Positions 1 through 64,000 of a stretch of 64,000 nt of DNA are shown here, in pieces (position 1 is the first letter of the stretch; every line of letters starts with the position of its first letter). The stretch lies in NCBI RefSeq assembly GCF_964204645.1, contig NC_134028.1:5430501-5494500 (forward strand), in the 5' to 3' direction. The DNA comes from Tubulanus polymorphus. Its lineage: Eukaryota; Nemertea; Palaeonemertea; Tubulaniformes; Tubulanidae. A model generated the notes under the pieces. That model had not been told where the DNA came from. It ran no database searches and saw only the letters and a program-made list of their open reading frames with translations. The position numbers and the translations under genes were made by a program.

Positions 1-116
1 CATTTCTGATTCCGTGTTTCCCTGTGTCCTGTGCATTGGACTTAAAGCATATTTAGTTTTATCCAGCTTCGATATCTCGTACTGATTTATTTGCATTTCT
101 CACTTTTTCGTTTCAG

Positions 117-291
117 ATATATAAACTATTTCGCTACTCAGCCAAGTCCAACGGAGCTGATACTCGATTTGTGGGAGGCGAAATTCCGTCACGAATCCGC
201 CATTACCGAACTGTGTAACATATTCAGAGTGATGGGACGAACGGACTTGGTGAATATAATCGAAAAAGACATGCCCGGCTCGTGGTTATAG
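117..291 (+). CDS. UNC5: UNC5-type netrin receptor, last coding exon (partial)
   Basis: Only the final exon is inside the window. An acceptor (tttcag) ends at 116 and the frame runs to TAG at 289-291, giving about 58 residues. The segment reads as the end of a death domain: it has the UNC5 pattern NYFATxPSP followed by ILDLWEA, then two further amphipathic helices ending MPGSWL. UNC5 proteins are single-pass netrin receptors whose cytoplasmic tail is ZU5-UPA-death domain; the death domain is C-terminal, which fits this being the last exon. The residues after ILDLWEA differ from the vertebrate pattern, so another ZU5/death-domain protein is possible. The 3' UTR could use AATAAA at 1045-1050 or 2316-2321. 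Confidence 0.65.
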
Positions 292-2720
292 GAATATCCG
301 AAACTCGCCTAGTGTGTGCGTTTCTTGTACATATACATAGATAACAAAAAAAAAACGATGCTATCATTTATGTACAAATATAACGGTGCTATTTTGCGGA
401 ATGGACTCGCGTAGCTGCGCGCTGGAGGTAGCAAAAACAGTCATTTAAACGCTGCCTCGAATTAGTAGGACGAAATATGTATAAAAAGTATATGAAAAAA
501 AAATATATATATATATACCGGTATATGATTATATATATTTGAATATATAGAATTTTAGATGCGAAAATGCGACTAGTAGACCCTACTGCTGACATCTGAA
601 AATCGGTCTCATGAGTATTGCGAATTTATAAACTTCGAGGGGACGTGGAGAAATTACCGGAGCGAAACCATCGAACAGTTCGTGAATTCAAATGAAGATC
701 TCAAGCATCAGAAAACGTGACTGCTCAGCCTCGGAACAATTTTACAACAATTTCTAACGAAAATACTCACCTATCGTGAACGTTCGGTCATTATTTTTTA
801 TGTCGGTTTTGTCGTGAAAAAAAACGCGACCAGAACATTGCTGTTAGTACCTGAGTAAAAAACTCGATATCTTTTTCCGCTACGGGATATTTTGTGCTGT
901 GTTTCTTTAAGAAAAATTGAAATCAGTTGTTGTTGAATTTTTATTAGTGATCGGTCAAGTCGTGTTTGGTGATAAAAAGAATTGACGATTTTTTCTTCGA
1001 AGATATTTTGTTGTTACGAGTTCAGTGTGAATTATATTGTTAACAATAAAAACAATCATGGACACATTAGGTCACAACGACGGACATTTCGAGAAATGCC
1101 GACTAGGTCTGATGTCTGGTTTTTTTTAAATAATCTTACGTAGAACTTTTGAGATCAAATCGGGAAGTGTATCGTTTTAAGAATTACAAATGATGATTTC
1201 CTTATTCTGTATTCGAATATTATGATTTCTATATTCATAATGTCTTAATTTGGTAAAAAGAAATAGAAAATCTTTTTGACATTTAAGTGAGGAGCAAAGA
1301 AAAAACCAAAGAGTAAAAATAGATACGAAAACTGTCTACAATTGTATTGTAAAGTGCATCTGCTCTGAGGCCAGTTCCACGATAGTTGGTAAGGTTTTGA
1401 CTCTACGTTGATAAGTCAAATCTAGCTATGGAATTGAGTCTTAATGTTTGATAAGAAAAAATATGAAAACAACTATAACTAAATAGCACAATATGCCAAC
1501 TTTGTGGTTATTCATCTGAAGCCCGTCTGTCAGGGGCAGATCCAAAGGGTACCAAAAGCGGCGTGGCCCCCTATTTTTGGCGAAGATAATATTAACAAAA
1601 AAAAAGTTACACATACAGTGGGAAAAAATAATCTGTCATTTGTTCTAGAATCACTAGATGCTCTGAAATTTAGTCGATATATTTTCAAACATCCCCCCTT
1701 CCCCGTTTAGTCAATTTATATTCAATATATTCAAAATTCCTGGATCTGCCCGTGATCAGTGTCTCTTGCATTATCAGTTGGATATTGGTTATTATGATGA
1801 GATTACGTACAATCGGTTTTTCTACCTCTCAGTTTTCTACGACGATAAGATACTTATGATAGCGTAGTCTTTCCATGCATACCTCGGCTTCGATACTACT
1901 AGTAATACTATACTACAACTGGTGATGATTAAATCATATATGAATCTGCGTAGTGCGCTTACGATACTAGTAAATTTATGAATTTGTAGACGATGATAAT
2001 GTAAAGAAATTCGTTAAAAGATGAATGAAAAATGTTGAAATTAGTCGATATGTATTTAACATTGCGTACAATGATTATCATTGTTTCTTTTTCTTAATGA
2101 AATACCTACGTATGTAACGCAATAGAATGAAAAAAAATGAATTATACCTGAGAAAAAGACTGTAAATAATTATGTTTTTATGAAGATTTCATGAAGAAAT
2201 ATGGATATATTTATTTGTTGTACATTTTCCCCAGATTTTGTCTTGTGAATACCTTTTTAATGTGCTGCACATAAGTTAGCGATGAAGAAGAGCTGACGAA
2301 AATTGTAAATTTACAAATAAAGCCCTATTCTGTGGATAAACTAGCCGTTCGACGTTTTTACTTTATTTCATTTTATCGTATTTTTGTTTATTTTCACGTT
2401 TGTCGTATAGGAAAATAATTTTGATTTTTTTTTAAAATGCTGAAACGGACGGAACATAAATTGAGCGAAATTCATATTGAAGCGTGACATCGTTTGGTTT
2501 CAAAACGCATCTAAAAGTGATAAAATGGATGAATTCTAATAAGCCTCCATTAAGTAATGAACTTTGGATGTGTAACATGAATATTTGATGGGGTTTGATG
2601 GTGAAAACGTCGTCGATGTATACAAAAAAGTCACATTCTCTCAAAACTAGTGAATTTAACTATTCATCGGGAAATGTTGCGCGATAAAATTGAATCGCTG
2701 CAAAATATAACAAAATCAAG
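292..2720. other. 3' flank of the UNC5-type gene; no second gene seen
   Basis: AT-rich sequence with homopolymer A/T runs and no convincing exon. Candidate polyadenylation signals lie at 1045-1050 and 2316-2321. A fragment at about 1367-1410 resembles the edge of the short inverted-repeat element described at 2998-3102. The short open frames here have no coding character. Confidence 0.5.
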
Positions 2721-5700
2721 ATGGCTGACGAGCAGGATGTGTCGTTTAAACAGGCCGCATCGGATTTTGCCAACGATACTAATTTTCACGGAGTCAAATA
2801 TATAGTGCATTCTGCAAACTGGTTTTCAAGGTAATATAAATGAAATGTTTTTTTTTCACAGGTCAATGTTCTCTTGAAATTTTGGAATGTGCGAATTGAG
2901 AATTTTTTTCAAGAGACTCGCTGCTACTGGGTTACGGTAAAAATTCGAATGCTGGAATAACCCAAACATTTAAGCATCAGGTGCACGAATCAGCTTAGGC
3001 CAGTTCCACGGTTGTGAGTTAAGATTTGACTCGGAGTTAACTCATTGAAAATGAACTAATTTTAACTCAGAGTTTACTCTAACTCGCCACTGTGGAACCG
3101 GATCCTGTGCTCTTTCGAAATCTGAATTACACGTTAGCCTCGAGGGATCGTCTGGCACATATCCAGGGCAGCGAAATTTTCTAAGTGAACATAAACGTTT
3201 ACATCTAACATCTAAAACAATTATACATTAAATAGTTATTTCTAAAATCAACAAATTTCAAGCAGTGGAAATGGTTCCTGTACTAATTAATAACTTGACT
3301 ACAGTAAAGGTTGTTAGTTAAAACTGGTCTATAAACCCGGTCCCCGACCAGTAAGTGTCCCGCATAGCTTGTCGGTTTTCTTGGAAATGTCAATTTGGTT
3401 TCAGATCTGTGTGGTTTCTCTTAGTGGTGGGTATGACCGGAGCTTTATCCTATCAGATGTACGATCGCATACGATATTTTCGATCACGACCGGTTACTGT
3501 TGATATATCTTTAGAGCGCAATCCGGACAATCGTATTCTGTTTCCCGCTGTAACTATCTGTAACCCGAACACCTACAGGTAATACATGCTTAAAAATAAA
3601 TCGATTAATTCGATAAATGCATAAGATTCCAATCCATGAGACATTTTGGTCAGATATATTTTTAGACTTACCGTAAACGGGGTAAAACTTAAAAACGAAA
3701 GAATTTAGAAATAAGTTCTAAGCACGATTCCAAATCTAATCGTTATCCTACCAGACGATCTTATCAATTCTACCATCAATTTAGTCAATTCAATCATGGA
3801 ATCTAAGAGTACATGATTCAATCCCTTGATTTCTAATCGCTATCATTATTCATGTCGTCGTGTCATGTTTTCTGATGGACCACGATGGTAAATCTTTATC
3901 ACAGAATCGTAACATCTCTTTTTTTTCGATCGTTCGATCAAACCGTTTTATAAAACCAGACTGATTGACGTCTACGAACGAGGGATGTATGATGGTTTGA
4001 ATACGTTCTACGGGACAGACGGAGGATTTGACGACGAGATAAGCAGTTTTAGACTCGACGATATGTACAAAATGGTTACAACTCTCGGACAGAAGAAAAG
4101 CGATGCGATACAAAAGTAAGAATATTAAACCGCGTCCACGTCACACACAATGAAAATTATGAACAAAAGTGGCAGTAAAAGCCTAACTGCCATACTTCAG
4201 TTATGGTTGACAGCTCTTATCATATCATTTACTCAGGGCAAACTTCGCAGGTTGGATTCAGGTTGGAAGAAATGCGGGGGAGGGTTGTCACCTTATATGA
4301 AAAGGGCACTTTGTAGTCGTGGCGGGGATCCTGGTGGTGGCAGAGGGCGTGACGTGCTTGCAGGAGGGTCGGGGGTCTTCCCTGAGAAAGATTTTAAAAC
4401 CTAGGTGCTGTAAGCAGTTCTGAGAACTTTCGTCATAGAAATATCAGTGTCGGGTGAAATTTTTCACCCGTGATTTTCAAAAGGGCGCTTGGTGACTTCG
4501 GTTATCGGAGTTAGTCGACTTTGCGAACGAAGTGAAGCCGAATTAAACTGAACTATATATAGTCCGGATATGGTTGACCACGGGATTGAGCACGGTCGCT
4601 GCAGCCTGGACCTAGTTCCAAGATCGCCACCGACACTTTAAAATACGTTAAGACCGAACTACGGCGCGTTCGGTTATTAGCTACGACCAAGCTGTCGACT
4701 GTCAACGGTCGTTCTCTGTTAAAACTGACCGTGGAACGCGGCGTAACTCGTACACACGCACTATGTCGTGGAATAATGATAATAACATTTATTGATGATA
4801 ACGTCTACATAAAATATACACAATATTGTATTATATTACTGTGGACTAGCGCCGAATTCTTCTTTTCTTTCTGAGGAGAACAGTTTTTCAACGAAGTCTT
4901 GGCTAATCGGTATATGAAATAAAATGCCAAATGTCTATGTTACATTTAGTATATTTTGAGTTATTTCTATCCCGCAGAGCCAATTTCCAGTCTCGGGAGT
5001 TAGGCCTGGAGAATTTGACGACTCTGTTGACCGACTACGGACTTTGTTACGCTTTCAATATACGAAATGATACTAACATATTCGCTGAAGGAACGGGTAA
5101 GGAACAATAAAACTGGAAATAGAATAAAACTTCAAATGTTAACTTTTGTAAAGCAAATTCAGTTATTTAATTTCAGCAATTTCAGTTATTTAGTATATCT
5201 AAATTTTGGTGAAATCCAAAATTTCAGAATTATTCTCGAAATGCTCAGGATTAAATTTCTAACATGTAATATTCCGTTTCAGGAATCGCATTCGGTTTGT
5301 CAATCCTCGTGAACACAGAACAGTATCAGTACATGGAAGGGGAGCACAAGTCCGCGGGATTGAAGATACTCGTACACGACAAGAACGAAGTTCCCCGAAT
5401 CAGCGATCTGGCCATGTCAGTACCAGCCACTATGACTGCCGCCATTGACGTCGTGGCCAGCGAGGTAATAACCATCCGTATTAAGATAAAAACCCGTTAT
5501 GTACAAATTAAAAGAATTTTGAAATCAAGAACTAATTATTTCAAAAAATCTAAAATCTAAAATACACGACGTTTCGATCTCATCCTCTGGTGATCATCAA
5601 TGACACCTGACGATGATCTCTAGGATGAGATCGAAACGTCATGTATTTTATATTTCAGATTTTTTGAATTAATAAATTCTTGATCTTAAAATTCTTCTAA

Positions 5701-8700
5701 TTTGTACATAGTGGGTTTTTTTTAATCTTATTATCCGTTCACCACGTTCGAGTGTGGTAATTGTACTAACAACCAACCATGTTCTGTTATAAATATAAAA
5801 ACCTACGATAAAAATAAAGAAGTTTCCAGTTTCTAGGCGCCATTTTGTGGCGGTCCCTCGAGGTCCCCATTGTTGCGATAATTTGCGTTCATTTTTAAAA
5901 CATAAGTTTAGATTGAATACCATATAGTTCTGCAGTCCCTTGGTCTACGAAATTAATTGATACACCATGTTAAAGGAAATGAAATGCAGATAATTGCTGG
6001 CGATTCTTGGAATTTTTGAACGCAACAATTGAGAACAATGACGATATGAAACCAAGGACCGCATATCTTAACCGCGCGTAAAAGAAATCGTAATATTTAT
6101 TAATTTTAAAATATCTAAGTATCTCTTAAAGCTATATTTCCCATTTTCACAGAGGTTAAAGAGGGTTATTTGTAGTTTAAGCTTGCGTCGAATTTTTTTG
6201 AATATCTTTCCTGACGACTGATCTGTACCCGCTTGAGTTTGAGATTACGTGCATAAGGGGTCTCCCACTGCGCACCGCCATTTCACTGAACATTGAGATT
6301 TGTGAAAAGAAATCGCAAAAATAAAATCTTATATTGGTTTGCAATTATTAATATTGCTTCTGATGGTTATATATTACCTTTATTTTTCGTATGCTTGGAA
6401 ATGGACTTTGAGTGCTTTGATGAATTCGAGTTTTGTAGCGTTGGGAAATTAAAGGATTTCTTGTAAGAGTGGGGACTTTCTGTGTTGGTTGCAAATGTGG
6501 CCTAGTTGAGAACCTAATTTGCGTTTCAACCGAATGTACCACTCATGGTTGGACACTAGAAAAAAAATCTAAGTTTTTATATATTTTTGAATATGCGGCG
6601 CAGCTGAAAGATGCCAAACTGGACGTTGACCCCCTAAAACAGAATATCAAATGGGGGACAGATATGAACCCCTTTAAATATTATATTGGAATTTTATATC
6701 AGTAAGGTTTTCTGGTCGATGTTTTCCAGCAAGAAGGTTGAGATTCAGTAAATTCATCGTATGATTCCAGAATGAGGGATTACCAGAGAGCGATATGTGT
6801 TAAATATGTCCTAAGCGTTTAAATTGACTGGCACATTTCACCATCCACTCTAAAACGTTTGATTTCCCCAAACACAAAATCGGCGCTAGGCTGGACGGGC
6901 TGTAGGCTATACGACAATTCCTCAATTGGGCCGTTCAAACTTCAATAGCGGGACAAACCGGATCCAAAAACCAGCCTAACGAATTGCCCCCGCCAAAATA
7001 CGGTACAAACAAGATATGGATTATCATCTCAAAATATCCCCATGGAAAATGTGAAGAAATCAAATTGCATTTAAAAATTTCTTGTCGCAAATCTCAATGT
7101 TCAGTGAAATTGCAATGCGCAGTGGGAGACCCCTTTTGCGCGTAATGTCAATCTCAAGCGGGTACAGATCAGTCGTCAGGAAAGATATTCAAAAGATTTT
7201 AACGCAGGCTTAAACTACAAATAACCCTCTTTAACCTCTGTAAAAATAGGAAATATAGCTTCAAGAGATACTTAGATATTTCAAAATAAGTAGATATTGC
7301 GGTTTCTCTTACGCAAGGTTAAGATATGCGGTCCTTGGTTTCACATCGTCACTGTTCCCAATTGTTGCGTTCCAAAATTCCAAGAATCGCCAGCAAATAT
7401 CTGCATTTCATTTCCTTTAAAATGCTGTATAACCTAAGTTCACCGAGCAAGGGACTGCAGAACCATATGAAATTCAATCTAAACTTATGTTTTAAAAATG
7501 AGCGCACATCATCGCAACGATGGGGACCTCGAGGGACCGCCACAAAATGGCGCCTAGAAACTGGAAACTTCTTTATTCTTAACATCTTCTTAACTTTATC
7601 GGACGGCGAGGTGATATTGAAAAAAACGTATGAAAGTCAAAGTTCAATATAAAATCATCGGCGAGGAAATGATTATCTATATAAAGTTGCTTAAAAGAAA
7701 ACACAAATATGTTTATGGAAACACTCTCTTCACAGACTACTGAACTTGAAGATCCTTATGGCAAGTGCGTAAAAGATGCTAAACCACAGTCTCAGTGTCT
7801 ACGGCGATGCGAGGTCCGGAAAGTTTCGGAAATTTGTAAATGTAAACCATTCTACGCGGAAGACATCGTATCATCCGATACCAAATACTGTACCTTAATC
7901 CAATATCACAAATGTTACTTGCCAGCTCTGGGTAAGTATAGTTCCCGTGTCGCAACGGAACCATAATAGTTCCAGCCTCCAATATCAGATTTTCTTTATC
8001 TACAGCTGAACTGAAGTTGCACGGGCACGCTTGCGAGGCACTGTGCCCAGCCCCGTGCCACAGAAGGACCTATACTTCCAGAATCAGTTATTCGTCGTTG
8101 TCAAGTTTCATGGCAACGCGCATGGCCGATAACTATTCCGCAGACCCCGCAATTACTAACGAATTCGCGAAAGCGCGAGTGGCACTTCACAGAGTCGACT
8201 ACAATTTGAAAAGTAAAGATTATAAATTAGTAAACGAACTTTACGACGAGTTTCAGGAAGCTAAGAACAAAATCAATGCGATGTACGAAGCGTTCGGCAA
8301 AGCGACAGAGAACAATGTTAATGAGACGAGACGAATCTTAAATATGTTACAAGAATCGAAAGATGATCTGTATCGAGGGACAAAGAAATACATCCGAAAA
8401 TCGGCCGTCGATCGAATAGAAACAATGATTTGGACACCGCTGGCAAACCTTCGACAAGAACTAAACTACCTTGTTACCCCCAACTTAAAAACGTTCAAGG
8501 AATATTTGGACAACATGAAATCACCATCAACGACTAACAGTGGTGTTGATATGGATGATGAAAGTTTTAACTCCACAATAACCGTTACGACAGATGTGTA
8601 CAATCGTGCTAGCACTGCAATCCGGTCGGCAGCTTACGAATTTGACGAGGCGTACAAGCGATTTGCAGAGATACTAAAAAATCCGCATGATTATTCAGAA

Positions 8701-10279
8701 TTCCCAGTCAAACAAGTCAAACTAGTCATCAACGACCTTAAAAGCGTTACTCAGACCCTAAAAACTTTAAGCCAGGTATTCAACGGTAATTGTAAAGATA
8801 TCATCGATACTCTGGTATCAATGAAAGACGGTGAATTGCCAGACGAATGGGATGTTTTCGTAGAAACCGCAACCGTTAACTTGTTCCGACTTGTAAGCAC
8901 TATTGAAAACCAAGGCTTGGTGCTTTACGGTAATCTTTCGATTGTATTAGAAGAACTCAAAGAATTTCATACCAGTGTTGGTATGCAAATACTGAAACTT
9001 AGTATGGCATTCGGGAAGTTCATCAATGCGTCGAACGACATCGCCAATTCTGACGACAGTGAAATGATTGATATTCTCTCAAAAATGAAAAACGTCGATT
9101 CGGACCTAGTAGATAGATTGGAAATGGCAATGGATCATAAGGGAACCTCCGTTCACATGGACAAAGTGGTCGAACTTCATTCAAACGGCAAATTTAAAAT
9201 AATGGACACGTTTCTAGCAAGTACGGTTGAATTCCTCGATAGTGACTTCTTAGATCTACACCTAGCGGCCGCGGAGGTGTCCCGAAATTCCAGAACGACC
9301 ATCGACTTCTTTCAAAAGCTGCAAGCCAGAGTACCATTCGTCCATTTCGATGAGGAACTGCGTGATTCGTTGGACGAATTATCCAAGGTACACAAACAGG
9401 TGTCGCTGTTCAAAGAAAATCTTGTCCAATTGCGACAAAAATTACAAAAGAAAACAGAAAATCTGGACAATCACGTGCAACTATTCATCGATGAATCGGA
9501 AACTAGCGAAAAGTTTGTCAGGTTTGTTTACAAGAATCATTTCAATGAAAACAATTATGTATACACGTGTATAGTAGGAATCTCTTGTACTGTTCACTTC
9601 TAGGGAAAATTTTGTGTACGTGAAAGTATTCTTTCGATCGTTAAGAGTCCAGAAACTGGTGAAGTCTCCCGCTTACTCTTGGTTTTCTCTCATCTGTAAG
9701 TATTTAACAATTCATTTCATTTGTTTGTATTATGCACTATATGCCGATGCTGCGGGAATGTACTAGCTATTAATTAATACGCCCTCTTTTGAGAGCTATA
9801 CGTATCGTTACACCTCTGACTGGTTTGAACACACATCTCTGGTTCTAGAGACTCAAATCCTGGGATATTTATGAACGCAGCTTGTTAATCTAATGTCAAA
9901 TTGATTATTTATTACCTGACTTATTGAAAAATGAGAAAATTACGAAATTTAAATCGATCTCGTAACAGCCTCTCAAGGGTTTTCTCATTCTGTTGATAGC
10001 CATTTGTGTGTTCTGTTCATATTCAAATACGACTCAACTGAGCTGCAGATGACTATTACTTTACCTTTGTTTTCAGGCGATATTGGTGGTACGGCTGGTC
10101 TATATTTGGGCGCGTCTTTGTTAGCGATCGTTGAGGTTTTTCACTTTTTGGGATCGCAATTGATTAGCGGTGCGTCGCGATCGCCTCGGAAGAACACGGA
10201 ACGGAAACCGAAAATAGCCGAAAACCATATCGCGGCGCGAGAAGTTTTTGACACGATAATGCCAGAGAACAAAATATGA
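2721..10279 (+). CDS. DEG/ENaC channel A with giant helical ectodomain insertion
   Basis: Nine exons, all joining in phase: 2721-2830, 3405-3578, 3960-4115, 4978-5096, 5283-5464, 7736-7931, 8006-9521, 9604-9695, 10077-10279; 915 residues. Family marks: HG gating motif in FHGVKYI (about residue 23), TM1 at about 39-57, the post-TM1 signature FPAVTICNPNTYR, the palm stretch around residues 190-245, a Cys-rich segment (about 248-330) ending CPAPCH, and pre-TM2/TM2 CDIGGTAGLYLGAS with the GxS selectivity filter GAS at 860-862. These proteins are trimeric sodium channels of the plasma membrane. Typical members have 500-700 residues; here about 465 helix-rich residues (350-815) lie between the last cysteines and the strand ENFVYVKVFFRSL. 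The ligand is unknown. A short basic cytoplasmic tail follows TM2. Intron 5 holds a 1.77-kb fold-back element and a hammerhead-like repeat. Confidence 0.9.
2998..3102. repeat. short palindromic MITE-like element in channel A intron 1
   Basis: Outer ends GGCCAGTTCCAC and GTGGAACCGG are inverted repeats, and inner stretches of TTAACTC/GAGTTAA type are also partly palindromic. It resembles the families at 21431-21583 and 31140-31273, which share GGSCCAGTT-type ends. No coding capacity. Confidence 0.55.
5472..5785. repeat. fold-back element with two head-to-head hammerhead-like cores
   Basis: Lies in channel A intron 5, beginning within about ten bases of the exon-5 splice donor. Left arm (about 5472-5602) and right arm (about 5605-5785) are inverted copies of one sequence, which recurs once more at 63800-63960. 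Each arm has an ACGTTTCGATCTCATCC-type block or its complement. On the + strand at 5607-5640 the pattern is CTGACGA, a stem GATCTC/GAGATC with loop TAGGAT, then GAAACGTC, as in a type I hammerhead with minimal stem III. One extra T follows CTGACGA, and stem I is degenerate here. Confidence 0.65.
5813..7577. mobile_element. long-terminal-inverted-repeat (fold-back) element in channel A intron 5
   Basis: Left arm 5813-6310 and right arm 7081-7577 are reverse complements over about 500 bp each, with scattered substitutions and small indels. They begin AATAAAGAAGTTTCCAG and end CTGGAAACTTCTTTATT. The roughly 770-bp centre (6311-7080) has no recognisable transposase. Architecture is that of a non-autonomous fold-back DNA element. 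No clear target-site duplication was found. A third partial arm lies at 10569-10795. Confidence 0.8.
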
Positions 10280-10568
10280 TCTATTTACATCGAATGAGGG
10301 GCCGTGGTCTATATTCATAGTTGTGACTTAAATGTAGACCCACCGTGCGGAAATTGGTCCAGTTGCTCCGAATTGAGATGACCAAACTAAATACAAAAAC
10401 CTAACCGATGAAAAACTGCATGGTCCAATTGGAGAATATACATAGAATGAAATAGACATTAGGGACCATGATGGTCTTTTTCAATACGCTTAAGGGCCTT
10501 AAATTCTAAACACGGGTAAGAAAACATATAATTCCGAAAAATGATGATATGACTGTGGTATATTCGTG

Positions 10569-10795
10569 AATAAAGAAGTTTCCAGTTTCTAGGCGCCATT
10601 TTGTGGCGGTCCTTCGAGGTCCCCATTGTTGCGATGATTTGCGCTCATTTTTAAAACATAAGTTTAGATTGAATATCATATAGTTCTGCAGCCCCTTGCT
10701 CGACGAAATCAATTTATACACCATTTTAAAGGAAATGAAATGCACATATTTGCAGGCGATTCCTGGAATTTTTGAACAATTGAGAACAGTGACGA
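10569..10795. repeat. partial arm of the long-TIR fold-back element
   Basis: About 225 bp closely matching the outer part of the arm at 5813-6045, starting AATAAAGAAGTTTCCAG. It stops inside the arm, so it is a truncated copy. It sits about 290 bp after the channel A stop codon. Confidence 0.8.
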
Positions 10796-11019
10796 CTGTT
10801 GCTATAATGCTGTAAAACTGTTTATCTACTTAGTGTTGTATCAATGTAAGATGTTTAAGGTTTGTAAATACTACTCTGTACATTCTCGATCTATAAGGGT
10901 GTATTTAGTATAACAGTTTTTTTAATTGAGTTGAATTGAATATCTATGTTTAGGATTTATACAACCTACAATGTATTATAGACATAGCGATGACGACAGT
11001 AAACTTAATTGACTACTGA

Positions 11020-11620
11020 ACAACATGGGAATGCCATATGAAATTAGATTTCGAAGAACACTTTTTATTAGTACATTAAATCATAAACTTCATATCTTAC
11101 AGAAAAAAAACTATGTGCATAATGAATAAGAAGTATATATCCTAGAACATTCAGGACCATTATAATGTTCTAATCTATCTGAATGATCTACTTCCCAAGA
11201 AATACGAGAATTTATTTCTATAGAAGCAAAATCACAGCCATAATACTCGCCGATGTAATGAAATAGATGTTATCTTCATAAAGAATAATCATAGACTATT
11301 TACAATAACTATTACTATAAAGGCCCAAAACTCTGGAACTGGGTACGGAATCTAGAATCATATAATCCTCTCACGTCTTTTGGTATCAATGTAGGAAATT
11401 ATCTTTATCTTATCTTTATTTTCCCATATGTCTACATAGTGTGATATTTGTATTTCTGATGTTGAATGTTTTTGTCCTGTAACTTCTAGGTATGAACGGG
11501 GTATGAACGCAACTGGACATCTTCGCCAGTCGTTCAGCGTCTTTCTTATATTAAAATATTTTGTATTCACCCATGCTACTTCTTATTGTCATTTAATTCC
11601 TTAATGAAATATCATTATTA
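11020..11620 (+). mobile_element. decayed 3' end of a non-LTR retrotransposon
   Basis: Clearly related to the 3' part of the element at 62080-63060: shared blocks include CCTAGAACATTCAGGACCAT, AAGGCCCAAAACTCTGGAAC and GTTGAATGTTTTTGTC, in the same order. Frames are broken and there are internal deletions. It represents the end of the reverse-transcriptase reading frame plus 3' UTR. Confidence 0.8.
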
Positions 11621-12263
11621 CTATTCCTTAAAGTGTTATCATGTTCGTTTAACGCACAGAATGTATTTAAAATATCTAAGTTGTTCTCAGAGTATTCTTA
11701 AAATGAATTTTACACGTCTCATTATTTTTCAATTAATTGTGTAACCTATTTATAATCCTCTAATAAACAGTATCATGCACGAATCAGAATTTTGTTCTCT
11801 TTTGGGATTATTCATTTGTTTATTAGTAAACGCATTTCCAACTATACGGGGAAACCCGGTTTGACTGCCGTTCTATTGGGAATTATTGCTGAACGTGACT
11901 GAACGCATGGATATCAATTCAACGACTGCTTATGTGAAAAGCTTTTCGAGATTTTCAAATTTATAATCTGTTATTTGAAATTTCTAATATGTATATACAT
12001 ATATGATACATTTATATGAATAACGATGATCACAACCTTAGTAAACTGGATTTAGCAATAGCTTCTTATTTCGAAATACACGTGTATCCCTCGTTAGTTA
12101 GATTGGACCATCCTTGTTATGAAGTGCCATAAATTTGAAAAATTAAATCATGTAATTAGTTTCGGTTTTTGTGACGTGTCGTAATTATCAATAATGAACG
12201 AATGAATGCGTCGATTTATCATATATTTGGCAACTGAACTAAGCGAAGAGCTCAATTACAAGT

Positions 12264-15200
12264 ATGATGGCTGACACGGAGGAGGCGTCACTGAAACAAG
12301 TGATCTCAGATTTTGCGAGTGATACAAATTTTCATGGCGTCAAATATATCGTTCATTCTCCGAGTTGTTTTTCGAGGTAATTGTTTCATAATCTTTTAAA
12401 ACTATCTCACTGTCGTAAGTGTTCGACCTTTTTCAAGATACGCCGGTTCTGCAGTCGAGGCGCAAGTCCAATATGGGCACAATTCTTTTGATCGATTATG
12501 GGCCAAAATGTTTCATGAGTTAAGTTTATAATCTTTCGAGGCAAGGACTATGGAACTGGGATTCTTATAAAGGCACGCACATTATTCGGATTTTAGAGAA
12601 AAACATCCAATACAGTTCAAACCGCTTAAAAACTTTGATGCTGGTTGTTGTATGAGACTTTCTTTTATGGGACAGACTATTCTGGTTTCTGGTCTCTGCG
12701 GAAAATGAAACGTAGGCTTATTTATTGTTTTGTTTCAGATTTGTGTGGTTTCTATTAGTGTTGGGTATGACCGGAGCTTTATCCTATCAGATGTACGATC
12801 GTATACGATATTTTCGATCACGACCGGTTACTGTTGATATATCGCTAGAGCGCAATCCGGACAATCGTATTCTGTTTCCCGCTGTAACTATCTGTAACCC
12901 GAACACCTACAGGTAATACATGCTTAAAAATAAATCGATTAATTCGATAAATGCACAAAATTCCAATCCATGAGACATTTGGTCAGATATATCGTCAGAC
13001 ATATCGTGGGAATTTAGAAATACGTTTTAGGCACGATTCTCAAATCTAGTCGTAATTCTACCAGATGATCTTATCATTAATTTAGTTAATTCAAGACTTT
13101 GGGTCAGATGTATAGTTGTAAACAAGATAAAACTTACACGAAGGAAATTCTAAGTTCTGGGCACGATTTTTAAACTTAGGTCGTATAAATTCTACCAGAT
13201 GATCTGATACGTTCTGTGGCTAAATTAGTAAGCGTTCGAGAATTTGTGGTTTGTTAATTTCAGGTTGAGTGATGTGTACGAAAACGGAATCCACGATACA
13301 TTGTCGACTTTTTACACGACCGGTGACGTGAATGACGATGACTTTTTAAACCAGAGTGATTTACATGAAATGATTACAAAACTCGGACATCGACTGAACG
13401 ATTCATTGTTAGAGTAAGCTAGTGCATATCTTGTGGGGACGGGTTTTTATGAGTCTTCTGATATCAATGATCTTACCCTTTCTCAATGTCGTGCATCTTT
13501 CAATTTCCAGGTCATCGTTTCGGGCTCGTGAATTGAAACTGAATAATTTCACCACGGTTCTCACGGATTACGGCAAATGTTTTACATTCAACGGAAAAGA
13601 CAATCCAGATATACACGCAGATGGAACTGGTAGGCGATTTTAGAAGTATATTCCAATATAACCTTGTGTTTCTGTACTTCCTGAAAATTTGTTCTATAAT
13701 AACGATTAATCAACAAGAGTGTATCTAATTGCTAAAAGAAATGACGAATAAGATGATTTCAAAACATTTCTGATACATTTATGCATTTCCCAAAATGGGA
13801 CCTTAACTTCTACTATGCCCAGACACGCAGTCTGAATAAAGGAATTGATATTATTGTGACCTTCTCGAACGTTCAACTTTAGGAAGCGCATTCGGTTTGT
13901 CCATCATGATTAACACAGAACAGTATCAATACATGGAAGGGGAGCACAAGTCCGCGGGATTGAAGATACTCGTACACGACAAGAACGAAGTTCCCCGAAT
14001 CAGCGATCTGGCCATGTCAGTCCCAGCTTCTATGACTGCGACGATAGACGTCGCAGCAAGCGAGGTATGTTTGAATAAACCGGTCGTGTATAGGTAGTAC
14101 TGGATCAAACGGTAAAAAACTAATGAAATGAACTCATGTTGGCGTCTTCATTCCTTCCATGATTGTTTTATATATATTAGATATTTCCAAATCTGTTTCA
14201 TCCGATGTTTTTGACTTTTAAATTCTCGCCACATTCATGGTACATATTACTTGTCCACCAGATAGACACATGAATCATATCCATACTTTCACTATTCATT
14301 ATAGACTTCTGAGCTCGAGTATCCATATGGCAAGTGCGTAAAAGATGCTAAACCACAGTCACAGTGTCTACGGCGATGCGAGGTCCGGAAGGTTACTGAA
14401 ATCTGTAAATGTAAACCATTCTACGCGGAAGACATTGTATCATCCGATATCAAATACTGTACCTTAATCCAACATCATAGTTGTTCCTTGTCAGCTCTGG
14501 GTAAGACATCAGTTTGTGTGTCACCTCCTCGGTGTTTGTCTTCAGTACGTATCTTACGTTTTGTTCTCTGGTTTTGGAAATCATTGAGTGTATACATTGG
14601 ATCTATATTTTAGATACGTACCTGTACACTTATCATGCAGAGTCCATAGTGCTCGATACAAATCGCAGTAATGAAATTAATGTATTTGCTTCGATTTTAT
14701 TTACAACAGAAGAACTGAGGAAGTCCGAGCAAACATGTGAGGTAGTGTGTCCAGTACCGTGTCACCAAATAACTTATAAGTCTAGAATAAGTTACGCGTC
14801 CATGTCGAGTTATATGGCAAAACGAATGTCAAACAGATTCTCGGCGAATTTCAAGTTACGAAAAGCAGTCACTCGCGCCAGAGTTATTTCCCATTTGCTC
14901 GATACAAAACTCCAGCACAACGACTTTCTGGCCGTCATGCAGTTCGTCCTACACTTCCAACAAAGTATACAGTACTTGCATAACCTACGCGACCGATTCT
15001 TATTGGTATACGGCGATTTAGAAAAGCAGAGAGGAAAGATTACCGCCTCTCTACGGAAGGCTCAATCCGACTTGAACCAAATCAAGAAGGAATACGCGCG
15101 AATATCAGCCTTGAATCATGTGGATTCACTGTTCAGGTCACCGATAGCCACCGTGCGATATGTACACGCCAATTTAGAAGTCATTAAAACTTACTTGTTC

Positions 15201-16633
15201 GAACCCAATGCTTCAAATGTGAGTGCAGAAGCATTCAACGAGAAAGTCTCAGCAACCGCCGATGTTTTCAGATCCGTTAAAATCGCAATCATTTCAGCGG
15301 TCAACGAATTAACCGATGTATATACGAGTCTTGACGAAATTCTCACTTCGGTGGAAAGTCGTCGAGGTTTTCCGTATTTACAAGTGGGAAAAATTATCGG
15401 TAACCTAGGAGTTGCCGCCGCCGCGATGGAAGTGTCGAGCATCCAGATGGAAAAGGATTTCGAACAGGTGTTAGAAAATCTCAAGTCACTGGAATCAGGA
15501 GGAGATTTGCTTGTGGAATGGTCGGATTTCGAATACATCTCCACCACGGAGATACCAATTCTTATCGACGCACTTGAATATCAAAGTTCCGGGTTTTATG
15601 GTAATCTGTCTAAGGTATTCGAAGAGCTTGAACAATTTCATGTAAATGTCGGCTTACATGAAATGCGATTTGACATGGCTTTTATGAAGTACGTGAACGC
15701 TTCGCGTGCCGTCATCGACGCCGAAAGCGGGAGCAATCTTTTTCATCTGATCAGCCTAATAAAAACTATAGAAAATACGCTAATTCTAAGTCTCAACAGA
15801 ACGATCGATTTGAATGGTTACGTGAACCTGAGCAAACTGCTCGGTAAAAATCTGAGATTCGATCATCTCGATATTTTTTATGAACGTTTCGGATTGTTCG
15901 TTGAAAATGAGTTTTTAGGCCTAGCAGTGGCACTCGACGAGGTCGTCGGCAATACCGCGTACACGGTGGATTTCCTGAAAACTGTGCGCAATGCTGTCAA
16001 TCTCACTGATCCCGATAGCAAAGAACACGAAACACTACAAGATGTGGCCAACGAACGAGACAGAATACGAAAAACTAAACACGAACTGGTGCAAAATCGG
16101 GCAAACGTTGACACGAAACGAAAATCACTACAGCGTAATGTAGAAACATTCTTTGAATCAACAAAAATCAACGAGAAATTTATTAGGTTTGTTCTATCCA
16201 GGTCACCCATTGACTTTTAGGGCCCGATTCTATCTTACCCTTAATATACATTTTCAGACTAGTTAATACACCTTCATTTCTATTTCACTTGTAGGGATAA
16301 TTTTGTCTACGTGAAGGTGTTCTTTCGGTCGTTAAGAGTTCAGAAACTGGTGAAGTCTCCCGCTTACTCTTGGTTTTCTCTCATCTGTAAGTCTTTAACG
16401 GAAAGTTTCATCGGTCCGAAATCATATTCTTTTCCATTTGTTTTTTTGGATATCTCTATCAGATTTTTTTTTCAGGTGATGTTGGTGGTACAGCTGGCTT
16501 ATATCTGGGAGCGTCGTTATTGGCTATAGTTGAAGTTGTGTATTTTGTATGCAGTCAGTTTCAGCGGTCAGTGTTAAAATCTTATCGCAGAAACTGCCGT
16601 GCTACTTCGCTAGGCCCTGCCACTCAACCCTAA
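12264..16633 (+). CDS. DEG/ENaC channel B, tandem paralogue with the same insertion
   Basis: Same nine-exon plan and intron phases as channel A: 12264-12376, 12739-12912, 13264-13413, 13511-13629, 13883-14064, 14305-14500, 14710-16186, 16295-16386, 16476-16633; 886 residues. The first of two adjacent ATGs is used as start. It has FHGVKYI, TM1, FPAVTICNPNTYR, the Cys-rich block ending CPVPCH, and CDVGGTAGLYLGAS before and in TM2. The insertion occupies about residues 352-803. It is clearly homologous to that of A but much more diverged than exons 2, 5, 6 and 8, which are nearly identical in DNA. The two inserts share the block YGNLS..EEL..FH and two sequons (NLS, NAS). The C-terminal tail differs from that of A. 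Like A, it should be a cation channel subunit, perhaps co-assembling with A (inference). AATAAA at 17064-17069. Confidence 0.9.
12975..13215. repeat. internal duplication in channel B intron 2
   Basis: Two roughly 110-120 bp units (about 12975-13095 and 13105-13215) share phrases such as GGCACGATTYTYAAA and TCTACCAGATGATCT. Channel A intron 2 has a single unit (about 3650-3790), so the duplication arose in B. Confidence 0.55.
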
Positions 16634-17178
16634 TTGAGATGAGTAGCCTTATCAGTTTGAATGAGTCGACCACATCTTTTTCGAACAGGGTAATTGTAGT
16701 AGGTTTGGGGTCCTCACGGAAAATGTGTACCGGCCCCGATGCTGACAACTGCGTATATTCCTCGACTTCTGTATTTCTATGCAATTTTCCCTTCATATTT
16801 TTGTCATATCTCATCAATTACTCTAAAATCAACTGACTCAGTGATCGGCTTGCAGGTCCGCTGGCGGACAGCCGAAATAAGGCGAATATTTCACCCCCTA
16901 ATGATCGGGTTTGATTTACCGGCATTTTGCATCATGTTATCTTTTATTTGATATTCTGTATTTTTTCAATACATGTTATTATCTTACATATGTATTTCTT
17001 TTATTTTCGGACAATTTGAGACAATAACTTTTGATTGAATTGAATTTCTATCGCTTCTTGTGAAATAAATTGAATTGAAATTGAATTCAATCGGTAAAAG
17101 GCATTGATTCTCAAGGTCGTTGACGGATTTTGACATTTTGTAAATTTTCGAAGAGAAACTACGGGAGATTATGACGTT

Positions 17179-19022
17179 ATGATGTCTGTGAAGATGTTTG
17201 TCGGCTGTCTGTTGCTGGGAACTTTGTCAGCGGAAGCTGTTTTTTATGCGTTTAATTGGATCCAAAAGCGCCGTCGAATGTGGGCCGCGAAAAAACCGAA
17301 CAAAATACTGAAAATCTTATTTTTCCCCGACGAAAATATGAGTTGTCAGGCATTTTTCAGAGACAGAAAAGGCTGCAGAAATCACGATTGCCGCTACAGC
17401 CACGAAACTACATCTTTAAGCCAGCTGCTATGTTTCTTAAATGCCGCAAAATCGAACTTGGATTTGTGTATATTTTTGATCACCTCACCGGAATTAGGGG
17501 ACGCAGTCGTTAATCTGCATAAGAGAGGAGTGGTTGTCAGAGTTATTGTCGATAGCGAACAGATCGACGCAAGCGGCTCTCAGATTGGAAAGTTTAGGTC
17601 GGAAGGTAAATATAGTGGTTTCGTCAAACAGCAGGGTATAAGGTTCACCCAGCACTGGCAGTGGTTGTCTCCACCAGTGATCTCCGTCGCTCTACGATCC
17701 TAGTGTAACCAACCACACAGACGCGTGCATTCAAATTCGCTGTACAGTTGCCGACCAGAATTTGGTCGGCTTTTTTGTCTGTGTTCAAACTGCGATATCT
17801 CGGCAAATAAACAACCGATTTTGATAAATAAACTATCTACACTAACCTTATGATGTCTTACGTTTGTTCATTATATCATTTTGACGATAAATCTGATTTT
17901 AGTACAATTAAATTTAAGATACAAAAATGATGCGCTGTTTAGTGATGGGACACGCATCGCTCAAGTGTCTTGTTGCTAACGAACTACAGTGTTACAATGC
18001 CTAGTTTCAAAGTGAAAAAATGGTGTCATTTTTGCTATTTCTGTATTTATATCGCATCAAGCACGGACTATGATGAAGGAACCTCCGAATGAATATAATA
18101 ATAAGAAAACTGAATGTTTGAGGTTTGTAAAGAGAGTTTATTTTTCACAATCGGTTTGGTGAAACTGGATTTCTGGTGGTTTAAAGCTGCAGTGATCTAA
18201 AAGTATCGAGAAAATGTCGTTCGCATCTTAGTGTCTGTGGTACATCAGACACTAAGATTCTTGGTGAAGGTATAAGGGTGTGTGCGTGTAGGAGGCATAT
18301 ACTGTAAGGTCTAAGCCCATCCGATTATAAAAAGCTTACCACCAACGATTAGGTAACTAACTACTGTAAGGTCATGTTGTAATTCAGACTAGTGCACACC
18401 TATGATCATCCATTAAATTAACTGAAGGATACCTATAACACCTGTATGATTGGAGACTACTAATAGGGGTACCTTGAATGACAAATTGCCAATGCTACTG
18501 CTGTGGCATTTGACGATTCTACTTACGGCAAGCAAGGATCTGCAAGTCTCACTAGTTATAGTTTATTGGTGTTCTGGGATCATGTTCTTCTACATTTCAG
18601 TTAAAATCGAATGAACTTTTTTTCTCTTGGTAAATCAATTCTTATTGACCACCTCCCTGGATCCGCCCAGTGTGGGAGCCTAAGAATCGAAATAAAACTT
18701 CAAGCGCCCCATTACCTGACTATCTAAAATAGGTAGCCCTAAAATGTTTGCGCTGTATGTTTTAGATTCTGAGTACGCAGTTTATCTTATCTTATTTCCA
18801 GGTATTCAAGTTCGTCACGATCAAACATCATATTTTATGCATCACAAATTCGCTATCGTCGACAATACCATACTTCTGAACGGTTCGTTCAACTGGTCGC
18901 GACAAGCTATCACGGGAAATAACGAAAACGTTTTAGTCACCAACGACGACGAAATTGTCCAACCGTATTGCCAAGAATTCAGAAGCTTATGGACGACGTT
19001 CGACCCTGCTTCGATTCTATGA
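17179..19022 (+). CDS. PLD6: mitochondrial cardiolipin hydrolase / Zucchini-type endonuclease
   Basis: Two exons, 17179-17605 and 18802-19022, joined in phase 1; 215 residues, close to vertebrate PLD6. The N-terminal hydrophobic segment (about 6-25) followed by basic residues fits an outer-mitochondrial-membrane anchor. A Cys/His cluster at 56-75 (C56, C66, C71, H75) matches the CCCH-like insert of the family. The single HKD motif is intact: H156-x-K158-x4-D163 followed by GSFN at 170-173, so a homodimer would form the active site. PLD6/Zucchini works in piRNA biogenesis and phospholipid hydrolysis at mitochondria. The first of two adjacent ATGs is used; a four-codon upstream reading frame starts at 17171. 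The intron carries a 0.6-kb transposon. AATAAA at 19310-19315. The start lies only about 110 bp after channel B's polyadenylation signal. Confidence 0.92.
17644..18268. mobile_element. non-autonomous DNA element in PLD6 intron
   Basis: Begins TTCACCCAGCACTGGCAG and ends TTCTTGGTGAA, giving short inverted termini (TTCACC/GGTGAA). A 12-bp hairpin stem (TCTTAGTGTCTG and its complement) lies just inside the right end at about 18226-18257. A shorter copy with the same ends but most of the middle deleted is at 22845-22946. No transposase reading frame seen. Confidence 0.65.
18312..18365. repeat. dispersed repeat shared with 57003-57066
   Basis: The stretch reading CTAAGCCCATCCGATTATAA, then AGCTTACCACCAACGATT, is repeated with few changes near 57003-57066. 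It lies in the PLD6 intron just after the 0.6-kb element. Confidence 0.6.
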
Positions 19023-20057
19023 TTTCAACTGTTCGTCAATAATCGCACTCGTTTTAAATTGTGGTGGTATGAAATGTAGATTTAGATATACATATATGAT
19101 CGTTCGAAGTACGAATTAAGGATATGTTCGCAAATCTTGCATGAAATCGAATGTGTGTAGGTTATGAACCTAGAATCGAGTTAGTAGGGTTAATAAGACG
19201 TGGCAGCAAACATGCAGAGTTGTAGTCGATGAATTGTCTCAATGTGCAAAATCAAAAATTATGTTATGAATTTGTATAGATCAATGGCTTTATATGAAAA
19301 TGTTCCAATAATAAATGAAATTTGAGATTAAGATAATTTTTTCTTATTTCTGGTCACTGTGAAATCTTAAACATACTCAGTGGATCCTCGTTACAATTTT
19401 CGGGGGACATGAATATATCTAAACTTAACAACGTTCTGCTGTATCTTGGACCTATTCCATTACACATGACGGGTTTAAAAGATATCGCACATTATTTGAT
19501 GGAAAGCACACAGCCCATGGTGAGTTAAATAGAATGTCGACCTGTCCTAAAGTGCTGAATGCTCGAGACCATCAAACTCAATAGAACAGAGTGGTGGACA
19601 ATGTACAACAACAACAAATATAGAAACAAAAATAATTTATTCATTATTCGAGATAAATACCATAAACCATTCATACAGTCATACACCTAACAACAAGAAA
19701 ATAATGCACATGAAGCTTATCAAAGTTGGAGATTAATCAGATGCTCAGCCTTGGAAAATATAGTGAATGAAAATATCTTTCAGAAATTCCTCTAGAGAGC
19801 CGAGGTAGGAAAAAAAGATCATCAGATTTAATATATAACTTACATATTCTCTGATACACACATACATAAATACTTGAGCACAGTGAATTCAGACATTTCT
19901 GTCACTTAAAGAGAGTACATTAAATACTGTGATGGACTCTGAGAGGCTTTAACACATTTGCTGCCTTGATCATTCCAACTGGTTAACGCGAGTTGGCGCG
20001 ATCCGCCATTTCGGTTTAATTAGGCGATACAATCACAGAGTAGTGTTTTTGCTTCGT
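19023..20057. other. convergent 3' ends of PLD6 and STK19
   Basis: Holds PLD6's polyadenylation signal (AATAAA, 19310-19315) and one for STK19 on the opposite strand (TTTATT, 19636-19641). No further gene is supported. Confidence 0.55.
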
Positions 20058-22049
20058 TCAATCGTTCAAACGCAATAAATCTCCAGATGTTGTCTTTATC
20101 CTATTAAGAAACACGATATTCTACACATGTATCCAGGATATTTGCAACGCAGTTTTGCAGTATTTTGAATTGACTCATTACCTCTGAACCATATCCGCAC
20201 CAATGATATCGTGTAGATGGTATTCCATTCCTAGTTTAACACTTTTAGGTAGATTTCTTTGCTCGAGTTCCTAAGTAAGAAAACATTCTTCAAAATTATA
20301 AAAATTATAATAAAATCTGCATTAAGAACAGGTTTGATATCGAAAATGAATCTTACAGTTTTAAGTATTTCTTTGTATTTGGACTTTTTGATCATAGCTA
20401 CCACAGCTTTTCGTCCGCGAATAAAGCTTTTGATAAATGCACCAATTGCGGGTATAGCTAACCACCAGCTACCTACATCACGTACTGTCAGAATACTGCA
20501 CTGTACTAGCTTGCTGAAATGAATAAAATCAACTACACGGAGAAACTACAATAGAATCCGCTTGATTTGGATCATTTGGGACCAACAAAATTCATGCAGT
20601 TAGTTTACAGGAATCCAGCTTAAAAGTCATTTTCATGTATATTAATGAACAAATGGACTGCAAATATTGCCACCTTAATCCGGATTAAGTGAGTTCGATC
20701 AGAATCATAATTTCATAGTTAACATCATAGTCATTTGGCTGCATTTTTTTATTGATATTAAAACGTATCATTATTTGTACCTTATTCGGACATTTTCAGA
20801 TAAAGAATTAGATAACAAATTGTGATGACTAACGTAATTTCAGCTTCCGTGAAGTTAAACGCGGTTGTCAACGTTTTCCTATCGAGACTTACGTCAGGGC
20901 AACATTTCAAAACATTCTCGCTATATTTTTCTGTAATTTAAAAGCAAATGAAAAATTTTACTTACAAATATCAATTGAGGTGAAAATTTTGTTCATAAAC
21001 GATGCACTTAATTTAGGAATTCGATCTAAAGAAGCAGCAAACCTATTATGGAAGATTGTAAGCCCATGATTTTACTGTGCTCTTTAACATAATCGATGTA
21101 ATCCGTTGTGAATACGACACCATATTCATCTTCATCTGACAAACTGAGTTTAAAGAGTCTTATTTCACTGCTGTTCCGTAGTTCGCCCTATCATAAGATA
21201 AATTGAAATACAGCGGCTGGATTTAAACACTTGTAGGCCTATAACTTTAAGCCAGGGGCTAACCAGGGTGGCCACTTTCCTCCTAATTACAAATCCATGA
21301 TTTTCCCATGTGATTAGATAAAATTCCGTGAATCAGAGAAATTTCTAGGTTTAATATGCAATAAATTCATTCATTTTTCGGTAAATCACGCGCTGATAAT
21401 GAAACACAGTCAAAAGCATTATGTGAATTCCCTGGGCCCAGTTTTATAGACTGGCGCTAACTTTAACCAGGGGGTTAACTTTCCAGGTATTACAGGTCAG
21501 CGGCCACCCAGTCACTTCATTATCAATTGAGTAAGCCTCTGGGTTAAGATAATATCAGTCTATAAAATACAACCGGCCCCCGGGTGAAGCATTAAATAGA
21601 ATTAAGTGACTACTACGATTTCTGTTCTTACCAATTGTTTATCAACGAGGGTTCGATTTTTCAGAATACTGTATAACTGATGTTTTAACATTATCGCAGG
21701 AAGATCGCGTTCAAACTTATCCTTCGGGAAAATGTTTTTCAGATAGAGTAGCGTTGTCTTAGTGTCATTCGGTATATTCGTTTCTAAAAGTTAACAAAAA
21801 AGACCATTATGATACAGCAGCTTTGGTTACACTTAATTTCATATCGAGGCCACCATAAATTTGGCGAAACAGTGAGCTCGGCAACTGCAGGATTATTCTT
21901 CATTTACCCATAATATCATCCTTCTCAAAATGAACGTTGTTAGTGGAAGAGCTTGACGAGCCGGCTAGAACTCGGCCTGTTGTGCACTGTCGCTTTCTGT
22001 GTTTATGGTGTAACGTGTGATTAAGAGGCAACAGACGCTTACGATTCAT
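20058..22049 (-). CDS. STK19: STK19 homologue (winged-helix DNA-repair protein)
   Basis: Seven exons on the minus strand, 5' to 3': 22049-21908, 21783-21632, 21187-21043, 20930-20834, 20513-20357, 20270-20182, 20100-20058; phases agree throughout and give 274 residues. Recognised by the order of conserved blocks: KHQLYSILKNRTLVDKQL, GVVFTTDY, the FNFTEAEIT segment, LTVRDVGSWWLAIPAIG, then FIKSFIRGRKAV, EYHLHDIIGAD and C-terminal TTSGDLLRL. The human protein, once called a kinase, has no kinase fold. Recent work describes it as a winged-helix DNA-binding nuclear factor in transcription-coupled nucleotide excision repair. The basic N-terminus (MNRKRLLPLNH) is nuclear-localisation-like. Six or so residues expected before GELR are absent at the exon 2/3 junction, so a micro-exon could be missing from this model. 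Convergent with PLD6. Confidence 0.9.
21431..21583. repeat. MITE with GGGCCCAGTTTTATAGAC-type ends
   Basis: Starts CCTGGGCCCAGTTTTATAGAC-like and ends with the imperfect complement GTCTATAAAATACAACCGG then CCCCCGG. Lies in STK19 intron 2. No coding capacity. Confidence 0.65.
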
Positions 22050-22844
22050 GATTCAAACCACTGACCATCAACAATCCTATGAGAAAAAGTGTTTTGTATG
22101 TCATGAGGAAAACAAGTGAACAGTTACGGTAGGCCTAATTAATTCAAGTAAAGTTAGATAAAGATCATATAGATCGAGAGAGTGAGAGAGTTTAATTTGT
22201 GGGTAAGCAAGAATAGCTCATCAGAACGTCGACCCAGTATATCGATATCTGACAAAGCAGCTTCTATGATACAGTTACTAGGCCTGGGTACGGGTACCCT
22301 CAAATATCTTTGATTTTGCGTTGGGTACACAAATTTTGATTAATGCTAAAAAACCAAGTCAGAACTCACAGAACTGCCCGACGACCTTGAGAAATTTTTA
22401 CGTAGGAGTACGCTACGGTACTGCCTCGGTTTGGAGTAAAACCCGGATATTCTAATCCGCATGCCAGTGGAGCATCCGCGGCGGCGCGCATGTTTACTCT
22501 GTTTACCCGGTGTTCCTCATCCGAGAGAGTGAACAGAGATTAAGGAGATTTTTTTTAGATACACATACGGCAACACAAGGGTCTGATGCAAATATTTTTT
22601 GACCCAAGCGTCCAAGGTACTGTGTAGTTTTTTTTCTTATATATATAGTAGCCTACGGTACCTTGGGAAAATCAAAAGTAGCGTAGTTCCCTAACCCTAA
22701 ACAACGACTGGTACTTCAGAATAAATACACTGCACACCAGGTCAGGAGGTTGTTGCGATCTTAAAAACAAACTCGACATTGATTATCTATTCGTGTACAG
22801 TTTTAAATTTTGGTGTCACGATAGAAGGGTTTGTCCATTTTGTT

Positions 22845-22946
22845 CTCCCAGCACTGGCAGTGGTTGTCTCCACCAGTGATCTCCGTCGCTCTACGATCCT
22901 AGTGTAACCCAACTGTGGTACATCAGACACTAAGATTCTTGGTGAA
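22845..22946. repeat. deletion derivative of the element at 17644-18268
   Basis: The first 70 or so bases (CCCAGCACTGGCAGTGG through CTACGATCCTAGTGTAAC) and the last 35 or so (GTGGTACATCAGACACTAAG through TTGGTGAA) match the longer copy almost exactly. The roughly 500 bases between them are missing. Confidence 0.8.
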
Positions 22947-23410
22947 CCATTTTGTATACTGGCACTATTACAATATGTTTTCGTCGTCAAAAATCATGTA
23001 ACAAATAAATGCGTGGCAAATATTTCTCAACGTTGTATGTATCAACCGGAAGAAAACGGATAACCAAGAATGTCATGGAAGATCAGAAGTAGGTTCTCTA
23101 TGTCGGATTCGACAAACTCAAGATGATTGTTGAAAGATCTTTGTTGACACTTAATAATGAGAGAGTGAGACATGCAACATCTAACGCGGATATCACGGTC
23201 GGAGATTCTTCACGGGCCACCATAGGGTCAAAAAACGTTGCCTAAAATTCCCGTCATTGAACTAGCAATACATCTGAACTAACAATGAACTAACAATCAG
23301 AATACGTGTACTGGAAACGTAGGTCTTATCATATACGTATCGTTAATCGATCAGTCGCTGCAGCAGTCTGTTACTGGTTAGCACTACTAGCTTCACAACA
23401 TATTGTGTCG

Positions 23411-23489
23411 CTACTGATAGGTGGTCTGGTGGTTAGCACGAATTTTTCAAATGCTGGAGGATCGCGGTTCGATTCTTGGCTGTGCTGCG
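23411..23489 (+). repeat. tRNA-like sequence, probable SINE head
   Basis: Has an A-box-like TGGTGGTTAGCACG and a B-box GGTTCGATTCT at roughly tRNA spacing (about 35 bp apart), but the stems do not pair as a working tRNA. A tRNA-derived SINE or tRNA pseudogene fits best. Confidence 0.5.
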
Positions 23490-23705
23490 ATATTAGCGCC
23501 ACGATTCTTTTTTCATCCCTTTTTATACCCTGACTCAAAGTTCCCAGCATAGCAAATCCTATCGACGATAAAAAATATAAACGGGGAAATCCCAGGTATA
23601 TGTTCTTATACATGTCCTCATTTTTCGATAATGAAGGCGGGAAATCCCAGGAATCTTGCGTCAGTTTGTGTTCGGAATTGGCGAGAGACGGACGTCACTC
23701 TCAAA

Positions 23706-24650
23706 ATGTGCGTCTTTTCGAAGCAGATGGAGGAAGTAGAGGCCGTTTACAAACAGAAATATGATAAATTTCTGCGGTCTAGAAAGGATTTATGTCAAGT
23801 GATTCTGAAACTTGCCGCAGCTTACAAAACACACGACAGAAATGTGAGGAAAGCTAAGATTACGTCGGCTGCAGTTGGTTTAGGGGTCGGTCTTCCACTG
23901 TCTGTGGCTACATTGGCACTGTTCATAGTCACTGCTGGTATAGCTGTACCAATCGTTGGTGGTGTTGCTGCCGGAGTTGGTGTAACCACAGGAGTTGCTG
24001 GTTCTGGTAGCGATTTGACGCTGTGGGTTATTGGTAAAAAAATTCGAAAGCGGGTGAACCGAGTTATTGAGGCTCATATTAAAGAAATGGAAGAGTTGGG
24101 GAATTTGCGAGCTAGATTATCTGAGATGTACGAAGACCTGAAGAGGGAGCAGATTAAACTAGGTAAATACCTAAATGAGAAATATATAATGTAATAACAT
24201 AATCAATACTTTCAACTTTTTTTTATTCAAACAGGTGTATTTGGAGTTGGGGGTATGTTGAAAGGAGCAGGCATAGCGATCACGAAACCCTTTGCCATAG
24301 TTGATGATTTCATTACTATAGGGCGAATAGCCAGTGAAGGTCTTGAAGCAGGGGGCGCTGCATCGAAAGCCGGAACCTCAATGTTTAAAGCCGTAGGAAC
24401 TGCGGGTAAAGTCTTCCAGATTGGTGGATTCGTATTTTCCCTAGTCGGGGCTGGAGTAGATATCTACACGATAGTCGACTCGGCCAGGGAGTTACAGAAG
24501 CCGGGTCCAGAGTTAGAAGCGAAACTAGTTGAATTAGTTTTTGGTGAGATGGTTTTGAATGAAGAACACAGAGAGGAGCTGAAATTGTTCTGTATCGAAA
24601 ACGACATATCTGCGATTCCTGAACCAGTCCCGGTTGCAGTGAGTCTCTGA
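23706..24650 (+). CDS. apolipoprotein-L-like glycine-rich membrane protein
   Basis: Two exons, 23706-24162 and 24235-24650, joined in phase 1; 290 residues from ATG 23706 (an in-frame ATG at 23631 would add 25). Order: N-terminal amphipathic helix, a long hydrophobic glycine-rich segment (LGVGLPLSVATLALFIVTAG then IAVPIVGGVAAG), a Lys/Arg-rich helix, a second glycine-rich stretch at the start of exon 2 (GVFGVGGMLKGAGIAITKPF) and a third hydrophobic segment (FQIGGFVFSLVGAGVDIYT). This is the pattern of APOL family proteins, which insert into membranes through paired hydrophobic helices and can form channels. Invertebrate members are poorly studied. A 5' exon may be missing. AATAAA occurs at about 24920. 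Confidence 0.7.
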
Positions 24651-26683
24651 AAACAGTAACCATAACCACATTCTTTGGCTAATTATTGAACTCAAATTCT
24701 ATCAACACGTACATGTATCATGTTAAGGCCCGGACACACTGGGCGATTTGGTCGCCCGATTTCGTCGCCCGACGAAATCGCCGGTAAAATCTAATTTCTT
24801 TGTCTGGATATTTTGTCTGTTTTAACCTAATTTCTTTGTCTGGATATCGTGTGAAGTAACAAAGACAATGGAATATGTATACGTAGTTGGAACTTGTCCT
24901 ATCATTTTCACAGTTTACAAATAAATGCTATGTGAAAATGTTCCATTTACCTATAAAAAATCATATATTGCAGCTCAATGAAAAATTTCATATCATAAAA
25001 CAAACATATGTGTAGTTGGAACTTGTCCTATCATGGTCACAGTTTACAAATGATATGTGAAAATGTTCCATTTATCTAAATAAATATATGAAAGATATCA
25101 TTGCTACTCTATGCAGTATTTCATATATTATTTAATAGGACTTGAGCACAGTAAGTTCAGTTGGTGTGATATATAGGAAGCAAGGTAGATAGATATTCAG
25201 ACTGCCAGGGCTGATTCAGGATCCACTGTTTTGCCATTTTAACATCTTAAGCACACTCTTAAGACATCAATTCTGTGTGCCTGAGTGATTTAATGTCTAA
25301 ATCGATAACGCGAGAGTCTTCGCGCAGAGTCTTCATTGAACCTTAAAATTCGTGCAAACATCGTTAAAACAAGAATTCGCTTGATAACAGCAAATAGGCC
25401 CGGCAAACAGGGCACAAGTCATCAGATCACAGGAACTAAAAAAAGACTGAAGTTTGAAAATATTAATTTGTTATTTTTTTTACAATTGCACAAAATTTAC
25501 ACCAAATGATAAATCCAAGGCATTATTATTAAGGCAAAAACATTTGTATTGCTATCATTTTCCACTAAATGTTTATTCAAAATGAACGACTAACAATTCG
25601 AAAAATGGCGACCGACGCCACGAAGTCATCTTATCACAGGAAACAAGAAACTAATATTAAAAAATATATAGTTTTGTTATTTATAAAAATTTACAAAATA
25701 GGATGAAAACAATTATAAAAAAGCTAACATGATGATTCGTATCTAAAAGATTTTCAACAAAATGTTTATGAAAACAAATTTCAAAAAGTGATCGGTGCAA
25801 TAATTTCGAAAAATGGTATAGAATGAAATTACAATGATTGGATCTGATAAATGATTTCGAAGAATAGTATAAATTGAGATAACATTGATCTGATTGAGGA
25901 TAATTATTTTTGTTGTACAAAATGTACAAAAATGATTGGTTGTTGATTTAGAAATTGATTAATTAATGAATAACAGCAACATATTTTTGAAATTTGAAAT
26001 TTTGAAATGTTTGATGAAAACGATTGGTTTATGATTAGATAAAAACACAAAATAAAACATGAATTTCAGGAGATGATTCGCTGTTGCTTCAAAAGCAAGG
26101 TTACAGAGGTTGACTGAACTGATAGAACCCGATTACTTCTTACACCGGAAAACCGTCTTCAGAAAAACCAAAAATCGTTAAACAGGCATAGCAAGGAGCC
26201 TATAGCACCACACCGCCCGAGAAATACGAAAATATTTTTGAAAAAAATTAACGCACCAGGGTGGTCCGTTTCCACAGTTGCGGGCCGAGATTTGCATTCG
26301 GAATCAGAATTAAAAAAGAACTAATTTTGACTCCAAACACAAATTTCAACCCTCCGCTATGGAACATGTCTAGAAATTCACAGACAAGGTCCCTCGCTTT
26401 CGGTAAAAATTCCACGTACCAAAAATGACGATTATCGAAATTCATCCATTAACCCTTAAACTAAACCTTCGAAATTCATCTCCAAAATTGGACGTCCCCG
26501 TTTGACGAATAGCATTAGATGATTGGCTTACATCGCATGGACGGTAATGCTAAAGGTTTTACGATGCTGCGCTTCCTGGTGCGAGTAGTCCCCGAGTTCT
26601 ATCAACCCCTTCAACATGTAACCGAACTTCATATTCAACAGCTGAATCACCTCCAGATTAGATTAGTTAAAGTAACAGGTTAT
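24651..26683. other. intergenic with local duplications
   Basis: AT-rich. A tandem duplication of about 130 bp occupies about 24875-25095 (units share GTAGTTGGAACTTGTCCTAT). A looser duplication is at about 25405-25810 (CATCWKATCACAGGAA blocks). At 24724-24780 a GC-rich stretch, GGCCCGGACACACTGGGCG, looks like the edge of a DNA element. No gene seen. Confidence 0.55.
24875..25095. repeat. tandem duplication of about 130 bp
   Basis: Two units share GTAGTTGGAACTTGTCCTAT, then CACAGTTTACAAAT, then GTGAAAATGTTCCATTTA in the same order; spacing is about 130 bp. Confidence 0.75.
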
Positions 26684-28531
26684 CTAGAAGCGGCCGCTGC
26701 CGCACACAAAAACTCTTCGCATGGTTCGACGAAGCACCTTCTTGATTCGATTAAGCTTTCCTATTATAAAAGGAAAAGTCAGACAAACAACAAGTTTTTA
26801 TACTCTGAATTTTCCTTCTCATTTGAGCATTGACTTCAACCCGCGTGTGAACTTACCCTTTAAACCACTCGACACGCGCTTCGGTTTGATTTCCTCAGTT
26901 TGGATATCATTGAATACCTGGATATCGTCATCCACGATTATGTTGTCTTTTGCTTCCCGATAACACTGACGCACGACAACGTTCACTTCGATGTCTACAC
27001 ACGCACGAACACATATGTATGTAGAAATTCACACATATGTTATTAGCATACAAAATATACAAAAGTACATGTAAAAAGTAACATTAATTAGGCCTATTCG
27101 TGAATTAGTGAAGAGTAGATAATAAATCGAAAGTTTATGATCGCAACAGTTCAGTTTAATGTGTCTTTTTCGGCTAAGATATTTTGCATTATATACAGTT
27201 AAAAAGTTGAATTTTGTGGGATCAATATGTTTATTTGCGGGGGGGGTATCATAACGTTGGTGCATACTAGAGTCCTATGGAAGGTACATGCTAAAGCGGC
27301 GTGTTGTATTAGTAATTATATCGTGTAGTTCAGTGATTAAGTTATATAAGGAGTTATCAAGTTAATGGTCCAGGGATTCAACCAGTCATTTTGCGTTATT
27401 ACCTTATATAGTTCATTATTTCAATATTCCGTTTGATTTCTATTCTTACCCTTTATACCAGATGGAATGTCCTCTTCAATCTGGGATTCGTGGATCTCCT
27501 CTATTATCACAGATCCGTTGGCGGATTTTGTGCCATTGCTCGCAGTTTCATCGTCGTCACATTTCGATTCCAAGGTTTGAATGTCCGATTCAATGTCTAT
27601 ATATCGATAGATGGAAATTCAAAACAATGTTTCATAATAAAAATAAACTCTTTGAATCAGTTACTAACATTTTTGTGGTGACGATATTTCTGAGATAATT
27701 GTGTATTTATTAGAGGGATTGAATTACCTTCCATGAAACTTTCAGGTGCACCCACTTGCAGTCCTTCGTGGCCCCATTGTAGAATATTAACACCAGGCAG
27801 AAAAGGGATCCGTCTATTGGGCCTCGGTTCCCAGATAACGTGGCCCCCTGGGGTGAAGACGGATAACTTGCATTCTGTAGGAAGGTAACTATCTTCAATA
27901 TACGTCTCCCAGAAATTCGTGCCTGGTATGTTGGACATCTTTTGTCCAACCGCCCAGCCCATATTTTGTGCTCGAATCTGTACGAATTCTCCCGGCGATT
28001 GAGTCTCGTAGTGCGTAAGTATAATCGTTTTGTGGAGTCTTTCACCCCATATCTTCATAGGTATGCCTATTTGTGAAGAAATGATAGAGACAATGCATCA
28101 ACGAAAGTCCTTAAAGTTGATTCTAGTATGAAAACGGAAGAACGATATGCATGTCTTACCAGGGATCAAGCGTACATTTTCTTCATCATAAATTTTGCCA
28201 TCGAGGCAGAAAGTTTGTTCTTTGACAGCTGAAATAAAGTTATATTCAGATTTTAAATGTTTCGTAAGGAAAACTGAGACTGGGTGGAAGCTTCTGTATC
28301 CACCAAATCCACCTAAAAACGCCCGCAAGTCATCGTCCAACTCTGTTGCTAAGTGCAGATCGGCCATTATCGTGCCTGCTCGCTTCAACGATACCCGTCT
28401 TAAAGTTGAAATCTTCTCTGCCTTTTTCGACATTATTGATGATAACGATTGGCGATTTATAATAGAGAAATATTACCTTCAAGTTCCGATTCGTTCAAAA
28501 GAACGCAGTTAGTTGTCGATGGATTGGCCAT
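26684..28531 (-). CDS. unrecognised six-exon gene, 323 residues
   Basis: Minus-strand exons 5' to 3': 28531-28477, 28417-28160, 28066-27728, 27596-27450, 26952-26857, 26760-26684. Every junction is phase 1 and the model ends at TAG, which supports a real gene. The N-terminal two thirds (to about residue 217) is a mixed, probably globular domain with many aromatics, including GGFGGYRSFHPVSVFLTK, KIWGERLHKTIILTHYE, NMGWAVGQKM and VIWEPRPNRRIPFLPG. The last third is acidic and low complexity (two segments ending SGIKG and SGLKG), then a short basic tail (KKVLRRTMRRVF). No signal peptide or membrane segment is visible. I do not recognise the family. The exon-5 acceptor (GGGAAG) is weak and is the least certain part. 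Divergent from eIF3L, starts about 720 bp apart. Confidence 0.75.
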
Positions 28532-29252
28532 GATTTCACAATTTTTCGACAAAAGGAAGACGGTCAAAACAGTTGAACCAGTGACACGGCGGACATAAAC
28601 ATTAAAAAACTACCTAGTAACGTAGTTAGATCTGTGACGTCATTACCGCGAGGCCAATCAGCATAAAAAACGAAATACCAGTATATGATGTGTTCATAAT
28701 TTACGAACTTTTGACTGTAACCAATCCACTTCTTTATTATCTTGAATAAATACAACCTTAGGCTTTCAGTATTCTCAGTTTGGATAATTTATCGAATTAG
28801 CTAAACCTAACCTAAAATTGCATGCTCGCGAAGTCTGAACTTAGGAATCTGAGCGAATCATTCTAGAAAGTCCCAAGGCATCACGAATCCAGTTTCGACG
28901 AATTCCTATTTTGTGGGTATGAAAAATTTTTACGGCTTATGCCACGACGAAATTCTGAACTAATTGAATTAGTTCTAGGGCCCTGTCCGTGGGCATATGA
29001 CTGTGCATACTTGTAATAATTCTAGTTTTGCAAAATTTCCTCTATATGAATTCGATAAATTATACAATTACAATTTATTTTTTAATATTAACTTAAAGCG
29101 TGTCTCTGTATTGCCGGCGGCAGGGGACCCGTCGTCCTCTCGACAGCGAGTCTGACCGAATAAAGTAGATTTGATTTTGGAGGCGCACATCGCGTCTTCG
29201 GTTTAGTACCTACCGCGCTAACCCGGAAGCTTACACTACCCGGAGAAAAAAA
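28532..29252. promoter_or_regulatory. divergent intergenic region between unknown gene and eIF3L
   Basis: The 721 bp between the two opposite starts should hold both promoters. The sequence near eIF3L is locally GC-richer (29100-29230), as expected around a housekeeping start. No clear TATA box or other element was identified. Confidence 0.5.
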
Positions 29253-32200
29253 ATGTGGCAAAATTCTGCTGAAGATTTTGTGGAACAGGTCGAGGTAAGC
29301 TAAGTCAGTTAACGTGGGCATATGATTATTGGCACCTTTTCTCGTCAATGTTTTATTTGAAATCGGAATATTGTAAATTGAAGACGTTTTTATCCGTATG
29401 ATTAGCACCGGCTGTCGTCGTCTAGAGCTAGTCTGTCCATACTCCTTTTCTTTCTTTTGACAAGCATGTGTGTGATTCGTATTACCCAGTATTACCCAAA
29501 CTAAGAGTTCAAGAACACTGAGAATATTTATTCATCAAACCCCATTTATTTGGTTCTAGGGTATACCTGTCCTTTAATTTTCAGGCTGGTCAGGCTGATG
29601 ATAGTGATAATGGGAAAATGTCCTCTTTCTTTGTTGATATCTAAAATGAACAGTTTTCTGATTATATTTCAGTACGATCCATATGTAACGCCATACGGTT
29701 CCAAATATGATGGTAGGTAGACTTTATGATTGATTCTCTGATTCTTTGGAAAAGAGTTTTTTTCTTAATAACCAAAAGAATATTTTAAATCATTTTCTGG
29801 ATCGTCAGTTGAGTAATTGATAGAATCCTCGTATTTTCGTTTCAGGTGATTACGGATATGATGGAAGAGACGATCGTCACCAATCTTACATTATACCGGA
29901 GGTTATCAAGAGATTCCTCACAGACTTCCAACGTTGTATAAACGAAGGAAACTTGTATGAAATTCAAAAAGCTTATGAAACCGAGTAAGTTACTCAGTTG
30001 AAATCATCACCCATGATGATTCCTGGGCCCCCAGTGTTCCACTACTATTGATATGAAACCTTACAAAGTGATTTCATATCCTGATCAACGAACAAAATAT
30101 CAAATTAGTACTAGGCACCTAGGTGTAGTGACCTGTACAGCCCCAAGGCTCTCACTATTACCTTCATTTAACTTTACTCCATTTTTCTGTATTGTCATTA
30201 TTCGTGGAAATGTAGTTAAATGAAAAATGAATTATTATTATTATAAATTGATTGATTAAAAACTGATTAAAATTTTTTTCAGTTTCAACAAATTGACCGA
30301 CAACTTCTTTAAGAACAGCGCCTGGCCCGAGGCCGAGGATGTAGCTCCTATCGTACAAGATGGTAATTAATGATATTGATTTCTCTAGAAACAAGAAAAC
30401 ATCTCGAAAATTGAGAACTTATTCCTAAATGAATGAATGCATTTATTTACAGATGGCCTTTTCCTGATCTTATACAAGGAATTGTACTATCGACACATCT
30501 ATGCTCGAGTAACGGTAAGCTTCTTTCTGTTGGCTCTGATTTATTGCCTAATTAGGTATTTCCCCTTTTTCCCATTTGAGACTTAAAATAAAACTGACGA
30601 ATTTCATATTTTTTCAGTCTGGCCCATCTCTGAATCAGAGACTTGAATCATATTACAACTATTGTAATCTATTCAACTATATTTTAAGTGAGTATGCCTT
30701 CGTAATCAATTTCCATTTTTCGAAACAAATTATGCTTAAGTCTCTTTAAATATTGATTCTTTCAGACGCTGAAGGCCCTGTACCTCTAGAACTGCCGAAT
30801 CAATGGCTTTGGGATATTATTGATGAGTTTATTTATCAGGTAGGTCTGAATACATGGTTCTGCAATATTTAGAAAGTACACTGTCCCAGTTGATGAAGTG
30901 TTGTTTTCTGCTAATAAAACACTCGATAAGTCTTATTCAAATTTTCTTCTCTTTTTAGTTCCAAAGTTTCAGTCTGTATCGGTCAAAGACAAACAAGAAA
31001 ACCGAGGATGAAATCGAGAACCTCAAACGCAACCCGAAGGTAAGCAATCATCTTAGATAGAAAAGTAATCTGTAGTAAGTAGGCATGATTTACTGGTCTG
31101 TGGTATGCTTATACTGTACATATGTGAATTTTTAGGCTTCTGGGGCCAGTTGCATAGTCGTGACTTAAGTCCAAAAGTGGTCTTAAATCTTAAGACTGGT
31201 TAGATTAGCTATAGAACTGAGTTGGTCTTAGACTGGTCTTAAGTCTAAGCCATGACTATGCAACCGGCCCCAGGTGCTACATTTATCTAGATCGTAAAAT
31301 GGTGTTTTGCCTATATTTCAGATATGGAATGTACACAGCGTTTTGAATGTGCTTCATTCTTTAGTCGATAAATCAAACATAAACAGACAATTAGAAATCT
31401 ACACCAGCGGTGGTATGTTAACTCTTTTGATTTATAGTCCATTTGTTCATATTTGATGATATGCGTCATTGAAGTCTGAATCCATCTAAAGAGGAGCTGA
31501 TCGAAAACATGGATTGATTGAGGATTCACTCACGGTGATCAAAGTCTAGATTATGAGGTGTATGTGTCTAATTGTAGGTGATCCAGACAGTGTTGCGGGT
31601 GAATTCGGTCGACATTCTCTGTACAAGATGTTAGGCTATTTCAGTTTGATCGGTTTATTGAGACTTCACTCTTTGCTCGGCGATTACTATCAGGCTTTGA
31701 AGGTTCTCGAGAATATTGACTTCAACAAGAAGGTAATTGATTATCAATGATGAAATCTCTATTTCAAAATCCCTTGTTATGCATTTAACTGTGGTGGCAG
31801 GTATGCCTTTTAAAAACCGCGCGATCTTTCGGATACTGCTAGATCATTCTGGAACAACTGTTAGATGCTCGGCTAAGTCTTACGGTTTATAAAGTCATAA
31901 TAAATGCTCCAATCAGCTGGATGTATGACTATAATTTCTTTTCATTTCTATTTGCAGAACATGTACTCTCGCGTGCCGGGATGTCAGATAACGACCTATT
32001 ACTACGTCGGATTCGCCTATATGATGATGCGACGATATCAGGATTCGATTCGTACGTTCTCGAACATTTTACTCTACATACAACGCACGAAAAACATGCT
32101 GCAGAATCGCGTTTACCTGTACGATCAGGTAAGATGAGTTAACCGTGAACGGGGAACATTCAATACCAAAAATGCCAATCGGGGAAGGTTATGGAATTAT

Positions 32201-34494
32201 CTTTTCTTTAACCCTTTCAGTGCTGACTTAATAATACCCTATAGTGCTGAAGATAATTTGAAAAATTTCAACCTAGTGTGCTGAATAACGGGAGTACCAC
32301 TATAGTGCGTATACACCGCGGCACGGTGTATCGTTAGTTTCTAATATTTCACTCTGTTTGACATGTGCTGTCATCTTTCAACAGAGATAGAAACTAATTA
32401 CGTCAATACACCGCAGTGCAGTGTACTAGTAAAATCCACCGATTTATACACCGCACTGCGGTGTAGACGCTCTGAAAGGGTTAAAGAAGTCAGGAAATTT
32501 TGTTAAATTGCTACAGGGATGAGTCAGGGAAATTTGTTGAGATAGTTAGGTGTATGAATCGGTTTCCATTCATATTTTAGTATTCATAATTCACTGGAAT
32601 TTTAGCAGGTTAAGTCAGGAAAATGTGAATGTCGGGGAAAAAGAAAAAGCAAATCAAAGGAAAAAAGTGGCCACTGTCTAATAAAGTTGTGAAACAGATT
32701 TGGATATGATTTTCAATAGCCTTGATGGAAGATCCCATTCTGTGGCACCTTTGCCTGCCATTAGTTTGAGATTCTATCTTATGAGTAACTTCGAATCAGT
32801 CCACAGGAATCTGCTCGTTTATATAATTGCAGGTGAACAAGATGAACGAGAAGATGTACACGTTGTTAGCGATTTCTCTGGTGCTGCATCCGATGAGAAT
32901 CGATGAAAGCGTTCATTCGCAGCTGCGCGAGAAATTCGGCGATCGAATGCTGCGCATGCAGAAAGGAGACACGACCGAGTACGAGAATAGTTTCTCGTTC
33001 GCTTGTCCGAAGTTCCTCTCGCCGGTACCGCCGAACTATGACGCGCCGGATACTAATCAACATAAGGTATGCGAAGTAAAGTGTTTTTAAGGGTCCGATC
33101 ATCGTTGAACGTTGTGAAGAATTGATTGTCTGCGAGAATGTGGGGGGGGAATGAAAAAAAAAATTGAAAAATCTGTGAAAAATATTTAAATTCGCGAAAT
33201 TTTATTATAATTTGTCTGGATAATAATCAGTAACCGCTTACAGTATTTTACCCGAAGTGATCCTGGTAATTTGTACTGAAAGAAAAACCAATTGTACAGG
33301 ATGTGGAACATATGAAAATTCCTGAGTTCACAAATCTAACCCCCGTCTTTTTTCAGTATGGTCACTCATAGAATCCCATTCTTGTATCCCTGCAGATACT
33401 ATAGATCGTTTCTTTAAACCGTTGAATTCATTTCAGGAACCGTTTTTACAACAGATGAAAGTGTTCATGGAAGAGGTCGCCCAGCAACAGATACTGCCAA
33501 CGATCAGGAGTTATCTGAAGTTGTACACGACTCTCCCGATCGCGAAATTATCAGCATTCATGGAAATGGTGAGCGTTAGTATACATTCCATTAATGTGGG
33601 GCTTATAGAGTGGGCACTGTTCTATTTTGCTTCACATCAGGACAATAGCAGTGGGATACCTGCACGCACCAGTGAGATGGCGCAACAATTCACTGCATTG
33701 TAGTGCAAATTAGTTCATTAAATTTAAACCAGATCTTTAGGCTTCCAAATGCAAATATTATCAAACAAGACATTAGATAGATGTATGATTCACTTTCTCG
33801 GTATAGATTTCACTGATAATTCATTTGCTAACTAGTTGATTCAAATTGAAATGAATTTAGAAGAAATTGAAGTGGTTACCCAGTAATTTCTAGCGAACCT
33901 GGTCGGTTGTCGCTGAATCCTTACTTGCTACAGTAGCAGTGCCGGTACTCCGTTCTTTCTAATCTAAAGAAAATCAATTTTTCAAATCCATGAGGGAAGG
34001 AATGTTGTCCTAGAATTATTGCGTGTTTTATCTACCGGAATTCAGTTTTTCCACGTTAATTTAATCTCAGAGTGAAGAGGAATTGAGAACGCATCTCATG
34101 TGTTTCAAACATAAAATGAAGAATCTGGTTTGGACTAAAGGGACCAGCGGATTGGAGGGTGAATTTCAGAGCGCATCGGAAGTAGATTTCTACATCGACA
34201 AGGTAAGATATTACTAAACATCTGAACATCTTTATTGCTCCAGATATAATGCACATTTATGGCAGCAAGTACCTTTGTTCTTTCGTAGGATATGATCCAT
34301 ATAGCTGATACGAAGGTAGCCAGACGTTATGGAGATTTCTTTATCAGACAGATTTTAAAGTTTGAAGAGGTAAAATTTGTTTGTCGTTTTCACTAAGTTT
34401 TATCCGGCTGAGCGATTAATCGACGCTATAGGTCTAACACTGACATATCTGTTTTTAGATCAACAGGAATTTGAAAGTGGTCGGAGCCAAATAG
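29253..34494 (+). CDS. EIF3L: translation initiation factor eIF3 subunit L
   Basis: Sixteen exons, all in phase: 29253-29294, 29673-29712, 29846-29984, 30283-30362, 30453-30514, 30618-30687, 30766-30839, 30959-31039, 31322-31412, 31578-31732, 31958-32128, 32833-33066, 33437-33568, 34071-34202, 34289-34369, 34459-34494; 539 residues, slightly shorter than human (about 564). Sequence follows eIF3L throughout: [20 protein letters not shown] near the N-terminus, [58 protein letters not shown], the PCI-type C-terminal half and the tail [11 protein letters not shown]. It is a non-core subunit of the eIF3 complex that helps recruit mRNA to the 40S ribosome in the cytoplasm. Introns are small (80-700 bp). 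One carries a piggyBac-type MITE, another a palindromic MITE. AATAAA at 34551-34560, close after the stop. Confidence 0.96.
31140..31273. repeat. palindromic MITE in eIF3L intron 8
   Basis: Starts CTGGGGCCAGTTGCATAGTC and ends with the near-complement GACTATGCAACCGGCCCCAG; inner CTTAAG-rich parts also pair. Element of 134 bp, no coding capacity. Confidence 0.85.
32212..32480. mobile_element. piggyBac-type MITE in eIF3L intron 11
   Basis: Flanked by TTAA on both sides (32208-32211 and 32481-32484), with ends CCCTTTCAGTGC and GCTCTGAAAGGG. TTAA target duplication plus CCC-type ends is the piggyBac signature. Inside are several ATACACCGCAGTGCAGTG-type palindromes. A relative lies at 53071-53351. 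Confidence 0.85.
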
Positions 34495-35128
34495 ATGGAG
34501 AAAAGATTCACAAATTTTCAAATGAATTGCATTGTCAAGAGAATGAAGAAAATAAATAAATTGGTTATAGAACTATATATTGCGTTTAGATCATTTTATT
34601 GACTACTTATGAATGGTTGATCAGGATGAAAAATGTAGTTCGTAGACCTTCACTAAAGTATCTTTCTATAACTATTTCTCTAGTGAAGAACGTCTGTGGA
34701 TTACGGTACGTTTTCCTTTTTAGGCCGATTAGCACTTGAACCTTGTCTCAGTCCTATTCATTTGAAAGAACGTGGATGGCTTATAAAGTAACCCTTGGTG
34801 TTTGAACATTCGAGGATCCCTGCTTAGGGTTACGTATGTAGTTGGCTGATCTAGTTTTCCAAATATAAAACCGAAAGCGTTTGAACCCTTTCTCAATTCA
34901 AATGCATACAGCCCATAAAGTTCCCTTAGTGTTAGGCCTCCAGGATCCCTATTCCCGCACTGATGAACACGTTTCCTTTATTTGCCTAATTTGTTTGGAC
35001 CCTATTGTGAATAACGTTCAAGGCTGAACTTGTAAATGCAGCGCAGGAAGGACTGATAAGATAAGTCACGGAGCTTTTATTGAATAAAAGATGGATGCAC
35101 GTTAACTGGTTAACACGAAGCCGTGAAC
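34495..35128. promoter_or_regulatory. eIF3L 3' end and trypsin-like gene promoter
   Basis: Two overlapping AATAAA signals (34551-34560) end eIF3L. A loose tandem duplication lies at about 34737-34955 (TTGAACC...CAGTCCTATTCATTTGAA and similar). Just before the protease start are overlapping GATA sites, TGATAAGATAAG (35054-35065), and the palindrome GTTAACTGGTTAAC (35101-35114), which resembles an HNF1 site. Confidence 0.5.
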
Positions 35129-37144
35129 ATGAAGTTAGTGCTGGTTTTGTTACTGGTCGGGTATATCAGTGGTGAGTTGACCAACTAATAGAAATAGACT
35201 ACGAAATATAATTAACGGTATCGTTATTCGTCGATAAATCAAGCTTATCATCATTTGGACGTAAATAACCATCAAATTACTGTTGAAATCTCATATGATC
35301 AGTTCGAAAATTTTTTCATTTATAAACCGAATTTTTATACTGTTTATCGTGTAAACTCTTTGTAATTTCTTCACAAACTTCTTAATCTTGAATAACACTC
35401 ATTCTCAGCCCAGAAGTGCGGCAATCCGGCCATCAAACATAAATATGGGAATGGAGAGAACGGATTTCGAATTGTCGGTGGTAGCGAAGTAATATCTGGA
35501 AGTTGGCCTTGGATGGCCGGTTTGAGAAGAGCTGACAACAAGCAATATTGCGGAGGATCGTTGATACACCCTGAATGGGTGCTCAGCGCAGCTCATTGTT
35601 TCGACGAGTACGTGTTTATAAGTTCCGTTGCAAATTAAGCATGGAAAATCGAAATTTGACACAAACAGAATCCCACAATAATGTCGAAAAATAATGTCCG
35701 AAAATGTTCACTTGAGCTAAGTTTAGTTTAGGACTAGTAGTTTATTCAACTTTTCGACTATATTCAAATAGACATCTTCTGGAATACTGTATATATTCCT
35801 GAAAAATTACTATTAGGATATAGTCGAAAAGTTGAATAAACTACTAGTCCTAAACTAAACTTAGCTCAAGTGAACATTTTCGGACATTATTGTGGGATTC
35901 TGTTTATGTTATATGTATAACGTTTAGTTAAATTTCTATTTTCCGACTTCATTTTTCGTCATTATAATGGAATTCTGTTAGTATTTTCGTCACGATACGG
36001 ATATAGCGTCTTATCAATCGTGGTTATGCAGCATAATTCACTGATTCTATACGTATATAGTTTGATCAAATTTTTCTAAACAGAATTCGTAGCCCGAGAT
36101 TCTACAAAATTGCTCTGGGAAAACACACGAAAACATCGAAAGAACCCTTCGAGCAATTGATTCAAGTATCGAAAATCATCATTCACAGGCGATACCGTTC
36201 ACCGACATCCGGTCACGATATCGCTTTAATCAAATTATCGCGTCCAGCCCAGTTAAACGACCGCGTATCCTTGATTTGCCTTCCGACTGCACCACCAAAG
36301 CCAGGGAAGATGTGCTATGTGACTGGATGGGGACTTACGCACGGTCAGAAACTCTCTCTATTTGAGCATGAAAATACAGTCGCTGTTTCGGAGAATTTAG
36401 CAATTCTTTGTGTAAAATGTAGTATATTGGCTTTGTTGAACATTTGTATACTTATTCACCTTTTCAGGAACTAGTTTTCACGGAAACCTGAAACAGGCAA
36501 TGGTACCGATAGTTAGCCAGGCAACTTGTAGGCAGTCCGATTACTACGGCCGAGCGATTCGACAATCTATGTTATGTGCTGGCTACGAGATGGGAGGCCA
36601 CGACGCTTGCAAGGTATTTGGATAGTTTGGAGTTTGTATCATAATTCCCATACTGGCAAAAACGAAGCATGGGCGCTCCAGTTTGGAATACCAAAACTGG
36701 CCTGCTAATTTTTCTGCATAACTACTTATTTTATATCATTTTTCATGTTTCCATCTGTTTTCTATCCGTGTTATACATGTACAAGTAGTTATGTGTAAAG
36801 ATATAGTCCGTTCAGTGAATAGGAATATTTTTCAGAGTAGGAAAAGTAACTTAGTCATAGAAACTCGGTTTGAGAGATTCCAAAATCAGGGACATCGGCA
36901 CAATACGTATACGACAGCCACCAATAACCAACAAATCCAATTTTATGGACGATGAATGAATACTTATAATGTTTTATTATAGATGGACAGCGGCGGACCT
37001 CTGGTATGCGAAAATAACGGAATCTACGAACAATATGGTATCGTTTCATTCGGCATTGGCTGTGCTGAAGTGCGCAAACCAGGGATATACGTCAGGCTCA
37101 ATCTATACCTGGGTTGGGTCAAAGCAGTAATGGCGTCTCAATGA
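35129..37144 (+). CDS. secreted trypsin-like serine protease
   Basis: Five exons: 35129-35171, 35409-35607, 36084-36343, 36468-36613, 36983-37144; 269 residues. Signal peptide [15 protein letters not shown], a short propeptide with one Cys, activation site after FR (RIVGG), then an S1 domain. The catalytic triad is complete: His in SAAHC, Asp in HDIALIKL, Ser in MDSGGP. Asp six residues before the catalytic Ser (DACKMDS) predicts trypsin-like cleavage after Lys/Arg. The residue normally Gly193, whose backbone helps form the oxyanion hole, is Met here, which is unusual. Probably an extracellular or digestive protease. Intron 2 holds a palindromic repeat (35663-35905). AATAAA at 37164-37169. 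GATA-type and HNF1-like sites sit just upstream. Confidence 0.93.
35663..35905. repeat. fold-back repeat with degenerate hammerhead-like arms
   Basis: The arms (about 35663-35790 and 35800-35905) are inverted copies, outer ends AAACAGAATCCCACAATAAT and ATTATTGTGGGATTCTGTTT. The right arm reads CCTGAAAAATTACTATTAGG, then ATATAGTCGAAAAGTTG, a decayed form of the motif seen at 58154-58187. Lies in intron 2 of the protease gene. Confidence 0.75.
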
Positions 37145-38431
37145 AAGTGTTAGAGAACGCTTCAATAAATCATTATCTAATGTACATAGCAAAGCTTTTA
37201 TTTTTTCGATAGTTTTCAAGTGGTAGCCTGTCTAATTTCGAAGCTCCAATTGAGAATAATCTCTACAATGAAATAAACGGAAATTGTACTAATTGCAGGA
37301 TACAGAATTCTCGGATTAAATAATGAAATTCACATTTCTATAAATCGATTGGCATTTCCTTTGTAGGAGTATCCATTTGAGCTTTGCGTGAGATTAAAGA
37401 ACACTGTATGAACATAAAAATCGACAGGTAGAAATTAGCTAGTGACAGACTGAGTGAATTTCTTCGAGCGAATAATTAACTGGCCGTAAAAACCCTCTGC
37501 AATCGAATTCGTGCCTCCTTCGTGTTTTCATCAGAATTTTTCAATAAAAAATTCTGTTCGTTTTTATTGTTATGTCCGTCTTGATTTTTAATCTAGTAAC
37601 TTGTAAAGGTTTTGTTCATCTCAATCTTCAATCTCATGATTTGCAAAAAAGGATTTTTTTTCAATTCTTCCATCATTTTAATCAAATTCATCACAATTTT
37701 CGCTCCTTTCTAATTTTTTTTCTGCAGTCCTTCCGAGATTTTATGTGGAAAATACTCAAGTGATTGAAAAAAATAGTTTTAATTATTTTTCCTGTTCCCT
37801 TCCATTTTTCAATGAATTTTATTTTCTCTCTCCACACTGCCATCTTTTCTTGAAAACATCCGGACCCCAAGTAATAAATAAAAGGCCTAAGCTGCAAAAT
37901 TCGGCAAAAATCGATCCACCGACGAAATTTGCCTGTCTATGACGGGTTAAGAAGGAGCGATTTGAATTTATTTTTGAAATGATTGACATCTACGAAAATG
38001 TTTTTGTTATCGTGAAATATTTACCATCATGCGATTGGGGTTTACCAGACTTGAATAGTCGGATTAACCGCGCAGTGAGCGTTTCGTGTTTTTCGTGTCG
38101 CGTGATGTAAAAGCTTCGGAAGATTATCACCATCGGCATACGAGATAATGCAAGTCTCGATAATCAAACACGAAGAGCGTGGACGCGCCGTAAATGTATA
38201 GGTGATGTTGATTAATTTTTTCTCTCTTCACCAACCAACACTAATGAATAGGCGCATTCAATAGAACGAATTGCAGCTAAGAGCCGATTATGACGGGATC
38301 GGACGAGTACTTCTATAGTTATGTTTGAATATATCGGAATTGAAGTTTCTTTCGAAAATTGTGTTCTCGGATGCTTAGTATTTTTTGTTCAATGGAATAC
38401 TTCACTACATCGACGTAAATTAACAAATAAA
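37145..38431. other. intergenic between protease and lectin-like gene
   Basis: Contains a T-rich dispersed repeat (about 37505-37870) whose inverted relative lies at about 46735-47035. The rest is presumed promoter of the lectin-like gene; no other gene seen. Confidence 0.5.
37505..37870 (+). repeat. dispersed repeat, inverted relative at 46735-47035
   Basis: Matches the complement of 46735-47035 in order: TTATGTCCGTCTTGATT, CTAGTAACTTGTAAA, TCTCATGATTTGCAAAAAA, AAATTCATCACAATTTTC and CTGCAGTCCTTCCGAG. Short open frames crossing it are not genes. Confidence 0.75.
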
Positions 38432-39476
38432 ATGGACTACATCGCGATGCTGGTGCTGCTTATAATGACAACCGGAATCTCGGCGAGAAAATATAGTTTG
38501 GTAAACGAAACGGCTTTTTTAAGTAACGGCATGATTGCGCGGTACACAACGCGATCTCGGATTCACTGTTCCATTTACTGCGATATGATACCGTCAAATT
38601 GTACGGCATTTATTTTCGAAATGAACTCCAACAGCGAGTCATCATCGTGTACGCTGCACGAAGGAGCGGCTTCCAGTTTGGAAAGACCATCAACGGCCAG
38701 TAAAAAGCAGTTTTATACTTTAGGCCTACACATAACGGTAAACAACTTTCTCAGATATTCTATCACAAATTTGCAATTTCACGCTGATAACTTCTTGTTA
38801 AAATGTAAAATTTGCATATTTTGGACGTATAGTCTTTTCAAACTAATTCAATTTTGACATTTCTGACATTGTGTGTGTAGGTCTGTGACAAGATTCTGTG
38901 CAAAGACGCAAAAATTATCTCCGATTTTGTTTCAGGTGAAAGCGTTGCCCACGTATGCAGTTTCGTCTGGTGCGAGAGTCTGTGATCCAGGGAGCGAACT
39001 AGCATCAGCGGTTACGCCCAGTGAATTCGATTTATTGAAAGCAGCTTCCGCTAACACCAAGGGTAAAAGACGAACACACTAGAAGAATTGGCCTCTCTTA
39101 AAAATTCTCACATGATAATCACTTCTAGAAAAATTGTTTGACTCAAGATATATATCAAAAAGATAACCTTTAGAGGTAGCATTTTTCGGCTGGGATAAAG
39201 ATGTCTGTGTATCGTATTCTTCGAAATAGAAAGAATTATCTAGAAAATGATTCATTATATTCAGTGTTCGCTGTTTGTTGTTTTGCAGCTTACGTAGCCA
39301 TTTATCGAGAAGTGAAAACGGATCCGATGCGATGGCACAACGGACAAGGGCCGGTGGTCAATGGGTCGTTTTGGAAAAACAATCCGGTTAACAAGCTGTG
39401 CGCTGTTATCAATAATGGACAGCTAGAAGAACACGATTGTGCACACAGCCACCCAAACATGTGTCAACTAATATAA
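38432..39476 (+). CDS. secreted C-type-lectin-like protein
   Basis: Three exons: 38432-38737, 38936-39062, 39289-39476; 206 residues, phases agree. The chosen ATG begins a clear signal peptide (MDYIAMLVLLIMTTGISA); an upstream in-frame ATG at 38321 would place 37 residues before it and is less likely. Exon 1 is a cysteine-containing module with spacing like a PAN/Apple-type domain (HCSIYC, NCTAF, SSCTLHEGA). Exons 2-3 read as the later half of a C-type lectin-like domain: AYVAIYRE, MRWHNGQGPV, FWKNNPVN, LCAVINNGQ, HDCAHSHPNMCQ. Typical EPN/WND calcium-sugar residues are not evident, so sugar binding is uncertain. Probably extracellular. Confidence 0.75.
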
Positions 39477-41284
39477 TTTATCACAGGGTGGATAGCATTA
39501 TATATCGCGATTTTACCATTCTAGTAGTGAATATAATTGCTCTATAGGTGGCGTTATCGACGTTGTTTATTACTGCATTTCACGGAGTCATTTCCGGTTT
39601 CAGTTGTGTTGTCGCGTAACTAATTACACATTAAATGACAATAGTCGTAACCGAGCAAAACTACGGCGCTGTTTACTGCAGGGAAGGCCACGTAACTCTA
39701 CTCTATCCCAGGATAACTGTTCACGGGAGACGGCATTTGAAACGCGAAGATTATAATACATAAAACGACAAATGGCAATACGTTTTACGTAGAGTTTATT
39801 GATATGGCTTATAATTATAAATATATGTAACCACTTCGATTTCGATTGGAATATATGATACCCATAATAATTAAGATACATACGCGTATAGTATATTTAG
39901 TTATATCATTGAAATTATCTACAACAAATGAATTCATAATGAAAACCATCCTCGATTGCCAGGGTTTGTATGCCTCCCGCCGAAGCTCACACCAACACTA
40001 AACCTGGCCGCAGACCCTTCATTGGTCTATTACATTGCCCTAGATTTCTTGGATCGGGATGCAATCAAACCCTGGCACGCGATGATGAATAAAAACTGAC
40101 CTATGCAAATCTACAGTCGATACGATATTATGTATGTACATCTAAAAGAATCTTTTGAACAGTCTTACAGTCGTCCTACAAATCGAAAACCGTTATGAAA
40201 CGTGGCTCGGTAATGGGCTAAAATCTTAAGAATTGTGACATTATAATTGTATATTAGTAAATACACATTAATCATACAGTTAAAATGCCCTTTGCCCAAT
40301 TCACTGGTTTGAGTTGAGAATGACTCATTACCGTTAAAAGAGATATATATGCAAGTAGAAAATGAACACATGATGTTAATATCTCAGGAGGATGAAAATT
40401 CGATGTCAAAGATATTCATACATATCATATAGTCATAATAAAGGTAAAATTCAGTAATGATATTTTCATTTATACATCCGAATTTTTTCCGAGTTCCAAA
40501 CAACACGGACCTAACTAATGCAAACGACTAATTTCAATGTCCATGGTCATGGTACAAAATTATTCATTTGAGGTACTCATGTTCAGTAATATGGCAATGG
40601 ACCGATGAACGCGTTAGTTATGCGTTAACTTAATTCTGCCCTATATCGTAACAGTCATTGGAAATGAACTTATTTTTACCGATCAACGTCGAACTAAATG
40701 GGTTCAGATAAGCCCTATTCGAGAATGACGATATCAGCAGATAAAATACCAACATACATGCACATATACGTAAGAACACGTAATTGGCAGATAAATATGA
40801 TATATGTTTTAATCTAGTTAAGATCTACCAAATCTACCTACATATATATAGGGCTATGTAGTAATTTTCACCGGGAAATACAATGGTTTAATTGTAACAA
40901 GTTCTTTTTCGGAAATATAAAAACATATCGACAAAACATATTATGAATTCTTTTTGCACTACCCGCAAAATCATATTACATTGAAAATGTTTATCCCGTT
41001 ACAATTAAATGACCATCAACGGTCATACCGGCCGTAACTGACCGTACGTGGTAAATTCAACTAATTCATCTATATACACGCTGAAAAAGTACAGTATTAG
41101 TTGCACGTTTAAGCAAAAAATGACCGTTGATATCTTTCAAACTAAAATCCATGATGATAATTGCACTGTTTTTAGCACAAAGTTTTTCTATAATTCGATA
41201 TTCTCGCTCTTTTTAAATATACATACAGAAATTGCACCACATGCAAGTTATGCTACTCTCTTTATTTTGCGAAGGCATTTTCTC
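39477..41284. other. convergent 3' flanks of lectin-like gene and IRF
   Basis: AT-rich with short microsatellite-like stretches. A minus-strand polyadenylation signal for IRF (TTTATT) lies at 41261-41266, just after its stop. No gene seen. Confidence 0.5.
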
Positions 41285-44113
41285 TTAATAATTCAGATCA
41301 TGCAAGTAATTACTGCGGAGACTAGGTGCTGCCATAAGTTCTGCCAGTGAGTGGCTGTGAAGGAGTTCCATAGTTTGACTGTTACAATAGGTGTGATCTT
41401 CTAGCTCTTGTTTCGTTAATACCAAAGATGGTGCTGTCGGCGAGAATAAAATACGTACTTATTAAATAAAGTCTCAATCCAATATCGTAAATTAATTTCC
41501 AATAAAAACCCCGAAACTATGGAACCCACATGTAGGTTCAGAGGGTAGCACTGTAGCCACGTACTGCCGTCACAAAATTCTCCTGGAAACTGCATCTGAA
41601 TGCAGTAAATTTTCTAGAAAGCACATTGCATCAGGACTTCATTTATTGCTTGGAAAATGCACCAGAAAGCAGTTAATTTTCAAATTTTTCTGGGGGATCA
41701 ACCCCCACATTCCTCTCGTTTGTCGTGGATTATGCCATCTTTTTATAAGTTGTGCTTCCCACAACATAGGTCTCTGGTGTCGACCCTGGAACCAAAGGCA
41801 CGACTTTTTGGGTTTATACGACAATATGACATATATTTCATTTGAGAACCACATTTCCTCGGTTCTTACCGGTTTCCATCAAACATGACTCGTCATAATC
41901 TACGATAACAGTGCCCCTGCTGCCATTCGAATCAACTATTTCCATAATCATCTGAAATATATGATGAATTCACAAACCATAATGACGTGCATCCGTACCG
42001 ACGTAAAAATACTGAAATACTGAAGTTTATAGTCTCGATATGAATACCTTGGCCAGTTCTTCATCGTTTTCTGGCACTGGGTGAGTTAACCCGCTATCAT
42101 CCGGCTCGATTTCACGGTCTAAAACGATCATTTCCTGGTTGTCGTCGCCTAAGCCGCTGTCTGGGGATGGAATGTCTGAATCAGTCATACAGGACGGAAT
42201 GTCTGACCAAGCTAAAAGAAAAGAAGAAAATTGATATATTCACATAAAAAAGGCTAATTCAAAGAATAAAACGAATTGTACGCGCAACAACGAGGACCTG
42301 CGACTCAGGAATGCCTATTTTATTGACTTGCCTTCATTATCTAAGATATTGTTGCCCGTCTGTGTTGTCATGTTAAGTTCACCGTCCGTTGCATTTTCAA
42401 TAGCAGAGTCTAGGTCTAGATCTTGCTGTATAGACAACAGATTAATCGAAAAATTCTTTAAATTGCATTCTTATAATTCAATTGAAGAAAATTTCGTTTA
42501 GTTATGAAATGAAATGAATATCATTGCATGGCATGGTAGGGAGACATTATCAGCAGTTGGTTAGATTTTAAAGTTTCAACTTCAAGGCGAATGTATCAAA
42601 ATGTACCAAACTCACTGGTATGGTACTTGGCGAGCATCAAGTGCGCAATTCTGAATATCTTTTGTGGATAAAAGTTTATGTTGGTTTTCGTTGCAACAAA
42701 ATGGCCGAACCACATCTGAGTGGGCGCCAATGTTCTCGGGTATACTCATGTTTACGATGCTGAGCATCGTAAAGCAAGTATACAGTACCCAAAATTCAGC
42801 ATACCCCTGGATAAATGTCGAGTACCATACTTGAAGGGGAACTCGGAATTGAGTATATTTCGATAATTTCGCCTTCCAGGTGCATAGACACATTTTCGTA
42901 CATACTTTGTAAACGGTTGTATCGCGCAGAGGCAGTTCTTCAATATCAAATTGGGCACCACCGCTTGAAACGCGTTGACGGTCTGAATGAAAATTAACAC
43001 ATAAGATGAATGAGATTTTGATAGCCGGAAAATGTTTTGGTAACTTCTTAACTTATATATTACCAGTAATTTGCCGAAGTATAGGCCTATATGCATTTCA
43101 TTATTTTCATACTCACTGCGACGCAGTATCGGTCCTTTCCTTTTATTCGGCTCGAATCTGTAAACTTTGAACGCATCGCATCCTTTCTTTCGCGAAAGTT
43201 TTTTGTCTTCGACAATATCCGCTAAACTGTTCAGAGCACATCGGAAATTTGCCTTCCAACGTTTCGGGTTGGCTTTGTCACGCCCTTTCTGGAACTTTCC
43301 TGTTCATAGAATGGTATAAAAACAACGACGTCGTCATTACTTTTGAGAGATGAAATATTCGAAACCGCAAAATGATGCAAAAATCGAATCATTTTAACAA
43401 AAGCATAAATGCATAAAATTCTCGTTCCCGTGAATTTGCATTATTTTATATTCATAAGATTATCATTTTATTCAACTTCATTCTAATTGAAAAACCTCCA
43501 AAATATTTGAGACCATAGTTTTGGGTATTCTACTTTATTCCAATTGAAAAACCTCCAAAATATTTAAGACTAGTGTAGAATTGGATTGAAGAGGTAAATC
43601 TTTAGGGTGCGGTCACTTAGAACAGCACTATTCCCCTAACGGGGTCTGGTGCCGAGCATGTTAGGGGAAGATGTATGCATTCTCCGAAGAATTACCTGTG
43701 TGGATGGCCCAATTCCTAAACAGACAACAATCGCTGATTCTCCAACCCTGGCGAGAACCGTGTTTCCACGGTATTTGCACCAGCGTGTGGTGGTCGTCCA
43801 ACCACGTCAATCCCGGATAGCGACCGCTGTCTATTTGTTCGACGAGCCACGGTCGCAACCGCAACCGTTCCGACGAACCGTACGCCGAGAATTCGTCAGT
43901 CTCTGCCGGACTCGCATCGCGACTATGAACCAACGTGCTCGGTCTGGTTCGTCTTGATCGTCGTCGGTGGTTTCGGTGGTGGTGGCCTGGTGAAGTTTCG
44001 TCCGGCGCTTGCCAGGACGGATCGTGCACGTCATCATCATCTACATCGACATCCCCAGCATCAAACTGGCTGTAATCTACGATTTTACAAGCTGCTCTAC
44101 GCGGGTACGGCAT
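41285..44113 (-). CDS. IRF: interferon regulatory factor (IRF) transcription factor
   Basis: Seven coding exons, 5' to 3': 44113-43696, 43299-43117, 42982-42906, 42425-42332, 42211-42048, 41951-41870, 41433-41285; 388 residues. The DNA-binding domain spans about residues 84-195 with the tryptophan repeats (W89, W104, W116, W124, W135, W154) and IRF blocks [52 protein letters not shown] and DAFKVYRF. The C-terminal half is acidic and Ser/Asp-rich; no IRF-association domain is evident, so it is closest in plan to the IRF1/2 group. Residues 1-83 are a long, unusual N-terminal extension (DVDVDDDD, then a His/Arg-rich stretch). An acceptor just upstream with an in-frame TAG implies a non-coding 5' exon. 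The intron after 42332 uses a GC donor. Nuclear regulator of immune or stress genes in animals. Confidence 0.9.
43475..43575. repeat. short tandem duplication in IRF intron 1
   Basis: Two copies of about 35 bp, each ATTYYAATTGAAAAACCTCC then AAAATATTTRAGAC, spaced about 60 bp apart. Confidence 0.8.
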
Positions 44114-44914
44114 TTTGGATTCAGTCTATCTGCAAAATAGATATCCAATAAAAAATGTCTCGATTTACCTCGTGATATGACTCGTTTTAAAGCGTGTCGA
44201 TTACCGGGGTAGTAGAAGTTAACACTCCAGTTCGTTAGCGCGTTATTATATGTACGAAATGTTGAAAATAAAAACTAATGGAAAATACGCAGGAAGAATG
44301 CATTGAAGTCAATGAAAAGACTGGCGTTACCGGGATTGACTACCAGGTTGTATTATTTTTAGAAAATGGTTTCCCCCAACGGTACTCAGTATCAAAAATA
44401 AACACGTAGCCTGGAGCTCAGGGTCCAAAGTAAAAATAGGTTTTCGGTTAAATGATTTATGTACGGCGTAAAACTTATTTCTAGTGGACTGCATTTCACC
44501 AGATGTACGGATTCAAATGGAAAACTCTTAGCGATTCAAGTGCACCAAGATATCGGGCTTGTAATATGGTGACCTATTTTCACACCCAACGTCACATGAT
44601 TTGCACGCCCACAAGGAGCGTGGGACGATAATTTGGCAATAGTTTGAATTAGATATAAATAACGGCATTTGATTTATGATGTGCTCTGAAACGATCGAAC
44701 ACATTCTTTTTCTGTACGAGAGGAACTTCGATTTAAAAAAGCCCCCCCCCCCCGCTGGTGACGCAGACGCCTATGATTTTGGCGTGTTGATGTTTACCGA
44801 TCTTATCTTAAAACTTTGAATCAATTACTGTTTTCTATAAATAAATATACCATTCAACGCCATCAATCTATTTCATAGCTTAAAGTGTTGAAAAGAGGAA
44901 GAATATATATTATA

Positions 44915-45065
44915 CCGTCAAAGTCCGTTATAACGCCATCCTTTTTAATGCCATGCTGTTCTGTAAACGCCAACATTTTTCAAAGAACAAATTTGATCAA
45001 TTAAACTTAAATCCAATGGAAAAAACCATTCTTTATAACGCCTAATTCGTTGTACGGGTATTTTA
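44915..45065. repeat. partial relative of the pogo/Tigger-type MITE at 54633-54821
   Basis: Begins CCGTCAAAGTCCGTTATAACGCC after TA and follows the left two thirds of the later copy in order (ATCCTTTTTAATGCCATGCT, CAACATTTTTCA, ACCATTCTTTATAACGCC). The right terminal inverted repeat is not evident. Confidence 0.6.
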
Positions 45066-46734
45066 ATATATTTCCTTTAAAAGCTTTTAATTTCGGATAT
45101 CTACATTTTCGGGTTACATGTTCTCAGGTTTCGAGATTTCATGGACGAGGAAAAACAATGCAAAGGAAATTCAGGAAAAATATGACTGAAAGTCCTGTGT
45201 TGCGGTATCGTTCATCGGACTAAGAACGACAAACTAAAGAATGTACGAAAAAACAACATTTTTTATTTCACGTTAACCAACATATCTATTATATGCATAG
45301 CTCTCATAATTATGACCAGTTTTAGGCGGTGATAAGAGCGCAGAAAAATGCATTGTTATCAACGTTAAGAAACTGAACAATAGTTAGATATACATTACTT
45401 CCTTAATACTCAGCGTACAAACCTGTCCTATATATTCGCTAGGTACTTCCCCTCCTATCTTATAATGATCTCTTAGTGGTGACGTCAACCAAACTAATGA
45501 CATGATAGACAGAGCATATTCAAATATATCATCTGTGTCGCTAAAATCATGCTTACCCCAATTCAAAATAGGGCTTCGGGACTACAACCCTCATCCGGCA
45601 GGATCCAAACACTAAACAGACTAGATCTAGCTGCAGACCAGACAGAATGATGTTTCTAATTTAAGATCGGGGTTTTTCCTGTTTATCCAGCAGCTAGGCG
45701 GGATTTATCTTTTTTTTGTCTCATAGCAACGGGTCTATCACAACAAACGACCCGATTATTCATACCTGCAGTGGAACATTGTCCCGATCTAATCCCGAAC
45801 ACAAACGATGAAATAAATCCACGAACGAATACAGTCGAGCCCGATCGAATGCAGATCAAGCTTATGGAAAGGGTACCATACGTGGAAGCGATTGGCGGGG
45901 ATCTGGGTTTCCCCGGGAAAATTTGAAAATATAGATGCAGCTGCATTTTGAAAGTTTGTTCACAATTTACATACATCGATTTCACAGAGAAACTGTTTAG
46001 TCATCAAGAATTGCTCCCCTAGGATCCACGCCTGCAGGTGGTAGCCAGAAATATTGTTCTCATCTTTAGGTTGGAGCCAAGATTTTTGGAGTGGACAACG
46101 TAGTAAAAGCAAACATTACGGAAACACTGATAGGTGCAGGCCCGTGCCGAGCTTTTTTGAGGGGCAATTCTATTTCAAGAAAAAGAGCACTTTCCAGTTG
46201 AAAAAGGATAGATCTTAAATACGGGTACGGTGTTCGGGTACCTGAATAAATCATTTGATAATGAATTACTTTTTAATTTTCGTTAAAAAACATGAAGATT
46301 ACATCTAAATTTCGAAAAATCTTGACCCAATTGTTGACACTTGAAGGGCACTTTGAAAATTTTAGGGGTTCGTTCGCTACCCCCGAACATGTGTTACCAT
46401 AGCTTTATGATTAATTATTCATCAAACAAAATTGAAATTAAATTTGGCGGGTAAAATTGGTAGACTTGAGCACTACCGTGTTTTTGAATGGCCATTAAAA
46501 TGGAGTAGAACCAATATAAAAAATAAGGATTATTGCATTGTGTATGTTTATCGATAAAGATCAGCTACCATTTGACATGATTTGAGACTTCGAATTAAAA
46601 CAACCGAGACAGATTTCTCCTCAATAAAATTCGTAGTTTTTGGTTCGACTAGCTTGGAGTACGGGTATTTTTCAAGGAAAAAGTTAGAGGGCGAAGGGAA
46701 AATATAGAAATAACATTTTTGTTATCATAGGCGT

Positions 46735-47035
46735 CTTAAAATGGAAGGGAACAGGAAAAAATAAAGATAAACATTTTTATCATTTGGTTATTTTCAACAT
46801 TAAAACTCGGAAGGACTGCAGAAAAAATACAAAAGGAGTGAAAATTGTGATGAATTTGATTCGAATGATAGGCGAATGAAAAGAAAAACTAACTTTTTTG
46901 CAAATCATGAGATTGAAAATCAAGATGAACATAACTTTTACAAGTTACTAGATCGAGAATCAAGACGGACATAATGAAAAAAAAATTCTATTGAATGTAT
47001 TGTGATGAAAACGCGGACTAAAAAAGTAATTCTTT
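46735..47035 (-). repeat. dispersed repeat, inverted relative of 37505-37870
   Basis: Shares ordered blocks with the complement of 37505-37870, including CGGAAGGACTGCAG, GAAAATTGTGATGAATTTGA and AATCAAGACGGACATAA. Family unknown. Confidence 0.75.
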
Positions 47036-50000
47036 TTTCACTTTGATGATTCGGATCCGCACTCCAAGTAATTGAAAAGATGGCCTTAGTAACCTTAAAG
47101 CTTGGGCAACACATTTTCGGAGACAGCCTGTATTTCTAACCGAACAAGCCTCATTTGATATTGTACCATGTCTTGCCGGTTGATCGTCGATAGAGAAATT
47201 TTCGAGGATGAACTGTCATCTTGACCAGTACCTTTTGAATTCATAAGAAATCCCCGTAGTGTAATATATAATACAAAATGTTTTTAGTTCAGCTCAGCGT
47301 GCTAGGAGGAATCCGAGTATCCGCTAAGTTATGTAAATATTTACGCTTGTTTCCCATACATAGTTCTGCCGAAAATATCACTATGATGTAATAGACTCCC
47401 ATATTTCAGGAAGCTTCCTATCTATTGCAACATTCAATTCATTATACACAGCGCTTTATCCAGCTATTTATGAACATAAACTTGTCGGCCATCTTTAATC
47501 TTGCGACGCATGTACGCGCGTAGTTGTGTTGAAAAAATGCGTGTATAAAATTATGCAAAATAAAGAGTTGACTCCCGAAGAAAGAAAAAGCATTAAAACC
47601 CAACCGAAAAATCTTATCTTGCTGTTTTGTTCGGATCTAATGAAGTAAATATTGTGTGGTATTTGATGGAATGAGAATAAGAATGGAGATAAATGGCGCA
47701 TTTTTAGGCTGTGAATTGGACAATGGTTGATGTTGCTTGTAACATAAAAAGATACTCTATATATACTTCAAAGTATACTTTAGTAAATTTACTAACTACA
47801 CATTAGTTATAGTCTGTGAGTTTCAAATGGAAATTTTTGACAACGTAATAGATAATACCAAATATTCATAATATGAATTTTTGATAATACCGAACAGATT
47901 TTTTTTTAAGATCCCCTAAAGTTCTCAGCTTTAGAGTTTCTTGTCCGTAGTGTCGGGTTCAGAATTCGTATGAAAAATTTAGTTCCGCTCCAGTGGCGGG
48001 ATCCGCGACCCCCTTTTTTTCGAACAAGTGACCATGGAATTTTCTCGCCAAGGTTCTTTTTAGAAATGGTGAAATTGTGAGCACATTTCATTCCATATTT
48101 CAACTCAGGAGAGTGCTTAGAATGCACCTAGATACATCTATTTTCTAAAATTAGCAACATTTTCTAAGTCGTCATTACGGGTCATAAACGCATGTCAGTA
48201 GCAAGCCCATTCTGAATGTACGCCCCAACTTTTCCCAAAAGCTAAATCCGCCCTGCGCTCTGAAAGGAATATCACCTGCGCAGTAAACGTTACCTTTTTA
48301 GAACTATTACAACATGTATAAAATTTGTTCAGAATTTCCTTATATCAACGGAAATCGCTCAGAGGTTATCTGAGCATCAAATTTTCTATATTTTCATTAT
48401 GTTCTATTCTATTCTGTGCGAGGGCCAATACCTTTCTTCAAAATCCAATCATACGAAGCCACCCGCAGATCCCATCACGCTACGGGCCTGAACTGTGAGG
48501 TCATGGTGACTGTTAAACCAACGAATGATACGATACTACACTAATAAATCACTCAATAATGAAATAAAGATTCCCGCACATTTGTCATATTCCAAATACG
48601 GAAGGTACTTAATACCGCTAAATTTGGATACATCATGGACATGTATAAACAGAGTATCATTACATATATTCTGTCCTCAATGCCTCCATTTGGTAGGACA
48701 TGCACACAAAGAAAAATGCCTCTAAAATGCCGTTAATATTAATTGTACCATAATCCCATTAGCCTACATCCTACATCACATTTTATTGAAAATTGTCAAC
48801 TGAATAACCAGGAATATGTACTTACCGGGTTGACTGGCAAAAATTGTGAGATATATGTTATGTAGGTCTACGTACGTGGGTAGTATAGCGTCAGCGGCGT
48901 ATGTAATGTTTATTTTTTAATCTCGGGTTTTCCCCAATTTGCCATACCCGGTATCAAAGGCGCCTTCAGAGTCACAACTCAAATAGCTATATCCCGCACA
49001 TTTGCTCAAGCAGGAATCAACACAAACTAGTTTTCAAACGAAAACTGTGGGTCCCCAGATCCATTTTAGCGCGAGTCGGTGGAGGTTCCCAAGGGAGAAG
49101 GTGTCAGATGCATTTTAACTAGAGAAGCACATAAACAATCTCTAAGTTTTGAAAGGCAATGAAAAGAAATAGGAAATTCAGAATCATGGACGGTTTAAGA
49201 TACGTTTCTAGTTGTCTTACTTAATTTTCTGCGTTACTATGTTCTACTTTCCTGGCTAGATTGCGCAACGACCTGTGATCGATAGAAGTAGACCATTAGT
49301 ACCGCGTCGCGTACTGCAAGCGGAAAAACCAGTTCGTATAAAATTACGCCGAAGAACAGCGACCTCTACTGCCGTCGGTACCAGTTAATTTTCAATATTT
49401 CTGGATTTTGTTAATTCTTTTTGCCGGGGAAATCTTGCGTTCTTTTTCGCAGCGAATTCATTTCCAAATACTCCTATTTCTTTAGCGACGAGTTAACATG
49501 ACCAACACTGATTAGATCCAGCGCATTATTCCTAACTTGATACTTCTTTTTCTCAAAAATTGATAGATATTTTTATTGATAAACTTCATTATCGTCAGAA
49601 ATCGAGGTTGCGTCCCACAAAAAGCGTTAATTCCTTCGAAATTTTCCAAGCTCAACGAAGTTCCGAGTTGGAGGAGCCGGGCTTGTTTTTTGTGAAGGCA
49701 AGGAAAAAATTCAAGGCAATTTCTTTTCAAAAACATCGTGCAAACCTCACAAAAGTCAAAATCAAACAAGGCAAAGTTCATTAATGAAAATAACGGGTTT
49801 ATTGGCTTTACTGGGATACAATAATTAAATGCATTTGGAATTATATAATGCATTGTGAATAAAACATATACATACATGTATACATATTACAATGTACCGG
49901 TACTCATTTAGAAATGTAGAAAAAAGATGGCAAATAATTCATGGGCGCACGATAAGCCATAAAACATACTAGATCATATCTATCATATCATACAGGGACT

Positions 50001-51804
50001 GTCCACTGTCTACGAAAAATGTCGACAGCAAAGCTTTTTCTATCGGATAGGGCTTTGAAAACATCCGATACATTCATGAAAATAAACCACAGTCTGGTTC
50101 ATTGACTAGAGAGACCTTGATCTTACCAATGGTTTGCTGAATATAAATTTCATCATATATGTATGCTTTAATCACCAGATACATCTTGAATTGAACTAAT
50201 GAATGGTATCAATTAACACACATATGCTTAGTCAAGTTAATATACGTAGCACATTTTATAAGCTCTAGATGTCTGATAATACGAAATATTGGATCATTGA
50301 TAAAGTAAAAATTCTACAACCCCATTGATAATGATATAGTTTATCGTATCAATGCTATTGATTTATTCCTGCACAAGGTTTTTGATATCCTCCCATGCAT
50401 GAATTCGAACCTATTGGCATGCAAACCCTGGCAAGGCACGAACCGTGGTAAAAAGACTGGGTTTGAATCCTGGGAAAGGACACAAGCTTGGCAAGACAGT
50501 GATTGATTTCCGACTAAAATCAGTCATGGATTCTGAAAATATTTTTTTTTCGGTAAAAAATTACCACAATGTATATCAAGGATTACTATTGTGAAAATAA
50601 ATTTTGTGGTAAAAGGTTCTCAAGCAAGCAATAATGAATGTCTGTTTTAGTACATTAAAATACGCGACAAAAAGTGTAGTCAGACACAGCTAGCAACCTG
50701 CAACCTGGACTCCTTTTCTACAATTCTTTCAATTTGTAAGGGGTGGATCCGGCTACAGATTGATAGAAGAGCACAGGTGTTAGATTGTTAAAGCACTTAA
50801 AAAAACCATCAAATTCACTCAACAACGTCTAGTATTACAACTAGGATAATAATTGCATTTCATCAGGTTATTTCATCTACGATAAACGTTGGTAAAAAAT
50901 CCAATCTTTTAGTCAACATACAAATTTCCACTCCTTCAAGCAGCAGTTTAATTAGCTGCGACTAAATTTTTCTAAATATATTCGACAATTAACGACAAAT
51001 TACGCTGCTCTAAAAGTGGTAGTTATTCGATGAATGAAAATAGTAAACTGTGGAAGATCATTGAAAATACATGTATACTCAAAACTCAACCCATAGAAAA
51101 CTATTCAATTTATCCACACAAACTACATGTATATTCAATGTTGTAGGCGATAAGGCCAGAGCTGTATATCTTTTTTTGAAAAATAAATTAAAATGCAAAT
51201 TTGGTCGATATTTTTATTTTTTGTGTGTCTGGCTATTTTTTTCATTTCTACAATTTTGAAAGTCACAAAAGCAATTCCAACAATATAGGTATGTTGGTAG
51301 ACACATGACACATAAATCTAAAGCTTTACTACCAGTTTTCAACTCTCATTCGTAATTCGCTTGATACAAGACTTTTTTGAAAATCAATATTCATCAAAAC
51401 GATCTCTAAAGGAAACTCTGGCCCGATTGCAGGTGGGTTGGATTTGCAGTGCGTGCAAAATTAAATCAAAGGAAATGAAGAGAAAAAAAACCAAATCTAC
51501 ACAAGCAATCAGATACATCATAGTCACACAGAACACAGGGTCCCTACAGATCGGTCATTCCTGGATATAAGGAGTATGAAAGGAGAAAATATCAGGAAGT
51601 GCCTGTATCACTTTCATATCCCAAATACAGTAAACTCTTCCTTAATCAATACCCCCGGTACCATTTATCTCAGAAAACCGGTAATTCGGTGGTCTTGTGA
51701 GCAAATTTTTATCCTTTACACTCACTAAACTCGTTTTCCAACTGTATCGATTTAGGCGTCGTAGTTGTCTGTACAACAACAAACATTTCTTGAAGGAGTT
51801 TTAA

Positions 51805-52292
51805 CCCTTTTAAGTTCTAGTTTTTTACTCTGTGACTATCCTAGAAATTCAATTATTTTCGGCTATTGTTGCGCTTTTCGAAAACTCATATTTGAAGCCA
51901 TAAAGTTCAAAAACTATCAGTCCTATAGATTAGCAGCGAAAAAAAAGTTTGTAGACAATATTATGACCTTTCATATGATATCAGGTTTGAGTATTTTAGT
52001 TACATAGCATTGGTCAGTATTTGTCAGATTCATCAGTCGGGGCCAGGACTTGGCCTTGAGAAGGGTTTGATTTTCGTCGTCTATATCATAAATATCATCT
52101 GGATCTAGTCACTGGATTCACTGTCTATTAGCTCTAAATCATCGTCTCCAAACTCATCATAAGCAAAGATTTATAGTTAAACTTGATCTGTATTCATGAT
52201 TTTACGTTATTTATTTCAAAAAATGACAAATTTTTAACGTGAAGCCAATGTTTTTCCGTCTCGACCTAGGGTCGAGCATGAACTTAAAAGGG
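51805..52292. mobile_element. piggyBac-like element, non-autonomous or remnant
   Basis: Bounded by TTAA at 51801-51804 and 52293-52296, with termini CCCTTTTAAGTTC and GAACTTAAAAGGG. On the minus strand the region around 52090-52165 reads as an acidic peptide (YDEFGDDDLELIDSESSD) like the acidic N-terminus of many piggyBac transposases; the rest of the transposase is missing. Lies just after the IPMK stop. Confidence 0.75.
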
Positions 52293-52453
52293 TTAAAGTT
52301 GGGCGTTGTTCTCAAATTAAAGGAGCTTCAAGCACCTTTAAAAGCATTTTTCATTTAGAAAGAGTTTTAAAGGAATCAAGGAATCATATGGACCCTGTAA
52401 CAACAATACACGAAGCGCATTCTTAAAATCTAAAAAAAAATTGTAAATAATTC

Positions 52454-54925
52454 TTATGAAATGACTGCAAATTCTAGCACATCGTTCACGTGCTTTAATA
52501 CCATTTTGATGCCGTGTAAAACATTTTCGTCGGTACAATCGGTCGAATAAACATGCGCAAAATCAATCAGTTTAACTCTCACCAACTCTTCGACGCAATA
52601 CTGACAGTACCAGTTTAAACGGTAGCCGTTCGGGACGACGACGCCATTTTGCGTTTTGTTCCGTGAGCATTCTGTTTTATCGTCGTAGTTTATGAACTCG
52701 ATTTTTGCGCCGTTATTCGCGAATTTCCGTTCCTTGTCGACTTTCCGATGATTAAGGTCGCCGTTTAGATTGAGGTTACCGATCAAACGCGAGTTATCGG
52801 CGATTTCGTCGATGATACGCTCCAGGTGGCGCTTACATTCGGAAGCCAACGGGTACCGCTCGGGATTCCCCTCATAGACGAGTAACAGCGATGAACCAAA
52901 GAACTGAAGCTCGTTCTGTTGTTCGAACCAGTCGTGGATTCGTTGAATTTCGTGCATGACGGTTCGCACTATCGCTTGTCTCAATGATACAGGTTTCATC
53001 GAGAAAAACAGTCCAATTCCTACAAAGGATATATACCGCATTCAATAAGAAATGAAATTGTTATGATTAATCCTTTCAGGGCTGACTAATTAATACCCTG
53101 AAGTACTTGAGATAATTTCAAAAATTCCACCCCAGTGCATTATATAAGGGGCATACTGTGAATGTGGATCTATATTGTGGTGCGGTGTATCATTAGTTAC
53201 TAATATTTCACAATGTTTGACAGGTCCTGCCATCTTTCAATGTATTGAATGTAATTGATTACCAATTACATCCATACACCGCGATGGGGTGTACCAGATA
53301 AGTCCACTACCCATTTATACGCCGCACTGTAGTGTAGATGCACTGAAAGGGTTAAAAAATCAAAAAGTACAGCACCTCGTCATATTTATAACAAAATTAC
53401 GGCACCTTTATGAATTATGGAATCCTCCGTAAGTGACCGACAGTACGATTTATCTATGAAGACTGATTTTTCTTTATCACAGTCGAAAATCTGAAACATA
53501 TCGTCAAATAAGAAAACATGTAGCAGCAGATTCTACGAGGGGTAGTTTAGCAATCAAGACCCAGTTACCCAATGAACAGCGACTAAGTTAGACATTGGAT
53601 TGGACAGATGATTGACTAGTAAGTTGTAGGTACTCCATCTGCCCCTGGTCTTCATTTGAATAATCTTTAACTCCTGGATACAGGGTCCGATCTATGGAAT
53701 AAAGACCACTTGCCCCCTCAAAAATCTACTGGCCCTACACAAGCAGGACTGTTGTGTCCATTGGGAAAAAGCTTTAAGTCAAAAAATGCACTTGCCCGGT
53801 GGACAAATGATAATAATAACCTACTTTCCCTAATGATAATATACTTGTCCCGGGCAATCGGACAAGTGCTTCGATCGGGCCCTGGGATATAAGTAACTGC
53901 TTGATAAACTGGGTCATGGTAAGTGAACCCTCATCAATAATCAGATAATAATCTAAACCCTCATCAATAATCAGATAATAATCTAAACCCTCATCAAACA
54001 GTTGAGTATTTACATCGCGAACAACCCTCATCAAGCTGTTGATATAAACGTACCCTCATTCCTAGCATCGAATATCCTAGGATTTTAACCGGTGGAAACT
54101 TTTCGATCGATCGTTCGAGGCAATTTGATTTTGAATACGGATCGTACATGATTGTACCGAGTTTGATGTCGGTGATACATGGCTCGGTGAATGACGACGT
54201 CAAATCTTCCAGTTTTAGATATGTTACTGAAAATGTAAATGTTCTATTTGAAATATGCAGAAACTAACAAACTTAGGAAATAACTTAGATTCTTCTTTTT
54301 TGGAAAACTCACCACTGCTTTCCGGGCACGTCAATGTTCCGTGATACTTCGGAACAAATTTTCGCAACGACCCATAAATACTCGGGCTATCCGGATTGTC
54401 ATACACATCCTCGTAAAATCGTTGTTCGCGAGGACCTCTAGGTGGCGCTTGTAGCGGTTTCAAAATGATACCATCTTCGGCCGATAAGCATCCTACCAAT
54501 GGATATGATTGTAAAAATTGATAAAAGACAAAGTAGATTCTTCCCCCATCTAAAGCCGAAGTCTACTAAGTGTCTTTTCAAATGAAACACCTTTTTATCT
54601 GAGATTACAATTTAACAATCAACTTCAGAATACAGTCAAAATCCTTTATAATGCTATCCTTTTTTATGTCATTGCTCGCTTAATGACAACATTTTTCAGA
54701 GGAGAAATTTGCCAAATCTAACTCAAATTCAATGAAAGTACCATTCCCTATAACACCAATTTTGATATAAAGCCTTGTTTTCCATTAGTCCCAACAGTGG
54801 CATTATAAAGGACTTTTACTGTACTTATATTACATACCAAACTTAGTTTTGCCTTCACCATACCGGTGACCAGCTACTTGGTGTGATAAAGGCTTCGTTC
54901 CTTTTGGTAATGGTGGCAGCTCCAT
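52454..54925 (-). CDS. IPMK: inositol polyphosphate multikinase
   Basis: Five exons, 5' to 3': 54925-54838, 54492-54313, 54226-54054, 53490-53406, 53019-52454; 363 residues from the ATG of MELPPLPKG. The first exon stays open to its acceptor at 54952, so a further 5' exon is possible. IPK-family motifs are intact: HQVAGHRYG and LKPLQAPPRGPREQRFYE (N-lobe), the catalytic signature PxxxDxKxG as PCITDIKLG, SSLLLVYEG, and the metal-binding IDFAH. IPMK phosphorylates inositol tris- and tetrakisphosphates in nucleus and cytoplasm on the route to higher inositol phosphates. The expected DEGY motif after IDFAH reads DENVLHGIK, a small departure. A hydrophilic spacer of about 60 residues sits between the VYEG and IDFAH motifs. 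Introns carry a Tigger-type MITE, a 30-bp tandem repeat and a piggyBac-type MITE. Confidence 0.93.
53071..53351. mobile_element. piggyBac-type MITE in IPMK intron 4
   Basis: TTAA at 53067-53070 and 53352-53355; ends TCCTTTCAGGGC and GCACTGAAAGGG. It matches the element at 32212-32480 along its length, including the CTAATATTTCAC and TTTATACGCCGCACTG blocks. Confidence 0.85.
53926..53998. repeat. 30-bp tandem repeat, about 2.4 copies
   Basis: The unit begins AACCCTCATCAATAATCAGA and repeats at exactly 30 bp in IPMK intron 3. Confidence 0.9.
54633..54821. mobile_element. pogo/Tigger-type MITE in IPMK intron 1
   Basis: Flanked by TA dinucleotides; ends CAGTCAAAATCCTTTATAAT and ATTATAAAGGACTTTTACTG are imperfect inverted repeats of about 22 bp. 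189 bp, no coding capacity. Related fragment at 44915-45065. Confidence 0.8.
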
Positions 54926-56575
54926 CCCTTCAGCTCCGGTCACACCAAACTCCTAGGAAATATATCAAAACACAGTCAGAAATAGATCAAAAATGATTAA
55001 CAAGGCCTCGAGGCCTACCATATGTCTAACAGTTGTGGGTTAAACCGGAGTCAAAAATTAGCTATTTCAATCTAACTCCATTATACCATGTTGAATCATG
55101 TGAATTATAGTAATATTGTAGCAGAATGTGATATGATTTTTCATCACAATTACAACATCTACCCGTAGTATTTCTAATTCCATGACAGTTCGTGTGCAAG
55201 TGCGTTTTTTTACTAATAACAACAAGTCATATGAATGAAATATAACACCCACTCACACATGTTACCGGCATCGTTTTTTAATCTAAGATAAATTCAAGGA
55301 TTATAGATTCGCATTTAAATTTTTTTCATTCACATTAGTATTCAACAAACTGTCGAAATCCGTCTACGTAAATGGCAGGTGTGGACAGTTAGAGTCCCAT
55401 CGAATAAAAAAATCAGTTCAGTCCTCAGGAAAGATATCATGCTGAAATATACCTGTACCTTGAATACACGACTGGATATAATGAAGCCTTTATAGTTCTA
55501 TCTAATAATCACCAATATGCAAACAGATAGTGAATAGCTCAATCAAACAATTTAAAAATAAGGCAGTAATTTTTTTAGATTAGTGTCATCATCAATGTCA
55601 CCATAGACCTCCTATACATGAAAGAGCATATCTCTATAGGAGCTAGGCTTCACCTAACTACTACGAAAAGTAAACAGCCCTGACCTCCTGGCACAGATAA
55701 TCAGCTCAATACATATTTATCGTCAAAGCAAGGTCTGACAGATACCTAGGGTATTGAAACTTTGACTTACATCAAACTTTTTTTTCTCGAAATGTTTCTT
55801 TTTTTATGGCAGGTGCAAATCATGTATATTAGGCTACTTTTTCAATAGACAATCTCAATATGACATATAGGCCTATACATTTTATGAATGATAAAAAATT
55901 TTTAGTCTATATTTACTAGTACTAGGCCCAGCTGTTGCTCCAAAATAAGAGGGGCTAAAGGGTTAATCGTAGACCATTTGGTATTCAGTTTAGCATCTCG
56001 TGTTTTTTTACGGGAAATTTTTTTGAATACAGGATTTTTCTAATCATGTCAATCACTAGTGACTTAGGTTCATAACAGAGAAAAGTGGTTGAGCGTTAAG
56101 ATTCATAAGGAAGTGGATAATTTGGCATTATTCACGTAAACGCTATTTAGCCTATAGCTCATTCTGATTGTTTACTGATGTATAGGACAATTGCTCCGAG
56201 GTGCAGGAAAATTTTTAAAAAAAGGAGAAATAAGTGAAAAATCAGGATTCGAACTATCTTTATTGAATTGGACTCTTTTTCTAACAATTCTTTAGATTAA
56301 CAATTCTTTAAATTATTTGTGTCGGCACAATAACATTTATTAGAATAAGCAAATTTCCCCAATCGGTAAAATATCCACACTCCAAATGAAAAAAGGTACT
56401 TAAGTAAGGAAGCGGATACTTCTATGCAGTGGATATTTTACTGTATACGGCAGAGTGTTTATTTCCATTATTTTACCGTACATCATCGCTGATTGGCTGA
56501 TTTACGCCGCGCATGCGCACAGAGGTGCGCGACTTCGAAAAAGGAAAGTGTGGAGAACAGAGTTAGAGAAAATAG

Positions 56576-56643
56576 AGCGAGACTCAAACCCGGGCCAGTA
56601 AATTACAAGCGCAGCATCATCCAACTAGACCACTGAGCTCGCT
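56576..56643 (-). repeat. tRNA-like sequence, probable SINE head or tRNA pseudogene
   Basis: Read on the minus strand it has a 6-bp acceptor-like stem (AGCGAG/CTCGCT), A-box-like TGGTCTAGTTGGA and B-box GGTTTGAGTC. The anticodon stem does not pair well, so it is unlikely to be a functional tRNA. Confidence 0.5.
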
Positions 56644-57002
56644 GAAGACCAACCAAATGTTTTAACTAGATATAGCAACTAACCTTACCCTAATCCTATC
56701 CCTAGGGGTAAAACGGACCCTACCCTCTGGGTCCTTTAGACCTACTACTTTAGACCCTAAACCCATCGGAACCCTAAACCTAAACCCAATAAAATGATTT
56801 TATTGTTACTTTTATAAGTCAATACTATAATATATAGTGATGATGTAGGCCTCTAGGTAAAATAGCAGAAGTAAACACTTTGCTGTACACGGTTAAATAT
56901 CCACTTTGATACTTTTATCGAGGGATGCAGTGGACAGTGGTCGATCGAGTGGATTAAGCCGCCGGTCACTGGTCACGTCAATCTTTATGATCAGATATTT
57001 TC

Positions 57003-57066
57003 ACTAAGCCCATCGATTATAAAGAGCTTACCACCAACGATTTTAGGTAACTTTTAGGAACTAAGC
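57003..57066. repeat. dispersed repeat shared with 18312-18365
   Basis: Reads CTAAGCCCATCGATTATAAA then GAGCTTACCACCAACGATTT, almost as in the PLD6 intron. Confidence 0.6.
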
Positions 57067-57486
57067 CTACCGTCGGACGAGCAGAAAGAAAGAAAGAAGT
57101 GATTGTACCATGAACTCTCCCTCTCAAACTACATATCTGAATAGAACGAGTCATCATCGGTATTCGGAAAACCTACCACAGGCTACAGGATACACATCCT
57201 CAATCCGAGTGTCGGTATGTTTTTATTACATTCAGTTTCTAGTCTGGAGGAAATTAATCATCATCAATAAATTCTATTGAATTGACCACTTTACTTCCGC
57301 ATTAGTAGTGGCTATTTGACATTCGCCATAGCACATCCATTCCTCTTGAATCGTTGGTTTCGAAATGCTGGTTTCGAATCCCTATAATTGCCGATTCGAA
57401 TCTGGCAATACGGTACTCAGTAAACCCTCGAAGTAAACCCGCGTTTTATGATAAGTAAGCTAATAGCAGTTTCGAATATTTAACCT

Positions 57487-57552
57487 AGTTGGTCCATTGG
57501 TTACTCGAATACGCCATTATTTCATGAAAGTCCAATCTGCTCAAAGTTGGAT
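57487..57552. repeat. repeat shared with 61663-61744
   Basis: TCCATTGGTTACTCGAATAC followed by ATTTCATGAAAGTCC and AATCTGCTCAAAGTTGGA recurs at 61663-61744, where 12 additional bases are present. The retrotransposon at 57556-58105 abuts this copy directly. Confidence 0.75.
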
Positions 57553-57555
57553 AGA

Positions 57556-58105
57556 TAGATAGATTTATTGCTCACAAAATTTACAAATTTGCGAAGAGCA
57601 AAAGCCAGTTACAAGATACATTATACAAATTACAGACAACGAAAATTGACAGTACATACAATTGGTGGGCATATGCAACAAGTGCATTATCTGGCATTTA
57701 GGTAACAAAGTATCTTAAACATTTCTGTATATATAAAATGAGGTTTTTTGATTTCACGCCAGTTGTACAAAATAACTCTTTAAATTTATGCGATGTAGGA
57801 TTGTTTATATAATATTGCTTGACATACTTCTTGCGCTGGTCATTGAAAAAAGGACAAATAAATATAAAGTGAAATTCATCACATACAACTCCCATATCGC
57901 ACTTAGTACACAGCCTGTCTGCTCGGGGTATACGATTATATCTCCCTTTTTCTATTGGGAGGGGATGGTTAGAACATCGGAATCTACAAAATGATATCCT
58001 TAGATGATCAGGTAATTCAGATAAATAGTTTTCAGAGCCCCATTCAGTTTTAAAAATTATATACGAGTCGGCAATATTAGAAATCTTGAGGAGAGAATCC
58101 CACAA
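57556..58105 (-). mobile_element. 5'-truncated non-LTR retrotransposon, C-terminal ORF2 part
   Basis: The minus-strand frame 58105-57698 (135 codons) encodes the C-terminal end of a LINE ORF2 with a zinc-knuckle-like motif (ADRLCTKCDMG, then DEFHFIFICPFFNDQRKKY). It matches in plan the end of the element at 58860-61285. The 3' end finishes in a GATA-type microsatellite (GGATAGATAGATAGATTT on the plus strand), a common LINE tail. Reverse-transcriptase core and endonuclease are missing. Confidence 0.85.
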
Positions 58106-58200
58106 TGATAATAAAAAGTCCGAAAATGAAACTTCGAGATAGTAGTTTATTTCAACGTTTCGACTATATCCTAATAGTCATCTTCAGGAATAATGAGATA
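58096..58200 (-). repeat. hammerhead-like repeat arm
   Basis: On the minus strand 58187-58154 reads CTGAAGA, T, stem GACTAT/ATAGTC with loop TAGGAT, then GAAACGTT, the hammerhead core order with minimal stem III. Flanks (GAATCCCACAAT, GTCCGAAAATG) match the outer arm of the palindrome at 35663-35905, so both belong to one family. Confidence 0.65.
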
Positions 58201-58859
58201 CTACAGAAATTATGAGATATATATACAATCCAGAGACAAAGAGACTAATTCAAGTAATCAGAGATGATACAAACTAAAGGAAAATTAACGTAGAAACAGT
58301 TACACGCTAAAATAGATCATCAATTTCGTCTCTGACTTAACTTGTATTCACCTTTGTTTTAATTTAAGTGCCCCCTAGTTTGTCTTTCTTTTTACTACTG
58401 ACTTTAAGTTTCATTTATATTTATACTCACTATTGTTGTTTATAATCACCCCTTAGTTTGCTTCCCTTTAATCTCATTTTTATTTTACAATTGCGATTGG
58501 TATAATTTTTTTTTAAACGGCCGTTAAGGCTTCATGTTTCGTCTGCAATTCACTGCAAATAGTTACGCAACTACGCACATTTCAGTGTTTTTGGCAGGTG
58601 TACACTCAATCGGCACCGTTCGTGACTAGCTTCACTGCGGAATTATCATTAATTAACATCGCCATATCACATCATCAACTTATATTGTGCCTTAAAACCC
58701 TAACAGCCGAAATAATGAGGACTCTACGTTCGACTGTGGCAATAGAGGGTTCCACTTGTGGCAAGCGAGGATGCAGCGAGGATCCACCAGGTTCGCTAGT
58801 GTGCACTCAGACCGGTCCGCAACAGATGGTTTGGCAGGGACTGTAGAGATGCACAGAAG

Positions 58860-61285
58860 AAATATAATTATATGAAAAAAAGATATAGGGGTTGCCCTAC
58901 CCCTTCCAATTTTGAATCCCTTAAGAACTCGTCTAAAAACTATAAAAAGGTCATCCGAGGAAATAAGAAGAAACAAAAGGATGAATTTATTAAGGAATTG
59001 AGAGAATGCGAAATTAATAACCCAAAAAAGTATTGGTCGATGCTAAACTCTGCGAGCGGAACAAAAAATAATGAGGCTAATATAGATATTGATATTTTTC
59101 TTGAACATTTTATGAGATTAAATGATTTGAATAATGTTAACAATGAAACCGATGACGGTGATGAGCCCCCAGACGTGGGTGACCATCCTGTCTATGACAA
59201 TTACATTTTGAACAGTGATATAACCAGTGATGAGGTAATTAAGGCTAAGGTAATCTCTTTACTCAAAAACAATAAGGCCCCAGGCATTGATGGAATCACG
59301 AATGAGCTGTTGGGAGTTAGTCAGTATCCGTTTTTAGTTGATATATTACAAAAATTATTCAATTTAGTTCTTAAAACAGGATATGTTCCAGAGATGTGGT
59401 CTATAGGCGTCATCAAACCCATTTTCAAAAAGAATGGCGATCCCTCTAATCCTGATAATTATAGAGGTATTACCTTAGTTAGCTGTCTTGGTAAATTATT
59501 TACAAGTATCCTAAATCAAAGATTGTCAACATTCCTAGATACGAATCACATTATAAGTGAAGCCCAGGCTGGCTTTAGATCGAAATATTCCACCATTGAT
59601 CATATTTACACGCTTAAAACAATCGTAGAGCTGTATCTTTGTCAGGGAAGAAGACTTTTTTGCGCCTTTGTTGATTTTAAGAAAGCTTTCGACTCGATTT
59701 GTAGGGTAACGTTATGGCGAAAATTAATTGCTAACAGTGTTAATGGAAACTTTTTCAATGTGGTCAAAAATATGTATAACTCTCACCTATCCTCTTTTCG
59801 TTATTCTTAAACGACATTGAAGAATTTTTCATTGATCGTGGAAAACCGACTTTGTCATTTATAGAAAAACTAAATTTGAATCGTGATCAGGATATTGATA
59901 CTTTACTGAATTTATTCATAATACTATACGCAGATGATACAGTTATTCTTGCTGAGGATGCGAAATCTCTTCAGCTACACTTAATGGTCTTAATGGTCTC
60001 ACTGTTAACTCAGAGAAAACTAAAGTACTAGTATTTGCGCGAAGTAAATCCCGGATAAAAACGATTTCGAAATTTATGTTTGGTGATCAAGAGTTAGAGG
60101 TAGTTGAAGATTATGTTTATCTCGGAGTAAAATTCAATTGGAATGGTAACTTTGCTAAGGCAAAAAAGTATCTTTACGATAAAGCTATGAGAGCTATGTT
60201 TTCGATCGTTCAAAAAGGCAGACGTTTGAAATTGCCCATAGATGTTATGTTTAAATTATTTGATACGTGTGTTGCTCCAATAGCCATGTATGGGTGTGAG
60301 ATCTGGGGATACGAAAATCTTGATTTATTAGAAAATATTCATTGCTTCTTCTGTAAAATCTTAATGAAAGTGACGAAATATTCTCGCAACTTACAAGTTT
60401 TATCAGAGCTAGGCCGTTACCCTTTGAATATAGATGTTAGACGCAGGATGATTAACTTTTGGGTTAAAACAGTATCTGGAAAGCAAACCAAACTTAATTC
60501 AATACTCTATAAAATATCTTTCAATTTATTTTTAAGGGATAAATTTAAGAGCCCTTGGTTATCATATATAAAGAAAACGTTTGATGACTGTGGTTTGTCC
60601 TGCATTTGGACGCAGCAATTCATGACTAACAGTAAATCTTTTTCAAAACGAATAAAACAGATACTCCGTGACCAGCACCTTCAAGAAACTGTATCTGCCA
60701 TTTAAATACTAATCCGATATACACTAACTTTAGGCAATATAAAAATGATATTAGGTTAGAGAAGTATATAATAGAACTTGGTGAAGACTTAGGAACTAGT
60801 TTATTTGAATTTAGGGTGGGGTCCTATATTTTACCTGTGAACAAATTTTCAAACCTTCATTTAGACAGAGCCGATAGAATATGCCCCACTTGTAATACTT
60901 TAGGTGACGAATCCCATTTTCTGTTTGACTGTACCTTACTTAACGAACAACGCAAAAACTTTTTGAATTTGAATACCTTAAATACCCTTGACATTCTGAA
61001 AAACCCAACGGTCAACTTAGCTAAATTCATTAAGACCGGCTTAGATGTATATAGATCCCTCCAATAGTATATATAGTATTGTAAATAGTTGATGTATATA
61101 ATAGTATATATAGTATTGTAAATAGTTGATGTATATATATATATTTTGTTACGTTTTCATTCTCTAAATTTTAATCACTTCAGTGTTGTTTTGTAAATAT
61201 TTGTATATACATGTGTAATAGCTTTCCTCCATATACCATGGAAATGGTTGGAGTGTAAATAAATCGTAATCGTAATCGTAAACAT
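58860..61285 (+). mobile_element. degenerate non-LTR retrotransposon with reverse transcriptase
   Basis: The reverse transcriptase is spread over broken frames. 58872-59810 encodes the fingers/palm (NNKAPGIDGITNELL, NPDNYRGITLVSCLGK, QAGFRSKYSTIDH, FVDFKKAFDS). The active-site YADD lies at about 59931-59942, after a frame break and deletion. 60076-60705 encodes the thumb/C-terminal part, and after one more frame shift 60720-61067 gives the zinc-knuckle end (ADRICPTCN, DESHFLFDC). The endonuclease domain is absent, so it is 5' truncated. The 3' UTR ends AATAAATCGTAATCGTAATC, a CGTAAT-type tail. Not intact, so presumed immobile. Confidence 0.9.
61062..61141. repeat. short tandem duplication in LINE 3' UTR
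   Basis: Two direct copies of about 36 bp containing AGTATATATAGTATTGTAAA then TAGTTGATGTATAT. Confidence 0.85.
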
Positions 61286-62079
61286 CAACCTCTGGATTCT
61301 TCTCATATTCGATTAAAGTCTATCCATAATTTCTCAAATTCTTTGAATGGTGATCAGTAAAAACCACCTTAAATATGAACCTTAAGATCATCTGAGTTTA
61401 TCAAAATGAGTGATTTGCCTAATTTCTGACGAGGGAGGCTAAAAATCTAGATGAAAGTTCATTGAAAGTGAACTAGATTTTGACGGGGTTGTCGCACTGT
61501 TACGCACGCCATCTAGCGGGATAGCTGGTGGCACGAAGTCCTCATTGAAATGCACACACGATTTCTATCATTGAAAATTGAGAGAGTGGCCATGTTTGTG
61601 TTTGCTGCTTCGCGTAAATCCCGCACGGTGGCGGAACCGCGCGGAGTGGGGCCGATACGTCTAGATAGTCCATTGGTTAATCGAATACGCCATGTAAGAT
61701 TTTTCATTATTTCGTGAAAGTCTAATCTGCTCAAAGTTGGAACATTGAATAAAACTAGCGAGCAAACTAGACCACGAGTCGCCTTTAGTAATATTTAAAT
61801 TCCTTTAAAGCACAGAAAATAAGAAATATACCCGAAGAGTTGATCCTTAACTGATTGGTTGACTTCTCCATACTCAACTGTTGCCGGAGTTTTAGGCTAC
61901 ATGTTTTTCCGCTGTCAGAAGAGAGTTCCGCTCTCGGACGAGATTTCAGATGACGGAGAAATTCGGGGAGTAACACTTTTAAACTGCTACAGAGAGGTTT
62001 TCCATAATTCTGCTGTCACTCCATGTGGATGGAAAGTGTCGTTGCAAGTACATTCGTTTAAAGTGTCGTTGCAAGTTGC
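61286..62079. other. intergenic between two retrotransposons
   Basis: Includes the block 61663-61744 shared with 57487-57552 and a tRNA-like scrap at about 61755-61785. No gene supported. Confidence 0.5.
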
Positions 62080-63060
62080 ATTATGTACTCGATAAGACCA
62101 ACCTTTTATTATTCTCGGGAAGAATTAAAATAACGAAGACCATTAAACTATACATTGATGATGAAGCAATAAAAAAGGTGACAGCGGCCAAATTTTTAGG
62201 CGTTATAATTGACGACAAAATCACATGGGAACACCACATACATCAAGTTGAAATTAAATTTCGCAGAATACTTTTTATCCTTAGCAAACTAAAACATAAA
62301 CTTCCTAATTACACCTTAAAAACAATATATCAATCATTAGCATTACCTCACATACAATACTGTAATATCGTCTGGGCTAACAACTACCCCTCAAGACTAA
62401 ATAATCTCTATATCCTACAGAAAAAAGCTATGCGCATAATAAATAAGAAACATTACCTAGAACATTCAGGACCATTATTCAAATCTACGAAACAACTCAC
62501 AATATTCGATATCAATAATCAACAAGTTCTACACTTCATGTTTAAATCTATAAATGACCTACTTCCTAAGCGATACAATTATTTATTTACAAACAAAGTT
62601 AAACACAACCACAATACACGTCGATGTAAGGAATTAGATGTAACTTTCACAAAGCATAATTATAGGCAATTTACAATAATCCACAAAGGCCCAAAACTCT
62701 GGAACTCTGTACAGAAAAATCTGAAATTATGTCATTCTATCGCGTCTTTTGGAAATACTGTAAAAAATTATCTCATTTCCCAATATGTTTAGATGAAATT
62801 ATGTACTTCTAATTGATCAATCTAATATACTAAATATCCTGGAATCATCATATTTTTCATGTTGAATGTTTTTGTCATGTAACTTGTATGTATGAATGGG
62901 GCGTGAATGTGAGTGTGTGGGCGACTGGGCCTCTCAGGTAATAAGTTTATTTAAACTTCACCTGTCGTCCAACGTCCTATTTTACAATATTTTGTACTAA
63001 TTCCTACTACTTTATATTGTAATTTAATTCGTAAATAAAACATAAACATAAACATGCATT
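62080..63060 (+). mobile_element. 5'-truncated non-LTR retrotransposon, 3' third of ORF2
   Basis: A frame open to 62792 encodes the end of a jockey/CR1-like ORF2: KFLGVIIDDKITWEHHI, LKTIYQSLALPHIQYCNIVW, LNNLYILQKKAMRIINKKHY, HNHNTRRCKELDV, GPKLWNSVQKNLK. These are standard C-terminal blocks of such elements. It ends in an AAACAT-type tail (AAATAAAACATAAACATAAA). It is a different family from 58860-61285 and the parent family of the decayed copy at 11020-11620. The upstream codons 62025-62079 are unlikely to belong to it. Confidence 0.88.
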
Positions 63061-63789
63061 TGTTTCATCACAGATCCGCGCATACAGCGAGCAAAATGAA
63101 AATAAATAGGAAATGTTCTGACTGATAACGCAATCAATTTCAAACCAGTTAACCCTACGTAAGCATCAAACTTGTTATAAATGTTTTCCTGTGACTTATC
63201 ACGAATACCTTGCGAAAAAAAGAAAACATCTACCTGTATTAATTACTCTTTCAGAAATCATTGTCAGTTGATGTCTCGCATCGATAAACATCAACTGATT
63301 GTTGATTATCAAAATGTTTTCTATTTTTTCTACAACTCATAGAGAAAATAACTGACTCTTCGATACAAAATATAGCTGCTGATTCATAGACGATCTCTGC
63401 ATATTGTAACTATTGATAATTGAGTCAAGAATTTGTGTGGAATCAATGAAAGATCCTCAACATTACCAAGCCCTTATTCTGAACTAAGCGCCACTTGGCT
63501 GTGTTGCGTGTTACAGAAAGCCCAGGTTTTTTTTTGAAAATCAAACGCTCAAAGACGCTGGCTACGGGCCTGATTTAAGTTCAATTTATTGAAAACCTAC
63601 TATGTCTGGAATCGCTTTGTAAGCATATCCGCAATCCGTTTATGAATGAAATGGTTTCGGGCTGATACTATGAAAAATGGCCATGATCAGGGCGTCGCTG
63701 AAAGAATTATGTTGTATAGGTGTGGCTGTTTGTAAATTTCTGAAAAAAGGCCAATGTGGCTTCCCAAATCATTATATGCTAGGTGTTTT
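63061..63789. other. unannotated AT-rich sequence
   Basis: No gene seen. A short hairpin (TCAGTTGATG / CATCAACTGA) lies at about 63266-63298. Confidence 0.5.
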
Positions 63790-64000
63790 AGAACGATAAC
63801 CACACTCAAACGTGGTGAGCAGATAATAAGATAAAAACCCACTATCTACAGATTAAAAGAATTTAAAAACAAGAATTTATTTATTCAATCTAAAATATAT
63901 ATAAGACACGACGTTTCGATCTCACCCTAGAGATCATCGTCAGGTGTGAGATATAGGCTAAAACAGGGGTATATATACAGAGGAGAACAGGTTAATTGAG
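63790..64000 (-). repeat. hammerhead-like repeat, best-preserved copy, runs off the window
   Basis: Matches one arm of the fold-back at 5472-5785 (ACGTGGTGAGCAGATAATAAG, then AACCCACTATCTACA and the hammerhead block). On the minus strand 63943-63910 reads CTGACGA, T, stem GATCTC/GAGATC with loop TAGGGT, then GAAACGTC. Flanking CACAC and GTGT pair four bases as stem I. The element continues beyond the end of the window. Confidence 0.7.

Follow-up and report, generated by a model that had tools for sequence, protein, structure and literature searches.

A large, probably helical insertion in the knuckle of DEG/ENaC channels from the nemertean Tubulanus polymorphus

Protons, peptides, and force all act on DEG/ENaC channels through an ectodomain that varies rather little in size. 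Channel A, a gene within a 64,000-nucleotide stretch of the Tubulanus polymorphus genome (the window; NC_134028.1, positions 5,430,501 to 5,494,500, forward strand), departs from that constancy: Its reading frame runs on for several hundred additional residues inside the ectodomain. We asked whether this segment is a genuine part of the protein, what kind of structure it forms, how many channels carry it, and what it may do at this position.

The Segment Between Knuckle Helices α6 and α7

Channel A and its tandem paralogue, channel B, share an exon layout (Table 1), and a profile search of the genome matched the exons of both to PF00858 (ASC) above cut-off. Both translations carry FHGVKYI (with the HG motif), FPAVTICN, CPxPC, and GAS; in A, FHGVKYI is N-terminal, FPAVTICN follows TM1, and the GAS filter lies in TM2. 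Ahead of the insert, gene B matches the profile as far as about position 390; beyond the insert, gene A takes the match up again at position 390 (9.4e-14). Outside the insert, the best-matching solved structures for A are ASIC2 (8.9e-36) and ASIC5/BASIC (1.8e-33), which outscore FMRFamide-gated channels (6e-25) and ENaC subunits. Judged by its sequence, channel A is a member of the DEG/ENaC superfamily.

Table 1. Features of the channel A and channel B genes, in window coordinates
Feature	Position	Strand	Basis or remark
Channel A, DEG/ENaC subunit, 9 exons, 915 aa	2721-10279	+	GT-AG introns throughout; unbroken frame; start and stop
Channel A, exons 1-5	2721-2830, 3405-3578, 3960-4115, 4978-5096, 5283-5464	+	
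Channel A, exons 6-9	7736-7931, 8006-9521, 9604-9695, 10077-10279	+	
Channel A, finger exons 3-4	3960-4115 and 4978-5096	+	Strong sequence divergence from their B counterparts
Channel A, exon 7: last Cys motif, α6, entire insert, first α7 residues	8006-9521	+	
Channel A, probable inserted helical domain, ~450 residues	8116-9480 (limits approximate)	+	ASIC2/ASIC5 alignment gap; periodicity; all-helical model
Channel A, exon 8, back into palm at ENFVYVKVFFRSL	9604-9695	+	97% identity with B
Channel A, exon 9: TM2, GAS filter motif, short C-terminus	10077-10279	+	ASIC TM2 alignment
Gene-conversion-like tract, A exon 2 and start of intron 2	3394-3793	+	86% DNA identity to B 12728-13094
Channel B, tandem paralogue of A, 9 exons, 885 aa	12267-16633	+	GT-AG introns throughout; unbroken frame
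Channel B, exons 1-5	12267-12376, 12739-12912, 13264-13413, 13511-13629, 13883-14064	+	
Channel B, exons 6-9	14305-14500, 14710-16186, 16295-16386, 16476-16633	+	
Channel B, exon 7 with homologous insert	14710-16186	+	30% identity to A

The vertebrate channels ASIC2 and ASIC5/BASIC present the same succession of TM1, finger, thumb Cys motifs, knuckle, TM2, and GAS filter as A but lack the residues that A adds between the knuckle helices. In an alignment to solved ASIC5, the gap-flanking residues 351 and 812 of A pair with residues 398 and 406 of ASIC5, so that A is longer by a net ~453 residues at the α6–α7 turn; the ASIC2 alignment points to the same site. The added sequence lies within one open frame (7942–9603, 553 codons), and the exon inside this frame is bounded by AG and GT. 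After CPAPCH, exon 7 leads by way of RISYSSLSSFMATRMAD to the insert, and family sequence resumes at ENFVYVKVFFRSL in exon 8. Outside this region, A also differs from ASICs at positions tied to gating. His73 and Lys211 of mouse ASIC1a are required for proton activation (PMC6827283, PMC10507113); canonical proton gating of A is unlikely, since a single pairwise alignment with ASIC2 places Pro and Gly at these positions.

The insert of A contains 1 Cys, 1.8% Pro, and 28% charged residues. Its hydrophobicity shows a 100-degree periodicity above composition-matched shuffles (z = 7.9), as do seven paralogue inserts (z = 2.9–7.2), and in the same eight inserts periodicity at 170 degrees, the β signature, did not exceed shuffles. 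N-glycosylation sequons number five in the A insert and one to eight per insert across members, with few positions common to different subfamilies; we count them as support for an extracellular location. Taking existence, position, and helical nature jointly, we consider it very likely that A and B each carry a helical domain of ~450 residues between α6 and α7. An earlier note on this DNA had described a long insert in a single open exon, and the exon 7 frame, the gap in the ASIC2 and ASIC5 alignments, and in-frame recurrence in 19 aligned paralogues confirm it. The same note's account of a Cys- and Pro-poor composition is borne out by the counts above, and its placement of the insert in the knuckle by the two alignments.

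Substitution patterns bear on whether the segment is translated at all. Insert dN/dS ranged from 0.29 to 0.65 over twelve close paralogue pairs (~0.5 in a cluster on C6), dS exceeded dN in each pair tested, and purifying-selection Z was approximately −2.7 to −6.1 in the five pairs subjected to that test. Splice sites flanking the insert are conserved among paralogues, and five genes have an intron inside the insert with the frame still preserved. Purifying selection, conserved flanking splice sites, and a frame kept across introns together provide good sequence evidence that the insert is translated, and its in-frame, near-constant length in the 19 aligned paralogues under purifying selection places it beyond chance. 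That exon 7 is instead mostly spliced out, leaving a long but untranslated frame, is hardly credible: Twenty paralogues preserve the frame, purifying selection is seen throughout, the conserved splice sites bracket the whole insert, and the intron-split paralogues stay in frame.

Predicted Fold and Searches for Relatives

An AlphaFold2 model built from the A plus B sequences was nearly unbroken helix, with a mean pLDDT of 62 and values of 70–90 in much of the center; with B as query, the helix layout was alike but of low confidence (pLDDT 46.6). In the model, the confident part (residues ~140–310) looks like a compact four-helix bundle. The earlier note had proposed a "helical or coiled-coil" assembly; periodicity and the all-helical model uphold the first term, whereas the one confident part, being bundle-like, lends no support to the second. 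A stalk-and-head geometry for the whole insert is a guess from the models, of which that of A has moderate confidence and that of B poor.

Sequence and structure comparisons returned generic helical matches. Against Pfam, the insert gave nothing above cut-off and weak coiled-coil-type matches that mostly differed from member to member; NCBIfam gave no match, and profile matches in the PDB were to designed bundles and coiled coils. Foldseek with the insert model yielded no match at E ≤ 0.001, its top rows being microtubule and coiled-coil proteins. In a second structural alignment, residues ~120–320 gave Z values as high as 15.6 with designed bundles and 12.6 with FAT domains, values typical of generic bundles. 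We dropped identification with a known domain, as the Pfam, NCBIfam, and PDB sequence searches and Foldseek gave only low, inconsistent, or generic matches; a remote relation to a known helical domain may nevertheless exist.

Profile comparison of insert segments revealed no internal repeats except one overlapping segment pair. Scans whose reach is close relatives found no prokaryotic or viral relative of the A insert. A genome search for stand-alone copies, with two main-group members and one second-subgroup member as queries, found none; its matches were DEG/ENaC loci and one at chance level. A full-text search of open-licence literature retrieved no report of a knuckle domain of comparable size. 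The earlier note's statement that no such insertion had been described thus stands for a large domain in that literature but not for insertions at this site in general: Trichoplax TadNaC channels have insertions between the knuckle helices, modeled as loops (PMC6827283). Those predicted loops are short and belong to channels of ordinary size, in contrast to the hundreds of residues found here. Similar insert-bearing proteins may also sit unremarked in databases of other animals.

The Carrier Family and the A/B Mosaic

Although the earlier note presented channel A alone, its insert, itself real, is carried by a clade of ~27 genes that includes the tandem paralogue B. Searching the genome with the insert of A and reading the matching loci identified 20 genes in which an in-frame segment of 472–503 residues extends from the last Cys motif up to α7, distributed over six chromosomes (C2, C4, C6, C8, C10, and C11). 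Nine of these genes, in tandem and in both orientations, occupy ~70 kb at C6:7105206–7176824, and two further carriers lie at C11:8.649 Mb and C2:1.508 Mb. A divergent subgroup has inserts of ~530 residues or more (C1:26.80, C1:28.68, C6:4.09, C6:0.543, and C1:0.963 Mb), the last two members being known only as matches adjoining DEG/ENaC exons. Carriers thus make up ~27 of roughly 45 DEG/ENaC loci in the genome, a total that reflects our own grouping of PF00858 matches. The usual short turn is present in at least seven DEG/ENaC genes (C3:5.63, C2:0.39, and C6:4.24, 4.604, 4.607, 4.610, and 5.90 Mb).

When the insert was excluded, a tree of the channel core united the sampled carriers (support 0.944); the tree was seeded on A and B, frames overrunning exon ends make some columns noisy, and its deep nodes call for caution. 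This grouping makes a single ancient insertion the likely source of the carriers, and no loss of the insert was seen within the clade. Part of the divergent subgroup may be of independent origin, to judge from the C1:28.68 carrier, which matches the family profile over its first 70 columns only.

Two DEG/ENaC loci also have unusual sequence of a different kind. The gene at C6:3254100–3257150 has a Thr/Pro/Ser-rich, mucin-like stretch upstream of its TM2-side exon and may carry a different, Thr/Pro-rich knuckle insertion instead. The C8 carrier gene spans a long minisatellite with several frames open (C8:15197150–15198200).

Conservation within the insert is concentrated at its ends. Among eight diverse members, alignment identity was 52% in columns 1–20 and 26% in columns 521–540, and the middle has diverged. 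Between subfamilies the insert retains 15–26% identity, against ~50–75% for the TM1 and β-ball exons, making it the least conserved long segment. Such divergence, with the relaxed dN/dS of the C6 cluster, is what a tolerated filler would display, namely an old, harmless insertion drifting under weak constraint to stay folded and soluble. We consider this highly unlikely, because the length is held within its narrow range in 20 genes, the clade shows no loss, and dS is significantly greater than dN.

Comparison of A with B reveals a mosaic of exons, which extends over window positions 3394–9708 against 12728–16399. Exons 2, 5, 6, and 8 show 97, 90, 88, and 97% identity and dS values of 0.10 (0.095 before rounding), 0.29, 0.25, and 0.27, respectively, whereas identity falls to 42, 50, and 30% in exons 3, 4, and 7. 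In exons 1, 3, 4, 7, and 9, dS exceeds 1.7 and synonymous sites are near or at saturation. The likeness of the two genes extends ~200 bases into intron 2. Given this alternation of low-dS and saturated exons and the identity reaching into an intron, the simplest reading of the sequences is that scaffold exons 2, 5, 6, and 8 were homogenized by gene conversion, whereas finger exons 3–4, the insert, and the ends diverged separately.

Other elements were noted around the two genes. Intron 5 of A harbors a foldback element at window 5809–7581 (two 505-nt arms, 90% complementary, 763 nt between), of which a further end copy lies at 10578, downstream of A, and a smaller inverted repeat at 5488–5720 (99-nt arms, 35-nt spacer). 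Directly downstream of B, a gene for a PLD-like domain (PF13091) with a Cys-rich N-terminal part (17179–19022) resembles mitochondrial PLD6/Zucchini by eye. Also by eye, the last exon of a gene at 117–291 resembles in translation the death domain of UNC5-type netrin receptors, and adjacent open frames with glycine-rich hydrophobic stretches (23706–24191 and 24198–24650) resemble APOL-like membrane proteins; the first of these frames has no Pfam match. A broken LINE reverse transcriptase (PF00078) occupies 58800–61067, and a near-identical piece of it adjoins the DEG/ENaC carrier at C11:7549950. Elsewhere on C6, a compact Hox cluster (C6:5318222–5634753) contains ten matched homeoboxes, all on one strand, among them what we take to be Lox5-, Lox4-, and Lox2-like genes, the first with a KLNGP-type peptide; this complement points to a lophotrochozoan.

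Candidate Functions of the Insert

The corner of the ectodomain that varies among carriers is a ligand site in FaNaCs, the FMRFamide-gated DEG/ENaC trimers of annelids and molluscs, which match A less well than ASIC2 or ASIC5 do. In the sections of the FaNaC1 structure paper cited here (PMC11026163), the peptide pocket comprises finger helices α1–α3 and α6 of the neighboring knuckle, and peptide binding pulls finger and thumb, opening the pore. Unlike the carriers, FaNaC1 is described in those sections with no mention of a large knuckle domain.

A related arrangement can be proposed for the carriers. Helix α6 would continue as a long helix into the insert and the last long helix of the insert would return into α7, with a helical bundle between them, so that each subunit of the trimer would bear a head that rises next to the finger, above the outer rim. 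Together with the adjacent finger, the head would then offer a variable surface on which peptides, matrix, or cell-surface partners could be recognized. A bound partner would displace finger and thumb, much as FMRFamide displaces them in FaNaC1, and the conserved sodium pore would open.

That such recognition is the main function of the insert has, on sequence and analogy, about an even chance. We favor it because finger and insert diverge together, at a corner matching the FaNaC1 pocket, and we count toward it the standing of the insert as the least conserved long segment between subfamilies. Tandem clusters are common among recognition receptors, and the 70-kb cluster of nine carriers was counted on the same side. 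Against recognition we count dN/dS below 1 in the segments tested. The contrast between A and B weighs differently: With scaffold exons converted, it shows that the insert escaped homogenization rather than that selection drove its change.

The main rival is mechanical. A glycosylated helical head could link the channel to matrix or cuticle, so that a pull opens the pore (force from filament). Load transfer suits long helices, each insert has between one and eight sequons, and glycans at the knuckle have a precedent: N511 of α-ENaC is needed for the full shear response, and an added knuckle glycan site in δ-ENaC raises the shear response in a matrix-dependent manner (PMC7958617). The α-ENaC site likewise links channel to matrix by an extracellular knuckle modification, although there the tether is one glycan and in the carriers it would be a protein domain (PMC7958617). 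A tether should be conserved above the scaffold, yet the insert is the most diverged segment, and subfamilies share few sequon positions; we therefore regard tethering as the principal function as unlikely.

Less probable still is a regulatory or assembly domain that binds no outside partner and instead governs how subunits pair, traffic, or gate, for instance by capping the upper vestibule as an inhibitor. The knuckle has been implicated in ENaC sodium self-inhibition, according to work cited in PMC6827283, and conserved insert ends around a diverged middle fit a structural role at the base. Alone, however, such a role leaves a large, diversified family with a changeable middle unexplained. 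The carrier family could also contain both recognition heads and tethers.

We tentatively propose, at somewhat less than even probability, that one clade of channels gained a knuckle domain which then diversified along with the finger, giving a large set of recognition heads that sit on a common sodium-channel base; such channels would constitute an undescribed class of receptor channels. In the carrier clade, a new domain nearly the size of the remaining subunit has become fixed at a corner that holds the peptide site of FaNaC1 and a shear-tuning glycan of ENaC, and the clade thus offers a natural experiment in the coupling of stimuli to the pore. Should the inserts be recognition modules, this lophotrochozoan would possess a large receptor family not described before; should they be tethers, they would provide a protein component of a force-from-filament channel.
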